Assembly: GCF_001277175.1 (NCBI RefSeq)
Contig: NZ_CP012257.1
Location: forward strand, 930,001 to 994,000
DNA length: 64,000 nt
Direction: 5' to 3'
From: Cronobacter universalis NCTC 9529
GTDB lineage: Bacteria; Pseudomonadota; Gammaproteobacteria; Enterobacterales; Enterobacteriaceae
The notes under the pieces are model-generated. The model did no database searches. It saw nothing but the letters and a program-made list of their open reading frames with translations, and was not told where the DNA came from. Both the position numbers and the translations under genes were made by a program. This document shows positions 1 to 64,000 of this stretch, piece after piece (positions within the stretch are counted from its first letter, which is position 1; each line of letters begins with the position of its first letter).

Positions 1-360
1 AAAGGCGTTCGGAAAACCGATATTGATCGCTTTATAAAAACGGCTGTCGGGTTTGAGCTGGCTGCGCTGCACGCTATAGAAGCCTTCCGGGCTTTTGAAA
101 TCGCCCTGACGGCGTTTCGGCCCAAGACCGCCGGAATAGTTGCAGATATTGTAGCTATCCAGTAACTGATACTGTTCGCCCATCTTGACGTACAGCTCAA
201 GCTTGCGCTCTTCCTTAAAGATCTGGATATAAACCGGGGAACCCATTAATTGCTGTTTTAATTCTTTTTTTATCGGGGTAACGCTGTCGCTACTGACTGT
301 ACTGGCCCATGAAAAGCACGACACCAGAAGCATCGCAATTAACAATGCGATTTTACGCAT
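1..360 (-). CDS. yafK: YafK/DpaA-type L,D-transpeptidase-fold protein (3' part outside window)
   Basis: The reverse strand reads from an ATG at 360 off the window edge, giving 120 residues. The N-terminus (MRKIALLIAMLLVSCFSWA) is a signal peptide, followed by a YkuD-type start with 'YIQIFKEERKLELYV' and 'CNYSGGLGPKRRQGD'. This matches my recollection of E. coli YafK (DpaA/LdtF), which in E. coli detaches Braun lipoprotein from peptidoglycan. The catalytic Cys/His segment lies beyond the window, so activity cannot be judged. It is divergent from dinB, as in E. coli. Confidence 0.85.
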   Translation of the reverse strand, partial: MRKIALLIAMLLVSCFSWASTVSSDSVTPIKKELKQQLMGSPVYIQIFKEERKLELYVKMGEQYQLLDSYNICNYSGGLGPKRRQGDFKSPEGFYSVQRSQLKPDSRFYKAINIGFPNAF

Positions 361-584
361 ACTGCTTGTTTCCTTGATAAAGCTAAGACCGATGCCGAAA
401 GGCGAAGGGATCCAAAATAAGACTATTCTGGTTCAGGAGCGCTCACATTAGCACCGCTGTTATTTTTCGCAAGCGCTGCCTGCTGCGTTTACAATTAAGT
501 TCCACTTAACTTCCTTGCACGCCCCAGAATTTACTCAATTTAACGGAAATAAGGAAGGTTGCCGCCGCCCCCATTTTTTGCCAG

Positions 585-602
585 ACTGTATGGACATACA
601 GT
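585..602 (+). promoter_or_regulatory. LexA box (SOS operator) of dinB
   Basis: ACTGTATGGACATACAGT contains the consensus halves CTGT-N8-ACAG with an AT-containing centre and is nearly palindromic. It lies just upstream of the dinB start at 616, where LexA would block transcription. This is consistent with the known SOS control of dinB in enteric bacteria. Confidence 0.9.
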
Positions 603-615
603 GCGGGGTTTCGCG

Positions 616-1671
616 ATGCGCAAAATCATTCATGTCGATATGGACTGCTTTTTCGCGGCGGTAGAGATGCGCGATAATCCAGCCCTGCGCGATATTCCGC
701 TCGCCATTGGAGGCAGCCGCGAACGGCGCGGCGTTATCAGCACCGCCAACTACCCGGCGCGTAAATATGGCGTGCGTAGCGCCATGCCCACCGCGATGGC
801 GCTCAAACTCTGCCCGCATCTCACGCTGCTGCCGGGGCGTTTTGAGGCTTATAAAGAAGCGTCCGCCCATATCCGGGAAATTTTCTCGCGCTACACCTCG
901 CTGATTGAACCGCTCTCGCTCGACGAAGCGTATCTGGATGTCTCCCATAGCCCGCACTGTTACGGCTCGGCCACGCTGATGGCCAAAGAGATCCGCCAGA
1001 CGATTTTCGACGAACTCCAGCTCACCGCGTCGGCGGGTATCGCGCCGATCAAATTCCTCGCCAAGATCGCCTCCGATCTCAACAAGCCCAACGGGCAGTA
1101 TGTGATCACGCCTGAAGAGGTGCCGGCGTTTTTGCGCACGCTGCCGCTTGGCAAGATCCCGGGCGTCGGCAAGGTGACGGCGGCGAAGCTGGAGAGCCTC
1201 GGCCTGCGTACCTGCGAGGATGTGCAGAAGAGCGATCTCGCCGCGCTGCTCAAACGCTTTGGCAAATTCGGGCGCGTGTTGTGGGAGCGCAGCCAGGGGA
1301 TAGACGACCGGGAGATCAGCAGCGACAGGCAGCGTAAATCGGTTGGCGTTGAGCGTACGCTGGCGGAGGATATTCATGAATGGGCGGAGTGCGAGGCGAT
1401 TGTGGAGCGGCTCTACCCGGAGCTTGAGCGCCGCCTTGCCGCCGTTCAGCCGGACCTGCGCATCGCCCGCCAGGGCATTAAGCTCAAATTCAACGATTTC
1501 CAGCTCACCACCCAGGAGCATGTCTGGCCGAAGCTTAGTAAAGAGGATCTGCTCGCTACGGCGCGCAAAACCTGGGACGAGCGCCGCAGCGGGCGCGGCG
1601 TACGGCTGGTGGGGCTGCATGTGACGCTGCTTGACCCGCAAATCGAGCGTCAGCTGGTGCTGGGGCTGTAG
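616..1671 (+). CDS. dinB: DNA polymerase IV (Y-family translesion polymerase)
   Basis: The protein has 351 residues, the E. coli length. Translesion DNA synthesis polymerase of the SOS response. The N-terminus [17 protein letters not shown] carries the first catalytic aspartate (D8) and steric gate (F13). 'PLSDEAYLD'-like motif ([10 protein letters not shown], about residues 98-107) carries the second acidic pair. The helix-hairpin-helix '[14 protein letters not shown]' and the little-finger domain follow, and the C-terminus QLVLGL resembles the beta-clamp-binding tail. An in-frame ATG at 559 would add 19 residues, but it lies upstream of the LexA box, so 616 is the start used here. The gene stands alone and is followed by a repeat cluster. 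Confidence 0.97.
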
Positions 1672-1690
1672 GGGCTTATCTTCGGGCTCG

Positions 1691-1801
1691 GTGGGTGCGC
1701 TTCGCTTACCCACCCTACATAATGATAACCGCCGGGAAGCGTAGGGCGGGTAAGCGCCCACAGTTAACCCTGTAGGGCGGGTAAGCGTCAGCGCACCCGC
1801 C
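1691..1801. repeat. REP-like repeat cluster A, upstream of rtcB-prfH
   Basis: The cluster holds an inverted element (1691-1718) and two direct copies of GTAGGGCGGGTAAGCG (1741-1756 and 1772-1787), the last continuing into GCGCACCCGCC and so able to form a hairpin. A spacer reading ATGATAACCGCCGGGAAGC sits between them. Cluster B at 3831-3960 has the same order and orientation. Confidence 0.8.
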
Positions 1802-1918
1802 ACCGTACCCCTACCTGAACTAATAGTTATCCGTGATTCATCATTGTACCGGCATACCGCTCTCGTTATGATGCAGGCCGTTTTTCCCCATTCTCATCAT
1901 CTGCAAAGGAGGCACATC

Positions 1919-1966
1919 ATGACTTACACCACGCTGATTACGCTTTGCAGACTGACCCAGGACTAA
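1919..1966 (+). CDS. Possible 15-residue leader peptide upstream of rtcB
   Basis: An ATG at 1919 follows a very strong ribosome-binding site (AAAGGAGG, 1905-1912) and encodes MTYTTLITLCRLTQD ending in TAA. A T-rich stretch (1971-1979) follows, and the rtcB start comes about 70 nt later with no comparable ribosome-binding site of its own. The good initiation region suggests translation. A role as a regulatory upstream ORF is inference, and no family is known to me. Confidence 0.45.
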   Translation: MTYTTLITLCRLTQD

Positions 1967-2035
1967 TTCCGCTTTTTTTATTGCCCGGGTTTTCGTCTGC
2001 CACATCCTTATTTTTTCCACATTATGGATTGGTAT

Positions 2036-3175
2036 ATGGGCAATTTTATTCGTCCCTTGTCTGACGCTGTCGCATATCTTGCGTCGGACGATCTCTGGAT
2101 TGAAAGCGCCGCCACGCAACAACTGTTAACCACCGCCAGGCTTGCGGGAATGACCCGCGTGGTCGGCATGCCGGATCTGCATCCGGGGCGCGGTTACCCC
2201 ATCGGCGCGGCCTTTTTCTCCGTTACTCGTTTTTACCCGGCGCTGGTGGGTAATGACATTGGCTGCGGCATGGCGCTGTGGCAAACCTCGCTGTTAACCC
2301 GCAAGCTCAACCTCGATAAACTCGAAAAGCGCCTGCAAACCTACAGCGATATCGCACCGGCCGACTGGCTGGAAGCGGCGCTGCCGCCATCGCTTGCTGC
2401 TCACCCGTACGCGGCGTCGCTTGGCTCGGTGGGCGGCGGCAATCACTTTGCGGAGCTGCAGCAAATCGACAGCGTCTATGACGACGAGGCGATTGCGGCG
2501 CTCGGCATCCGCCCTGCGCAGCTCCTGTTGCTGGCGCACAGCGGCTCGCGCGGGTTTGGTCAGCAGATCCTGCGCGCCCACGTTGAGCGCTTCTCCCACG
2601 ACGGGCTGGAAGCGGGCAGCAAGGAGGCCGGCGAGTATCTGGCGCAGCATCAGCAGGCGCTCGATTTCGCGGTCGCCAACCGTGCGCTCATCGCGCGTCG
2701 TTTGCTGGCGCATATCAAAGAGACCGGCGAGCCGGTGCTTGATGTTAACCATAACCTGCTTGCGCCTTACACCTTAGGCGACACGCAGGGCTGGCTGCAT
2801 CGTAAAGGTGCGACGCCCGCCGATCTCGGCCCGGTCGTTATCCCTGGCTCGCGCGGCGATTACAGCTATCTGGTGCAGCCGACGGGCGGCAGCGAGGCGC
2901 TTGATTCGCTGGCGCACGGCGCAGGCCGTAAATGGATGCGTACCGAGTGCAAGGGCCGTCTTTCCGGTAAATTCAGTCCGGCGCAGCTCTCCCGTACGGC
3001 CTTTGGCAGCCGGGTGATTTGCCGCGACCGTCAGCTTATCTACGAAGAAGCGCCGCAGGCGTATAAATCGATAGAGAGCGTGATGCAGTGCCTGACGGGC
3101 GCGGGGCTGGTGAAGCCGCTCGCGCGCCTGAAACCGGTGCTGACGTTAAAAACCAGCGGGGAGCGAAGCGAATGA
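2036..3175 (+). CDS. rtcB: RNA-splicing ligase RtcB family (RtcB2-type, PrfH-linked)
   Basis: The protein has 379 residues from the ATG at 2036. GTP/Mn-dependent ligase joining 2',3'-cyclic phosphate and 5'-OH RNA ends. Family motifs are intact: [14 protein letters not shown] (44-57), DIGCGM with D74 and C77, GGGNHF (H137), HSGSRG (H168), DVNHN (H239) and the guanylylated histidine in AHGAGRKW (H294). An upstream in-frame ATG at 2024 would add four residues. I prefer 2036 because homologues, as I recall, begin MGNFIRPL; neither has a strong ribosome-binding site. The stop overlaps the prfH start (ATGA). RtcB-PrfH pairs are reported to rescue and re-ligate ribosomes cut in the 16S decoding centre. 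Confidence 0.93.
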
Positions 3176-3789
3176 TCTTATTGCAACTCTCTTCCGCGCA
3201 GGGGCCGGACGAATGTTGTCTGGCCGTCAGCAAGGCGCTGGAGGCGCTGCGCAAAGAGGCGGCGCAGGCGCATGTCGCGCTGTCGGTTATAGAAGAAGAG
3301 CCGGGGCCCCGCGCCGGTACGCTGCGCTCGGCGCTGGTCTCGCTTGAAGGCGAAAACGCGCAACCGCTCGCGCAGCGCTGGTGCGGGACGGTGCAGTGGA
3401 CATGCGAAAGCCCGTATCGTCCGCGTCATGCCCGTAAAAACTGGTTTATCGGCGCGGCGGTGTTTACGCCGGTGGGCGAGATGCCGGAAAGCGACATTCG
3501 TTTTGACGCGTTGCGCGCCTCCGGGCCGGGCGGGCAGCACGTCAATAAAACCGATTCGGCGATACGCGCCACGCATGCGGCGAGCGGCATCAGCGTGAAG
3601 GTGCAGTCAGAGCGCAGCCAGCATGCCAATAAAAGGCTGGCGACGCTGTTGATTGCGCATAAGCTCGAAGCGCAGCGCGACGCGCAGAGCGCAGGGCAAA
3701 AAGCGCAGCGGCGGTTGTTTCATCATCAGATAGAGCGCGGCAATCCCACGCGGTGTTTTACGGGGAAAGGTTTTACGCCGGTGAAGTGA
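3172..3789 (+). CDS. prfH: Peptide chain release factor homologue PrfH
   Basis: The protein has 205 residues and begins inside the rtcB stop codon (ATGA overlap), so the two are translationally coupled. The release-factor catalytic motif GGQ is at residues 120-122 ([14 protein letters not shown]), followed by a basic C-terminal tail. It lacks the long N-terminal and codon-recognition domains of RF1/RF2, as expected for PrfH, which acts on damaged stalled ribosomes. In E. coli K-12 the same locus next to pepD carries only a prfH remnant; here the gene appears complete. Confidence 0.92.
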
Positions 3790-3830
3790 TCGCGGCCGCG
3801 TTTAAAGGTGGGCGCGCCATACTGGAAGAT

Positions 3831-3960
3831 GGGTGCGCTCACGCTTACCCACCCTGGATGATGATAACCGTCGGGAAGCGTAGGGCGGGTAAGCGCAGCG
3901 CACCCGCCGCTGACATCCCCCGTTAAACCCCGTAGGGCGGGTAAGCGTAGCGCACCCGCC
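3831..3960. repeat. REP-like repeat cluster B, downstream of prfH
   Basis: It begins with a GGGTGCGCTCACGCTTACC element (3831-3855). The spacer ATGATAACCGTCGGGAAGC and two copies of GTAGGGCGGGTAAGCG follow, each running into GCGCACCCGCC (3880-3908 and 3932-3960). It repeats cluster A in the same orientation, so the rtcB-prfH cassette lies between direct repeats of about 110-130 bp. Confidence 0.8.
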
Positions 3961-3980
3961 GTTTCCCACTCCGCCACAAC

Positions 3981-4012
3981 AAAAAAGGCGGCCCCGTGGC
4001 CGCCTTTCTTTT
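3981..4012. terminator. Bidirectional terminator between prfH and pepD
   Basis: The stem GGCGGCC/GGCCGCC with loop CCGT is flanked by six A on the left and a T-rich run on the right. It can therefore end transcription from both directions. Confidence 0.85.
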
Positions 4013-4023
4013 GCATCAAACGC

Positions 4024-5481
4024 TTACTTCGCCGGGATCGCTTTCAGCAGCTCGGTCAGCAGCGTCCAGTAGTGGCCCACGCTTTCGATATGTACCTGCT
4101 CATCCGGCGAGTGCGGCCCGGTAATGGTCGGCCCGATAGACACCATATCCATCTGCGGGTACGGCTTCTTGAACAGCCCGCACTCAAGACCCGCGTGGAT
4201 CACCTGGATATTCGGCGTCTTGTTAAACAGACGCTGATAGGTTTCACGCACCAGCGCCATCACCGGCGAGCTCGCGTCCGGCTGCCAGCCAGGGTAGCTG
4301 CCTTTGGCCGCGGTTTTCGCGCCTGCCAGCGCGCCGAGCGATTCCAGCATACTCACGACATACTCTTTACCGCTGTCGATAAGCGAGCGGATCAGGCAGA
4401 TGATTTCCGCCTGCTCGTCGGTCATGGTCACCACGCCCACGTTCAGGGAGGTTTCCACCACGCCTTTCGCCACGTCAGAGTTGCGAATCACCCCGTTCGG
4501 CGTCGCGTTCAGCAGCGCGATAAACGCATCGCGGCTCTGCGCGGTCAGCGCGGCTTTATCGGTCGTGGCCGCTTCCAGCACAACGGTGATGTTCTTCTCT
4601 TTAACAGAGAGCTCGTTTTTCAGGATATCGAGATAGGCATTCGCCAGCGTTTTCAGCTCGCCCGCGTTAGCGGCAGGCACCGCAACGGTCGCGAACGCTT
4701 CGCGCGGGATGGCGTTACGCAGCGTACCGCCGTTGAAATCCACCAGACGCAGATCCAGCGCCTGCGCGTGACCGCACAGGAAACGCGCCAGCAATTTGTT
4801 GGCGTTGCCGAGGCCCAGATGAATATCGCCGCCGGAGTGGCCGCCCTTCAGGCCTTTGAGCGTCAGTTTAAACGTCTCAAAACCGGCCGGAATAGCTTCG
4901 CGGGAGAGCGGCAGCGTGGAGATAAAATCGATACCGCCGGCGCAACCCATGTAGATTTCGCCTTCTTCTTCGGAATCGGTATTAATGAGGATATCGGCCT
5001 GCAGCCAGCCTGCCTGCAAACCAAACGCGCCGTCCATCCCGGCTTCTTCGGTCATGGTCAGCAGCACTTCCAGCGGGCCGTGTACGACGCTGTCATCCGC
5101 CAGCACCGCGAGCGCGGACGCCATACCGATGCCGTTATCCGCGCCAAGCGTGGTGCCGCGCGCTTTCACCCATTCGCCATCGATATACGGCTGGATAGGA
5201 TCTTTCGTGAAATCATGAACGGTGTCGTTATTTTTCTGCGGCACCATATCGAGGTGCGCCTGTAGCACGACCGGCTTGCGGTTTTCCATGCCGGCGGTGG
5301 CCGGTTTGCGAATTAAAATGTTGCCCACCTGGTCGCGCTCGGCGAACAGGCCTTTTTCCTTCGCCCAGCCCATGATGTGTTCGGCGAGTTGTTCTTCATG
5401 GTAGGACGGATGCGGAATGGAGCAGATTTTCGCGAAAATATCCCACAGCGGCTGAGGGGAGAGTTGAGACAGTTCAGACAC
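4024..5481 (-). CDS. pepD: Aminoacyl-histidine dipeptidase (peptidase D, M20)
   Basis: The protein has 485 residues, the E. coli length. Cytosolic zinc dipeptidase that cleaves Xaa-His dipeptides such as carnosine. M20 metal-binding motifs are visible in order: LQAHLDMVPQKNNDT, TTLGADNGIGMASALA and MTEEAGMDGAFGL, then GGHSGGDIH and a C-terminal HAGLECGLF. The start MSELSQLSPQPLWDIF is typical of the family, with AAGGAGA just upstream on the reverse strand. It is transcribed divergently from gpt, as in E. coli. Confidence 0.97.
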   Translation of the reverse strand: MSELSQLSPQPLWDIFAKICSIPHPSYHEEQLAEHIMGWAKEKGLFAERDQVGNILIRKPATAGMENRKPVVLQAHLDMVPQKNNDTVHDFTKDPIQPYIDGEWVKARGTTLGADNGIGMASALAVLADDSVVHGPLEVLLTMTEEAGMDGAFGLQAGWLQADILINTDSEEEGEIYMGCAGGIDFISTLPLSREAIPAGFETFKLTLKGLKGGHSGGDIHLGLGNANKLLARFLCGHAQALDLRLVDFNGGTLRNAIPREAFATVAVPAANAGELKTLANAYLDILKNELSVKEKNITVVLEAATTDKAALTAQSRDAFIALLNATPNGVIRNSDVAKGVVETSLNVGVVTMTDEQAEIICLIRSLIDSGKEYVVSMLESLGALAGAKTAAKGSYPGWQPDASSPVMALVRETYQRLFNKTPNIQVIHAGLECGLFKKPYPQMDMVSIGPTITGPHSPDEQVHIESVGHYWTLLTELLKAIPAK

Positions 5482-5668
5482 GTTAAGTCTCCTTGACTGG
5501 GCCCGGTGCAGCGCGGCGTACGGGCCTCTGGGTTATCGTTGTGATGTGCCGCAAGACGGGCCTGGGCAATAGCCCGAGAATACCACTTTCTTCTATGCCG
5601 TGCAGACCAAAGCGAGTAAAAACCACGGCCCATGCCGCGTGGCACTGGTTTTTAGCGGCTCAGATCTC

Positions 5669-5674
5669 TATAAT
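5669..5674 (+). promoter_or_regulatory. Candidate -10 box of gpt
   Basis: A perfect TATAAT lies 67 nt upstream of the gpt ATG. The hexamer 17 bp upstream (TGGTTT, 5646-5651) is a poor -35, so assignment rests mainly on the -10. The rest of 5482-5741 is the divergent pepD/gpt spacer, with no gene seen. Confidence 0.5.
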
Positions 5675-5741
5675 CTCGCGCAACCTATTTTCCCCCTGAA
5701 CACTTTTTAAGCCGTTTTTTAAACTGGCCGGGACACTTCAC

Positions 5742-6200
5742 ATGAGCGAAAAATACGTTGTCACCTGGGATATGTTACAGATCCACGCGCGCAAGCTGGC
5801 GAGCCGCCTGCTGCCTGCCGATCAGTGGAAAGGCATTATCGCCGTCAGCCGCGGCGGTCTGGTGCCTGGCGCACTGCTGGCGCGCGAACTGGGTATCCGT
5901 CACGTCGATACCGTCTGTATCTCCAGCTACGACCATGACAACCAGCGCGAACTGAAAGTTATCAAGCGCGCAGAAGGCGATGGTGAAGGCTTTATCGTGG
6001 TGGACGACCTGGTGGATACCGGCGGCACCGCCGTGGCTATTCGTGAGATGTACCCGAAAGCCCGCTTCGTGACGATTTTCGCTAAACCAGCAGGCCAGCC
6101 GCTGGTGGACGACTACGTCATCGACATCCCGCAGGACACCTGGATCGAGCAGCCGTGGGATATGGGCGTGGTGTTTGTGCCGCCGCTGTCCGGCCGTTAA
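5742..6200 (+). CDS. gpt: Xanthine-guanine phosphoribosyltransferase
   Basis: The protein has 152 residues, the standard length. Salvages guanine, xanthine and hypoxanthine to nucleotides using PRPP. The PRPP-binding loop [14 protein letters not shown] (about residues 85-98) and the flexible-loop sequence [12 protein letters not shown] are intact. The C-terminal [15 protein letters not shown] is the family tail. It is a single gene closed by its own terminator. Confidence 0.97.
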
Positions 6201-6221
6201 TCCCGTCCTTACGCATCTTTA

Positions 6222-6245
6222 CGCCCGGCACTGCCGGGCGTTTTT
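6222..6245 (+). terminator. gpt terminator
   Basis: A perfect 9-bp stem CGCCCGGCA/TGCCGGGCG with a one-base centre is followed by TTTTTGTTTTT. Confidence 0.9.
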
Positions 6246-6307
6246 GTTTTTATCCGCCGCCTGCGAGTACAATCATGTTTTGTGCTGTTTTTACGGAGGC
6301 AGAAAGC

Positions 6308-7555
6308 ATGTCGCAGGCCAATCTGAGCGAAACCCTGTTTAAGCCGCGGTTTAAATACCCCGAAACCTCGACGCTGGTGCGTCGTCTTCAGCACGCGCCG
6401 CCTCCGGTGATCCAGTCCACGCTGGACGGTAAAACGGTGCCGCAGTGGTATCGCATGATTAACCGGCTGATGTGGGTCTGGCGCGGCGTCGATCCGCGGG
6501 AAATCCTTGAAGTGCAGTCGCGCATCGTGCTGAGCGACGCCGAACGTACCGATCCCGCGCATTACGACACCGTCATCGGTTATCGCGGCGGCAACTGGAT
6601 TTTTGAGTGGTCGAAGCAGGCGATGGCGTGGCAGCAGCGCGCCGGACAGGAAACCGACGAAGCGGCGATCGGCAAGGCCTGGCTGATGGCTTCCACGCTC
6701 TACAGCATTGCCGCCTATCCGCACCTGAAAGGCGATACGCTCGCCGAGCAGGCGCAGGTGCTGGCGAACCGCGCTTATGAAGAGGCCGCCACGCGGCTCT
6801 CCGGCGAACTGCGCGAGCTCTCGTTCCCGATCCCCGGCGGCGCGACCATCACCGGCTTTCTGCATCTTCCCAAAGGCGGGAAGGGGCCGTTCCCGACCGT
6901 CCTGATTTGCGGCGGGCTGGACGCGCTGCAAAGCGACTACTTTAATCTCTTCGAGCGTTACTTCGCGCCGCTCGGCATCGCGATGCTCACGATCGATATG
7001 CCCTCGGTCGGCGCGTCGTCCAAATGGACGCTGACGCAGGATTCCAGCCTGCTGCATCAGCATGTGCTTCAGGCTCTGCCGAACCTGCCGTGGGTCGATC
7101 ACACCCGCGTGGCGGCGTTTGGGTTTCGCTTCGGGGCGAACGTGGCGGTGCGTCTCGCGTATCTTGAAGCGCCGCGCCTTAAAGCAGTGGCCTGTCTCGG
7201 CCCGATGGTGCATCAACTCTTCAGCGATCCGGCGCGCCAGGACCAGGTGCCGGAGATGTATATGGATGTGCTGGCGAGCCGCCTTGGCATGTATGACGCT
7301 TCGGACAACGCGCTGCGTATCGAGCTCAACCGCTATTCGCTGAAAACGCAGGGGCTGCTCGGCCGCCGCTGCCCGACGCCGATGCTCGCAGGCTACTGGA
7401 AAAACGACATTTTCAGCCCGGAGGAGGAGTCGCGTTTAATCGCCTCGTCATCTGTGGACGGTAAATTGCTGGAGATCCCCACTTCGCCGGTGTACAGCAA
7501 CTTTGATAAGGCGCTGCATCAGATTTCCGGGTGGGTAAACCATAAATTGCGTTAA
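6308..7555 (+). CDS. frsA: FrsA, esterase-like fermentation-respiration switch protein
   Basis: The protein has 415 residues from the ATG at 6308 ([16 protein letters not shown]), aligning with E. coli FrsA (YafA). The frame is open from 6155, but that start lies inside gpt. Alpha/beta-hydrolase fold: '[18 protein letters not shown]' (oxyanion region) and '[17 protein letters not shown]', in which the nucleophile elbow reads GFRFG without serine, as in the E. coli protein. In E. coli FrsA binds unphosphorylated EIIA-Glc, and its catalytic role is disputed. Weak ribosome-binding site (GGAGGC). Confidence 0.95.
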
Positions 7556-7612
7556 TGATTTGCTAATTTCCATTGGTTTGGTAAAACAATGGCTTCACAA
7601 AAGGAGATCGCA

Positions 7613-8002
7613 ATGACGTTACCGAGTGGACACCCGAAAAGCAGGATGATTAAGAAATTCACTGCCCTTGGCCCGTATATTCGGGAAGAGCAGTGTGAAG
7701 GCAACCGCTTCTTCTTTGATTGCCTGGCTGTTTGCGTCAACGTCAAACCAGCGCCGGAGAAGCGTGAGTTCTGGGGCTGGTGGATGGAGCTGGAAGCGCA
7801 CGAAGACCATTTCACCTACACCTGGCAGTTCGGCCTGTTTGATAAAGAGGGCGACTGGACAGCTGTCCCTATCAAAGAGGACGAGGTCAAAGAAAAGCTT
7901 TCGCAAACGCTGCGCGGTTTTCACGAAAGACTGCGCGCGCTGCTCGCCTCGATGGATTTAAAACTGGAGCCGGTAACAGAAGATCTGAAGCTTTCTGCAT
8001 AA
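7613..8002 (+). CDS. crl: Sigma factor-binding protein Crl
   Basis: The protein has 129 residues (E. coli 133). Small cytoplasmic protein that binds RpoS and promotes sigma-S holoenzyme assembly. The start [20 protein letters not shown] follows AAAAGGAGATCGC. An in-frame ATG at 7589 would add eight residues and has no ribosome-binding site. The [20 protein letters not shown] and [11 protein letters not shown] core is conserved. The C-terminus is slightly shorter than in E. coli. Confidence 0.97.
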
Positions 8003-8034
8003 GCCGCATTTCAGTTAATACTTAAATAACGCAT

Positions 8035-8069
8035 AAAAAATAACCCCGCCGATGCGGGGTTATTTTTTT
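8035..8069. terminator. Bidirectional terminator between crl and phoE
   Basis: An 11-bp stem AATAACCCCGC/GCGGGGTTATT with loop CGAT is flanked by A-run and T-run. Confidence 0.92.
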
Positions 8070-8122
8070 ATCGTAGCCACAGTTTTTATTCAGGCGCGGC
8101 GTATTTCCGCGCCTGAGAATAA

Positions 8123-9205
8123 TCAGAACTGATAGTTCAGGCCGACAGCAACGATGTCGTCGGTAGAAATTTTCAGGCGACGCGTTACGTCGTCTTCATC
8201 AATCTGGTTAATTTTGTAATCCACAAACGCGGACATATTTTTGTTGAAGTAGTAGGTCGCGCCCACATCAACATAATTCACCAGATCCTGGTCGCCGATA
8301 CCGTTTTCGATATCTTTGCCTTTCTGCATCACGTAGCCGAGGGACGGACGCAGACCGAAGTCGAACTGGTACTGGACCACGGCTTCGAAGTTCTGGGTTT
8401 TGTTGGCAAAGCCCTGATCGGCGGCGACTGCGCCTTTAATCGGGGTCATGTTGCGGGTTTCAGAATACATCACCGCCAGGTACAGGTTGTTGGCGTCATA
8501 CTTCGCGCCAGCGGCCCACGCGTCAGCGCGCTCGCCGCCGCCCAGGGCTTTCAGCTCCTGCACGTTGGTACGGTCAGAGGTGGTGTAAGCGCCGCCCAGG
8601 ACGAAATCGCTGCCGCCGAAATCATAAGTCAGCGAGGTGCCGAAGCCGTCGCCGTTCGCGGTGGAGTAATCAGAGCGCTCGTTTTTGCCCTGGTATTGCA
8701 GAGTCATGTTCAGGCCGTCGACAGCGTCGAAGAAATCGGTGTTACGGTAGGTCGCGACGCCGGAGGTACGTTTGGTCATGAAGTTATCGGTTTTCGCGGA
8801 AGAGTCGCCGCCGAATTCCGGGAACATATCGGTCCAGGCTTCCACGTCATACAGGGCGCCCAGGTTGCGGCCGTAATCCAGCGAGCCAAAATCTTTTACT
8901 TTCAGACCCGCGAATGCCAGACGCGTTTTCTGGGAGCTGTCGTTTTCGGCGCGGTTGCCGGCGATCTCATATTCCCACTGGCCGTAACCGGTCAGGTCGC
9001 TGTTGACCTGGGTTTCGCCTTTGAAGCCCAGACGCGCGTAAGTTTTATCGCCGTCGTTGCTCGCGTCGTCGCTCATATAATGCATGGCTTTTACGCGACC
9101 ATAAATATTGACTTTATTTCCGTCTTTATTAAACACCTCTGCGGCCTGAGCAGCAGAAGACGCAACAATACCCATCACCACTAATGCCAGAGTGCTCTTT
9201 TTCAT
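8123..9205 (-). CDS. phoE: Outer membrane phosphoporin PhoE
   Basis: The precursor has 360 residues with signal peptide [21 protein letters not shown]. Trimeric 16-strand porin favouring anions and phosphate. Family signatures include [35 protein letters not shown] (the L3 constriction loop) and the C-terminal aromatic [19 protein letters not shown] on the reverse strand is the ribosome-binding region; upstream in-frame ATGs at 9208 and 9217 are possible but unneeded. A Pho box lies upstream. Position next to proBA matches E. coli. Confidence 0.95.
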
Positions 9206-9288
9206 CATTAATCCCAATCATTATTTACGCGCTAAAATTCGCGGGTCAAAGACCTGTGAAAAAACAAGATGGGTTTTAACGGTCGGAT

Positions 9289-9306
9289 ATGAAAAAAATA
9301 TGACAA
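9289..9306 (-). promoter_or_regulatory. Pho box upstream of phoE
   Basis: On the reverse strand TTGTCATATTTTTTTCAT fits the Pho box pattern CTGTCATA-WWW-CTGTCAT with the direct heptamers spaced 11 bp. It lies about 85 nt upstream of the phoE start, so PhoB activation under phosphate starvation is expected. Confidence 0.8.
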
Positions 9307-9496
9307 AGTAAGATAAATTTTAAAAAGATATATTTTTCGTAAACGGTAATAAAACTATCAAAATCCGCCGCTATGCTTGCCGGTTCGCCTGCGCGGCGTG
9401 CGGTTTTTCCGGCCGGGAGTTGGCAAGGGCGCGCTCTCCTGTTACAACGTCGTTTTGGGTTTAATTTTTCCAATTTCGTTGATACGGCAAAACATC

Positions 9497-10600
9497 ATGA
9501 GTAACAGCCAGACCCTGGTGGTGAAACTGGGGACCAGCGTCCTGACCGGCGGCTCCCGCCGCCTGAATCGCGCCCATATTGTCGAACTGGTGCGCCAGTG
9601 CGCGCAGCAACACGCCGCCGGGCATCGCATTGTCATCGTCACGTCCGGGGCGATTGCGGCCGGGCGCGAGCACTTGGGCTACCCGGAACTGCCGGCGACC
9701 ATCGCCTCCAAGCAGTTGCTGGCGGCCGTCGGGCAGAGCCGCCTGATCCAGCTCTGGGAGCAGCTTTTTTCGATTTACGGCATCCATGTGGGGCAGATGC
9801 TGCTGACCCGCGCGGATATGGAAGATCGCGAGCGTTTCCTGAACGCGCGCGACACCCTCACCGCGCTGCTGGATAACCGCATCGTGCCGGTGATTAACGA
9901 AAACGACGCGGTCGCCACGGCGGAAATCAAAGTCGGCGATAACGATAACCTCTCGGCGCTGGCGGCGATTCTGGCGGGCGCCGATAAACTGCTGCTGCTG
10001 ACCGATCAGCAGGGCCTTTTCACCGCCGACCCGCGCAACAACCCGCAGGCTGAGCTGATTCAGGATGTGTATGGCATTGACGATACGCTGCGCGCGATTG
10101 CGGGCGACAGCGTCTCCGGGCTTGGCACTGGCGGCATGGGCACCAAGCTTCAGGCCGCGGACGTCGCGGGCCGCGCGGGCATCGAAACCGTGATCGCGGC
10201 GGGCAGCAAGCCGGGCGTGATTAACGATGTTATCGAAGGGCTGCCGGTCGGCACGCGCTTCCACCCGCAGCAGACGCCGCTGGAGAACCGCAAGCGCTGG
10301 ATCTTCGGCGCGCCGCCCGCCGGCGAAATTACCGTCGACGAGGGCGCGCAGTCGGCCATTCTGGAGCGCGGCAGTTCGCTGCTGCCAAAAGGCATTAAAA
10401 GCGTGACCGGCAACTTTTCGCGCGGCGAAGTGATCCGCATCCGTAATCTGGAAGGGCGCGACATCGCCCACGGCGTCTCCCGCTATAACAGCGACGCGCT
10501 GCGCCGCATCGCCGGGCACCACTCGCAGCAGATTGACGCCATTCTCGGCTATGAATATGGCCCGGTAGCGGTTCACCGCGACGACATGATCACCCAATAA
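9497..10600 (+). CDS. proB: Glutamate 5-kinase
   Basis: The protein has 367 residues, equal to E. coli. First step of proline synthesis (glutamate to gamma-glutamyl phosphate), feedback-inhibited by proline. The amino-acid kinase domain begins [15 protein letters not shown] and includes [14 protein letters not shown] and [10 protein letters not shown]. The C-terminal PUA domain (about residues 275-360) contains [16 protein letters not shown]. The start at 9497 ([10 protein letters not shown]) is chosen over an upstream in-frame ATG at 9377 that has no counterpart. It is followed after 10 nt by proA. Confidence 0.97.
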
Positions 10601-10610
10601 GGAGCCTGCC

Positions 10611-11864
10611 ATGCTGGAGCAGATGGGCCAGGCGGCCAAAGCCGCCTCATATCAGATGGCGCTGCTCTCCTCGCGCGAGAAAAACCGCGTGCTGGAGAAA
10701 ATCGCCGACTATTTAGAAGCGAACGCCGAAGAGATTTTACTCGCCAACGAGCAGGACCTGCTTGAGGCGCGCCGCAGCGGGCTGAGCGAGGCGCTGTTAG
10801 ATCGCCTGGCGCTCAACCCGCAACGTTTACACGCCATTGCGAACGACGTGCGCCAGGTGTGTCAGCTGGCCGATCCGGTAGGGCAGGTGATTGACGGCGG
10901 CCTGCTGGAGAGCGGCCTGCGCATCGAGCGTCGCCGCGTGCCGCTCGGCGTGGTCGGCGTGATTTATGAAGCGCGCCCGAACGTGACGGTGGATGTCGCT
11001 TCGCTGTGCCTGAAAACCGGCAACGCGGCGATTCTCAGAGGCGGCAAAGAGACCTGGCGCACCAACGCGGCGACTGTAAAAGTGATCCAGAAAGCGCTGG
11101 AAGAGTGCGGCCTGCCCGCCGCGGCCGTTCAGGCCATCGAAAGCCCGGACCGCGCGCTGGTCAGTGAAATGCTGCGCATGGACAAATACATCGACATGCT
11201 GATCCCGCGCGGCGGGGCAGGGCTGCACAAGCTCTGCCGCGAGCAGTCGACCATTCCGGTTATCACCGGCGGCATCGGCGTGTGCCATATTTTCGTTGAT
11301 GAAACGGCGGAGTTCGCGCCTGCGCTCAAGATCATCACCAATGCCAAAACCCAGCGCCCGAGCACCTGTAACACGGTGGAAACACTGCTGGTGCATGAGG
11401 CTATTGCAGAACGTTTCCTGCCGGAACTGAGCCGCGCGATGCATGAGCGCGGCGTGACGCTGCACGCCGACGAGCGCGCGCTGGCGCTGCTTTCCGGCGG
11501 CCCGGCGACCGCTGTGGCGGTGACACCGGAAGCGTTCGACGACGAATGGTTGTCGCTCGATCTTAACGTGAAGCTGGTGGCAGGCATCGACGAGGCCATC
11601 GCGCATATTCGCGAGCACGGCACCCAACATTCGGACGCTATTCTCACCCGCACGCTGCGCCACGCCGACCGTTTCGTGAATGAAGTGGATTCTTCTGCGG
11701 TGTACGTGAACGCCTCGACGCGCTTTACCGACGGCGGGCAGTTTGGTCTTGGCGCCGAAGTGGCCGTCAGCACGCAGAAGCTTCACGCCCGCGGCCCGAT
11801 GGGCCTCGAAGCGCTGACCACCTACAAGTGGATCGGCTACGGCGACGATACGATTCGTGCTTAA
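10611..11864 (+). CDS. proA: Gamma-glutamyl phosphate reductase
   Basis: The protein has 417 residues, the standard length. NADPH-dependent second step of proline synthesis. Aldehyde-dehydrogenase fold: [34 protein letters not shown] and the catalytic cysteine in TQKPSTCNT-type motif (here [16 protein letters not shown]). The C-terminus has [26 protein letters not shown] precedes the ATG. It is co-transcribed with proB. Confidence 0.98.
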
Positions 11865-11873
11865 CTGAAGGCC

Positions 11874-11924
11874 GGGTGATGCAAAAATCGCCGCTTGAAT
11901 CGCAAGGGCATTGACGCATCACCC
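11874..11924 (+). terminator. Hairpin after proA (terminator-like)
   Basis: GGGTGATGC and GCATCACCC pair across a 33-nt loop and are followed by ACTTTTTC. The loop is long for a classical terminator, so it could also be a REP-type hairpin. Confidence 0.5.
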
Positions 11925-11972
11925 ACTTTTTCATAACCTCTTACCCCGTGCTCACGCACACCCTTCCTCAGG

Positions 11973-12048
11973 GCCGATATAGCTCAGTTGGTAGAGCAGC
12001 GCATTCGTAATGCGAAGGTCGTAGGTTCGACTCCTATTATCGGCACCA
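11973..12048 (+). tRNA. thrW: tRNA-Thr (anticodon CGT)
   Basis: The 76-nt cloverleaf runs from GCCGATATAGCTCAGTTGG to the encoded CCA, with anticodon loop ATTCGTAAT and T-loop GGTTCGACTCC. It matches E. coli thrW as I remember it. In E. coli K-12 this tRNA is the attachment site of prophage CP4-6, which fits the accessory DNA starting right behind it here. Confidence 0.97.
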
Positions 12049-12523
12049 CTTCTAATCAAACTTTACAAATCTTCCTTTCTATAAGCTATTTTTCTGTTCG
12101 ATAATTTTATTTGGTATAACAAAGAGTTATAAAAGCATTTTTTCTTTAAATATATGCTGCTTGTTGTATAGATATCCACTTACTTAACATATTTCTATAA
12201 AGTTTAGAACTCGCCTGCTTATAAAAAAATAAAAGATGATATATGCTAGCTGGATGTGGCGATTGTGATTAATATATCATTTTATTTTTAAAAAAAAGTA
12301 ACTGGAAGGATAAAATTCTTTTAATCAAAAAAGATGAGAGTTATTTATATTTTTTTTTGATAATTTATATCTTTTTGTTTTTATTGGAAATAAAAAACAA
12401 ATGTATATTTAAACAGTGGTTTTGATTTAAGAAATTTCTCCTACTTATTATCAAAAATAGTTCACCCTTTTGTTAAAATGTTATAGATTACGCCCATACA
12501 TTATCCATAGGATGGAATATAAA
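12049..12523. other. AT-rich spacer at the island start
   Basis: About 475 bp of very AT-rich DNA lies between the tRNA and the first defence gene. I see no gene, integrase remnant, or second copy of the tRNA 3' end. The promoter of the downstream operon must lie here but I cannot place it with confidence. Confidence 0.6.
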
Positions 12524-13255
12524 ATGTCTACTGAGCAGAAGGGCATTTGTATCAATGATAGTGAATGGGGTTGCAGACATACCGAATATCATTATCAAGA
12601 TAATGAGCCAACAATAATAGCTTGTATAGTGAACGTAGATAAAATAGATTTTATAGCAGCTGAGCTTGTTAAATCGGTTCTAGACACTTCTTGGATTTCA
12701 TCTCTTGATAGCGGTACACAGCTATCATATAGCTTTACAGCTAAAGAAACTGCTGAAGCTTTAGTTAAAGTTTTTAATAAAGTAATCGAAAATAAATCGC
12801 TCGAAGATGAGTTTGGTGAACTTATGGTTTCTATAGGCTCCTCTAGAGCACTAAGCCAGATACTTAAACATGTTTCACTCCCTATTGCAGAGTTATGGAA
12901 ACCGCAAGTAAAACAGAACGAGGGATTCGACTTTCATACAACATGTCCAAGCCAGTTTATAAATTTTGGTGAGGCTAAATTCTCTTCTTCTTCTAATCCT
13001 CATGGGAATGCTATCAATCAAGCAGTTGAATTCATTAGGCAAGAAAAGCATTTTAGAGATCGCGTTCACCTTATTAATTTATGCTCTCCTGATTCGGTTG
13101 CTAATTTAGATAAAAAAGAATTTGGTTTGATTGCGGCCTTCTCAATTAACTCTGAAAATTGTGAGAGGATCATGGATAATGCAATAAAGACAGTTAAGGG
13201 ATTGGAATTGTCAAAAATTGTTAAATTTATCTATTTGGTAGGTGTGAAATGTTAA
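12524..13255 (+). CDS. HamA-like nuclease (DUF1837-type) of a Hachiman-like defence pair
   Basis: The protein has 243 residues. A PD-(D/E)xK-like nuclease signature is visible: E99 in a helix, D136 in NEGFDFHTT, then E150-x-K152 in NFGEAKFSSSSNPHG. This layout and the partner helicase match HamA of Hachiman, where the helicase restrains the nuclease until DNA damage or phage replication releases it. The start at 12524 is chosen because AGGATGG precedes it at good spacing; 12512 and 12470 have none. Its stop overlaps the next start by 7 nt. Codon use and base composition are far more AT-rich than the backbone, indicating transfer. A different helicase-nuclease system such as AbpAB remains possible. 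Confidence 0.72.
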   Translation: MSTEQKGICINDSEWGCRHTEYHYQDNEPTIIACIVNVDKIDFIAAELVKSVLDTSWISSLDSGTQLSYSFTAKETAEALVKVFNKVIENKSLEDEFGELMVSIGSSRALSQILKHVSLPIAELWKPQVKQNEGFDFHTTCPSQFINFGEAKFSSSSNPHGNAINQAVEFIRQEKHFRDRVHLINLCSPDSVANLDKKEFGLIAAFSINSENCERIMDNAIKTVKGLELSKIVKFIYLVGVKC

Positions 13256-15525
13256 CAATTCAAAATATTATAGATGATCCTAATCCGAGGACAACTATTG
13301 GTGAAATTATTGAGGAATTACATAAAAATGGTCCTGTTAATAGTAAAATCATAGAAAGGCTTACTTATTATAAAGAGTTTCATCAGGAATGCTTTTCAGA
13401 GTTTGAAGAGAAAATAATTTCTGTACTTGGTCTTTTTTATAAAAATACAGAACCATCAAATATTTATTCTTTTATACTTGGAGCTATTGGGCATAAATAT
13501 AAATCATTATATGGGGAATATTTAACTCCAGTTCAAGCAAGCATTCGTCACGCAGTAGAAGAGAATAAATTTATCTCTATATCAGCTCCAACTAGTGCAG
13601 GTAAGTCTTTTTCAATAAAGGATTACATCAATCATCAAACTGGAGATGCTGTTATCATTGTTCCTTCTAGGGCTTTGATTGCTGAGTATGTGGAAAATTT
13701 AAGAGAGTACTTTGGGAATAATAAAGGTGTAATGATTAGCCCTTTTGTAGATTATGTATATACAGCTCGAAAATTAAGACGGATATTTGTCCTCACGCCG
13801 GAGAGAACTAAAGACTTGTCAGGTGTTAACCATAGATTGAATATTGAGTTATTCTTTTTTGATGAAGCCCAAGTTTCTGAAGAGCAAGATAGAGGAGTAA
13901 TATTTGATGCCACAGTGAGACGTGTTCAAAAGTTATTTCCACAGGCTAAATTTATATTTGCTCATCCATTTGTTGATAATCCTGAAGCCCAATTTAAAAA
14001 ACATGATATTGACGCTCCAAATAGCTATTCTCGAAGTTACACACATAATACAGTTGGTAAAATATTTATTCATGAACATAAAAATGGTAATGATTACTAC
14101 TTTTCTCCATATTCATCTAAAGGATATCTACTTGCGAAATCAGCGCCATATGAAGGAAAATTTGAGGATTTTGCCTTTTCAGGTAATAAATCAGTTCTTG
14201 TTTATGTGTCAAAAAAATCTGTTTATGACGGGAAATTCATAAATAAGTTCAAAAAATACACTTCGAATTTTAGTTTAATCGAAGATAAAAACGCCCGGTC
14301 GATAATTAAAATGGTTGAAAACATCTTAGGTGCCAACAATAAAAACCATATATCAAGAATGGTCGAGTTATTAAAGATTGGTGTTGTCATACATCATGGT
14401 TCTGTGCCTTTAGAAGTAAGATATTTGGTTGAAAGATTCATCAAAGGCGGATATGCGCGTATTTGCTTCGCAACAAGTACTTTAGCTCAAGGGATAAATA
14501 TGCCTTTTGATATTGTTTGGCTTGCTAACATGAGAATGAATGGCGATTCTGAGCAGAAGAGATGCTTGGCTTTTAAAAATTTAATTGGACGTAGTGGACG
14601 CTTATCTAAAGACAAAAAATTCGATTATGGTTACGTTTACACCCATAATGCTAAACTTTTATCAAGTCGTGTAAGGTCTTCTTTTAGATTAGAAGAGCAA
14701 TCAGTTCTTGAACATCCGGTGGATCATAATAATGACAATTATGAATTGGTTCAATCTATTATTGATGGGACTTTTAATGAGGATATAAATCTTCCAGTTT
14801 CTAAAATAGAAAGATTAAAACATGAAAAAGTAATTGAAAGTATTATTTGTATTTTAGATGTGGTCTTTCACGGCACATTCGGTGAGAGATTGAGCGGCGT
14901 TCAAAATAAAGATGTAAGAGAATTAATAAAATCAAAATTTTTAATAATATATGAGGCCTCTTTAGGTCGTTTGTTGCTTGATGGAGAGTTGAATGTATTC
15001 AACACAGCGATTGAAATTATATTTCACGTTATTGCTGGGCGATCCTTTAAAGAAATAGTCGGTATAAGATACAGCTACATTTCTGACAGGGATGGTGAGA
15101 ATAATGGTATACCTAGATTTTCTCAACCTGCCAATAAACTACCTGACAGTACATTGAACAGATCCTATTCTCTTTTTCGATCAAGTAAATCAAACGAAGT
15201 TAATTATGACACTATTGTTTTTGATACATATGATTATCTTGATACGGTTATTTCTTTCTCCTTAACTGATGTTTTTATAGGGGCGTTTAAAATATACTTG
15301 GCTGATACAAATGATAAAAGGGCAAAGGAGTTTATAGATTTCTTAAAATACGGAACGACGGATTATACAAGTATTATGTTGATGAGGTATGGGATCGCGC
15401 CTGAAGATGTTGCGGATATAACCCCATATGTTGACTATATATCAGAGGAAAGAATTGAATTAAATTCGGCAATATTACTTAGTGATGAAGAGTTGTTACA
15501 AAAAGTAAAATGGTATCTTCCGTGA
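13249..15525 (+). CDS. HamB-like superfamily 2 helicase
   Basis: The protein has 758 residues. Helicase motifs in order: Q-motif-like YLTPVQASI (92-100), Walker A SAPTSAGKS (112-120), motif Ia IIVPSRALIAE, Walker B variant FFDEAQ (203-208), then IHHGSVPLEVRYLVE, FATSTLAQGINMP (407-419) and arginine-finger motif LIGRSGRLS (445-453). The C-terminal 300 residues have no motif I recognise. It is translationally coupled to the nuclease gene. In Hachiman the HamB ATPase scans DNA and controls HamA. AT-rich, like its partner. Confidence 0.78.
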   Translation: MLTIQNIIDDPNPRTTIGEIIEELHKNGPVNSKIIERLTYYKEFHQECFSEFEEKIISVLGLFYKNTEPSNIYSFILGAIGHKYKSLYGEYLTPVQASIRHAVEENKFISISAPTSAGKSFSIKDYINHQTGDAVIIVPSRALIAEYVENLREYFGNNKGVMISPFVDYVYTARKLRRIFVLTPERTKDLSGVNHRLNIELFFFDEAQVSEEQDRGVIFDATVRRVQKLFPQAKFIFAHPFVDNPEAQFKKHDIDAPNSYSRSYTHNTVGKIFIHEHKNGNDYYFSPYSSKGYLLAKSAPYEGKFEDFAFSGNKSVLVYVSKKSVYDGKFINKFKKYTSNFSLIEDKNARSIIKMVENILGANNKNHISRMVELLKIGVVIHHGSVPLEVRYLVERFIKGGYARICFATSTLAQGINMPFDIVWLANMRMNGDSEQKRCLAFKNLIGRSGRLSKDKKFDYGYVYTHNAKLLSSRVRSSFRLEEQSVLEHPVDHNNDNYELVQSIIDGTFNEDINLPVSKIERLKHEKVIESIICILDVVFHGTFGERLSGVQNKDVRELIKSKFLIIYEASLGRLLLDGELNVFNTAIEIIFHVIAGRSFKEIVGIRYSYISDRDGENNGIPRFSQPANKLPDSTLNRSYSLFRSSKSNEVNYDTIVFDTYDYLDTVISFSLTDVFIGAFKIYLADTNDKRAKEFIDFLKYGTTDYTSIMLMRYGIAPEDVADITPYVDYISEERIELNSAILLSDEELLQKVKWYLP

Positions 15526-15851
15526 TTTTGAGGTTAATATGGGTGGGAGTATGGGGGTTACCATATCAAGCCCATATTTATTTAGGCTAATAATAAGTAA
15601 TGTAAATTCGTCGTTCACTATTACTCTAAACAAATCTGATTCATTCACTGTAATGGTTATATAAAACCTATACTGATATTTATTTCATGTCACTTGGGTG
15701 TTTTTATGTAATTTTTAGCATTTCTTAATAGTGGTGATTGAATTGTGTTAGGGGGCATGCTATCCATATTTTTATTTTATGAATGCATTAAGCGACTCGC
15801 TTAATAAAGCATAGTGAAAATAATAAAGAGGAGGTATTATTGATGGAATCG
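15526..15851. other. Spacer between the defence pair and the P4-like remnant
   Basis: About 325 bp, AT-rich, with no gene I can support. A GAGGAGGT at 15829-15836 precedes only a four-codon frame. No copy of the tRNA 3' end was found to mark an attachment site. Confidence 0.5.
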
Positions 15852-16019
15852 TTATAGTTCTTCATTTTTTCTGCTCTCAATCTCTTTCTTTAAAGCCTCA
15901 ACAACAAACTGCCCAATACTCTCGCCTTGCTTTCGCATCTTTTGCATTTCCCGCACAATTTCATGGGGTACGCGAGCGGCGAGGGTTTGAGACTTTCCAT
16001 TGACTGCTTTGGTGGCCAT
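15852..16019 (-). CDS. Small ribbon-helix-helix-like protein (YlcI/YnfO type)
   Basis: The protein has 55 residues starting MATKAVNGKSQTLAARVP, with AGAGGATAAC as ribosome-binding site on the reverse strand. The pattern 'TLAARVPHEIVREMQKMRKQ' followed by a charged helix (GESIGQFVVEALKKEI) resembles the short Arc-like YlcI/YnfO proteins of prophages. Probably DNA-binding. It is divergent from the P4-like immunity region, suggesting a regulator of that remnant. The frame stays open upstream to 16553, but that extension is antisense to the next gene. Confidence 0.65.
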   Translation of the reverse strand: MATKAVNGKSQTLAARVPHEIVREMQKMRKQGESIGQFVVEALKKEIESRKNEEL

Positions 16020-16104
16020 TCTAGTTATCCTCTGATTTAAACGCTTTGTCTTTAATAACACACTTTTCAAGATTGCAGTGTTGAACACATTACGAGTAAT
16101 GTTT

Positions 16105-16175
16105 GCCTTATCTGAGCCCTCCGGCTCAATAAGCGAGACCCGAAAGTGCGCCAACACTTCCGGGCCTCTGACCAC
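16105..16175 (+). ncRNA. P4-satellite CI-like immunity RNA (candidate)
   Basis: Two hairpins in tandem: GAGCC/GGCTC (16114-16127) and AGACCCGAAAGTG pairing with CACTTCCGGGCCTCT around CGCCAA (16136-16169). This resembles the leader region of P4-type satellites, where the CI RNA forms such a hairpin just upstream of a short ORF. It is followed by TTGGAGC and the ATG at 16198. Assignment is by memory of P4-like leaders only. Confidence 0.45.
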
Positions 16176-16197
16176 AAACGTTATTGGAGCTAACGCT

Positions 16198-16767
16198 ATG
16201 GCTAACGTCAATAGTAACACACCCGCACGCCCTGAAAATGAGGGCCATAATCTCAATCTGAACGCTACCGCCACCCCGATGCCGCCGTCGGCGCATTCCA
16301 GAATGTTGAGCCTGCATACGCTGTGCGAAGGGCCGATCACGGCGGAAATGGATTTTTTCACGCTCGCCACGTTATGTGAAGAGACGGTCAGCGAACTGAT
16401 TGAGTGTAAGTACGCGACGCTGTTTCTGGCGCTGGCCGGGAGACTGGCGCTGATGCTGGAATCCCTCGCGGCCGAGCTCGACAGACCGGTGCCGGCGCAT
16501 CTGTTTGCTTCACTGACGGCCGACTCGCTCCCTTCAGAGGTGCCGTTCTGCATCGGCAGCGACGCGCAGATGCTGAGCCGCTACTGTAAAGCGCTGAACA
16601 TGGCGTTGATAAGCCGCGCGCACCCGCCGGAAATGGCGGAAACGCTCACGGGGCTGCTGTTTGATCTCGTGAATCATCTGGTGGAATTTGTGAGAGAGCC
16701 CTGTTTTGTGCGCACTGAGGAGGGCTATGAAGACTGGGCCGGGCAGCACGTCATGTCGCTGAACTGA
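16198..16767 (+). CDS. Uncharacterised P4-like island protein
   Basis: The protein has 189 residues from ATG 16198 (MANVNSNTPARPENEG), with TTGGAGC upstream. The same frame is open from 16078, but that stretch covers the hairpin leader. I do not recognise a family. There is a low-complexity polar N-terminus (about 35 residues), then an alpha-helical domain with a hydrophobic helix ECKYATLFLALAGRLALMLE and a C-terminal helical half. No signal peptide. GC-rich, unlike the defence genes before it, so it probably arrived separately. It is closed by a strong terminator. Confidence 0.6.
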   Translation: MANVNSNTPARPENEGHNLNLNATATPMPPSAHSRMLSLHTLCEGPITAEMDFFTLATLCEETVSELIECKYATLFLALAGRLALMLESLAAELDRPVPAHLFASLTADSLPSEVPFCIGSDAQMLSRYCKALNMALISRAHPPEMAETLTGLLFDLVNHLVEFVREPCFVRTEEGYEDWAGQHVMSLN

Positions 16768-16773
16768 CAATAA

Positions 16774-16798
16774 GGCCGGGGGTTCCCGGCCTTTTTTT
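16774..16798 (+). terminator. Terminator of the P4-like gene
   Basis: The stem GGCCGGG/CCCGGCC with loop GGTT is followed by seven T. Confidence 0.92.
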
Positions 16799-16847
16799 AT
16801 CTGGCGCGCCAGTACAAGGTAATAATCAGAAAGGGATTAAACACCTT

Positions 16848-17291
16848 TTATTCCAGGCTCGTTATGTGAAGCATCTGTATTTCTTTTATACGCTGACTGT
16901 TCATATTGATATTACAGGCCGTGGCGGCATTCCCCAGGTAATGCGTGCTCGCTGCTTCTGCCACTGCAACGCCGCAATAATCATCGCGATATTTAAGCCA
17001 TTCGGCCTGGCTTCTTTTGAATAATTCAATCATCCGTTTTTTGCGGTCTTCATCGCCCATCCACCATTTAGTGTAATCAAAGTTCTCCATCTCTTTAAGC
17101 TTGTCCGCATAAGCCTTATTGAGCGCCCCGGTGGATTTCTCATCAATGTCGGCTAAGCATTCGATGTTCTCGTCGCCATATTGATCTTCGCAGGCTTTCA
17201 CTTCGTCGTTTCTTATTACGTTTGCTGTCTCAGCCGCCAGCGAAGCGTAGCTGACCAGCAGCACAGAAATGATAAAAACGATTTTTTTCAT
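16848..17291 (-). CDS. LprI-domain periplasmic protein, copy 1 (candidate immunity protein)
   Basis: The precursor has 147 residues with signal peptide MKKIVFIISVLLVSYASLAA. The mature part has the DUF1311/LprI layout: a first Cys near residue 34 (KACEDQYGD), ECLADIDEK, then WLKYRDDYCGV and a late Cys in TACNINMN, i.e. four cysteines likely forming two disulfides in the periplasm. It shares DYTKWWMGDEDRKKRMIE with copies 2 and 4. LprI of Mycobacterium is reported to inhibit lysozyme, so an inhibitor of the lysozyme-like protein encoded at 18890-19828 is plausible but unproven. Confidence 0.75.
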   Translation of the reverse strand: MKKIVFIISVLLVSYASLAAETANVIRNDEVKACEDQYGDENIECLADIDEKSTGALNKAYADKLKEMENFDYTKWWMGDEDRKKRMIELFKRSQAEWLKYRDDYCGVAVAEAASTHYLGNAATACNINMNSQRIKEIQMLHITSLE

Positions 17292-17434
17292 TGCAGTAAA
17301 TCCCTTACTTTTCGTCTTGAGCCTGAACCCTGAATATCGCCATTCTACTGTGCGTAGCCGCCTTTAACCGACATCTCTTTATAATAAAAATCTGTCATCC
17401 TGCCAGACGCGTTAGCAAGGGTAGCCAGGGTTCT

Positions 17435-17878
17435 TCACCGTGTCGTCTCAACCACTATCAACTGTATCTCTTTGATGCGCCGTTTATTCATATTGATGGT
17501 ACAGCCTGTCCACGCTGCGCCAATAAAATGCGTTTCCTGCTCGCCGATAGTCGCTACCTCGCAGTAACTATCCCGGTAGGTCAGCCAGCCACGCTGGCTT
17601 TTGCGAAAAGCCTCAATCATCCGTTTTTTACGGTCTTCATCGCCCATCCACCATTTGGTGTAATCAACACGCTCCAGCGCTTTAAGCTTCGTCTCATACG
17701 CCTTTTTGAGTTCGGCTTCGGTTTTCTCATTGAGATCTTCCAGACACTCGCTACTGAATTCGTAATACCTATCTAAGCACTGGTCGACGGCGTTATCCGC
17801 GGTAATATCTTTCTGATCGGCAGCCATTAACGTGTGGCTGATCAAAAGCGTGGAAAAGAGGAATACGATTTTTTTCAT
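17435..17878 (-). CDS. LprI-domain periplasmic protein, copy 2
   Basis: The precursor has 147 residues. The signal peptide (MKKIVFLFSTLLISHTLMAA) resembles copy 1, while the mature protein is nearly the same as copy 4, e.g. SSECLEDLNEKTEAELKKAY and DYTKWWMGDEDRKKRMIEAF. The four LprI-type cysteines are conserved (QCLDRYYEFSSEC, DSYCEV, GCTINMN). The split relationship suggests recombination among the tandem genes. Its own 5' region separates it from copy 3, so it may have its own promoter. Confidence 0.75.
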   Translation of the reverse strand: MKKIVFLFSTLLISHTLMAADQKDITADNAVDQCLDRYYEFSSECLEDLNEKTEAELKKAYETKLKALERVDYTKWWMGDEDRKKRMIEAFRKSQRGWLTYRDSYCEVATIGEQETHFIGAAWTGCTINMNKRRIKEIQLIVVETTR

Positions 17879-17944
17879 TGCGGTAATTCCTTTACTTTTA
17901 TCCTTTATCTCCGCGTTACATGCAGTCTGTAGAGGGCATAACTA

Positions 17945-18406
17945 TCAGGGTGTTAGCCCGTACAGACTTTCAATCTCATGCTGCCGTGCATGATTCATGT
18001 CGATAACACACTGAGTCCCAATGTCGTACTGCGTGGGTGCCCATTCCCCGACAAGAGAAGCGCGCGCCGTACAGAATGCCTCTCTGGATTGCAGCCAGAG
18101 CGCCTGTGAGCGTGCAAACCTTTCCCGGAAGACGGCGCTCATCGTCACGCCTCCCAAATCGTTTAATTTAAAGGAATCGTCATAATTGTTATCGATTGTT
18201 TGATAGAGCCGTTCAATGGCCTTACTGAGCGCCTCATCAGAACGTTCTCTCGCCTGTGCTTTGCACTCTGACTGGCTTTTCCCATCTTCTGCATATTCCG
18301 GCAGAGAAAAGCAGGGAGCGAGTTCTTTACCAAACTGAAAAGAAACGGCCTGTGCGGCAGCAGGAATAAAAGGCATCGCGATGAGAAGAGCCTTTATTAA
18401 CTTCAT
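17945..18406 (-). CDS. Divergent LprI-like periplasmic protein, copy 3
   Basis: The precursor has 153 residues with signal peptide MKLIKALLIAMPFIPAAAQA. It keeps the cysteine and charge layout of LprI-type proteins (APCFSLPEYAEDG, SQSECKAQARERSDEALSKA, SREAFCTARA, TQCVIDMNHARQHEIESLY) but lacks the WWMGDEDRKK block. It sits between the two most similar copies, so it could recognise a different target. Function is inferred from context only. Confidence 0.68.
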   Translation of the reverse strand: MKLIKALLIAMPFIPAAAQAVSFQFGKELAPCFSLPEYAEDGKSQSECKAQARERSDEALSKAIERLYQTIDNNYDDSFKLNDLGGVTMSAVFRERFARSQALWLQSREAFCTARASLVGEWAPTQYDIGTQCVIDMNHARQHEIESLYGLTP

Positions 18407-18449
18407 CTTTTTATCAGGCTCCGTTGGGGTAGCGTTCCTTCATAATCCT

Positions 18450-18893
18450 TCACCGTTTCATCTCAACCTCTGTCAACTGTATCTCTTTGATGCGCCGTTT
18501 GTTCATATTGATGTTACAGCCTACCGACGCCGCACCGAGAAAGTGAGTACCCTGGGCTGCGGTAGTCGCTACGTCGCAGTAACCGTCCCGGTAGGTCAGC
18601 CAGTCACGCTGGCTTTTGCGAAAGGCCTCAATCATCCTTTTTTTACGGTCTTCATCGCCCATCCACCATTTGGTGTAATCAACACGCTCCAGCGATTTAA
18701 GCTTCGTCTCATACGCCTTTTTGAGTTCGGCTTCGGTTTTATCGTTGAGATCTTCCAGACACTCGCTGCTGAACTCGTAATACTTATCTAAGCACTGGTC
18801 GACGGCGTTATCAGAAGTAATGTCTTTTTCATCTGCCGCCAGCGAAGCGGTAGCTATCATTAACAACGGGATTATTGCCAGGATCCTCTTCAT
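18450..18893 (-). CDS. LprI-domain periplasmic protein, copy 4 (paired with the lysozyme-like gene)
   Basis: The precursor has 147 residues with signal peptide MKRILAIIPLLMIATASLAA. The mature sequence is nearly identical to copy 2. Its ATG overlaps the stop of the lysozyme-like gene (ATGA-type overlap at 18890-18893), making it the most likely cognate immunity gene of that putative effector. Periplasmic location fits neutralisation of a peptidoglycan-cutting enzyme. Confidence 0.77.
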   Translation of the reverse strand: MKRILAIIPLLMIATASLAADEKDITSDNAVDQCLDKYYEFSSECLEDLNDKTEAELKKAYETKLKSLERVDYTKWWMGDEDRKKRMIEAFRKSQRDWLTYRDGYCDVATTAAQGTHFLGAASVGCNINMNKRRIKEIQLTEVEMKR

Positions 18894-19828
18894 TTTTGCA
18901 GATTCCTTATTCTTATTTGTGTTCTTTGCGCGTCGCGTCTTGAGCTTACGTCATTTCGAAGATAAGTAATGATTTCATTCCTGCTACCGCCTTTCGCTAT
19001 AATTGCCACCATCTCTTTTGCGGTAACATTACCCTGAAAAATGGTGTCGATAAATGTGTCTTTAATCACGGTATCAATGCGGTTCCAGGGTAACGCATTC
19101 GGTATATTTAAATGACGGGCATGTCGGTCATAAACCCCCTTAGCATATATGACCTTTTCCTGATACGCGATTTCAAATAACCGAATTTGTTGCTGATGCG
19201 TAATCTCGCCTACCAGAGGCCCATAAAATTGAACAAACATCTCCGCTTCTCGTCCGGTCAGATAAGCGGCTTTAGAGCAAATGACAGCCTTATATTCCTC
19301 AATATCTGCGTGTCGTAGCGTAGCGAGTATTTCGCCGGCGCTGCGCTTCTTCATATCAAACCCTCGCCCAAGCGTTACACCAGACTCAAACCTGGGATGG
19401 TGGAGTATCCTCGAAAATTGCAGCAGATGTTTCGGTTGTCTGAAAGGCGCAACGGCGGTGATGTAATCCACGCCTTCACTGTCAAATGTCGTCTGGCCTT
19501 GCCGGACAATAAGGGGCCCTGCGACATGCCGTGGCCGCCAGCGGGGCGTCGTGGCTTCATGCAGGGCATGCATAAACCAGTAATCAACCGGATGAATCAG
19601 CCCGGATGGTTTCATATTCAGTAAGCGCTGATACCAGTAAATAGCTTCCTGCGTTTGCAAATCACAGCGTCCATTTACGGTAATGTATCGCCCCGTCGTT
19701 TGACTGTAACCCGCATCGGCGATGAGTTTTTGTAGTATTTTAACTTCATCCGGATTATTCGTTCCGCAGAAGCCAACCGAACCTGTGAGTCTGAATACCC
19801 TCGGGTTTGGGTAATGACGTTTTGGCAT
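18890..19828 (-). CDS. Putative peptidoglycan hydrolase effector (PG-binding plus pesticin/lysozyme-like domain)
   Basis: The protein has 312 residues with no signal peptide. Residues about 24-85 look like a peptidoglycan-binding domain (DEVKILQKLIADAGY, TVNGRCDLQTQEAIYWYQ, with the typical hydrophobic pattern). Residues about 125-300 contain ESGVTLGRGFDMKKRS (148-163), resembling the SGVTIGxGYDLG motif of pesticin-type phage-lysozyme folds, and a helical remainder. Lack of its own signal, a PG-targeting layout and overlap with a periplasmic inhibitor-like gene suggest a type VI secretion cargo. No secretion genes lie in this window. The catalytic residue assignment is tentative. Confidence 0.65.
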   Translation of the reverse strand: MPKRHYPNPRVFRLTGSVGFCGTNNPDEVKILQKLIADAGYSQTTGRYITVNGRCDLQTQEAIYWYQRLLNMKPSGLIHPVDYWFMHALHEATTPRWRPRHVAGPLIVRQGQTTFDSEGVDYITAVAPFRQPKHLLQFSRILHHPRFESGVTLGRGFDMKKRSAGEILATLRHADIEEYKAVICSKAAYLTGREAEMFVQFYGPLVGEITHQQQIRLFEIAYQEKVIYAKGVYDRHARHLNIPNALPWNRIDTVIKDTFIDTIFQGNVTAKEMVAIIAKGGSRNEIITYLRNDVSSRRDAQRTQIRIRNLQK

Positions 19829-20066
19829 ATTTTTCTCCCTGCCTGTCTGACAATCCGTTATTCCCGGGATGGTAGGCAGCGGGAGTGAACAGAAATATGA
19901 TTCCTGTCATTCTTTAAAAGGGTATTATACCGTTCAGCATTCAATGCTAATGCTATTAGCGGATGCTGTTAATGGAGTCGGTTATGCAATTTATGAATGC
20001 CTTTTATATTTAAATTTTTTGATGTATTTGTTTAATAAATATTATGACGCCTCTGTAAGGTGAATA

Positions 20067-20420
20067 ATGATGAATAAAGAAGAGGCCGAACAGGCCGTTC
20101 TTGACTGGTACAGAGAAACATGGAACGGGAAATCTTTTATTTCAGGAAAACCCTGGAAGCTGGATTTAGACACGTGCCTGACCACGGGCGAACATCCCTG
20201 GGTGGTAGAAACGGGAGAAGAGATTATGGAGGATTACTTTTCACGGTTTAATGTCGATAAAACAGGTTTCAATCTTCTTAAATACTGGCCGGTCGAGCCG
20301 GGCTGGATCCCGAACGTTTTGCTTCCCGCCTCAATGCGCGTAAAGCGCGTTGCGCCAGCGCCATTAACGCTGCGTATGCTTGCTGAATCCGCAAAGGCGG
20401 GCCACTGGCTTTATGAGTAA
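20067..20420 (+). CDS. DUF1493 family protein
   Basis: The protein has 117 residues, probably cytoplasmic. The C-terminal APLTLRMLAESAKAGHWLYE is the family hallmark as I recall it, preceded by a central YWPVEPGW. TAAGGTGA lies before the tandem ATGs at 20067 and 20070. DUF1493 genes are common in enteric accessory clusters; function unknown. It is closed by a terminator at 20440. Confidence 0.75.
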   Translation: MMNKEEAEQAVLDWYRETWNGKSFISGKPWKLDLDTCLTTGEHPWVVETGEEIMEDYFSRFNVDKTGFNLLKYWPVEPGWIPNVLLPASMRVKRVAPAPLTLRMLAESAKAGHWLYE

Positions 20421-20439
20421 TCATCGGGCTACAACTGAT

Positions 20440-20464
20440 AAGGCCGGCGTCTCCCGGCCTTTGT
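20440..20464 (+). terminator. Terminator after the DUF1493 gene
   Basis: The stem AGGCCGG/CCGGCCT is followed by TTTG; the T-run is short. Confidence 0.65.
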
Positions 20465-20508
20465 ATGTGGCGCAGGTCAGAAGAAATCATTTATGGAAGA
20501 AAGCGCGC

Positions 20509-20883
20509 ATGATCCGAAGACGCCTGTGTATATCGGTATTGTTCTTTATGCTGGCAGGCTGTGTCACGTTGCCGCCGAGGCATACAGCCAGCGTGACAGC
20601 GGTCAGGGGAAATATCTGCATCCGCGTGCCGGCACAACAGGGCGAAAGGCTCGACTGGATGGAAATCATGGAAAGCGCCAGGCCTTCCAGCACTATTCTT
20701 CATTATGATGTTGCTCACCCGGTTTGGGTTGCCGCAGGGGAGTGTTTACCCGTTAAAGGGTTTCACTTCGTTGCAGGAAAATCTTATACAGTGCTGATTG
20801 CGACCGTTATCAACGCGAAAGAGGCGCGTCAGTACGAATCAACATTTACAACGGGGCAAGGGCTGGCTGTCATTCAGGAATAA
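20509..20883 (+). CDS. Putative periplasmic immunity lipoprotein
   Basis: The precursor has 124 residues starting at 20509 (GGAAGA upstream; the frame is open from 20380 without a good start). Lipobox LAGC at about residues 15-18 (ISVLFFMLAGCVTLPP), so the mature protein is a lipid-anchored periplasmic protein. The remainder is a single beta-rich domain (TASVTAVRGNICIRVPAQQ, then AGECLPVKGFHFVAGKSYTV). It resembles a family that databases label 'putative T6SS immunity periplasmic lipoprotein', from memory. Seven nt before the next ORF. Confidence 0.68.
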   Translation: MIRRRLCISVLFFMLAGCVTLPPRHTASVTAVRGNICIRVPAQQGERLDWMEIMESARPSSTILHYDVAHPVWVAAGECLPVKGFHFVAGKSYTVLIATVINAKEARQYESTFTTGQGLAVIQE

Positions 20884-20889
20884 TCGAAC

Positions 20890-21267
20890 ATGCAGGCGCT
20901 ATATAACACGTTGAAACAACGTGACGGCAAACCGCAGCGGCCTGGCATAGTATATAACCCGATAAGGTTTGGATGGTCTGCAACAGTGATCAGTAAATAC
21001 GAAGCCCTGCGCATCGCAAAAGCCTGTGCGAAACAGTATCGCTTAAACTGGAATGAGAAAAACCTGACGGTAACGAAAGGCCGGCTTGATGAAACGCTCT
21101 GTTTTATTGTGTCGACGCTCGACGACGGTATGGCAGAAACCGGCTCGTGGATGGATTTTGTCTTTTCTACGCCGGTGCGGTTTTATATCGATGCGTTAAA
21201 CGGCACGTTTTTGGGATATGAAGCAGGCAACCGCGGCGTGAACCGGGTCAGGCCTGCGTCATCTTAA
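20890..21267 (+). CDS. Uncharacterised protein downstream of the lipoprotein
   Basis: The protein has 125 residues with no signal peptide or membrane segment. I do not recognise it. A helical N-terminal half (SKYEALRIAKACAKQYRLNW) is followed by a beta-rich half ending in YIDALNGTFLGYEAGNRG, which recalls small PepSY/immunity-type alpha-beta proteins. It lies 6 nt after the lipoprotein stop, so it is probably in the same operon. Confidence 0.6.
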   Translation: MQALYNTLKQRDGKPQRPGIVYNPIRFGWSATVISKYEALRIAKACAKQYRLNWNEKNLTVTKGRLDETLCFIVSTLDDGMAETGSWMDFVFSTPVRFYIDALNGTFLGYEAGNRGVNRVRPASS

Positions 21268-21276
21268 GTCCAGTAG

Positions 21277-22506
21277 TTACGCCGCCGCCAGCAAACAGAT
21301 CTTCAGCGCCACGTTATACGACGCCTCAAACGATTTCACCGGCAGAAACTCAAAGCGCGAATGGAAGTTATGCGCGCCGGTAAAGAAGTTCGGCGTTAAC
21401 AGGCCTTTCGCGGAGAGCGCCGCGCCGTCGGTGCCGCCGCGCATCGGAATGGTTTTCGGCGCAATGTCGAGCGCCTCCAGCGCCTGGTAAATCAGGTCAA
21501 TCGGGCGGCGGTCGTCGCCAATCGCATTGCTGATATTGCTGTAAACGTCGCTGACTGTGATGTCCACTTTCGCGGTCGGGTGCGCGGCGGCGATTTTTTC
21601 CGCCACGTCATGCAGCTGCTGTTTACGACGCTCAAAGGCCTGGAGGTCGAAATCGCGGATGCTGGCGTTCAGCGTCGCGCTGTTCTGGCTCGCCTGCATG
21701 CCGTTAAACCACACATAGCCTTCGTGCCCGGCGGTGTGCTCCGGCGTCTCCTGGCGGTCGAAGTGGCTGATAAAATCGGTCGCCATCAGCAGCGGGTTCA
21801 CCAGCACGCCTTTCGAGGCCATCGGGTGCGCCGTCACGCCGGTAAAGCGGATCTCCGCCTGCGCCGCGTTGAAGTTCTCATAGACCACTTCGCCCAGCTC
21901 GCAGCAGTCAATGGTATAGGCGAAATCCACGTCAAAGCGCGCGAGATCCAGCGCCTTCGCGCCGCGCAGGCCAATCTCTTCATCCGGCACAAACGCCACC
22001 ACGATATCGCCGTGGCGCATCTCAGGCGTCAGGTTCTCCAGCAGCGTCATCACCACCGTCACCGCCGCTTTGTTATCCGCGCCGAGCACACTGGTGCCGT
22101 CGCTGAAAATAATCTCTTCGTTCGGGTAAGCGGCTATCTCCGGGCGCTCCGCCACACGCAGCCAGATATCTTCTCTGGCGTTCAGGCAGAGATCTTCACC
22201 GGTAAACGTGAGGATCTGTGGATGAATCTCCGGTGACAATCCGACGTCCACAGTGTCGATATGCGTGATAAAACCGATGCGCGGCGCGCCCGGCACCGTG
22301 CCCTTTTTCACGGCGGTGACGGTCGCGTGTTCATCAATAACAACGTGCGTGAGGCCCAGTGTTTGCAGCTCATCGGCGAGGGCGCGGGCCATCTCGTGCT
22401 GGCCCGGCGTGCTGGGCAGCGTGGTGGCGGACGCATCACTCTGGCTGGTGATTGCCAGGTAGCGAAAAAAGCGGCGGGTTAATTGACTGCCGAGCGGTGA
22501 TGGCAT
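21277..22506 (-). CDS. pepT: Peptidase T-like tripeptidase (M20B)
   Basis: The protein has 409 residues; E. coli PepT has 408. Zinc aminotripeptidase. Metal-site motifs: GFITHIDTVD, SVLGADNKAAVTVVM, VPDEEIGLRGA, YTIDCCELGE, then PMRGGTDGAALSAKG and NFFTGAHNFHSRFEF. The start at 22506 has AAGGAT upstream; the longer frame to 23115 is antisense to the next gene. It is divergent from a DppA-like binding protein. Sequence is clearly diverged from E. coli PepT, so it may be a paralogue. Confidence 0.85.
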   Translation of the reverse strand: MPSPLGSQLTRRFFRYLAITSQSDASATTLPSTPGQHEMARALADELQTLGLTHVVIDEHATVTAVKKGTVPGAPRIGFITHIDTVDVGLSPEIHPQILTFTGEDLCLNAREDIWLRVAERPEIAAYPNEEIIFSDGTSVLGADNKAAVTVVMTLLENLTPEMRHGDIVVAFVPDEEIGLRGAKALDLARFDVDFAYTIDCCELGEVVYENFNAAQAEIRFTGVTAHPMASKGVLVNPLLMATDFISHFDRQETPEHTAGHEGYVWFNGMQASQNSATLNASIRDFDLQAFERRKQQLHDVAEKIAAAHPTAKVDITVSDVYSNISNAIGDDRRPIDLIYQALEALDIAPKTIPMRGGTDGAALSAKGLLTPNFFTGAHNFHSRFEFLPVKSFEASYNVALKICLLAAA

Positions 22507-22623
22507 GGTGGATCCTTCTTTATTTGTGTTATCAGGTGTTTGCGTTGTGATTTTAATGTTATTGATGAAGTTACGAAGAGTCAGGCTCCTTTGGCACGAA
22601 ATAAAAAACATAAAGGAATTACG

Positions 22624-24219
22624 ATGATTAGCAAGCACACGATTCACGCGCTGGCGCTCGCCGCCCTTGCCACCAGCGCCGCGGCAGGCGCGAGCACGCT
22701 GGTGTATTGCTCTGAGGGCTCGCCGGAGAACTTCAACCCGCAGTTGTATACCTCCGGCACCAGCGTCGATGCCAGCGCCGTGCCGGTTTATAACCGCCTG
22801 GTGGATTTTAAAACCGGCACCACCGAACTCGTGCCGAGCCTGGCGGAGCGCTGGGAGGTCAGCGACGACGGTAAAACGTACACCTTCCATCTGCGCAAGG
22901 GCGTGAAATTCCAGAGCAACAAATATTTCAAACCGACGCGCGATTTCAACGCCGACGACGTCATCTTCTCGTTTATGCGCCAGAAGGATCCTAAACACCC
23001 GTACCACAACGTCTCGAACGGCAACTACTCCAACTTTGAAAGCCTGGAGTTCGGCAAGCTCATCACGGCTATCGATAAAGTGGATGACCACACCGTGCGC
23101 TTTACGCTGGCCCACCCGGAGGCGCCGTTCGTGGCGGATCTCGGCTGGTATTTCGCGTCAATTCTGTCGGCGGAATATGCCGATGCGATGCTCAAAGCCG
23201 GCACGCCGGAGCGGGTGGACATGGACCCGATCGGCACCGGGCCGTTTAAGCTCGCGCAGTATCAGAAAGATTCACGCATCCTGTTTACGGCGTTTGACCA
23301 GTACTGGCAGGGCAAAGCGAAGCTCGACCGGCTGGTGTTCAGCATCACCCCGGACGCCTCGGTGCGCTACGCCAAGCTTGAGAAAAACGAGTGCCAGGTG
23401 ATGCCGTTCCCCAACCCGGCGGATCTGCCGCGCATGAAGCAAAACCCGGATCTCACGCTGATGAGCAAATCGGGGCTGAATACCGGCTTCCTCGCGTTCA
23501 ATACCCAGAAACCGCCGCTCGATAACGTCAAAGTGCGCCAGGCGCTGGCGATGGCCATCAACAAGCCCGCGATCATTAACGCCGTTTTCCAGGGCACCGG
23601 AACGGCCGCGAAAAACCTCCTGCCGCCGGGCGTCTGGAGCGCGGATCAGGGGCTTAAAGATTACGACTACGCGCCGGAGCAGGCCAAAGCGCTGCTGAAA
23701 GCGGCGGGGATGCCGGATGGCTTCAGCATCGATCTCTGGGCGATGCCGGTGCAGCGGCCCTATAACCCGAACGCCAAACGCATGGCGGAGATGATCCAGG
23801 CCGACTGGGCGAAAATCGGCGTGAAGGCGCACATCGTCACCTATGAGTGGGGCGAATATTTAAAACGCGTGAAAGGCGGCGAGCACCAGGCGGCGCTGAT
23901 GGGCTGGACGACCGCGACCGGCGATCCGGATAACTTCTTCGGCCCGCTCTTTACCTGCCAGTCCGCCAACGGCGGCTCGAACTCCGCGAAGTGGTGCTAT
24001 GCGCCGTTCGATAAGCTTATCAGCGAGGCGAAAGCCACCAGCGATCGGCCGAAGCGTGAAGCGCTCTACCGTGAGGCGCAGCAGATGATGCACGATCAAA
24101 TGCCCGCCGTGATGATCGCCCACTCGACGATCTTCGAGCCGGTCCGCAAAAACGTCACCGGTTATGAAGTCGATCCGTTCGGCAAACATATTTTTTATCA
24201 GGTGGATCTTAAGAAATAA
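22624..24219 (+). CDS. DppA-like peptide ABC transporter substrate-binding protein
   Basis: The precursor has 531 residues (ATG 22624, AAAGGAATT upstream). Signal peptide MISKHTIHALALAALATSAAAGA, then TLVYCSEGSPENFNPQ as in E. coli DppA. Family 5 solute-binding protein throughout, e.g. IGTGPFKLAQYQKDSRI, SITPDASVRYAKLEKNEC and SIDLWAMPVQRPYNPNA. No permease or ATPase genes accompany it, so it must share a Dpp-type membrane complex encoded elsewhere. Pairing with pepT suggests peptide uptake and breakdown. Confidence 0.9.
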   Translation: MISKHTIHALALAALATSAAAGASTLVYCSEGSPENFNPQLYTSGTSVDASAVPVYNRLVDFKTGTTELVPSLAERWEVSDDGKTYTFHLRKGVKFQSNKYFKPTRDFNADDVIFSFMRQKDPKHPYHNVSNGNYSNFESLEFGKLITAIDKVDDHTVRFTLAHPEAPFVADLGWYFASILSAEYADAMLKAGTPERVDMDPIGTGPFKLAQYQKDSRILFTAFDQYWQGKAKLDRLVFSITPDASVRYAKLEKNECQVMPFPNPADLPRMKQNPDLTLMSKSGLNTGFLAFNTQKPPLDNVKVRQALAMAINKPAIINAVFQGTGTAAKNLLPPGVWSADQGLKDYDYAPEQAKALLKAAGMPDGFSIDLWAMPVQRPYNPNAKRMAEMIQADWAKIGVKAHIVTYEWGEYLKRVKGGEHQAALMGWTTATGDPDNFFGPLFTCQSANGGSNSAKWCYAPFDKLISEAKATSDRPKREALYREAQQMMHDQMPAVMIAHSTIFEPVRKNVTGYEVDPFGKHIFYQVDLKK

Positions 24220-24229
24220 GCCTGCGAAC

Positions 24230-24252
24230 CCGCCTCTGCGGAGGCGGTTTTA
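24230..24252 (+). terminator. Terminator after the dppA-like gene
   Basis: The stem CCGCCTC/GAGGCGG with loop TGCG is followed by TTTTA. Confidence 0.85.
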
Positions 24253-24426
24253 TCACGGCGACGGGCGGGGGAGATTACGCGAAAACGCCACATTCGCCAC
24301 CGACTGCACTTTCCAGGCATTCCCTTCTTTGACCATGCAATCAATCACCATGTGATCCTGTTTTGCGCCAAACGCGATATAGACCTGCTCGCAGGCCGCA
24401 TCGACATCGCTGGCGACGGCGGCGAT
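24253..24426 (-). pseudogene. Open reading remnant in frame behind the pqqF stop
   Basis: After the pqqF TAG the same reverse-strand frame stays open for 57 codons to a TGA at 24253. It encodes a protein-like segment with DAACEQVYIAFGAKQD, MVIDCMVKEGNAWKVQSV and AFSRNLPRP. It does not look like an M16 peptidase end; it rather recalls a small NTF2-like or secreted protein. It may be the tail of a decayed neighbour or of a longer PqqF. Confidence 0.35.
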
Positions 24427-26574
24427 CTAACGCTCCGCGCCTTCCCCCGCCACGCTGCCCACCCACGCTTTTTGCGTAACGGCGCGCCACGCCTCACCCT
24501 GGCCTTCAAAAAACGCGGTGGTTTCATGCAACAGCGCATCGGGTGACAGATGCGGCGACTGCAACAGCGCCAGCAGCCCTTCGTAGCCTGCGCAGGCGTG
24601 CCACTGGCACTGCGCCACGTAACCGATATTTTTCTCCACCCGCATATGCTGGAAAAACGGCGCCTGAAGCGCAGTGACGGCCTCGCGCTGTGACGCCGCA
24701 AGCGGCACGAAAAGGAGCAGGGCGCTGTCGGCGCCGTTCGCGGGCAGGGTAAAACGGTGCGGCGCGGGCAGCGGGCGCGGCGGCTTCGGGGTGACGAGCG
24801 GGAAGGGGAAATCGCTTAAGCGGCGCGCGAGCGCGTCGCGCAGCAGCGGGCCGCCGCCGTCGAGCGTGGCCTGCCACGCCTGCGCTCTGGGCCCGCCTGT
24901 CGCCATCAGCAGCTCGCGGGGAAGCTGCGCCAGCAACCGGCGTACCGCGATGGCCTGATCTTCCTGCGCCTGTGCGCGCGCCGCCAGCCTTCCGGCTTCG
25001 GCGCTGTAGCGATCATCCGGCTCCCACAGGTACGTCATCATCTCGGTCACCAGCATCATCATCAGCGCCTCGTCGCCGCAAAGCGCGATGCGCCAGCGCC
25101 CCTCAACAGTCCCGACGCGCAGCGCGCCGCCGCTCAGGCGCGCCCGGTCGCACAGCGGGCGCAGACGCGCGAGCAGCTCCATGCCGCGACGATCGCTGAC
25201 CAGCGTGCCCGGCGCGGGCTCAAGCGTCAGCGTGATGCTCTCTGCTTCAGGCTGCCATGCCAGCGGCGCGCTGTCGCCCGGCAGCGCCACGGAAAGCGGC
25301 GGCGGAAAGTGCGGCGCGGGCGCAAAGGGTGGCGCAGGCGGCGCGTCATCCGGCGCATCCGGGAAATCGCCCGTCGTGAGCGTCAGCCCCTGGGTCGTTA
25401 CCGTCGTGCCGTGCACTTCAGGAGAGAGCCACAGGCGCGTCGGGCGCTGGGCCAGGAGGGCTGCCAGCAGCGGGCGCAGCGCGTGGCCCTCCACCGGCGG
25501 CAGGCCGAACGCGCGGGCGCGCAGGTGGTCCATCGGCGCGAGCGCATTAACGTCTTCTTCGGCGAGGCAAAGCAGCGGCGAAAGCGCGTCCTCTGGCAGC
25601 GCGGCAAGCGCCGCTATCCACTGGCGCACCAGCGCCTCCAGGTGCGCCGGGTTCACGGCGTCACTGGCGAGCGCGAAAGAAAACCGCAGCCAAAGCGTGT
25701 CGTCATCGAGCGCATCGGCTTCAAGCGTGGCGTCATCGGCGAGCGTTTGCGCGCGCAGCGCGGCCATCAGCCCGCCGGGCGCTTCGCTGCGCAGGCACTG
25801 CTCCAGCAGGCGCAGCGCCGGACGCGCGTCAGCAGGCAGCAAAAAGCTCAGTTCCAGTTGCGCAAAGCCCGGCTGCGCCAGCGCGCCCGATGCGCCTGTG
25901 CAGGCATTGATGGCGAGCGGCGCGACCACCCCCGGCCGGATACGCGCGGCGGCCTCGCAGGCAAGCTTCTCCAGCGTCTCCAGCGGTTGCGGGCCGCAGA
26001 GCCACAGGTGCAGGTTCCCGGCGTGGTAGTGCCGCTCATGAAAGGCTGTCAGTGCCGCGCGCAGCCGCGCCGGATCTTCGCCGAAGGCTCTCTTATTGCC
26101 GATGCGCAGCCGCGTGAGACGCGCATCGCCCGCCATTAACGCCAGCAGCGCCGCCTCGCGCCGGGTGGCGGCGTCCTGCGCCAGCAGCCGGTATTCGGCG
26201 TCGATCACCTGCGCCTCCTGCATCAGCGCCGCTGGCGTAAAGCAGGGGGCGGCGAGCATATCTGTCAGGCGCGCAAGCCCGGGCGCGAGCGCCTGCGCAG
26301 GGACTTCAAAGAAAAACGCGGTCTGGCACAGCCGGGTGGAGGCGTTAAGCCGCCCGCCCTGGTCCGGCACCCAGCGCATCAGGCGCTCGTCATCCCGGTA
26401 GCCCTCGCTTTCGCGAAACAGCATATGCTCCAGCAGATGCGCGAGCCCCGGCCAGTCATCCGGTTCGTGCAGGCTGCCCGCGTTCACGCGCCACAGCGCC
26501 GCGGCCTGCGTGGCCTGCGGCTGGTGGATAAGCGTGATCGTGATACCGCTCTCAAGCCTGCGCGTTTGGATCAT
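24427..26574 (-). CDS. pqqF: PQQ biosynthesis protease PqqF (M16 family)
   Basis: The protein has 715 residues. Zinc protease thought to act on PqqA or its modified form. The inverted zinc motif HLLEH is at residues 46-50 ([11 protein letters not shown]), with the third ligand region in VIDAEYRLL. Two weak M16 halves follow. The Klebsiella protein is longer, about 761 residues as I recall. The end here ([21 protein letters not shown]) is odd for the family and is followed by an in-frame remnant, so the C-terminus may be truncated. The ATG overlaps the pqqE stop (ATGA). Confidence 0.85.
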
Positions 26575-27707
26575 TGCGGCGTTTTGAAAATAAGCTGTGA
26601 GTTGGCGCGGTTGCGAAACCGCAGGTCGCCAATGCCCATCTGCGTGCGGTTGGCCGCCTCGCGCGCGGCGAGGATCGTGCCGTGGTGCGGCGATTTACTG
26701 CATACCGGGTCGGCATTGGCCGCATCGCCGGTCAGCATAAACGCCTGGCAGCGGCAGCCGCCGAAATCCTGCTCTTTTTCCGGGCAGGAGCGGCACGGCT
26801 CCGGCATCCAGTCGTTGCCGCGGTAGCGGTTAAACCCGAACGACTCATACCAGATATGCGACAGCGACTGCTCCAGCACCGACGGGAATTTCACCGGCAA
26901 CTGGCGCGCGCTGTGGCACGGCAGCGCGGTGCCCTCCGGCGTGACGGAGAGGAAAATCGCGCCCCAGCCGCCCATGCAGCCTTTCGGGCGCTCTTCGTAA
27001 TAGTCCGGCGTCACAAACAGCAGGTTAGCGAGATTGCCGGTGTCCGCCATCTTCTCGCGGTAGTGTTTCACCACCTCCTCGGCGCGCGCGATCTGCTCGC
27101 GGGTCGGCAGCAGCCCTTCGCGGTTCAGGTGCGCCCAGCCGTAAAACTGGCAGGTGGCGAGCTCCACGTCGTCCGCGTCAAGCTGAATGGCCAGTTCGAT
27201 AATGCGGTCGATCTGGTCGATGTTGTGGCGGTGCAGCACGAAGTTCAGCACCATCGGGTAGCCGAGCGCTTTTACGGCTTTCGCCATCGCGAGCTTCTGG
27301 TGGAACGCTTTTTCGTTGCCCGCCAGCGCCGCGTTCAGCGTCTCGTCGCTCGCCTGGAAGCTTATCTGAATATGATCCAGCCCGGCGTCGGCGAAGGTCT
27401 GGAGTTTTTTCTCGGTAAGCCCGATGCCGGACGTGATCAGATTGGTGTAAAAGCCCATGCCGCGCGCGGCGGCGATAAGCTCCGGCAGATCTTTACGCAC
27501 CAGCGGCTCGCCGCCGGAAAACCCGAGCTGCACCGCGCCCATGGCGCGCGCCTGGCGAAACACATCAATCCACTGCGCCGTCGTCAGCTCATTCTCCTGG
27601 GCTGCGAAATCGAGCGGGTTTGAGCAATACGGGCATTGCAGCGGGCAGCGGTAGGTCAGCTCCGCCAGCAGCCACAGCGGCGGGTTTACGGGTTTCGCGT
27701 CACTCAC
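26571..27707 (-). CDS. pqqE: PQQ synthase, radical SAM enzyme PqqE
   Basis: The protein has 378 residues. Forms the Glu-Tyr carbon-carbon crosslink in PqqA. Radical-SAM cluster motif CPLQCPYC (C21, C25, C28) near the N-terminus, GGEP-type motif [14 protein letters not shown], and a C-terminal SPASM region rich in cysteines ([25 protein letters not shown]). The start overlaps pqqD by 8 nt. Cytoplasmic; works with the PqqD chaperone. Confidence 0.96.
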
Positions 27708-27978
27708 GGAAAATCACCCACTTTTGTTGATACGCGAGGCCCAGAAAGCCCAGCACGTCGTCGGTCAGCGGGGCGGCTTCCGGGAAGCGCGCTTCCAGCG
27801 TGTCGATTATCGCGCCCGCGGTCTGCTGGCCGTCCACCAGTTGCAGAATGGCGGCGGCGCTTTCGTTCAGCTTCGCCATGCCTTCCGGGTAGAGGATCAC
27901 ATGCGTGTTCTGCGCCTCTTCCCATTGCAGGCGATAGCCGCGGCGAAATTGCGGAATATGATGGCGTTCAGGCTGCAT
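27700..27978 (-). CDS. pqqD: PqqA-binding chaperone PqqD
   Basis: The protein has 92 residues from the ATG at 27978, which overlaps the pqqC TGA by one base. This is the usual size; the longer frame from 28002 has no family counterpart. PqqD presents the PqqA peptide to Pqq[21 protein letters not shown] and [14 protein letters not shown] are the winged-helix RiPP-recognition fold signatures. Confidence 0.95.
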
Positions 27979-28733
27979 CAGACCAGTCTCCGTTTGTGCC
28001 ACACCGCCTCGCGGGTGACGGTGTGATAAGGGGCTCTGTCCAGCGTATAGGCCAGGGTCATGGCGTCGAGCATGCTCCAGAGGATGTCGAGCTTAAACTG
28101 CAAAATCTCCAGCATTCGCTGCTGGCGCTCCATCGTGTTGCAGTACTCCAGCGCGAGCGAAAGCCCGTGCTCGACGTCGCGGCGCGCCTGGCTTAAGCGG
28201 CTGCGGAAGTAGTCATAGCCTTCCGCTTCAATCCAGGTGTAGTGCTGCGGCCAGCTGTCGAGACGCGCCTGGTGGATCTGCGGGGCGAACAGCTCGGTCA
28301 GCGAACTGCACGCGGCCTCTTCCCAGCAGGCGCGGCGGGCGAAGTTTACATAGGCGTCCACTGCGAAGCGCACGCCCGGCAGCACGCGCTCTTCAGAGAG
28401 CAGCGATTCGCGCGACAGCCCGACCGCCTCGCCAAGACGCAGCCAGGCTTCAATGCCGCCTTCGCTGCCGTCATAGCCGTCGTGGTCGAGAATGCGCTGC
28501 ACCCACTGGCGGCGCACTTCCGGGTGCGGACAGTTCGCCATAATGGCGGCGTCCTTGATGGGAATGCTGGTCTGGTAATAGAACCGGTTCGCCACCCAGC
28601 CCTGGATCTGCTCGCGGGTCGCCTCGCCGTTATGCATGGCGATGTGATAAGGGTGGTGAATGTGATAGAACGCGCCTTTCGCGCGCAGCGCCGCTTCGAA
28701 CTCGTCGGGCGTCAGCAGTCGTTGCTCGGTCAT
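27978..28733 (-). CDS. pqqC: Pyrroloquinoline-quinone synthase PqqC
   Basis: The protein has 251 residues, the standard length. Cofactor-free oxidase that performs the final ring closure and oxidation. Motifs [35 protein letters not shown] and [19 protein letters not shown] are intact. It starts eight nt after the pqqB stop. Confidence 0.96.
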
Positions 28734-28741
28734 ATAGCCTC

Positions 28742-29650
28742 TTATAGCGCGATTACCATCCCGTCGTGGCTCACCTCAATCCCCTGCTGGTGCAGGGACT
28801 GGCGCTCCGGGGACTCCTCGTTGAGGATCGGGTTGGTATTGTTGATATGAATGAGAATTTTGCGCTCCGCGGGCAGGCGCGCCAGTAAAGCCGCCAGCCC
28901 CTGTTCTTCCGACAGCGCCAGATGGCCCATCGCTTTGCCGGTGTTATGGCCGACGCCAGTGGCGGCAAGCTCGTTGTCGCGCCACAGCGTGCCGTCAATC
29001 AGCAGCACGTCGGCGCGCTCAAGCCACGGCAGAATGGCGTCGTCCGGCTCGCCGAGGCCCGGCGCGTAGAGCAGGCTTTTGCCGCCTTCTTCTTCGATAA
29101 ACAGCGCGACGTTATGGCCCGGCAGCGGGCGGTCGCGGTACGGCGAGTAGGGCGGCGCGTTGCTCAGCAGCGGAATGGCGGTGAAAAAGACGCCAGGGCA
29201 GATCCGCACCTGAAAGCGCGACAGCGGCGCTATCGGGTGATGAACCAGCCCGCCGTTCCAGTGGGAGAGCATCGGGAAGACCGGAAAGCCGGTGCAGAGA
29301 TCGTCATGCACTTCCGGCGTGCACCAGACGTGGTGCGGGCAGCCTTCACGTAAATTGAGTAATCCCGCGCTGTGGTCTATCTGGCTGTCGGTGAGAATAA
29401 TCGCGCCGATGCCGGTGCCGCGCAGCACCCCGGGATTATGCAATTCGGGTGAGGCGAGAAGCTGGTGGCAAATGTCGGGCGAGACGTTGCACAGCACCCA
29501 GTTTTTCCCGTCATCGCTGACGGCGATGGAAGACTGGGTACGCATGGACGTTTTCATCGTGCCGTTACGCACGCCCTGGCAATTGGCGCAGTTGCAGTTC
29601 CACTGAGGGAAACCGCCGCCCGCCGCCGAGCCGAGAACTTTGATTTGCAT
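28742..29650 (-). CDS. pqqB: PQQ biosynthesis protein PqqB (metallo-beta-lactamase fold)
   Basis: The protein has 302 residues starting [19 protein letters not shown]; the frame is open from 29701, but that start lies in the spacer. Cysteine-pair region [14 protein letters not shown], and metal-fold motif [16 protein letters not shown] in place of the classical HxHxDH. Reported to hydroxylate the tyrosine-derived part of the precursor. In the pqqABCDEF operon. Confidence 0.95.
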
Positions 29651-29707
29651 GTGCAGAACCGGAAAGGAAAAGAGAAAAGGTGCCCGCGAAGCCGCGGGCA
29701 CAGGCGA

Positions 29708-29785
29708 TTAACGGTTGGAAATGTACAGGGTCACTTCCAGACCCAGGCGCAGGTCAACAAACGCAGGTTTAGTCCACTTGGTCAT
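29708..29785 (-). CDS. pqqA: PQQ precursor peptide PqqA
   Basis: The 25-residue peptide begins [18 protein letters not shown] and ends TLYISNR. The conserved Glu17 and Tyr21 (ExxxY) are the residues crosslinked into PQQ. AGGAGTAAGACT precedes the ATG on the reverse strand. It is two residues longer than the commonest 23-residue form. Confidence 0.95.
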
Positions 29786-29896
29786 AGTCTTACTCCTCAT
29801 ATAACGGGTGATTTTTCACCACCCTGGTGAAACCGATTACCGGCGCGCTTATGTTGCGTAAATGTGATCGAGATCGCAACTTAAATGCTTATCCAT

Positions 29897-30955
29897 TTAT
29901 TGCGATTCTCCCCAGGCGAGCCTGAGCACGCGCAACCAGTTGCGCCAGGCGAGCTTTTCCAGCAGCGGCGCGTCGAACCCTGCCGCTGCCAGCGCCTGCA
30001 TCAGACGCGGTAAACCGATGACGTCGCCCATCGCATCCGGCAGGCTGATGCCGTCGAAATCCGATCCGAACGCCACCCGGTCTTCACCCAGTTTAGTAAT
30101 CAGATACTCAACGTGCGTAACAATTTCGGACAAGGACGTGTCGCCGTTGCGCTGCCCGTCTGCGCGCAGAAAGGCGGTGCCGAAGTTTACGCCGACCAGG
30201 CCGTCGCTTGCCTTAATGGCCGCGAGTTGCTCGTCGGTGAGGTTGCGCGGCTGCGCGCAGAGCGCGTGGGCGTTGGAGTGCGTCGCCACCAGCGGCCCGC
30301 CGCCGATGGCCGCGGTATCGAAAAACGCCTTCTGATTCATATGCGAGACATCCACCAGCACATGGCGTTCGCGACAGGCGCGGATGAGCGCTTTACCGGC
30401 AGGTGTTAACCCAACGCCGGTATCCGGCGAGCCAGGGAACGGCCCGCTGACCCCTTCGCCAAAAACGTTTGGGATGTTCCAGAACGGCCCGATACTGCGC
30501 ACGCCCTGGGCGAGCAGGGCGTCGAGCGGCTCCAGTTGGGCGTCGATCGCCTGCGCGCCCTCGATATGCAGCACCAGCGCCACCACGTCATCCGCCATGC
30601 ACTGCTCGATATCCGCCACCGTCCGGCAGACGCGCATTTTCCCGCCGGAGGCCTGCGCCATCGCGTGAAACAGCCCAATCTGCGCCTGCGTAATGGCGAG
30701 CGGATCGTGCATCGTTTCGGCATCCGCCAGCGGCAGATTGCGCATCTGCGCGACATACTCCGGCGGCGGCACAAACACCGCGAACAGCCCGCCGGCAAAG
30801 CCGCCCTGGCGCATGCGCGGATAATCCAGATGGCCGCCTTCGAGGCCGCTGAACACCGCCCCGACAGGCTCGGCCTCCGCGCGCAGCCACAGGCGCAGCA
30901 GCAGATCGTTATGGCCGTCAAACACGGGCGGGAAAGAAGAGTGAAGGACGTGCAT
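29897..30955 (-). CDS. Membrane dipeptidase-family (M19) peptidase
   Basis: The protein has 352 residues with no signal peptide. M19 zinc dipeptidase layout: FDGHNDLLLRLW (first metal ligands), LHIEGAQAIDAQL (bridging Glu), DVSHMNQKAFFD, ATHSNAHALC and FGSDFDGI. It lies just upstream of pqqA in the same orientation, with a gap of about 110 bp holding the pqqA promoter region. Such dipeptidases sit beside pqq genes in several Enterobacteriaceae, from memory; a link to PQQ is inference. Confidence 0.88.
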   Translation of the reverse strand: MHVLHSSFPPVFDGHNDLLLRLWLRAEAEPVGAVFSGLEGGHLDYPRMRQGGFAGGLFAVFVPPPEYVAQMRNLPLADAETMHDPLAITQAQIGLFHAMAQASGGKMRVCRTVADIEQCMADDVVALVLHIEGAQAIDAQLEPLDALLAQGVRSIGPFWNIPNVFGEGVSGPFPGSPDTGVGLTPAGKALIRACRERHVLVDVSHMNQKAFFDTAAIGGGPLVATHSNAHALCAQPRNLTDEQLAAIKASDGLVGVNFGTAFLRADGQRNGDTSLSEIVTHVEYLITKLGEDRVAFGSDFDGISLPDAMGDVIGLPRLMQALAAAGFDAPLLEKLAWRNWLRVLRLAWGESQ

Positions 30956-31098
30956 CGGCGCTCCGAAGTAAAAAAATGGTTAACCTATTGTGACATGGGC
31001 GAGGGGCGACTGCTTAAACGTGGGTGCGGTTTGGTGCTTTATCGGGCCAGGTTTATAATCACCAACTGACCATATTGATGGACAAAGGAATGTATGAG

Positions 31099-31569
31099 AT
31101 GCGCAGTCAGGTAAGACGTGTACTTATAAACATCACGGCAGTAGGCGTAGTGCTGGCGGGGGGCTGGCAGTTGTGGGATGCCCTCGCACCGACAACAATT
31201 ATCCGCGCGGATAGCCATGCCGTATACATTGAACATCCACCCTTAACAACACGCGCTAAAATCGCCTGGTGGAACAAAAATAAAGATGTCCTGCAAGAGA
31301 AATATCATTTAATCGATGATCCTGAAAACGTTTCAGTAACCGTCATGTATTTCGGGGGCTATGTTGCCGCGCCGACAGGTAGTAATGACGGCTCTATAGA
31401 CGACTATAATTGCTTCGATGATATTAAAAGCGATAAAAATTGTATTTATAACGATGTCGTGATGAGGGTCGGAGGAGATTATAATAATAAAGTGTTTTTT
31501 GGTGTTGATGGGAAATTCTACAGACAAACTCCTGATGGTCAACTGACGCTCCTGGAACGGTACCGTTAA
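31099..31569 (+). CDS. DUF943 family protein (candidate immunity protein)
   Basis: The protein has 156 residues from the ATG at 31099, with AAAGGA at good spacing; the ATG at 31092 is too close. One N-terminal membrane anchor (VLINITAVGVVLAGGWQLW), then a periplasmic domain with the DUF943 pattern: VYIEHPPLTTRAKIAWWNKN, LQEKYHLID, YNCFDDI..KNCIYNDVVM. It is homologous to the broken copy at 31642-32070. DUF943 genes often stand beside polymorphic-toxin or type VI cargo; function unproven. Confidence 0.78.
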   Translation: MRSQVRRVLINITAVGVVLAGGWQLWDALAPTTIIRADSHAVYIEHPPLTTRAKIAWWNKNKDVLQEKYHLIDDPENVSVTVMYFGGYVAAPTGSNDGSIDDYNCFDDIKSDKNCIYNDVVMRVGGDYNNKVFFGVDGKFYRQTPDGQLTLLERYR

Positions 31570-31592
31570 TGATTTTTTCCATAGGCAAAAAT

Positions 31593-31625
31593 AAGACATT
31601 GAGCTTAGATATTGCTCAATGTCTT
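31593..31625 (-). terminator. Terminator facing the DUF943 pseudogene
   Basis: A perfect 12-bp inverted repeat AAGACATTGAGC/GCTCAATGTCTT with a 9-nt loop is followed on the reverse strand by ATTTTTG. On the forward strand the T-run is poor. Confidence 0.75.
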
Positions 31626-31641
31626 ACTTAGAAAATAATAA

Positions 31642-32070
31642 TCACTTGATCTGTAAAGGTTGCTGACCCGGCTCTTGTAACCAGACCTCGTCATCTATGC
31701 GGTATTCAGTGTTGCCGCTTCGGGTTTTACTGACAGACATCAGAATATTTTTATCGATGCAGTTACGAGGCGGAGCGATATCTGCGAAGCATAACCTGTC
31801 TGCTTTCCCCTCTTCCTGATACCCATTGCCTCAGGCGAAGATATAGATATCTTTATCATTCAGATGATATTTATCTGAAAGCGCTTTGCTATTTTTTATC
31901 CACCAGTCGATTTTGGCTGAAGAGGATAACGGTAAATCGTTAACCAGGATTTGTGCCGTAAAATAATTTTGGTGCACATCAATAACTTTTATTGGCTTAT
32001 TGACCCAGTAAATGATTGTAGCCACAGCGGCCAGAAAAACAGGGATAAGGGCAATGAGCTTCTTTTTCAT
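31642..32070 (-). pseudogene. DUF943 gene interrupted by an in-frame TGA
   Basis: The ATG at 32070 (MKKKLIALIPVFLAAVATII) opens an N-terminal membrane anchor and a DUF943 domain (VIDVHQNYFTAQILVND, AKIDWWIKNSKALSDKYHL). After codon 79 a TGA (31831-31833) follows DIYIFA. Behind it the same frame continues with the expected family C-terminus (RLCFADIAPPRNCIDKN, then TEYRIDDEVWL) to a TGA at 31642. A single substitution therefore seems to have broken a 142-residue gene. Confidence 0.78.
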
Positions 32071-32139
32071 TAGGTTACCTGTGGTTAAGCCATACCGCAC
32101 GGTAGTTAACGTAGTGAAAGTGCTATGGAACAAGCAGTG

Positions 32140-32397
32140 TCATCCATGCCGCGACAACCATTTTTTCCATAATAATTTAACCACAGTAAACAACACCAGC
32201 GCGACGATGAAATCAGCCGTTGCCATCAGAAGCCACCATAATTGCTGGGCATTCAGGAAACCAAGCCATTCTGCGCTATCAACCAGCCAGTCAGTTTCCT
32301 GTCGGGTAAGCGGGCGCCAGAAATGTACTAGGGGAATGGTGATCAGATAAAGCACAACGAAAAGGAGAATATTAACCAACAGGACAATCGCTTTCAT
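32140..32397 (-). CDS. Small two-segment membrane protein beside the DUF2778 gene
   Basis: The protein has 85 residues from ATG 32397 (or 93 from ATG 32421; neither has a strong ribosome-binding site). Two hydrophobic stretches, IVLLVNILLFVVLYLITIPL and FIVALVLFTVVKLLW, flank a Trp-rich loop. Its start lies inside the 3' end of the DUF2778 gene, so the two are coupled. Not recognised; an immunity or export helper role is inference. Confidence 0.6.
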   Translation of the reverse strand: MKAIVLLVNILLFVVLYLITIPLVHFWRPLTRQETDWLVDSAEWLGFLNAQQLWWLLMATADFIVALVLFTVVKLLWKKWLSRHG

Positions 32398-32893
32398 ACG
32401 CCACCACTTCAATTTCTCCATAAGTCACGATGCCTTTCCCAAGTACAACTTTATTAGTTGCCAGTAATGCATTGCGCAACACCGCAAAATCGGAAGAGTG
32501 CTGCAACGTAATACATCCCAGTGATAAACCTTGTCCACCCACAGGGTGAAGACGAAAATTACCTCTTTTGACATGGTTTATCCAGGTATAGTCATCAAGC
32601 TGGCCGTCTGCGCGGTAGAGAGCGAACCATTGAGAATGATCAGAAGGAACGCCTGAGACGCTGTTCCATGAGTCTATGATGCTTGTTCTCACTCTTGAGC
32701 CTGCGCCACCTGTAGGTCTGTCTACAATCAGATAACGGCCTGGCGGTAAAGGGCCTTTATCAGGTAGTGCGATGCATCCGCCTCGATTTCTGTATTTCGC
32801 ATCTCCTGAAAAAGCCATAAATGTTCCAACGCCATACATCAGTAACGGCGAAAAATCAGCATTGTTTATTGTGAATTTACCGAAAAGCGCCAC
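32372..32893 (-). CDS. DUF2778 (Tlde1-type) L,D-transpeptidase-fold effector candidate
   Basis: The protein has 173 residues starting at GTG 32893 (AAAGGA eight nt upstream). No signal peptide. Early segment GVGTFMAFSGD and IALPDKGPLPPGRYLIVDRP are typical of DUF2778. The catalytic region FRLHPVGGQGLSLGCITL gives H116 and C127 in an HxxxxxxxSxGC arrangement like Tlde1 effectors of Salmonella type VI secretion, which cut and exchange peptidoglycan tetrapeptides. Neighbouring DUF943 and membrane genes are candidate immunity partners. Delivery by a secretion system is inferred. Confidence 0.78.
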   Translation of the reverse strand: MALFGKFTINNADFSPLLMYGVGTFMAFSGDAKYRNRGGCIALPDKGPLPPGRYLIVDRPTGGAGSRVRTSIIDSWNSVSGVPSDHSQWFALYRADGQLDDYTWINHVKRGNFRLHPVGGQGLSLGCITLQHSSDFAVLRNALLATNKVVLGKGIVTYGEIEVVAYESDCPVG

Positions 32894-33233
32894 AGCAGTA
32901 TTCCTTTTTCAAATCATCCATTAGCTTAAATCGTTCTCTGGTAAGACATCACAAGGGCTAACGGCGATATATTACTTTAATCCTGAGAATATGGCGGCGT
33001 AGAGTGCGAGTGCTCCCCTCTTTTAGGAATAATAATAAAGGGTTGTTGTTAGTGGGTGAATTAATATTATTGCGTCATCGTGTAATTAAATTGAGTGTTC
33101 GCTGAAGTTATTATCTTTACTATTTTGCTTACCCTGATTTATTGCGGTTTTTAGCGCTTCGGTTATTTATTGTATCCGGCACATTCCGCTTCCCTGTACT
33201 ACCCTTTAGTTTTAACCTGTTGAAGGAGGCACG
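32894..33233. other. AT-rich divergent spacer
   Basis: About 340 bp between two divergent genes. No further gene, repeat or clear terminator seen. It should hold promoters for both flanks, but none stands out. Confidence 0.5.
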
Positions 33234-33530
33234 ATGGCACAGCCGCATCTGATCGATACTCTGGAATTTGGGCCGGAAAACGCGCCTGAGTGTAAATATG
33301 AAATCTACGGCGAGGATGACAAGCAGCCGCAATACGCCACGCGGTTGGTGCGTGACGATAATGGTGAATGGCAGCCGCAGCAGGATGAGATCCGCTTTGC
33401 CGCGCAGCAGGAGCAGCAGGCCGCCAGCAGCACGATGGATTACGGCTACAGCGACGGCGCGCCGGAACTGCGCGATTTGCTGGCCGAAGCGAAAGAACAC
33501 TGCGAGCGCGACTGGCAATCGCGGCAGTAA
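33234..33530 (+). CDS. Small acidic hypothetical protein
   Basis: The protein has 98 residues. The start is well supported by GAAGGAGGCACG. Strongly acidic and glutamine-rich (PQQDEIRFAAQQEQQAASS), no signal or membrane segment, with a central YEIYGEDDKQPQYATRLV that looks beta-rich. I do not recognise a family. GC-rich, like the backbone. Confidence 0.7.
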   Translation: MAQPHLIDTLEFGPENAPECKYEIYGEDDKQPQYATRLVRDDNGEWQPQQDEIRFAAQQEQQAASSTMDYGYSDGAPELRDLLAEAKEHCERDWQSRQ

Positions 33531-33775
33531 CGTCAGCCCCGCTGCGCCAGCGGCGGGAATTTCCTGAAATAAAACGCGGCCTCGCGACAACACCAGCGCG
33601 TTCAATTTTCCCTCTCATTAAAAACCGCCTCCCTTTATTCCCTGCGATTCTACTTATTCCACAAAGCGTTATCTGCGCTCAATGCCGGACAGACCACGCC
33701 ATCACACGTTCTGAAACGGCCATACGGTTAAGCGCCCGTGTTGACTTAATTTGTATAAAGCGTATTTTTCAGGAC

Positions 33776-34756
33776 ATGAAAACTATTCTGATTATCGCCC
33801 CGGAAGGGGGCATGCTGCTGGAAGCGACCGGCATCGCCGATATCTTCACCCGGGCCAACCAGTTGCGGCCTGCGGATGCCCCTGAGCCGCACTATCAGGT
33901 GACGCTTGCCACCACCCAGCCGCACCACGTCATCCACGGCGCCTCCGGCTTTAAGCTGCTGGCGGAGCACCGCCTGTGCGATCTCGCGCCGCACACGCCC
34001 TTTGACACCATCATGGTGACGGGCCGCGGGCTGACGGAAGAAGAGGGCGACCAGGTGACGCAGTGGCTGTCACAGGCGGCACCGTATGCCCGGCGCGTGG
34101 TCTCGGTGTGCGGCGGGGCGCTGCTACTGGCGCAGGCTGGCCTGCTGGACGGGCGGCGCGCCACCACCCACTGGCGGCTGCTCGATACGCTCGCCGCGCG
34201 CTTCCCGGCGGTGACGGTGGAGCGCGGGCCGATTTACGTGCAGGACGGCGATATCTGGACGTCGGCAGGCGTGACGTCCGGTTTTGATCTGACGCTGGCG
34301 CTGCTGGAAGAAGACGGCGGGTTTGAGCTGGCGCGTAACGTCGCGCAGGAACTGGTGATGTACCTGCGTCGCCCCGGCGGTCAGTCGCAGTTCAGCCGCT
34401 ATCTGCTGACCCAGGCGAAAACGCCAGGCCCGATCCGCGATCTCCAGGGCTGGATCCTTGAGAACCTGGCGCAGGATCTCAGCGTTGAGCGGCTGGCAGA
34501 GCAGGTGGCGATGAGCCCGCGCAATTTCACCCGCGTCTTTACGCGCGAAACCGGCGTGTCGCCCGCCCGCTATGTGGAGGAGGCGCGTCTCGACGCCGCC
34601 CGCCAGCGCCTGGAGCAGGGGAGCGAAAGTATTGAGCAGGTGGCGACGCAGTGCGGTTTCGGCAACGGTATCAACCTGCGCCGCGTCTTTGAGCGCAACC
34701 TGCATCTCACGCCGTCCGACTACCGCGAACGCTTCTGCGCGCGCATGATGGCGTAA
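33776..34756 (+). CDS. GlxA/FtrA-type AraC-family transcriptional regulator
   Basis: The protein has 326 residues. N-terminal DJ-1/PfpI-like domain (about 1-190) with the nucleophile-elbow segment RRVVSVCGGALLLAQAGLLD, and C-terminal double helix-turn-helix (about 225-322) with LSVERLAEQVAMSPRNFTRV and IEQVATQCGFGNGINLRRVF. Cytoplasmic DNA-binding regulator; effector unknown. It lies 78 nt before a GAPDH paralogue in the same direction and may control it. Confidence 0.88.
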   Translation: MKTILIIAPEGGMLLEATGIADIFTRANQLRPADAPEPHYQVTLATTQPHHVIHGASGFKLLAEHRLCDLAPHTPFDTIMVTGRGLTEEEGDQVTQWLSQAAPYARRVVSVCGGALLLAQAGLLDGRRATTHWRLLDTLAARFPAVTVERGPIYVQDGDIWTSAGVTSGFDLTLALLEEDGGFELARNVAQELVMYLRRPGGQSQFSRYLLTQAKTPGPIRDLQGWILENLAQDLSVERLAEQVAMSPRNFTRVFTRETGVSPARYVEEARLDAARQRLEQGSESIEQVATQCGFGNGINLRRVFERNLHLTPSDYRERFCARMMA

Positions 34757-34834
34757 AGTGATCTAATCTCGTCATTTACGCCATATGGCCTCTGTTACAC
34801 ACTCTCTACAGAACGTTAACAGAGGAGCTTCATC

Positions 34835-35845
34835 ATGGTTAAAGTAGGCATTAACGGATTTGGCCGTATCGGCCGCAACGTACTACGCGCCGCGCTGGGC
34901 AATGAGGCGTTTCAGGTGGTGGCGATTAACGACCTCACCGACAGCAAAACCCTGGCGCATCTGCTGAAACATGACTCCCTGCTCGGCACGCTGCCGGCGA
35001 CCGTGGAAGCGGGCGAGGGCGAGCTGAAGCTCGACGGGCGCGCCATCCGCGTCTTCTCCGAGCGCGATCCCGGCAATATTCCATGGAGCAGCGTGGGCGT
35101 GGAAATTGTCATCGAAGCCACCGGTTTCTTTACCGATAAAGCCCAGGCCGAAGCGCATATCACCAAAGGCGGCGCGAAGCGCGTCATCATTTCGGCCCCG
35201 GCGAAAAACGACGACCTGACCATCGTAATGGGCGTTAACCATGAGCAGTACGATCCGGCGCTCCACCGCGTGGTCAGCAACGGCAGTTGCACCACCAACG
35301 GTCTCGCGCCCGCAGCCCAGGTGCTGCATCAGCAGTTCGGCATTCAGCACGGCCTGATGAACACCACCCACGCTTACACCAATAGCCAGGCGCTTCACGA
35401 CCAGCCGGAGAAAGATCTGCGCGGCGCGCGCGCGGCGGCGCTCTCCATCGTGCCGTACTCCAGCGGGGCGGCGAAGGCGATCGGCAAAGTCATTCCTGAA
35501 CTCGACGGGCGCATGACCGGCTACTCGCTGCGCGTACCGGTGCCGGTGGTGTCGATTGTCGATCTCACCGTCACGCTCGCCCGCGATGTCACCGTGGAAG
35601 AGGTCAACGCCGCGTTTCTGAAGGCGTCCCAGGAAGGGCCGCTGCAAGGCATTCTCGGCTACAGCGATGAACCGCTGGTCTCCAGCGACTACCGCGGCGA
35701 CCCGCGTTCTTCCATTATCGACGGTCTCTCAACGCTGGTGATTGGCGGCAACATGGTCAAAATTCTCGCCTGGTATGATAACGAATGGGGCTTTTCAAAC
35801 CGGCTGGTGGATCTGGCGCTGTTAATGGCGCGCCGCGGCCTGTAA
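34835..35845 (+). CDS. Type I glyceraldehyde-3-phosphate dehydrogenase paralogue
   Basis: The protein has 336 residues with AGAGGAGC upstream. NAD-binding MVKVGINGFGRIGRNVLRAA, with D33-type NAD preference in VAINDLTD. Catalytic C152 in NGSCTTNG; the second cysteine usual four residues later (CTTNC) is glycine here. HAYTNSQALHDQP and WYDNEWGFSNR are conserved. E. coli gapA is elsewhere, so this is an extra isozyme. Single gene after a regulator, followed by a terminator. Confidence 0.88.
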   Translation: MVKVGINGFGRIGRNVLRAALGNEAFQVVAINDLTDSKTLAHLLKHDSLLGTLPATVEAGEGELKLDGRAIRVFSERDPGNIPWSSVGVEIVIEATGFFTDKAQAEAHITKGGAKRVIISAPAKNDDLTIVMGVNHEQYDPALHRVVSNGSCTTNGLAPAAQVLHQQFGIQHGLMNTTHAYTNSQALHDQPEKDLRGARAAALSIVPYSSGAAKAIGKVIPELDGRMTGYSLRVPVPVVSIVDLTVTLARDVTVEEVNAAFLKASQEGPLQGILGYSDEPLVSSDYRGDPRSSIIDGLSTLVIGGNMVKILAWYDNEWGFSNRLVDLALLMARRGL

Positions 35846-35860
35846 CGCGCAGTAGCTGAT

Positions 35861-35889
35861 AAAAAGGATGGCTCTGAGCCATCCTTTTT
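35861..35889. terminator. Bidirectional terminator between GAPDH and RidA genes
   Basis: AAAAAGGATGGCT and AGCCATCCTTTTTT form a long stem around CTG, with A and T runs on both sides. Confidence 0.9.
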
Positions 35890-35891
35890 TA

Positions 35892-36296
35892 CTATGCGCG
35901 CGGCCCGTCCGGGATACGGGCAATCACCTTGATTTCAAAGTCAAAACCCGCCAGCCAGTTGACGCCGACCGCGGTCCAGTTCGGGTACGGCGGCGCCGGG
36001 AAAATAGCCTGTTTAACCGCCATAATGGCCGGGAACTGGCGCTCGGGATCGGTATGAAACGTGGTGACATCCACCAGATCGTCAAAGGTACAACCGGCGG
36101 CGGCGAGCGTCGCGCGCAGGTTCTCAAACGCAAGCCGCACCTGCGCTTCGAAATCCGGCTCCGGCGTGCCGTCGGCGCGGCTGCCGACCTGGCCTGAAAC
36201 AAACAGCAGATCGCCGCTGCGAATGGCGGCGGAATAACCGTGTTCTTCATACAACGCATGACGGTTAGCGGGGAAAACGGGTTCACGAGAGGTCAT
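35892..36296 (-). CDS. RidA family protein
   Basis: The protein has 134 residues. YjgF/YER057c/UK114 fold: LLFVSGQVGSRADGTPE, FENLRATLAAAGCTFDDLVD and a C-terminal EIKVIARI. Members deaminate reactive enamines or imines, but the catalytic Arg of true RidA is not evident, so it is better called a family member. It is divergent from a TetR gene, with operators between them. Confidence 0.87.
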   Translation of the reverse strand: MTSREPVFPANRHALYEEHGYSAAIRSGDLLFVSGQVGSRADGTPEPDFEAQVRLAFENLRATLAAAGCTFDDLVDVTTFHTDPERQFPAIMAVKQAIFPAPPYPNWTAVGVNWLAGFDFEIKVIARIPDGPRA

Positions 36297-36356
36297 AGGG
36301 TGTCCTGTTAACGTTGGGCAAGAAGCCGGGTGCGCCTTGCCGGGAATTGATTTAAT

Positions 36357-36422
36357 ATACGCGGCGTATGTGAATAATCATTACACATACGTAGCGTATG
36401 TCAATTGAAATACGTCGCGTAT
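36357..36422. promoter_or_regulatory. Three tandem palindromic operators in the ridA/tetR spacer
   Basis: ATACGCGGCGTAT (36357-36369), ATACGTAGCGTAT (36387-36399) and ATACGTCGCGTAT (36410-36422) share ATACG-N3-CGTAT. They are spaced 30 and 23 bp centre to centre, and the last ends 17 nt before the tetR start. They are the obvious binding sites for the TetR protein on the shared promoter region. Confidence 0.85.
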
Positions 36423-36438
36423 GTGAAAAGGAGATCCT

Positions 36439-37026
36439 ATGGCCGCAAAACGGCGCATCGACACCATGGAAGAAAACCGCGCGAAGCTCATCGCGGCGGC
36501 GAGAAAGGCGTTCGCTGAGAAAGGGTTTGCGGCGGCGTCAATGGATGAACTCACCGCCAGCGTCGGGCTGACGCGCGGCGCGCTGTACCATAATTTCGGC
36601 GATAAAAAAGGGCTGCTCGCCGCCGTGGTCGCGCAGGTGGATGGCGAGATGGCGCAGCGCGCGAAAGCGGCCGCCGCAGGCGTGGAAGATCCGTGGGAAA
36701 CGCTGATCGCCGAAGGCGTGGCGTATATTCAGATGGCGCTGGATGAAGAGGTGCGGCGCATCGTGCTGCTGGATGGCCCGGCGTTTCTCGGCGATCCGGC
36801 GCAGTGGCCGAGCCAGAATAGCTGCCTCGACGCCACGCGCGAGACCGTTATCAGCATGATGGCGAGCGGGATAATCAAACCGGTGGACGCCGACGCCGCC
36901 GCGCGGCTGCTGAACGGCGCGGCGCTCAATGCCGCGCTGTGGGTGGCCGCAAGCCCGGAGCCGGAAGAAGCGCTGCCGAAAATGATCGAGGTGTTTACGC
37001 TGCTGGCGGGCGGTCTTCGGGCCTGA
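36439..37026 (+). CDS. TetR family transcriptional regulator
   Basis: The protein has 195 residues starting MAAKRRIDTMEENRAKLIAA, with AAAGGAGATCC upstream. HTH region AFAEKGFAAASMDELTASVG then LTRGALYHNFGDKKGLLAAV (about residues 25-65). The C-terminal ligand domain is unassigned. Probably represses itself and the divergent ridA-like gene through the three palindromes. Confidence 0.9.
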   Translation: MAAKRRIDTMEENRAKLIAAARKAFAEKGFAAASMDELTASVGLTRGALYHNFGDKKGLLAAVVAQVDGEMAQRAKAAAAGVEDPWETLIAEGVAYIQMALDEEVRRIVLLDGPAFLGDPAQWPSQNSCLDATRETVISMMASGIIKPVDADAAARLLNGAALNAALWVAASPEPEEALPKMIEVFTLLAGGLRA

Positions 37027-37035
37027 GTATGAAAA

Positions 37036-37058
37036 AAGGATGGCCTGGCGCCATCCTT
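37036..37058. terminator. Terminator after tetR and for the methyltransferase gene
   Basis: AAGGATGGC/GCCATCCTT stem. The six-A run on the left makes it a good terminator for reverse-strand transcripts; forward termination is weaker. Confidence 0.65.
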
Positions 37059-37142
37059 GTATTGTCAGCGAAACCGAAAGAATGGATGTATCGTTACGTC
37101 CGCTATTATTAGCCCCGCAGCTCGTGCGGAGCTATAGCGTTT

Positions 37143-37946
37143 CTACATCGGTTTAATTGAGCATGTTGCTATAAACGTTGGCATATATTTATCAATAAGA
37201 AAACGTGGCGCAGGCTGAAAAGCCTCATCGAAACCCGTCAATATCAAACCGGCTTCCAGCTGGCCGCTAATTTGTTCCGCTAACGTATGGCCAAAAACAA
37301 AGGCCTCGTTCATGGCTAACTTTTTTTCAATTTCCTCTGCGCTCAGATCCGTTATATCAGCATAAGGTAAAATGAAAGCTGGCTTCATCAAACCACTCTG
37401 GGCTAAATCAGGTGAACGGTCAAAAACAAAGACTACCGGATTATAAAAGCCGCTGAGTAACTTCCCGCCTTTGCGTAGGACGCGGAAACATTCGGCCCAA
37501 ACTTTACGTATGTTCGGTATATACAGATTAGAGATGGGATGGAAAATCAGGTCGAATGACTTATCCTCAAAGGCTGATAAATCCTGCATATCGCCCAATA
37601 CTGTTTTTAAGGTCAGGTTGTCGCGTTTCGCAACCCTCTCATCTAAGGCCAGTTGTTCTGTCGAAGCATCAAGTACAACCACCTCCGCGCCGGCAGCTGC
37701 CAGCACGGGAGCCTGCTGCCCACCAGCAGCGGCCAGACACAGAACACGCATACCTTGCACGTCGTCAAGCCATCCAGCCGGGAGTTCAGAAGGTATAAGT
37801 TGCACCCGCCACTGGCCTTTTCGGGCAGCCTGGATGATTTCCGTTGTCACGGGACGCGACCAGTCACCATTTTCGCGCGCCATGCGATCCCATACGGCCT
37901 GATTGTGATGGTAAATATTATTGAGGGAAAAAGAATTCGACATCAT
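37143..37946 (-). CDS. SAM-dependent methyltransferase (class I)
   Basis: The protein has 267 residues from ATG 37946 (or 37943), with AGGACAG upstream on the reverse strand; the open frame to 38090 lacks a good start. Motif I reads VLCLAAAGGQQAPVLAAAGA, followed by EVVVLDAS and a motif II-like GDMQDLSAFEDKSFDLIFHP. Small-molecule methyltransferase type; substrate unknown. Stands alone. Confidence 0.85.
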   Translation of the reverse strand: MMSNSFSLNNIYHHNQAVWDRMARENGDWSRPVTTEIIQAARKGQWRVQLIPSELPAGWLDDVQGMRVLCLAAAGGQQAPVLAAAGAEVVVLDASTEQLALDERVAKRDNLTLKTVLGDMQDLSAFEDKSFDLIFHPISNLYIPNIRKVWAECFRVLRKGGKLLSGFYNPVVFVFDRSPDLAQSGLMKPAFILPYADITDLSAEEIEKKLAMNEAFVFGHTLAEQISGQLEAGLILTGFDEAFQPAPRFLIDKYMPTFIATCSIKPM

Positions 37947-38487
37947 TATCTGTCCTGAGCAAGTTAAAACAATGCCCGACAGTAAAGCACAAAAATTTTT
38001 GCTATCTGCTGCCATTAACATTAGCGGCAAGCAGACAAGTGGCATGAACGACAATGCGCATTTACTCCCGGCAAACCAGTAAGTGTTCATAGCACATTAG
38101 TTGTTCATTTCAGGAAAACCTCAACAGGCAGGAAGATTATATGAATATGCTCCTGAAATATAATTCCACAAAGCTGTTCATACAAGTCTGATTTTTAAAT
38201 TAGAGTTATCTGTCGCTATTAACCGGCTCCCTGTTAACTCATACGCGGCAATGTAAGCAAAATTTCAGTGTGGAGTGAAAATTGCGGGCCTCCGCTCCTC
38301 GCTCATACCAACCCCCCTGTATCCCCCTTCTCTTCAAACAAATCGGTTTCAGTTTCCTGATTAACGTGCAGGCTAAAAAGCCCATCTTTTTGCGTTCTGC
38401 GCATCCCGGTCCAGACTGAAAGCTGGGCCGCGCCGCCCTTCGGGCCTGAAGCTGCGCGGCAATCTGCTGATAAAAAGAGGGGCCGCT
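37947..38487. other. Long spacer between methyltransferase and dehydrogenase genes
   Basis: About 540 bp, less GC-rich than its flanks. No gene, known repeat or RNA seen. It must contain two divergent promoters that I cannot place. Confidence 0.5.
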
Positions 38488-39405
38488 ATGTCTGAAGAAC
38501 GAATGATCAACACCACTATCGTTATCACCGGGGCGTCGAGCGGTTTTGGCCGCGGGGCCGCGCTGGCGCTCGCTAAACGCGGCGCGAACGTCGTGCTGGC
38601 GGCGCGTCGGGGCGAGGCGCTGGAGGCGCTGGCGCAGGAGATTAACGCTGACAACGGCCACGCGCTGGCGGTGGAAACAGACGTCAGCCAGCCGGATCAG
38701 GTGGAGCGCCTGGCGCAGGCGGCGATCGCGCGCTTCGGGCCGATTAACGTCTGGATCAATAACGTCGGCGTCGGGGCGCTCGGCTGGTTCTGGGAGATCC
38801 CGGTCGCCGATCATGAGCGGCTGGTGGATGTGAATCTGAAAGGCGTGATTTACGGCGCGCACGTAGCGATGAAGCATTTTATCGCCCAGGGCTTCGGCGT
38901 GCTGATTAACACCGGCTCGGTGGACAGCGAAGTGCCGCTGGCGTTTCAGTCGAGCTACGCCGCCACCAAAGCCGCCGTGCTGAGCCTCGGACGCACCATT
39001 AACGAGGAGCTGCGGCTTAACGATTACCACGACATCAAAGTAGCGACCATCATGCCGTGGGCGGTGGATACGCCGTGGTGGACGCACGCCGCCAACTATA
39101 CCGGCCACGCGCCGCGCATGGCCGCGATGGATTCGCCGGAGAAGGTGATCGACGCGATGGTCAAAGCCTGTTTCAAACCGCAAGAGGAGATCCCGGTGGG
39201 CTGGAAGGCGCGATCGTCGAATTTATCGCACCATCTGTTCCCGGATATGACGGAAAAACTCTCCGCTAACGTGATTAACCGCTCGGTGGAAAAAGCGCAG
39301 CCGCTGGCCCCGACGACCGGCGCTATCTATACGCCGATGGCGGACACCACCACCATTGACGGCGGCATTCGCGCGCGAATGAAGCAGGAAGATAAAGCGC
39401 GCTGA
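38488..39405 (+). CDS. Short-chain dehydrogenase/reductase
   Basis: The protein has 305 residues; AAGAGGGGCC lies upstream. Rossmann motif TGASSGFGRG (about 14-23), INNVGVGALG, and the catalytic triad Ser...YAATK (about residues 155-159). The RR after VVLAA suggests NADP preference. A long C-terminal extension (about 55 residues) beyond the classical SDR length. Convergent with lacI, 3 bp apart. Substrate unknown. Confidence 0.88.
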   Translation: MSEERMINTTIVITGASSGFGRGAALALAKRGANVVLAARRGEALEALAQEINADNGHALAVETDVSQPDQVERLAQAAIARFGPINVWINNVGVGALGWFWEIPVADHERLVDVNLKGVIYGAHVAMKHFIAQGFGVLINTGSVDSEVPLAFQSSYAATKAAVLSLGRTINEELRLNDYHDIKVATIMPWAVDTPWWTHAANYTGHAPRMAAMDSPEKVIDAMVKACFKPQEEIPVGWKARSSNLSHHLFPDMTEKLSANVINRSVEKAQPLAPTTGAIYTPMADTTTIDGGIRARMKQEDKAR

Positions 39406-39408
39406 GGC

Positions 39409-40485
39409 TCAGCACTCGCGCAGGGCTTTTACCAGGCGCGCCATTTCATCGAGCAGCCGTTCGCGAGAGGCGTTGCGGTCGCCCAGCGGCGCGGTGGAGC
39501 GGCGCTCGATAAAGCGGGTCGGCAGCAGGGTAGAGCCGCTCTCGCCGTGGCCCGCGAGGCGCGCCACCATGCGGCTCACCGCCTGCGCGCCCAGCCGGTT
39601 GAAATCCTGCTCGACGGTGGTAAGCGGCGGAATGAAATAGGCGCTGTCCGGCGTGTCGTCATAGCCAATCACCGAGACATCCTGCGGCACGCGCAGGCCC
39701 AGCTCATCCAGCGCGCTCATGGCGCCGAACGCCATCTGATCGTTCGCCACCACCAGCGCCGTGATATCGCGCCGGGTGCGGAACAGGCTCAGCGTCTGCC
39801 GCCAGGCGTCTTTCGAACTCCAGTCGCCGTGTAAAACCGCGCACGGGGTAAGCCCGTGCGCGCTAAGCACGTCCTGCCAGCAGGCGAGACGCATACCGGA
39901 CGCCACCGAGTGTTCCGGCCCCGCGAGCAACGCGATGCGCTGATGCCCGCCGTTTAGCAGAAACTCCACGCTCTGGCGCGAGCCGTCGCGCGGGTCAAAG
40001 CTTACGTGAAAGACGTCGCTGTCGGCGGGCACATCGAGAAACAGGCACAGCAGATCGCTGTTGTCGTTAACGATGCTTGCGGCCGCCTCCGCCCCGAGCG
40101 GCAGGTTGATAATGACGCCATCCACTTTCTGCGCGCGCATTTCATTGAGCGAGCGTTGTAGCTCTTCCAGCGTGCCGGTTTCCAGCGTGGCGATCACCAC
40201 GCTGTAGTCCGCCCGCGCGGCGTGGCTTTTAATGGCGGCGGCAATCTGCGAGGGCGCATGCAGCGCCAGAGAAACGGTGATAAACCCGAGCGTGCGGGTG
40301 GCTTTACCGGCCAGCAGTTGCGCGCTGCGATTTGGCACAAACTGTAGAGCGTCCATCGCGTCCAGCACCCGCTGGCGCGTCGCGGGCGAAACCATCTCCG
40401 GCTTATTAAGCACGCGCGACACCGTCTGGTGCGACACCCCGGCTTTCTGCGCCACGTCATCCAGCGTGCTGAGTCGTTTTTTCAT
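39409..40485 (-). CDS. lacI: Lactose operon repressor LacI
   Basis: The protein has 358 residues (E. coli 360). Start at 40485 because GAGGA lies at correct spacing; ATGs at 40491 and 40518 do not. HTH STLDDVAQKAGVSHQTVSRV with YQTV-like HQTV recognition helix, hinge QLLAGKATRTLGF, and the E. coli-like LALHAPSQIAAAIKSHA and IPPLTTVEQDF. It is divergent from lacZ, unlike E. coli where lacI precedes lacZ in the same direction. Confidence 0.93.
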   Translation of the reverse strand: MKKRLSTLDDVAQKAGVSHQTVSRVLNKPEMVSPATRQRVLDAMDALQFVPNRSAQLLAGKATRTLGFITVSLALHAPSQIAAAIKSHAARADYSVVIATLETGTLEELQRSLNEMRAQKVDGVIINLPLGAEAAASIVNDNSDLLCLFLDVPADSDVFHVSFDPRDGSRQSVEFLLNGGHQRIALLAGPEHSVASGMRLACWQDVLSAHGLTPCAVLHGDWSSKDAWRQTLSLFRTRRDITALVVANDQMAFGAMSALDELGLRVPQDVSVIGYDDTPDSAYFIPPLTTVEQDFNRLGAQAVSRMVARLAGHGESGSTLLPTRFIERRSTAPLGDRNASRERLLDEMARLVKALREC

Positions 40486-40554
40486 CGCCATTCCTCTGCT
40501 CTGTGTGGCCTGAATCATCGGCGATGGCGCGCGATAAAGTCAATTTCTGGTGCG

Positions 40555-40573
40555 AAATGTCGCGCGCTAACAT
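40555..40573. promoter_or_regulatory. Candidate Lac repressor operator, upstream copy
   Basis: AAATGTCGCGCGCTAACAT is an imperfect palindrome and is the reverse complement, with one change, of the site at 40692-40710. It lies 70 nt before lacI and 159 nt before lacZ. Confidence 0.7.
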
Positions 40574-40579
40574 CACTGC

Positions 40580-40595
40580 TGTGACGCAGATCGCA
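40580..40595 (+). promoter_or_regulatory. Candidate CRP site in the lac spacer
   Basis: TGTGACGCAGATCGCA matches TGTGA-N6-TCACA with one mismatch in the right half. A second similar palindrome (TGTGATCCAGGATCGCA, 40621-40637) has one base too many between halves. Confidence 0.55.
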
Positions 40596-40691
40596 ATTCA
40601 CGATCCTGCCTGCGTCATGATGTGATCCAGGATCGCATTCTGCAATGCCGCCATTCGCGATCTGTCCGGTTTCCCGCCATGCTGATCCTTT

Positions 40692-43863
<3,172 letters not shown>

Positions 43864-43931
43864 CAGGGCGCGACCGCCGGGGCGCGCCCCGGCGTTAACA
43901 ACAAAAACAACCTCCACACAGAAGGTGAAAG

Positions 43932-45197
43932 ATGAATAAGCCTGCCCTGACCCCGGTTGAAAAACAGAACTTCATATTCTTTTTGCTGTTCTTCTTTTTC
44001 TACTACTTCATTATGTCGGCCTACTTTCCGTTTTTCCCTGTGTGGCTGGCGGATGTCGCGCATCTCAGTAAAACGGATACCGGCATTGTCTTCTCATGTA
44101 TTTCGCTGTTCGCGATTATCTTCCAGCCGGTGTTTGGCCTGGTCTCCGATAAACTCGGGCTGCGCAAGCATCTGCTGTGGACGATAACCGGCCTACTGGT
44201 GCTGTTCGCGCCGTTTTTTATCTTTGTGCTCAAGCCGCTGCTGGCGTTTAACATCTGGGTCGGGGCATTTGTCGGCGGCTGCTATCTCGGCATTGTCTTC
44301 TCAAGCGGCTCCGGCGCGGTGGAGGCGTACATTGAGCGCGTCAGCCGCGCCAATAACTTTGAATATGGCAAGGTGCGCGTCTCCGGCTGCGTGGGCTGGG
44401 CGCTGTGCGCCTCGATGACCGGTATGCTGTTTGGCGTGAACCCCAATATCATCTTCTGGGTAGCGTCGGCGTGCGCGCTGATCCTGGCGGGCGTGCTCTG
44501 GTTTTCGCGCCCGGCGGGGGAGAGCGGCAATCTGATCTCCGGCACGAAGGAGACCAGCCAGGCGTTCTCAATGAAGCTCGTCAGCGAGCTGTTCAGAATG
44601 CGCAGCTTCTGGGCGTTTATCATCTACGTGGTGGGCGTGGCGAGCGTGTATGACGTCTTTGACCAGCAGTTCGCCAACTTCTTTAAAGGCTTTTTCTCAA
44701 GCCCCGAGCGCGGCACCCAGATTTTCGGCTTCGTCACCACCGGCGGCGAGCTGCTTAACGCCACCGTGATGTTCTTCACGCCGTTTATCATCAACCGTAT
44801 CGGCAGCAAAAACGCGCTGCTGATCGCGGGCGCGATCATGTCGATGCGCATTATCGGCTCGTCATTCGCCACCGCCGACTGGCAGGTGATCATCCTTAAA
44901 ACGCTGCATATGTTTGAGCTGCCGTTCCTGCTGGTGGGCACGTTTAAATACATTTCCGCGGTCTTCGATCCACGCCTTTCCGCCACGCTGTTTCTGGTGG
45001 GCTTTAACCTCTCCAAACAGCTCTCCGGCGTCGTGCTCTCCACCTGGGCGGGCCGGATGTATGACACCGTGGGCTTCCAGCAGACCTATCTGGTGCTCGG
45101 CCTGATTACGCTTGGCTTTACCGTTATCTCGTTCTTCACGCTCCAGGGCCGCCCGCGCCCGGCGCCTGAGACATCGCCCGATTCTTCGCTGGCCTGA
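43932..45197 (+). CDS. lacY: Lactose permease LacY
   Basis: The protein has 421 residues (E. coli 417). Proton-lactose symporter of the inner membrane with twelve helices. E. coli-like features: [40 protein letters not shown] (E126-type sugar ligand) and [14 protein letters not shown] (R144-type), [11 protein letters not shown] (E269-type). AGAAGG lies before the ATG. No lacA follows; a hairpin closes the pair. Confidence 0.96.
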
Positions 45198-45213
45198 CGG
45201 CCACACCGTTTCC

Positions 45214-45232
45214 GGGGGAGCGCGGCTCCCCC
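45214..45232 (+). terminator. Hairpin after lacY
   Basis: GGGGGAGC and GCTCCCCC pair around GCG. There is no T-run, so the end of the transcript may be processed here rather than terminated. Confidence 0.5.
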
Positions 45233-45408
45233 AAATCCTTCATGATGAATAAATTGCATGGTATTGATGCGACAAATCTGTCCATTAAGGGAAGAGTGCC
45301 GGGCCGCTTTCTTATACACTATGTGCCGCTATGGTAATCCGCCCGTTCCGACGCGGCCCCCAGAAAGCCAATGGTGAGGCTTCTGCCGCGCAAAAAAGAG
45401 TGAGACAG

Positions 45409-47109
45409 ATGGAAATCAAACACAAAAAAAACCGTTCGCTTTACATTCCCTACGCCGGCCCCGTTCTGCTGGAGTTTCCGCTGCTGAACAAGGGCAGCGC
45501 CTTCAGCATGGAAGAGCGCAGCAATTTCAACCTGCTGGGGCTGTTGCCGGAAGTGGTGGAAACCATTGAAGAGCAGGCGGAGCGCGCGTGGCGACAGTTT
45601 GAAGATTTCAAAACGGATATTGATAAACACATTTACCTGCGCAACATCCAGGACACCAACGAAACCCTGTTCTATCGCCTGCTGGAAAACCATCTTGAGG
45701 TGATGATGCCCATCATCTACACCCCGACGGTGGGCTCGGCCTGCGAACGTTTTTCCGAGATCTACCGCCGCGCCCGCGGGGTGTTCATCTCCTGGCCGAA
45801 CCGCCACAACATGGACGACATCCTGCAGAACGTGCCTATCCATAACATCAAAGTGATCGTGGTGACGGACGGCGAGCGTATTCTCGGCCTCGGCGACCAG
45901 GGCATCGGCGGCATGGGGATTCCTATCGGCAAGCTCTCGCTCTACACCGCCTGCGGCGGCATCAGCCCGGCGTATACGCTGCCTATCGTGCTGGATGTCG
46001 GCACCAACAATCAGCAACTGCTGAACGATCCGCTCTATATGGGCTGGCGTCACCCGCGTATCACCGATGACGAGTATTACGCGTTCGTCGATGACTTTAT
46101 CCAGGCGGTGAAACAGCGCTGGCCGAACGTGCTGTTGCAGTTTGAAGATTTCGCGCAGAAAAACGCGATGCCGTTGCTTGAGCGCTATCGCGACGAGATC
46201 TGCTGCTTTAACGATGATATTCAGGGCACCGCGGCGGTGACGCTCGGCACGCTGATTGCCGCGAGCCGCGCGGCGGGCAGCCAGCTCAGCGAGCAGAAAA
46301 TCGTCTTCCTCGGCGCAGGCTCCGCCGGGTGCGGCATCGCCGAGCAGATCATCGCGTGGATGCGTACCGAAGGCGGCTTAAGCGACGAGCAGGCGCGCGC
46401 CCGCGTGTTTATGGTCGACCGTTTCGGCCTGCTGACCGACAACATGCCAAACCTGCTGTCATTCCAGTCGAAGCTGGTGCAAAAACGCGACAGCCTTCAG
46501 GGCTGGGATACGCAGAGCGATTCGATCTCGCTGCTGGATGTGGTGCGCAACGCCAAACCGGACATTCTCATCGGCGTCTCCGGCCAGACCGGGCTTTTCA
46601 CCGAAGAGATCATCCGCGAGATGCACAAGCACTGCGCGCGCCCGATTGTCATGCCGCTCTCTAACCCGACCTCACGCGTCGAGGCGACGCCGCACGACAT
46701 CCTGAACTGGACCGACGGCGCGGCGCTGGTGGCGACGGGCAGCCCGTTCCAGCCGGTGACGGTGAAAGAGAAAACGTACCCGATTGCGCAGTGCAACAAC
46801 GCCTATATCTTCCCCGGCATCGGGCTTGGGATTATTTCGTCCGGCGCGCTGCGCGTGACCGATGAGATGATGATGGCGGCGAGCGAAGCGCTGGCCTCGC
46901 ATTCGCCGCTGGTCAATACCGGCAGCGGTCTGGTGCTGCCGCCGCTGACGGATATTCAGGCGGTGTCGAAGGATATCGCGTTTGCGGTAGGCAAAATGGC
47001 GCAGCAGCAGGGTGTGGCGGTGAAAACCTCCGCCGAGGCGCTGTTACAGGCCATTGAAGATAACTTCTGGCTGCCGGAATACCGCAGCTACCGCCGCACC
47101 TCTATCTGA
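45409..47109 (+). CDS. maeA: NAD-dependent malic enzyme
   Basis: The protein has 566 residues starting [18 protein letters not shown], after AAGAGTGAG. The open frame from 45331 has no counterpart in E. coli MaeA. Oxidative decarboxylation of malate to pyruvate. Motifs [35 protein letters not shown] and [15 protein letters not shown] (Rossmann). The C-terminus YRSYRRTSI matches E. coli. A stand-alone gene. Confidence 0.96.
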
Positions 47110-47160
47110 TGCGGCTTCACGCTGGCGCGCCTGCGCCAGCGTCTCTTCCCGTTGTTTGTT

Positions 47161-47418
47161 TCATCTGCCCCAGCGCGCCCACAGCGCTCTGCCCGCCACG
47201 GTCGTTATCAGCGAACAGATAACCGACACCACCGCCAGCTCAATAAAATAGGCGTTAAAGTCATCAAGGAAAGGCACCACGTTCACCACGGCGGCGACGT
47301 CGCGTAACTCGGCGGTGTGCAGCAGCGCGAACAGCACCGGCGGGATATTCAGGAAGAAAAAAATAAACAGCAGACAAAAGATAATGGATTCAAGGGTGTT
47401 GGCCGGGGTGACTCTCAT
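47161..47418 (-). CDS. Small two-helix membrane protein, unknown
   Basis: The protein has 85 residues with two hydrophobic segments (SIIFCLLFIFFFLNIPPVLF and YFIELAVVSVICSLITTVAG). Convergent with maeA. Weak ribosome-binding site. Not recognised. Confidence 0.6.
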   Translation of the reverse strand: MRVTPANTLESIIFCLLFIFFFLNIPPVLFALLHTAELRDVAAVVNVVPFLDDFNAYFIELAVVSVICSLITTVAGRALWARWGR

Positions 47419-47550
47419 TGACGCGCTCGGTTCTGAATAAAGGACAACCCCGACGACACCTGTCGCCGCGGGGTCTGGCCTCGCATCATACCTGAAACCG
47501 CGCCCCGACCACAGGTGATTTTATCGCCGGTTTTCGGGCGCGCTTAGCCC

Positions 47551-48372
47551 TCAGGCCACGTTTTCTTGCACCAGCGCGATGCTGTTGACTATCTCGCGCT
47601 CAATATCCGCTTCGCGCCATGACGCCATGGCGGAGGAGAACGGCTCGAACGCGTAGATGCCCTGATAGCCGCGCGCTTCCAGCGCCTTGATCTGCTCTAC
47701 GGTCTTCAGCCTGTCGTCCGGCATCAGCATCAGGCGCTGATCGTCGGTCAGCGTCTCAAGCGGGCGCGGATCGTTAACGCCGGAGAGATGCACCAGCCCA
47801 ATCATCGAGACATCCACCCGGGAAAACGCCTGCGCCGCCTGCGGATAGAGCGCATGGTGGAAGGTGTCGATCAGTAGCTTAAACGGCACATTCGCGTCGC
47901 GGATAAGCGTCTGCGCTTCGGCCGCCGAGCGCAGCGAACTTTGCGGAAAACCGAGCGGCTCCACCAGCCCCTGAATGCCGTAATGGGCAAAAAGCGGGGC
48001 GAGATCATGTAACGCCGCCAGGGTTTCCGCCGGCCCGACAGGCGTGCCGTCGTTTAACGGACAGAGCACCAGCCCCGCCGCGCCCACCGCCTGCGCGTCT
48101 TTCAGCAGCGATTCGGTCAGCTCGCGCACCGCGGGCGTGCGCTGGTTAAACGGGTAGACGGCGTTAATAGTGACAATGTCGATGTCGTAACGCGCCGCCA
48201 GCTCGCGCACCTGTACTGCGCTCAAATCGTCGGTGACCTTGCCGCCGGGCATATCGTTACGCAGCTCGACCTTATTCAGCCCAAGCCGGTTCACCAGTTT
48301 AAAAAACGCGGGGATATCCAGCCCCGGGGCGATTTTGCGGTTAACGCAGAAGCGGTGCAGTGCAATGGTCAT
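47551..48372 (-). CDS. iolI: Inosose isomerase-like TIM-barrel protein (IolI type)
   Basis: The protein has 273 residues. Xylose-isomerase-like TIM barrel; metal-binding regions VEPLGFPQSSLRS, LIDTFHHALYP and YAFEPFSS fit IolI/IolH-type isomerases. In Bacillus IolI interconverts keto-inositols. It is divergent from iolA at one end of the iol cluster. Moderately different from the other barrel here (iolH), so iolI is the better name. Confidence 0.8.
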   Translation of the reverse strand: MTIALHRFCVNRKIAPGLDIPAFFKLVNRLGLNKVELRNDMPGGKVTDDLSAVQVRELAARYDIDIVTINAVYPFNQRTPAVRELTESLLKDAQAVGAAGLVLCPLNDGTPVGPAETLAALHDLAPLFAHYGIQGLVEPLGFPQSSLRSAAEAQTLIRDANVPFKLLIDTFHHALYPQAAQAFSRVDVSMIGLVHLSGVNDPRPLETLTDDQRLMLMPDDRLKTVEQIKALEARGYQGIYAFEPFSSAMASWREADIEREIVNSIALVQENVA

Positions 48373-48729
48373 CGTACTCTCCTGAAAGCAACAGAATGAA
48401 AGACTGGCCTGCCTGTAATCAAAACATTTATTTCATATTTCGCAATATTCGAAATTCTGCTTCTTTGATCGGCTTCGCAAAAAAGAAGGTGCAGCCGTCG
48501 GTTTTGCCGGGCAGGAGCCGCTTATCCCGCTAATTTTCAGGGGTTAAAGGCAGGCAATGGTCAGGTCAGAAATGCGATGCTGTAGAAAATGCGACGATGG
48601 TCACCAAAAGTAAATTTCATTTATATTTTTATTGAAATATTCATTTCATTTAGCCAGGATGAGGACAGACGTTTTTACGCGAGCCGCCACGGCTCCCGCA
48701 TTGACCCCCTCCAGACGACGAGGCTAAGC
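48373..48729. promoter_or_regulatory. Divergent iolI/iolA control region with IolR-type palindromes
   Basis: TGAAAT-ATTC-ATTTCA (48633-48648) is a perfect 6-bp inverted repeat with a 4-bp spacer. A second half-pair ATTTC...GAAAT spans 48430-48455, and a third ATTTCA lies at 48614-48619. No gene lies in the 357 bp. RpiR-family repressors are known to bind such repeats; assignment to IolR is by context. Confidence 0.65.
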
Positions 48730-50235
48730 ATGAATATCACAGGAAACTTTATCGGCGGGAAAATCTGTAACAGCAGCAGCGGCCAGACGGTGCCGGTCTT
48801 CGATCCGGCCACGGGCAAACCGGTGCGCGAGGTCACGCAATCCACGGCCCAGGAGGTCTCGGCGGCGATCCAGGTCGCCCATGAGGCGTTCCACGGCTGG
48901 GCCAATACCACGCCGCTGCGCCGCGCCAGGGTGCTGTTTCATTTCAAAATGCTGCTTGAGAAACATGCCGACGAGCTGGCGGCGATTATCGTCAGCGAGC
49001 ACGGCAAGGTCTGGTCAGACGCCATGGGCGAGCTGACGCGCGGCATGGAAGTGGTGGAGTTCGCCTGCGGCATTCCGCACCTGATTAAAGGGGAATACTC
49101 CTCTGATGTCGGTACCCGCGTCGACAGCTACTCGCTGATGCAGCCGCTCGGCGTGGTGGCGGGGATCACGCCGTTTAACTTCCCGGCGATGGTGCCGATG
49201 TGGATGTTCCCGATAGCGCTCGCCTGCGGCAACAGCTTTGTGCTGAAACCGCCCGCGCTGGCGCCGACCGCCGCGGTGCGTCTCGCTGAGCTGCTGTCAG
49301 AAGCCGGGCTGCCGGATGGCGTGTTCAACGTGGTGCATTGCAGTAATGAAGACGCCGAACAGCTCTACACCGATCCGCGCATCGCGGCGGTCAGCTTTGT
49401 CGGCTCGTCCGGCGTGGCGGAGCATATCTACAAAACCGCCAGCGCTTACGGTAAACGCGTGCAGGCGTTCGGCGCGGCGAAAAACCACGCCATTGTCATG
49501 CCGGATGCCGATCTCGACGCCACGGTAAACGCCATTATGGGCGGCGCGTTTGGTTCTGCTGGCGAGCGCTGCATGGCGCTGCCGATTGTGGTCGCGGTGG
49601 GCGACGAAACGGCGGATAAACTGATTGCGCGCCTCACGCCGCTGGTGGAAGCGCTGAAAGTCGGGCCGGGCTGTATGCGCGGGCCGGAAGAGAACGAAAT
49701 GGGGCCGGTGGTTTCCGACGCCCACCAGAAAAAAGTGCTGGGCTATATTGAAAAGGGCGTCAGCGAAGGCGCGAAACTGGTGGTCGACGGCCGTAAATTC
49801 CGTCTGCCAGGCTATGAAGCGGGCTACTACGTCGGCGGCACGCTGTTTGATAACGTAACGCCGGAGATGGTCATCTGGCGCGAAGAGATTTTCGGGCCGG
49901 TGCTCGGCATCGTCCGCGCGCCGGATTACGAGCGCGCGCTGGCGCTGATCAACAGCCATGAGTTTGGCAACGGCAGCGCGATTTTCACCAGCAACGGCCA
50001 TACGGCGCGCGAATTCGTGCATGACGTTCAGGCGGGGATGGTGGGCGTCAACGTCCCGGTGCCGGTGCCGATGGCGTTTCACAGCTTTGGCGGCTGGAAG
50101 CGTTCGGTGTTCGGCGCGCTGAATGTGCACGGGCCGGACGGCGTGCGGTTCTATACCCGTATGAAAACCGCCACGGTGCGCTGGCCGCAGGGGCAGCAGA
50201 CCGTCTCTGAATTCAGTATGCCGACGCTCGGTTAA
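48730..50235 (+). CDS. iolA: Malonate-/methylmalonate-semialdehyde dehydrogenase (CoA-acylating)
   Basis: The protein has 501 residues from MNITGNFIGGKICNSSS; the open frame from 48589 lies in the control region. Converts malonate semialdehyde plus CoA to acetyl-CoA and CO2, the last inositol step. Nucleophile C281 in SAGERCMALPI; GITPFNFPAMVPMWMFP and FGPVLGIV are family signatures. Followed 18 nt later by iolB. Confidence 0.96.
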   Translation: MNITGNFIGGKICNSSSGQTVPVFDPATGKPVREVTQSTAQEVSAAIQVAHEAFHGWANTTPLRRARVLFHFKMLLEKHADELAAIIVSEHGKVWSDAMGELTRGMEVVEFACGIPHLIKGEYSSDVGTRVDSYSLMQPLGVVAGITPFNFPAMVPMWMFPIALACGNSFVLKPPALAPTAAVRLAELLSEAGLPDGVFNVVHCSNEDAEQLYTDPRIAAVSFVGSSGVAEHIYKTASAYGKRVQAFGAAKNHAIVMPDADLDATVNAIMGGAFGSAGERCMALPIVVAVGDETADKLIARLTPLVEALKVGPGCMRGPEENEMGPVVSDAHQKKVLGYIEKGVSEGAKLVVDGRKFRLPGYEAGYYVGGTLFDNVTPEMVIWREEIFGPVLGIVRAPDYERALALINSHEFGNGSAIFTSNGHTAREFVHDVQAGMVGVNVPVPVPMAFHSFGGWKRSVFGALNVHGPDGVRFYTRMKTATVRWPQGQQTVSEFSMPTLG

Positions 50236-50253
50236 GTTTTTCCAGGAGGAGCC

Positions 50254-51063
50254 ATGTCGTTACTTGCAAAGGCGCAGCGCGACGCGCGCCAGATACAGCA
50301 CATCACCCCGGAAAGCGCCGGCTGGCGCTATATCGGCTTTGATGTCTGGATGTTGAAACCGGGCGAAACGGTCACGCTTGAGAGCGGCGACCGGGAGCTG
50401 TGCCTGGTGCTGGTGGCGGGGCTCGCCTCGGTGAAAACCCGTAACGCGGAGTTTCCAGGCCTCGGCGGGCGGGTGTCGCCGTTTGAGCGCACGCCGCCGT
50501 GGTCGGTCTACGTGCCGCCGCAGGAGCGCGTCGAAGTGACCGCCGATTCGGATCTGGAGCTTGCCGTGTGCAGCGCGCCGGGCAAGGGCACGCGGCCTGC
50601 AAGGGTGATTTCGCCTGAAGAGGTGGGCGTTGAGCATCGCGGTAAAGGGCGTAACCAGCGGCTGGTGCATAACATCCTGCCGGACAGCGGCGAGGCGGAC
50701 TGTCTGCTGGTGGTGGAGGTCTATACCGAAGAGGGCGCCACCAGCTCCTGGCCCGCGCACAAGCACGACACCCCGGTGCCGGGCAAAGAGACGCAGCTTG
50801 AAGAGACCTACTACCACCGTTTCGACCCGCCGCAGGGGTTCGCCTTTCAGCGGGTCTATACCGACGACCGTAGCCTGGACGTCTGCATGGCGCCTTACAA
50901 TCACGATGTGGTCATGGTGCCGCGCGGCTATCATCCGGTGGCGGCGATCGCGGGCTATGACAGCTATTACCTGAACGTGATGGCCGGGCCGGAACGCCAG
51001 TGGCTGTTTACCTGGGAAGAGGACCACGCCTGGATCAACAGCGATGACTATCCGCGGCGTTAA
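50254..51063 (+). CDS. iolB: 5-deoxy-glucuronate isomerase
   Basis: The protein has 269 residues, a bicupin. Isomerises 5-deoxy-D-glucuronate to 2-deoxy-5-keto-gluconate. Motifs GWRYIGFDVWMLKPGET, WPAHKHDT (metal His), LEETYYHRFDPPQGF and VPRGYHPV. Good AGGAGGAGCC before the ATG. In an operon with iolA. Confidence 0.96.
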   Translation: MSLLAKAQRDARQIQHITPESAGWRYIGFDVWMLKPGETVTLESGDRELCLVLVAGLASVKTRNAEFPGLGGRVSPFERTPPWSVYVPPQERVEVTADSDLELAVCSAPGKGTRPARVISPEEVGVEHRGKGRNQRLVHNILPDSGEADCLLVVEVYTEEGATSSWPAHKHDTPVPGKETQLEETYYHRFDPPQGFAFQRVYTDDRSLDVCMAPYNHDVVMVPRGYHPVAAIAGYDSYYLNVMAGPERQWLFTWEEDHAWINSDDYPRR

Positions 51064-51071
51064 GCCTGAAT

Positions 51072-51100
51072 AAAAAACGGCCCCTTTGGGCCGTTTTTTT
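51072..51100. terminator. Bidirectional terminator between iolB and iolR
   Basis: AAAAAACGGCCC/GGGCCGTTTTTTT stem with loop CTTT. Confidence 0.93.
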
Positions 51101-51120
51101 TGGTCGCGGCGCGCGGAGCG

Positions 51121-51975
51121 TTACGCGGTTTGCTGCTGTGCGCTTTTGCTGTTGTCGAGCGCCAGCGAGACGGCGAGCGTCTGGGCGAGACAGAGCGACG
51201 CCACCTGCGAGCGAAAGCCGTCCACCTGCGCTTCGCGCACCACAAAGCAGACGTCGCTGAAGGCGGCAAGCGGGCTCACCTGGCTGTCAGTAATCGCAAT
51301 CTGGCGCGCTTTGCGCTGCGCGCCCAGCTCCACCAGTTCGACCACTTCGCGGGAGTACGGCGAGAAGCTCACCGCCACCACCACATCTTTCGGCCCCACC
51401 AGGCTTAGCTGTTCGGTGAACATGCCGCCCAGCCCGTCAATCAGGAACGCTTTACGGTCGAGATGGCGCAGCGCGTAGGTGAGGTACGACGCGACGCTGA
51501 ACGACCGGCGCAGGCCGATAACATAGATATTCTCCGCCTCGGCCAGCAGCTGCACCGCTTTTTCCAGATCTTCCGGCGCCATCTGCATCGCCAGTTGTTG
51601 CAGCGCCTGGGTATTAACCATCGTAAACATGCTGAGGATTTCGCCCGGCGTTTCCGGCGCGCTGGTCTCTTCGCTGGCGGTCTGGCGGAACAGGCGCGCG
51701 CGTTCGGTATAGTTGGCGGTCTCTTCCATCAGATGCTGTCTGAACATCTGCTTCATTTCATTAAAGCCGCTGAAGCCAAACGCATTGGCGAAACGGATAA
51801 GCGTCGAAGGCGGCACATCCGCCTGCCGGGCGATAGAGGCGACGGTGTCGAACGCGACGCTGTTGCTGTTATCAAGAATGTAGCGCGCCACCTGTTTAAG
51901 TCGTTTGCTGAGGTCGTCATACCGGCGACGAATTTCATCCTGAAGGATGGAGAGCTGGGTCGGATTATTTGCCAT
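51121..51975 (-). CDS. iolR: RpiR-family repressor of inositol genes
   Basis: The protein has 284 residues. N-terminal HTH of RpiR type (LKQVARYILDNSNSVAFDTV then ASIARQADVPPSTLIRFANA), C-terminal SIS sugar-binding domain (about 125-260: IYVIGLRRSFSVASYL, VVAVSFSPYSREVVELV). In Salmonella IolR represses iol genes until an inositol derivative binds. Convergent with iolB. Its own upstream region carries the TGAAA/TTTCA repeats. Confidence 0.9.
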   Translation of the reverse strand: MANNPTQLSILQDEIRRRYDDLSKRLKQVARYILDNSNSVAFDTVASIARQADVPPSTLIRFANAFGFSGFNEMKQMFRQHLMEETANYTERARLFRQTASEETSAPETPGEILSMFTMVNTQALQQLAMQMAPEDLEKAVQLLAEAENIYVIGLRRSFSVASYLTYALRHLDRKAFLIDGLGGMFTEQLSLVGPKDVVVAVSFSPYSREVVELVELGAQRKARQIAITDSQVSPLAAFSDVCFVVREAQVDGFRSQVASLCLAQTLAVSLALDNSKSAQQQTA

Positions 51976-52028
51976 GTATCGTGCCTGATAAAAGGGGGAA
52001 AAGAAGGAAAGCTTGTGTCAGTGTATCA

Positions 52029-52077
52029 AATGAAGCGAATTTTTCATTTTCCCGGATGAAATACGCGATTCATTTCA
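52029..52077. promoter_or_regulatory. Candidate IolR sites in the iolR promoter
   Basis: AAATGAA-N8-TTCATTT (52029-52050) and TGAAAT-N9-ATTTCA (52057-52077), with the half ATTCATTTCA identical to the iolA site. Suggests autoregulation. Confidence 0.55.
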
Positions 52078-52121
52078 CGAAGCAGGAAAGCGCGGAGCGA
52101 CGGGGCCGCTCCGCGGGAAGG

Positions 52122-54035
52122 TTAACGGCGCGCCTCGCGCCAGAAGCCGATAAGCGTCAGGTAGTTGCTTTTCACCTCGCGGATAAGCGCCTCGTCGCTA
52201 ATCTCGCCCTGCATCCAGCGGCGCGACGGCTGGCCGAAAATGGTGCGCCCGACCGCGAAGCCTTTGATGATGGGGTGCGTCGCCGCTTCAGTGAAGCCTT
52301 CGCGCAGTTGCTCCTGCGGCGCGTCGAGGCCGAGCAGCAGAATGCCGCGGCAATACGGATCTTCCTTTTCAATCAGCGCGCTGATGGCCTGCCAGTGGCG
52401 GCTCGCCAGCGGCGGCAGTTTCCACCAGTCCGGCTTAATGCCGAGCTGATAAAAATGCGCCAGCATCGTGTGGTAATGCTGTTGGTCTTTATCCGGCCCG
52501 TTTTCCGGCAGGATCACCTCCAGCAGCAGTTCATGGCCCGACTGCTGGCAGGCGCGCCACACCTCCAGCAGCAGCGCGTCCTGCTGTTCGCGAAGCGCGG
52601 CCGGATCGTGCGGATGATAAAATACCAGACATTTCACCACATGCTCCAGCGGCCAGCTCGCCAGTTGCGAGCCGATATCGCCATGCTCAAGGCGCAGCGG
52701 GCGCGAGCCGGGCAGCTCAATCGGGCGGCCAATCCACCAGTTCTGGCCGGTGATAGCATTGAGCGCGCGCTGGCCATAAGTGCTGTCCGCCAGAATACCG
52801 CTGCGGCCTTCCAGACCCGCCTCCTGCGCCGCGTCTCGCGCCGCCTGTAGCAGCAGCTGTTTCAGCGCCGGAATGCGCGCTTCATCGCAGCCGGTATCCA
52901 GGGCCAGATCGGCGAGCTGTTTGCGGTGATCGAAGGCGAAAATACAGAGCTCCGGCCACGCCTGGCGGCGGGAGGTCACGCGATGCAGATGGTTTAAGCG
53001 CGCGTCGAGATCCGGGCGCGGCACCGATTCGGCGCGGGCCAGGTAGTCATCGAGTTCGGCGCGCGTCGGCATCGCCGGGGCGCAGCCGTGGCGGGAGACC
53101 ACCAGCGCGCCGCAGGCGTTGGCGTAGCGACAGGCCTGCTCCCAGCCTTCGTCGTTCAGCCAGCCGCGCAGCAGCCCGGACATAAACGCATCGCCCGCGC
53201 CAAGCACGTTCAGCACCTCCACCCGCACGCCCTGATAAAGCGGGATAGTGTCCCAGCTGTCCGGCACCGCGCCTTCCAGCACCACGCAGCCCATCGGCCC
53301 GCGCTTGCAGACCAGCGTGGCGCCGGTGGCGTGGCGGACGTTTTTCAGCGCGGTCAGCGTGTCGGTACTGCCGCCCGCGATGTGAAACTCCTCTTCGGTG
53401 CCGACCACCAGATCGAACAGATGCAGCACTTCCTGAAGCTGGCGCGTGACCTGCTCCGATTCCACATAGCGCGTTTCGCCGTCGCCGGGCGACGTCAGCC
53501 CCCACAGAACCGGGCGGTAGTCGATATCCAGCGCGGTACGCAGCCCGTGGCGGCGCGCGTATTCCAGCGCTTTCAGCACGGCGGCGCGGGTGTCCGGGTG
53601 CGAGAGGTGCGTGCCGGTCACCGCCAGCGCGCGGGCGGAGGCGATGTACTCTTCGTTAATATCCTGCGGCGTGAGCGCCATATCGGCGCAGTTGTCGCGA
53701 TAGAAAATAAGCGGGAACGTCTCCTGATCTTTTATGCCGAGCATTACCAGCGCCGTCAGCCGCTGTTTATCGGTGATCAGGTATTCGGTATCGACGCCTG
53801 CGCGCGACAGCGTTTCACGCAGGAAACGGCCATTATGTTCATCCCCCACGCGGGCCAGCATCGCCGATTTCAGCCCCTGGATCGCGGTGCCGAACGCGAC
53901 ATTGCCTGACGAGCCGCCGAGATATTTGGCGAAGGTCGCCACATCTTCAAGCCTGGCGCCGATCTGCTGCGCGTAGAGATCCACGGCAACACGGCCAATA
54001 CAAATGACATCGAGCCGCTTAACTGCTGCATTCAT
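52122..54035 (-). CDS. iolC: 5-dehydro-2-deoxygluconokinase fused to a DUF2090 aldolase-like domain
   Basis: The protein has 637 residues from ATG 54035 (AAAAGGAAAC upstream); an ATG at 54056 has none. Residues about 8-325 are a PfkB kinase: YLGGSSGNVAFG and LNVLGAGDAFMSG (catalytic Asp). Residues about 345-637 are DUF2090, with CIFAFDHRKQLADLA and KGFAVGRTIFG, resembling class I aldolases. The kinase makes DKG-6-phosphate. The C-terminal half may supply the aldolase step, as no separate iolJ is present. Such fusions are common in proteobacteria. Confidence 0.93.
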   Translation of the reverse strand: MNAAVKRLDVICIGRVAVDLYAQQIGARLEDVATFAKYLGGSSGNVAFGTAIQGLKSAMLARVGDEHNGRFLRETLSRAGVDTEYLITDKQRLTALVMLGIKDQETFPLIFYRDNCADMALTPQDINEEYIASARALAVTGTHLSHPDTRAAVLKALEYARRHGLRTALDIDYRPVLWGLTSPGDGETRYVESEQVTRQLQEVLHLFDLVVGTEEEFHIAGGSTDTLTALKNVRHATGATLVCKRGPMGCVVLEGAVPDSWDTIPLYQGVRVEVLNVLGAGDAFMSGLLRGWLNDEGWEQACRYANACGALVVSRHGCAPAMPTRAELDDYLARAESVPRPDLDARLNHLHRVTSRRQAWPELCIFAFDHRKQLADLALDTGCDEARIPALKQLLLQAARDAAQEAGLEGRSGILADSTYGQRALNAITGQNWWIGRPIELPGSRPLRLEHGDIGSQLASWPLEHVVKCLVFYHPHDPAALREQQDALLLEVWRACQQSGHELLLEVILPENGPDKDQQHYHTMLAHFYQLGIKPDWWKLPPLASRHWQAISALIEKEDPYCRGILLLGLDAPQEQLREGFTEAATHPIIKGFAVGRTIFGQPSRRWMQGEISDEALIREVKSNYLTLIGFWREARR

Positions 54036-54527
54036 AGCTACGGTTTCCTTTTGCATGCCTGCTTCACGAGGGGGCCGGAGAGCCGGCGGCGCGCCCGCAA
54101 GCAGCCTGAGGGTTAACGGTTGAACGTAGTATGAGAAATAAATATTTCATTTACAAATTACTTTGAAACTAAAAAACCAGAAATGTGAACGCTATTCCAC
54201 TCTGCGCATGGTCAGACATGACCAGACGGATCTGGAATATGTCGGTTCGCGCGCTGCCGGACAGGCCGATAAAACGTATAGCCTGTGCGGGTTTATCGTT
54301 TGTTATCCGCTGTTGCAGGTTGCCGCGTTTCGCGATCTTCGCCACAGAAAACGCGGCCTGATGAAACAGAGTTTGATCCCTCTCGCAAAATGAAACATTT
54401 CATCTGTATTTGGGTTTTATGAAAAAAATGTTTGCCTATAATCCAGACAGATTCCGGCAGGCTGGTCGCGTTAAAAGAGAGTACCAGAGCGAGCCTGCAT
54501 GACACTGGCTGAAAAAGGAAGGCGAAA
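54036..54527. promoter_or_regulatory. Divergent iolC/iolD control region
   Basis: AGAAAT-AAAT-ATTTCA (54134-54149) near iolC matches the iolA palindrome with one change. TGAAACATTTCA (54391-54402) and ATGAAAAAAATGTTT (54419-54433) lie on the iolD side. A short frame at 54163-54393 has no support as a gene. Nothing else seen in the 492 bp. Confidence 0.6.
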
Positions 54528-57541
<3,014 letters not shown>

Positions 57542-57577
57542 TCCCGCAGCCTGAATACGAATCCGACGGGGGTTTAC

Positions 57578-58462
57578 ATGAAAATCGCATTTGACGTCGA
57601 CGTCATCAAAGACCTCGGGATCACCCGCATGGTGCAGCAGGTGGCGGAGTGGGGCTATCAGTACATTGAGCAGTCGCCGCACCCGCAAATTAACCCGTTC
57701 TATAAGCATCCGAAAGCGGGCCGCGAGATCATTGCCGAGTATAAAAAGGCGCTGCGCGACACCGGCGTCGCGCTCTCTTCTTTTATCTGCGTCTACCGCT
57801 GGTCCGGCCCGGACGAGCTGCGCCGTCAGGCGGCGGTGAAAAACTGGAAGCGCCTTATCGAAATCGCCATTGAGATGGATGTGCAGGTGATCAACACCGA
57901 ACTCTCCGGCGACCCGAACCAGCCAGAAATCTGCGAAGAGATGTTTTACCGCTCTATGGAAGAGCTGCTGCCCATTTTCGAGCGCGAAGGGCTGCGCGTG
58001 GAGATCCAGGCGCATCCGTGGGATTTCTGCGAAGAGAACAACGAAACCGTGGATATCGTGAAGTCGTTTCGCAGCGATAACGTGAAATATGTCTACAGCG
58101 TGCCGCACACCTTCTTTTATGACAAAGGCAAAGGGGAGGTGGAAAAGATGCTGCGCTACGCCGGGAACGATCTCTCCCATGTGCTGATTGCCGACACCAT
58201 GAACCACACCCGTCACTGCCGCTATATCGTCAACCCGCCGGGCGTCGATGCCGCGGTGCATCAGCATGTCGGCGTGGGCGAAGGCGAAGTGGATTTCCAG
58301 GCGCTGTTTCGCACGCTGCGCGATATGGGCTTCGCCCGCCAGACCTTCAAGGTGGGCGGCGAGCCGATTGTCGCCGCGTCGCTCTTCGGCTACCCCGAAA
58401 AGATGAAATACCAGGCCGTGGAAACCCGTGAACTGATTGAGCGCGAACTGCTCGGCCGTTAA
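57578..58462 (+). CDS. iolH: IolH-type TIM-barrel protein
   Basis: The protein has 294 residues. Starts [20 protein letters not shown], with [20 protein letters not shown] as in Bacillus IolH. AP endonuclease 2-like barrel with metal residues in [19 protein letters not shown] and [13 protein letters not shown]. Biochemical role in inositol use not well settled. Confidence 0.9.
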
Positions 58463-58491
58463 GTCGCCGCGGTTTGCCAGAGAGGCGCATT

Positions 58492-59391
58492 ATGAATAAG
58501 CAACACGTAAGGCTCGCCATCGCCCCGATCGGCTGGACGAACGACGATATGCCGGAGCTCGGCAGCGAGAACACCTTCCAGCAGACCGTCAGCGAAATGG
58601 CGCTGGCGGGTTTTACCGGCAGCGAAGTGGGCAGCAAATACCCGCGCGATCCGGCCATCCTGAAACCGATGCTGGCTATCCGCGGTATTGAGATCTGCAA
58701 CGCCTGGTTCAGCACCTTTTTTGCCGCCAGCGAGCGGGAGAAAACGCTCGACGAGTTTGTGAATCACATGAATTTCCTCCACGCGATGGGGGCGAAAGTG
58801 ATTGGCTGCTCCGAGCAGAGCGGCAGCATTCAGTGCACCACGCTGCCGGTGATGGGGCCAGATAAACCCTGCTTTAGCGAGGAGGAGTGGGCGCGCGTGG
58901 CGGAAGGCTATAACACGCTCGGGCGACTCGCCGCCGAAAAGGGGATGCAGGTCTGTCTGCATCACCACATGGGCACCGGCATTCAGACCGCGCAGGAGAT
59001 AGACACGTTTATGTCGCGGGTGGATGCGTCAGTGTATCTGCTCTATGACACCGGGCACGCCTGGTACTCTGAAGGCAGTGAAGCGGCGATGCTGGCGATC
59101 CTCGAAAAACATCTTCCGCGTATCAACCACGTACACTTGAAAGATGTGCGTCCGGCGGTGATTGATGAGGTGAAACGCGACGGGCTTTCCTTCCTGGATG
59201 GCGTCAGGAAAGGCACCTTTACGGTGCCGGGCGATGGCGCTATCGATTTCCGCCCGGTATTCCGGCTGCTGGATGAGCACGGCTACCGGGGCTGGATGGT
59301 GGTGGAAGCCGAGCAGGACCCGGCGCTGGCGAACCCGTTCGAATACGCCGTGAAAGCGCGTCGCTACCTGCGGGAGACCGCCGGGATCTGA
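58492..59391 (+). CDS. iolE: Inosose dehydratase
   Basis: The protein has 299 residues from ATG 58492 (AGAGAGGCG upstream; an in-frame ATG at 58474 has no good site). Dehydrates scyllo-inosose to the dione. [19 protein letters not shown] at the start, then [22 protein letters not shown] and HVHLKDVRP with metal ligands. Last gene of the iolDGHE run. Confidence 0.95.
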
Positions 59392-59824
59392 CGCCCGCGC
59401 GTGGCGAGACCGCGTTCACGCATTGTCTCGCCCGCGCGGGCAGCTTCATTCGCTATTCATCATTATGAAAACAATGTTTCACAATGGCTGGCGCTGTCTG
59501 CACGACGGCGCCGGCACGCCTCGCAATACATCTGCCCGCTTTTTTTACCGTCTTTATTTAAATTTTACTTTTAATATCAATGTAATGAATCCATTGCATA
59601 CATTTGTGGATGTATCTGTTTAAAGCGGCCTGAGGTCAGGCTGCGTGCTCATTATCACAAATGCATAACAAAACATGACCCATCGCTCAAAATTAAAATT
59701 CCATTGTTTATATAAATGAAACATTCGATCTAAATTAAGGGTGGTGAATATATCATCAGCCGGGCCCGGCCACAGGCAATGGCCGCCCCGTTTTTCCCTG
59801 AACGGCAGGTTACTGGAGTCTTTT
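59392..59824. promoter_or_regulatory. iolT control region
   Basis: TGAAA-ACAATG-TTTCA (59466-59481) is a palindrome, and TGAAACATT (59717-59725) matches the iolD site. No gene seen; short forward frames have no support. Confidence 0.55.
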
Positions 59825-61330
59825 ATGACTAAAGAACAATATCTCACCCTTAACAGAGCATCAGGGCCTAACAGCGACGCGCCGACGGCGCCGTTTGTCA
59901 AAGTGATTGCGATTATCGCCACGCTCGGCGGTCTGCTTTTTGGTTACGACACCGGCGTTATCTCCGGCGCGCTGCTGTTTATGGGCAGCGAACTGCATCT
60001 CACCCCGCTCACCACAGGCCTTGTCACCAGCTCTCTGCTTTTCGGCGCCGCGTTTGGCGCGCTGCTCGCGGGCCATATGGCAAACGCCGCGGGACGAAAG
60101 AAAATCATCATTTATCTGGCGGTCATCTTCGCGATTGGCGCAATCGGCACCGCGATGGCCCCGGACGTGTCGTGGATGATTTTCTTTCGCCTGGTGCTCG
60201 GCGTGGCGGTCGGCGGCGCGGCGGCGACCGTACCGGTGTATATCGCGGAAATTGCGCCCGCCAACAAGCGCGGCCAGCTGGTGACCTTGCAGGAGCTGAT
60301 GATCGTCTCCGGGCAGTTGCTGGCCTATATCTCCAACGCGTCGTTTCACGAGCTGTGGGGCGGCGAATCCACCTGGCGCTGGATGCTGGCGGTCGCGACG
60401 CTGCCCGCCGTGCTGCTGTGGTTCGGCATGATGTTTATGCCTGACACCCCGCGCTGGTACGCCATGAAAGGGCGTCTTGCCGAAGCGCGCCGCGTGCTGG
60501 ATCGCACCCGTCGCCCGGAGGATGTGGAATGGGAGTTGATGGAGATCGAAGAGACGCTGGAAGCCCAGCGCGCCCAGGGTAAACCGCGCCTGCGCGAACT
60601 GCTGACGCCGTGGCTGTTTAAGCTGTTTATGATTGGCATCGGCATCGCGGTCATCCAGCAGATGACCGGCGTAAATACCATTATGTATTACGCGCCGACG
60701 GTCCTGACGGCGGTGGGGATGTCCGATAACGCCGCGCTGGTGGCGACGGTCGCCAACGGCGTGGTGTCTGTGCTGATGACGTTTGTGGGCATCTGGATGC
60801 TGGGCAAAATCGGCCGTCGCACCATGACCATGATAGGCCAGTTCGGCTGTACCGCGTGTCTGGTGTTTATCGGCGCCGTCAGTTATCTCCTGCCCGAAAC
60901 CGTGAACGGCCAGCCGGACGCGCTGCGCGGCTACATGGTGCTGGCGGGGATGCTGATGTTCCTGTGCTTCCAGCAGGGCGCGCTCTCGCCCGTCACCTGG
61001 CTGCTGCTGTCTGAGATTTTCCCGACCCGCCTGCGCGGCATCTTTATGGGCGGCGCGGTATTTTCCATGTGGATAGCCAACTTCCTGATCTCGCTTTTCT
61101 TCCCGATCCTGCTCGCCTGGGTGGGCCTCTCCGGCACCTTCTTTATTTTCGCGGCGTTCGGGATTGTCGGGGCGACGTTCGTGATTAAATGCGTGCCGGA
61201 AACCCGCAACCGCAGTCTGGAGCAGATTGAACATTATCTGCATGACTGGCTGGACAGCAGCCCGGAGGGCCAGCGCCGCGCCCGTGAACGCAAGGCGTAC
61301 CGGGCGCAGATGGACAAAGCGCGTTCATAA
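59825..61330 (+). CDS. iolT: Myo-inositol transporter IolT (MFS)
   Basis: The protein has 501 residues from ATG 59825 (CTGGAG upstream). Sugar-porter MFS with 12 helices: LGGLLFGYDTGVISGALLF, AGRKKIIIY, YIAEIAPANKRGQLVTLQEL, QQMTGVNTIMYYAP and the C-terminal PETRNRSLEQIE. Inner membrane symporter. The nearby iol genes and shared promoter motifs identify the substrate. Monocistronic. Confidence 0.92.
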   Translation: MTKEQYLTLNRASGPNSDAPTAPFVKVIAIIATLGGLLFGYDTGVISGALLFMGSELHLTPLTTGLVTSSLLFGAAFGALLAGHMANAAGRKKIIIYLAVIFAIGAIGTAMAPDVSWMIFFRLVLGVAVGGAAATVPVYIAEIAPANKRGQLVTLQELMIVSGQLLAYISNASFHELWGGESTWRWMLAVATLPAVLLWFGMMFMPDTPRWYAMKGRLAEARRVLDRTRRPEDVEWELMEIEETLEAQRAQGKPRLRELLTPWLFKLFMIGIGIAVIQQMTGVNTIMYYAPTVLTAVGMSDNAALVATVANGVVSVLMTFVGIWMLGKIGRRTMTMIGQFGCTACLVFIGAVSYLLPETVNGQPDALRGYMVLAGMLMFLCFQQGALSPVTWLLLSEIFPTRLRGIFMGGAVFSMWIANFLISLFFPILLAWVGLSGTFFIFAAFGIVGATFVIKCVPETRNRSLEQIEHYLHDWLDSSPEGQRRARERKAYRAQMDKARS

Positions 61331-61348
61331 CGTTATCGCATCGCATCA

Positions 61349-61378
61349 GGGGAAGCCGGGCGGCTTCCCTTTTTTTTG
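61349..61378 (+). terminator. iolT terminator
   Basis: GGGAAGCC/GGCTTCCC stem with loop GGGC, then eight T. Confidence 0.93.
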
Positions 61379-61385
61379 TGTCCAA

Positions 61386-61403
61386 TTGTTATATTTCTGT
61401 AAC
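61386..61403 (+). promoter_or_regulatory. Pho box upstream of the PhoX-type gene
   Basis: TTGTTATATTTCTGTAAC fits CTGTCATA-WWW-CTGTAAC with two mismatches in the first half. It lies 70 nt upstream of the start at 61473. Confidence 0.65.
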
Positions 61404-61472
61404 ACACTTTCCGTAGCCTCACGTCCATAAAAATGATTCCCCTTGAAATCGATATTTCGAAAGGAAACCGCA

Positions 61473-63452
61473 ATGGGCAGACCGTTAAAAACCTTATTCA
61501 AACGTGAGCATAGTGAAGAGATCAGCAACCCGAGCGATAACCGCGCATTCTCGCAGGTGGCGGAGGTCTATTTGTCGCGCCGCCGCCTGTTGCAGGCCGG
61601 CGCGGTCGCCGGCGCCGCGGCGGCGTTTCCGTTTCTGCTGAAACCGGAAAACGCGCTCGCGAAAGCGGTCTCGAACGCGAGCGGCAACCTCGGCAAAGCC
61701 ACGGCGCTCGGTTTCACCAGTCTGCCGGTTTCCACCGAAGATACCGTTATCGTGCCGGAAGGCTACATCGCGAAGCCCTTCTACAAATGGGGCGACGCCA
61801 CCGGGCTTGCCGGGAATCTGCCGGTTTTTAAAACCGACGGCAGCAACACCACGGAAGAGCAGGCGGCGCAGGCCGGTATGCACCACGACGGCATGGCGTG
61901 GTTTAGCCTGCCGCAGGGCGGGCACAGCGCCGATCACGGCCTGCTCGCCATGAACCATGAATACATCGATAACGGCCTGCTGTTTAAGGATGGCGACGCC
62001 AACTGGAGCGCCGACAAAGCGCTGAAAGGCCAGAACGCGATGGGCGTGTCGGTCATCGAAGTGAAAAAAGCGTCCCAGGGCTGGGAAGTGGTGCGCCCGT
62101 CGTCTTTCGCGCGCCGCATCACCGTGAACACGCCGATGAAAATCACCGGCCCGGCGCTGCATAACCCGCTGATGCAGACGGCTGACGATCCGAAAGGCGA
62201 AACCATTCTCGGCACCATGCAGAACTGCGCCAACGGCTTTACGCCGTGGGGCACCTACCTGACGTGCGAAGAGAACTGGTCCGATATTTTCGTGAAAAAA
62301 GCGCAGATGAACCCGCTGGAAAAACGCTACGGCATCAGCGACAGCGACGACTCCTACCGCTGGAACGAAGTGGATAAGCGCTTCAGCGTCGACGCCACGC
62401 CGAACGAGCCGAACCGCTTCGGCTGGGTGGTGGAAATCGACCCGTACGATCCGCATTCGGTGCCGCGCAAGCACACCGCGCTTGGCCGCATCAAGCACGA
62501 AGGCGCGGCGGTGACGCTCGCGCCGGATAACCGCGTTGTCGTCTATATGGGCGATGACCAGAAATTCGAATACATCTATAAATTTGTCTCGGAAGGCAAA
62601 TTCAACCCGCAGGATCGCAAAGCCAATATGCGCCTGCTGGAGAAAGGCACGCTGTATGTGGCGAAATTTAACGACGACGGCAAAGGCGAGTGGCTGCCGC
62701 TGGTATTCGGCCAGAACGGGCTCGACGCCAGCAAGGGCTTTGAAAACCAGGGCGACCTGCTGATTAAAACCCGTCTGGCGGCAGACGCCGTGGGCGCCAC
62801 CAAAATGGACCGGCCGGAGTGGATAGCGGTCGATCCGTACCACACCGGCAGCGTTTACTGCACGCTCACCAACAACAGCGATCGCGGCAAAGAAGGCAAA
62901 GCGCCGGTGGATGCGGCCAACCCGCGCGCCAAAAACGTTTACGGCCACATCATGCACTGGCTGGAGCAGAACGGCGACCCGACCGCGCTGGCGTTCGCCT
63001 GGGATATTCTGGTGATGGGCGGTCGCACCGATACCGACAAACCGGAAGCCAAAGGCAGCATGAAGGGCGCGGAATTCGGCAGCGCCGACGGCCTGAGCTT
63101 CGATCATCGCGGCGTGCTGTGGATCCAGACCGATGTGTCGTCATCGACCATCAACCGTAAAGATTACGAAGGCATGGGCAACAACCAGATGGTGGCGACG
63201 ATCCCCGGCACCAACGAGTTCCGCCGCTTCCTGACCGGCCCGCGCGGCTGCGAAATCACCGGCATCGCGTTCACGCCGGATAACCGGACGCTGTTTATTA
63301 ACATCCAGCACCCTGGCGAGCCGGGCGAAGGGCTGAGCGATCCGCAGCACCCGACGGCCGTATCGAGCTGGCCCGACGGCGATAAAGGCGGGCGTCCGCG
63401 CTCCTCAACCGTGGTTATCGTGAAAGCCGACGGCGGCATGATCGGCACCTGA
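61473..63452 (+). CDS. phoX: PhoX-family alkaline phosphatase, Tat-exported
   Basis: The protein has 659 residues from ATG 61473 (AAAGGAAACC upstream; an ATG at 61443 lacks a good site). Twin-arginine signal SRRRLLQAGAVAGAAAAF (RR at 36-38). Large beta-propeller domain (DUF839): MNHEYIDNGLLF, TYLTCEENWSDIF, PNRFGWVVEIDPYDP and KHEGAAV. Calcium/iron-dependent phosphomonoesterase in the periplasm. The Pho box supports this role. Confidence 0.9.
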   Translation: MGRPLKTLFKREHSEEISNPSDNRAFSQVAEVYLSRRRLLQAGAVAGAAAAFPFLLKPENALAKAVSNASGNLGKATALGFTSLPVSTEDTVIVPEGYIAKPFYKWGDATGLAGNLPVFKTDGSNTTEEQAAQAGMHHDGMAWFSLPQGGHSADHGLLAMNHEYIDNGLLFKDGDANWSADKALKGQNAMGVSVIEVKKASQGWEVVRPSSFARRITVNTPMKITGPALHNPLMQTADDPKGETILGTMQNCANGFTPWGTYLTCEENWSDIFVKKAQMNPLEKRYGISDSDDSYRWNEVDKRFSVDATPNEPNRFGWVVEIDPYDPHSVPRKHTALGRIKHEGAAVTLAPDNRVVVYMGDDQKFEYIYKFVSEGKFNPQDRKANMRLLEKGTLYVAKFNDDGKGEWLPLVFGQNGLDASKGFENQGDLLIKTRLAADAVGATKMDRPEWIAVDPYHTGSVYCTLTNNSDRGKEGKAPVDAANPRAKNVYGHIMHWLEQNGDPTALAFAWDILVMGGRTDTDKPEAKGSMKGAEFGSADGLSFDHRGVLWIQTDVSSSTINRKDYEGMGNNQMVATIPGTNEFRRFLTGPRGCEITGIAFTPDNRTLFINIQHPGEPGEGLSDPQHPTAVSSWPDGDKGGRPRSSTVVIVKADGGMIGT

Positions 63453-63471
63453 TTTCAGCTTCACAGCCATG

Positions 63472-63504
63472 AAAAACGCAGGCGCGGTTAGCCTGCGTTT
63501 TTTT
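63472..63504 (+). terminator. Terminator after phoX
   Basis: AAAAACGCAGGC/GCCTGCGTTTTTTT stem with a 7-nt loop. Confidence 0.92.
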
Positions 63505-63692
63505 ATTAGAAAGCCCCGTCAGGCCGCGCGCTGGCTTCCTTCACCGCTTTCTGGTGCGGTTTAGAATCATCTGTTATATAACATTCTCTTTTATTCATGT
63601 TTACATTCAGGCCTTTCGGTATATTCCTCCAGGATAAGACTGAAAGTCAGAAAGCCTGCGCCTCGCGCGCCGCTGAAGGAAAGTAAAACCTT

Positions 63693-64000
63693 ATGATAGT
63701 TTTAAGGAAGATCTCGAAGCTGTTTCATCAGGGTAAGGACACCATTACGGCGGTAGATGACGTCAACCTCGAAGTCGAGCGGGGACAAATCTACGGCATC
63801 ATCGGCTATAGCGGCGCGGGGAAAAGCACCCTGATTCGCCTGTTAAACGGCCTCGAAAAACCGACGTCCGGCAGCGTGACCGTGGCGGGTAAAGAGATTT
63901 CCGCCGCGCGCGGCGAATCGCTGCGTCAGGCGCGCCTGAAAATCAGCATGGTGTTCCAGCACTTTAATCTGCTCTGGTCGCGTACCGTCAGCGAAAACAT
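63693..64000 (+). CDS. metN: MetN-like ABC transporter ATPase (3' part outside window)
   Basis: The visible 102 residues begin MIVLRKISKLFHQGKDTITA and contain Walker A GYSGAGKST and Q-loop MVFQHFNLL. This is the pattern of the methionine importer ATPase MetN; the signature motif, Walker B and C-terminal ACT-like domain lie outside. No MetJ box seen upstream. GAAGGAAAG lies before the ATG at 63693. Confidence 0.8.
   Translation, partial: MIVLRKISKLFHQGKDTITAVDDVNLEVERGQIYGIIGYSGAGKSTLIRLLNGLEKPTSGSVTVAGKEISAARGESLRQARLKISMVFQHFNLLWSRTVSEN

Follow-up and report, generated by a model that had tools for sequence, protein, structure and literature searches.

Introduction

The described systems closest to the gene pair reported here are Hachiman and AbpAB. 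In Hachiman type I (E. coli ECOR31, PDB 8VX9), the nuclease HamA (PF08878/DUF1837) acts together with HamB, a helicase of 1174 aa in 8vx9_B, whose N-terminal helical bundle (NAH) binds HamA; published work places E138/K140 in the D-GExK metal site of ECOR31 HamA. Hachiman type II, according to PMC8565338, consists of HamABC, with a DUF3223 protein as HamC. In AbpAB (E. coli K-12, PDB 8ZUE), AbpA combines a Cap4-like N-terminal domain with a catalytically inactive HamA-like part, and PMC12278908 calls this inactive HamA half enigmatic. A further entry, PDB 9WH1, contains a 528-aa AbpA/HamA C-terminal domain protein and an 853-aa helicase. This helicase, chain B, is labelled 'DNA polymerase theta (Helicase domain only)', yet it looks like HamB, and the label may be a mis-annotation.

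Here we describe a gene pair in the window, i.e., the whole 64,000-nt stretch of the Cronobacter universalis NCTC 9529 chromosome that was analysed, which is very probably an anti-phage system of the Hachiman (HamAB) type, compact and divergent in sequence, located in a variable interval behind thrW. The pair shares with Hachiman a predicted HamA fold and a D-GExK metal site (D136/E150/K152) in the nuclease, as well as a Ski2-like SF2 helicase encoded next to it, and it has the hamA-hamB core in common with type II. Unlike type I, however, its nuclease escapes the Pfam and PADLOC HamA models, and its helicase is only 758 aa long. A compact helicase is also found in AbpAB (AbpB, 729 aa), whereas the window nuclease, at 243 aa compared with the 538 aa of AbpA, lacks the N-terminal Cap4-like domain and retains an intact D-GExK site where that of AbpAB is inactive. 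It likewise differs from the 528-aa partner in 9WH1, whose HamA part aligns without the E-x-K residues that the window nuclease has. No HamC (DUF3223) lies beside the pair, its neighbours being proA/thrW and a gene at 16198-16767 without a Pfam family. Since the fold, the motif and an adjacent HamB-type helicase are all present while the HamA models fail, we read the pair as a variant of the Hachiman kind rather than an ordinary member.

A foreign gene pair in a variable interval behind thrW

The pair is a foreign two-gene module behind a tRNA gene (Table 1). Its two frames overlap by 7 nt (ATGTTAA, 13249-13255), just as a first-pass annotation of this DNA had reported, and its GC content of 33.2%, vs 58.7% in the rest of the window, bears out the description given there of a very AT-rich pair in a GC-rich chromosome. 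The same annotation had the pair starting right after the tRNA-Thr gene, which is true of the foreign stretch but not of the gene itself: the nuclease ATG lies 475 bp downstream of the tRNA end, with a longer TTG start possible at 12470. In the leader (12049-12523), consensus promoter matches were no more numerous than in shuffled sequence, a terminator scan did no better than shuffles, and an Rfam search of 11800-15867 returned thrW as its sole match. The last ~80 bp of the leader match the corresponding stretch in Phytobacter (L003) at 73% identity.

Table 1. Features of the thrW interval (window coordinates)
Feature	Position	Strand	Remarks
tRNA-Thr (CGT), thrW position behind proA	11973..12048	+	ARAGORN; left border of variable stretch
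Leader between thrW and nuclease	12049..12523		23.4% GC; very AT-rich
Predicted nuclease ORF	12524..13255	+	243 aa from ATG; open frame
Predicted helicase ORF	13249..15525	+	758 aa; open frame
Right part of variable stretch	15526..16045		36% GC; AT-rich

The 649-bp proA-thrW stretch is present in 7/7 genus genomes searched (own included), and similarity to the siblings ends at 12048-12059 in all six of them. Within the 14 kb fetched from each, similarity resumes at 15867 (G003), 16048 (G002) or 16146 (G005 and G006), placing the right border with the shared chromosome between about 15867 and 16146. What follows thrW differs from sibling to sibling: G001 and G004 carry an integrase gene (PF00589) beside it and, in each of these two genomes, two extra copies of the 3' end of the tRNA (42-49 bp); G003 has a SocA/Panacea gene; G005 has a 644-aa gene and G002 three genes, all lacking a Pfam match; and G006 has nothing but short frames. 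This varied cargo, along with the integrase genes and tRNA-end copies, indicates that the pair sits in a variable interval at an integration site used within the genus.

As a separate observation, the integrase-bearing element at thrW in G004 holds an 864-aa PDC-S06 phage-defence candidate (L063, 3403-5997, minus strand; 2.2e-182 to the PADLOC model). The scanned cargo genes of G002, G003 and G005 gave no PADLOC match at E<=0.001, and next to the window pair itself we recognised no known defence gene.

An island bounded by att repeats was considered but did not gain support: the window holds no second copy of the last 25 thrW bases (<=3 mismatches), and genome BLAST with the tRNA, which could miss a very short repeat, yielded no close long copy, only 72-78% matches at tRNA-like places. 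These results, as well as the lack of any other integrase-sized frame between thrW and the shared right flank, would fit a non-functional, decaying remnant of an island whose integrase has been lost, and decay does occur among relatives, with the helicase split in 1/27 loci (L014) and in the order-mate G040, and the nuclease shortened in L020. However, both frames remain open in the window, none of the motifs is damaged, and the pair is under purifying selection (dN/dS 0.06-0.14 vs relatives in the 5/8 comparisons with computable dS, figures that are rough because dS is high, 1.2-2.2). We thus consider a relic highly improbable.

The nuclease has a predicted HamA fold and an invariant metal site

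Judging by its predicted structure, the first protein looks like a HamA-like PD-(D/E)xK nuclease. Structural prediction of 12524-13255, a check proposed at first pass, returned HamA as the top PDB match; HamA of 8VX9 aligned over model residues 9-243, with 9% identity in the structural alignment, and the C-terminal half of AbpA ranked third among the fold matches. The annotated residues D136, E150 and K152 are where they were said to be and, together with G149, are invariant in 39/39, 26/26 and 25/25 aligned sequences (overlapping sets, the window being included in the 39). The whole active-site stretch G149-E150-A151-K152 is invariant alongside D136, as are FGE (97-99) and K175. Loss of E150/K152 in homologues, named beforehand as an outcome that would speak against a Hachiman-like pair, was not seen.

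Sequence models gave a different picture. The window nuclease matched no HamA model of Pfam, PADLOC or NCBIfam at E<=1, and OPA3, REase_II and ZorC, which surfaced in these searches, were rejected as chance-level profile matches. Among 39 nuclease family members, Pfam HamA matched one (E 0.0012) and PADLOC HamA none at E<=0.1. A PDB sequence search with either the nuclease sequence or the family profile found nothing real, and the profile found no HamA. A search of the own genome for Pfam HamA was negative as well, but it was also without a match in any control genome. Comparing profiles with hhalign, the nuclease family reached a probability of 28.7% against six HamAs, and of 25% (local) and 18.9% (global) against 123 HamAs, and in a permutation control the real match (6.0%) exceeded the control; these probabilities are low (6-29%) and are kept as weak evidence only. 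Given the HamA fold and the D-GExK site, we read the failure of the HamA models as a limit of the models' reach.

The helicase resembles HamB

The second protein looks, from its sequence, like a HamB-like Ski2-type SF2 helicase. It carries motif I (SAPTSAGKS, 112-120), motif V (TLAQGINMP, 411-419) and motif VI (NLIGRSGR, 444-451), and the DEAQ box already noted at first pass lies at residues 205-208, with D205, E206 and A207 invariant and Q208 almost invariant across 22 aligned helicases. HamB models were its best PADLOC matches (HamB1, 2e-56) and match 22/22 family helicases, the best-fitting model also matching, mostly weakly, 23/340 genomes and 10/14 control genomes. NCBIfam's best models were Hel308-type, far below their cut-offs, and neither Foldseek nor VIA places the helicase clearly nearer to HamB than to Pol theta, Hel308 or other SF2 helicases. 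As for the region that would correspond to the NAH bundle, before residue 90, the prediction for residues 4-88 is mostly helical. In the PDB, the best match by sequence was 9wh1_B (profile E 9.4e-34), starting at residue 15.

The comparison with HamA/HamB profiles suggested by the first-pass annotation therefore succeeded for the helicase and failed for the nuclease; a lack of profile matches, the other outcome named beforehand as adverse, thus did not arise. Its broader proposal, a HamA/HamB-type layout that may be a divergent subtype, gains support from the HamB profiles, the predicted HamA fold and the weak profile-profile match; as the HamB match is joined by the structural and profile-profile rescue of the nuclease, 'divergent subtype' is the right reading.

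Several comparisons lean instead towards an AbpAB-type pair, in which the nuclease would be the HamA-like half of AbpA, the Cap4-like N-terminal nuclease having been lost or never gained. The helicase is AbpB-sized; AbpB (8zue_B) is its fullest structural match (576 residues aligned, model 1-749); the AbpA C-terminal half is among the leading nuclease folds; and AbpB falls on the same side of a 0.984 split as the window helicase family, which sits on a long branch (1.6) in this FastTree phylogeny, midpoint-rooted and without a Hel308/Ski2 outgroup. (A SngC family search intended for outgroups was unspecific, matching 324/340 genomes, and one of the five SngC loci used was dropped from the tree, its best frame being <600 aa.) AbpB's sequence similarity to the helicase is nevertheless weak (phmmer 2e-8 in a small set, 4e-5 in the PDB), and the fusion and inactive site described for AbpA in PMC12278908 contrast with an unfused nuclease whose D-GExK is intact in all aligned sequences. 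An AbpAB-type identity hence appears unlikely to us, and a HamAB-type pair remains the preferred reading.

The pair recurs in diverse hosts as a linked module

The first-pass statement that both proteins lack nameable close relatives did not hold: the family has 1041 related proteins (clusters) at E<=0.01. Among the 120 relatives listed, a source name is mostly missing, and those that are named appear as 'hypothetical protein'. A one-genome-per-species scan yielded 25 loci, hosted, by title, by gammaproteobacteria, Oceanicaulis, Massilia, Campylobacterales, Pedobacter, Mucilaginibacter and Opitutaceae, and a DNA search found the pair in 4/5426 E. coli genomes, two of whose loci were read. The helicase is directly downstream of the nuclease in 27/27 loci, among which the helicase is split in L014 and cut by a contig end in L024, and the nuclease frame is short in L020. 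The frames overlap by 1-20 nt in 25 pairs (window included; L014, L020 and L024 excluded). Nuclease and helicase distance matrices correlate at r 0.89 (25 pairs; maximum of 5000 permutations, 0.38), a value to which shared descent contributes. No neighbouring gene family recurred in >2 of the 24 loci examined (L013, L015 and L024, on short contigs, were left out); a third component is therefore unsupported, and the pair looks like a stand-alone module.

Its surroundings vary: in L010 and L019 it lies behind the same kind of gene, read as guaA; in E. coli LR-29-1 it belongs to an island adjoining dusC that also encodes recombinases and an anti-phage dCTP deaminase; and in Phytobacter it is 234 bp from an integrase. 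Closer to home, the pair occurs in 2/60 relatives, namely the own genome and G040 (35% identity), a distant relative with a split helicase frame; all six same-genus siblings gave no match. Across 369 genomes sampled from the class, the family profile hit a single one (the own genome) and Pfam HamA six.

Such variable insertion spots, the nearby integrases or recombinases in some hosts and the rarity in E. coli could also suit a nuclease-helicase module with a Hachiman fold but a different trigger and purpose, e.g., mobile-element competition or plasmid removal. Against this, tblastn (E<=1e-5) recovered the nuclease from 0/72,556 plasmid and 0/50,697 phage records; for the helicase, 98 plasmid records and 2 phage records contained matches, all of them partial and below 60% identity. 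The sequence and fold relatives of known function are, moreover, phage-defence systems, and we regard another purpose as distinctly improbable, keeping to the anti-phage reading.

In two distant hosts, a ~305-aa NERD-domain (PF08378) protein is encoded 74-79 bp upstream of the nuclease frame (L004, 8981-9898, in Shewanella; L043, 7815-8726, minus strand, in G040); it is a possible accessory nuclease of a family subset.

Among the papers listed by literature searches, none pointed to a named short-HamA lineage, and we found no experiment on any family member. It is conceivable, if somewhat doubtful, that the family forms a separate, widely spread 'minimal Hachiman' lineage (unfused active HamA with an AbpB-sized HamB) missed by the tested annotation models. 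In such a lineage the ancestral form of AbpAB and the fusion Hachimans may survive, these having gained a new effector and lost the HamA active site, and a few of its members may use the extra upstream NERD-domain nuclease gene.

Proposed mechanism

The pair, its overlap and linkage, the active-site conservation, the predicted HamA fold, the HamB-type helicase, purifying selection and the variable-interval position were all computed here. From E. coli ECOR31 Hachiman, as presented in PMC12278908, we infer by analogy complex formation, a DNA-damage trigger, abortive infection and phage defence. The helicase would serve as the sensor, surveying intact DNA and holding the nuclease inactive. On meeting 3' single-stranded or damaged DNA, as arises in phage replication, its ATP-driven movement would release or activate the nuclease, the putative effector, which would use its D136/E150/K152 metal site to destroy the DNA of phage and host alike, so that the cell would die without releasing phage.

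With this family recognised, the catalogue of defence systems would gain a compact form of Hachiman. Its smaller pair could also serve structural studies of how the helicase keeps its nuclease in check, and AbpAB would have a comparison point that is unfused and, by motif, catalytically intact.

Minor features to the right of the pair

Beyond the variable stretch, the window has an Rfam match to symR (SymR antitoxin RNA) at 16132-16203 on the minus strand (E 5.4e-7; 47.5 bits vs a gathering threshold of 61), running antisense to the leader and the beginning of the gene at 16198-16767. At E<=0.001 no Pfam family matches this gene, which four sibling species also carry; the RNA match resembles a SymR-like antisense RNA over a gene without obvious SymE identity. 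Further on, 16848-18893 (minus strand) encodes a tandem of several paralogous small secreted-looking proteins, which we take to be LprI-like and whose number appears to vary between sibling species.
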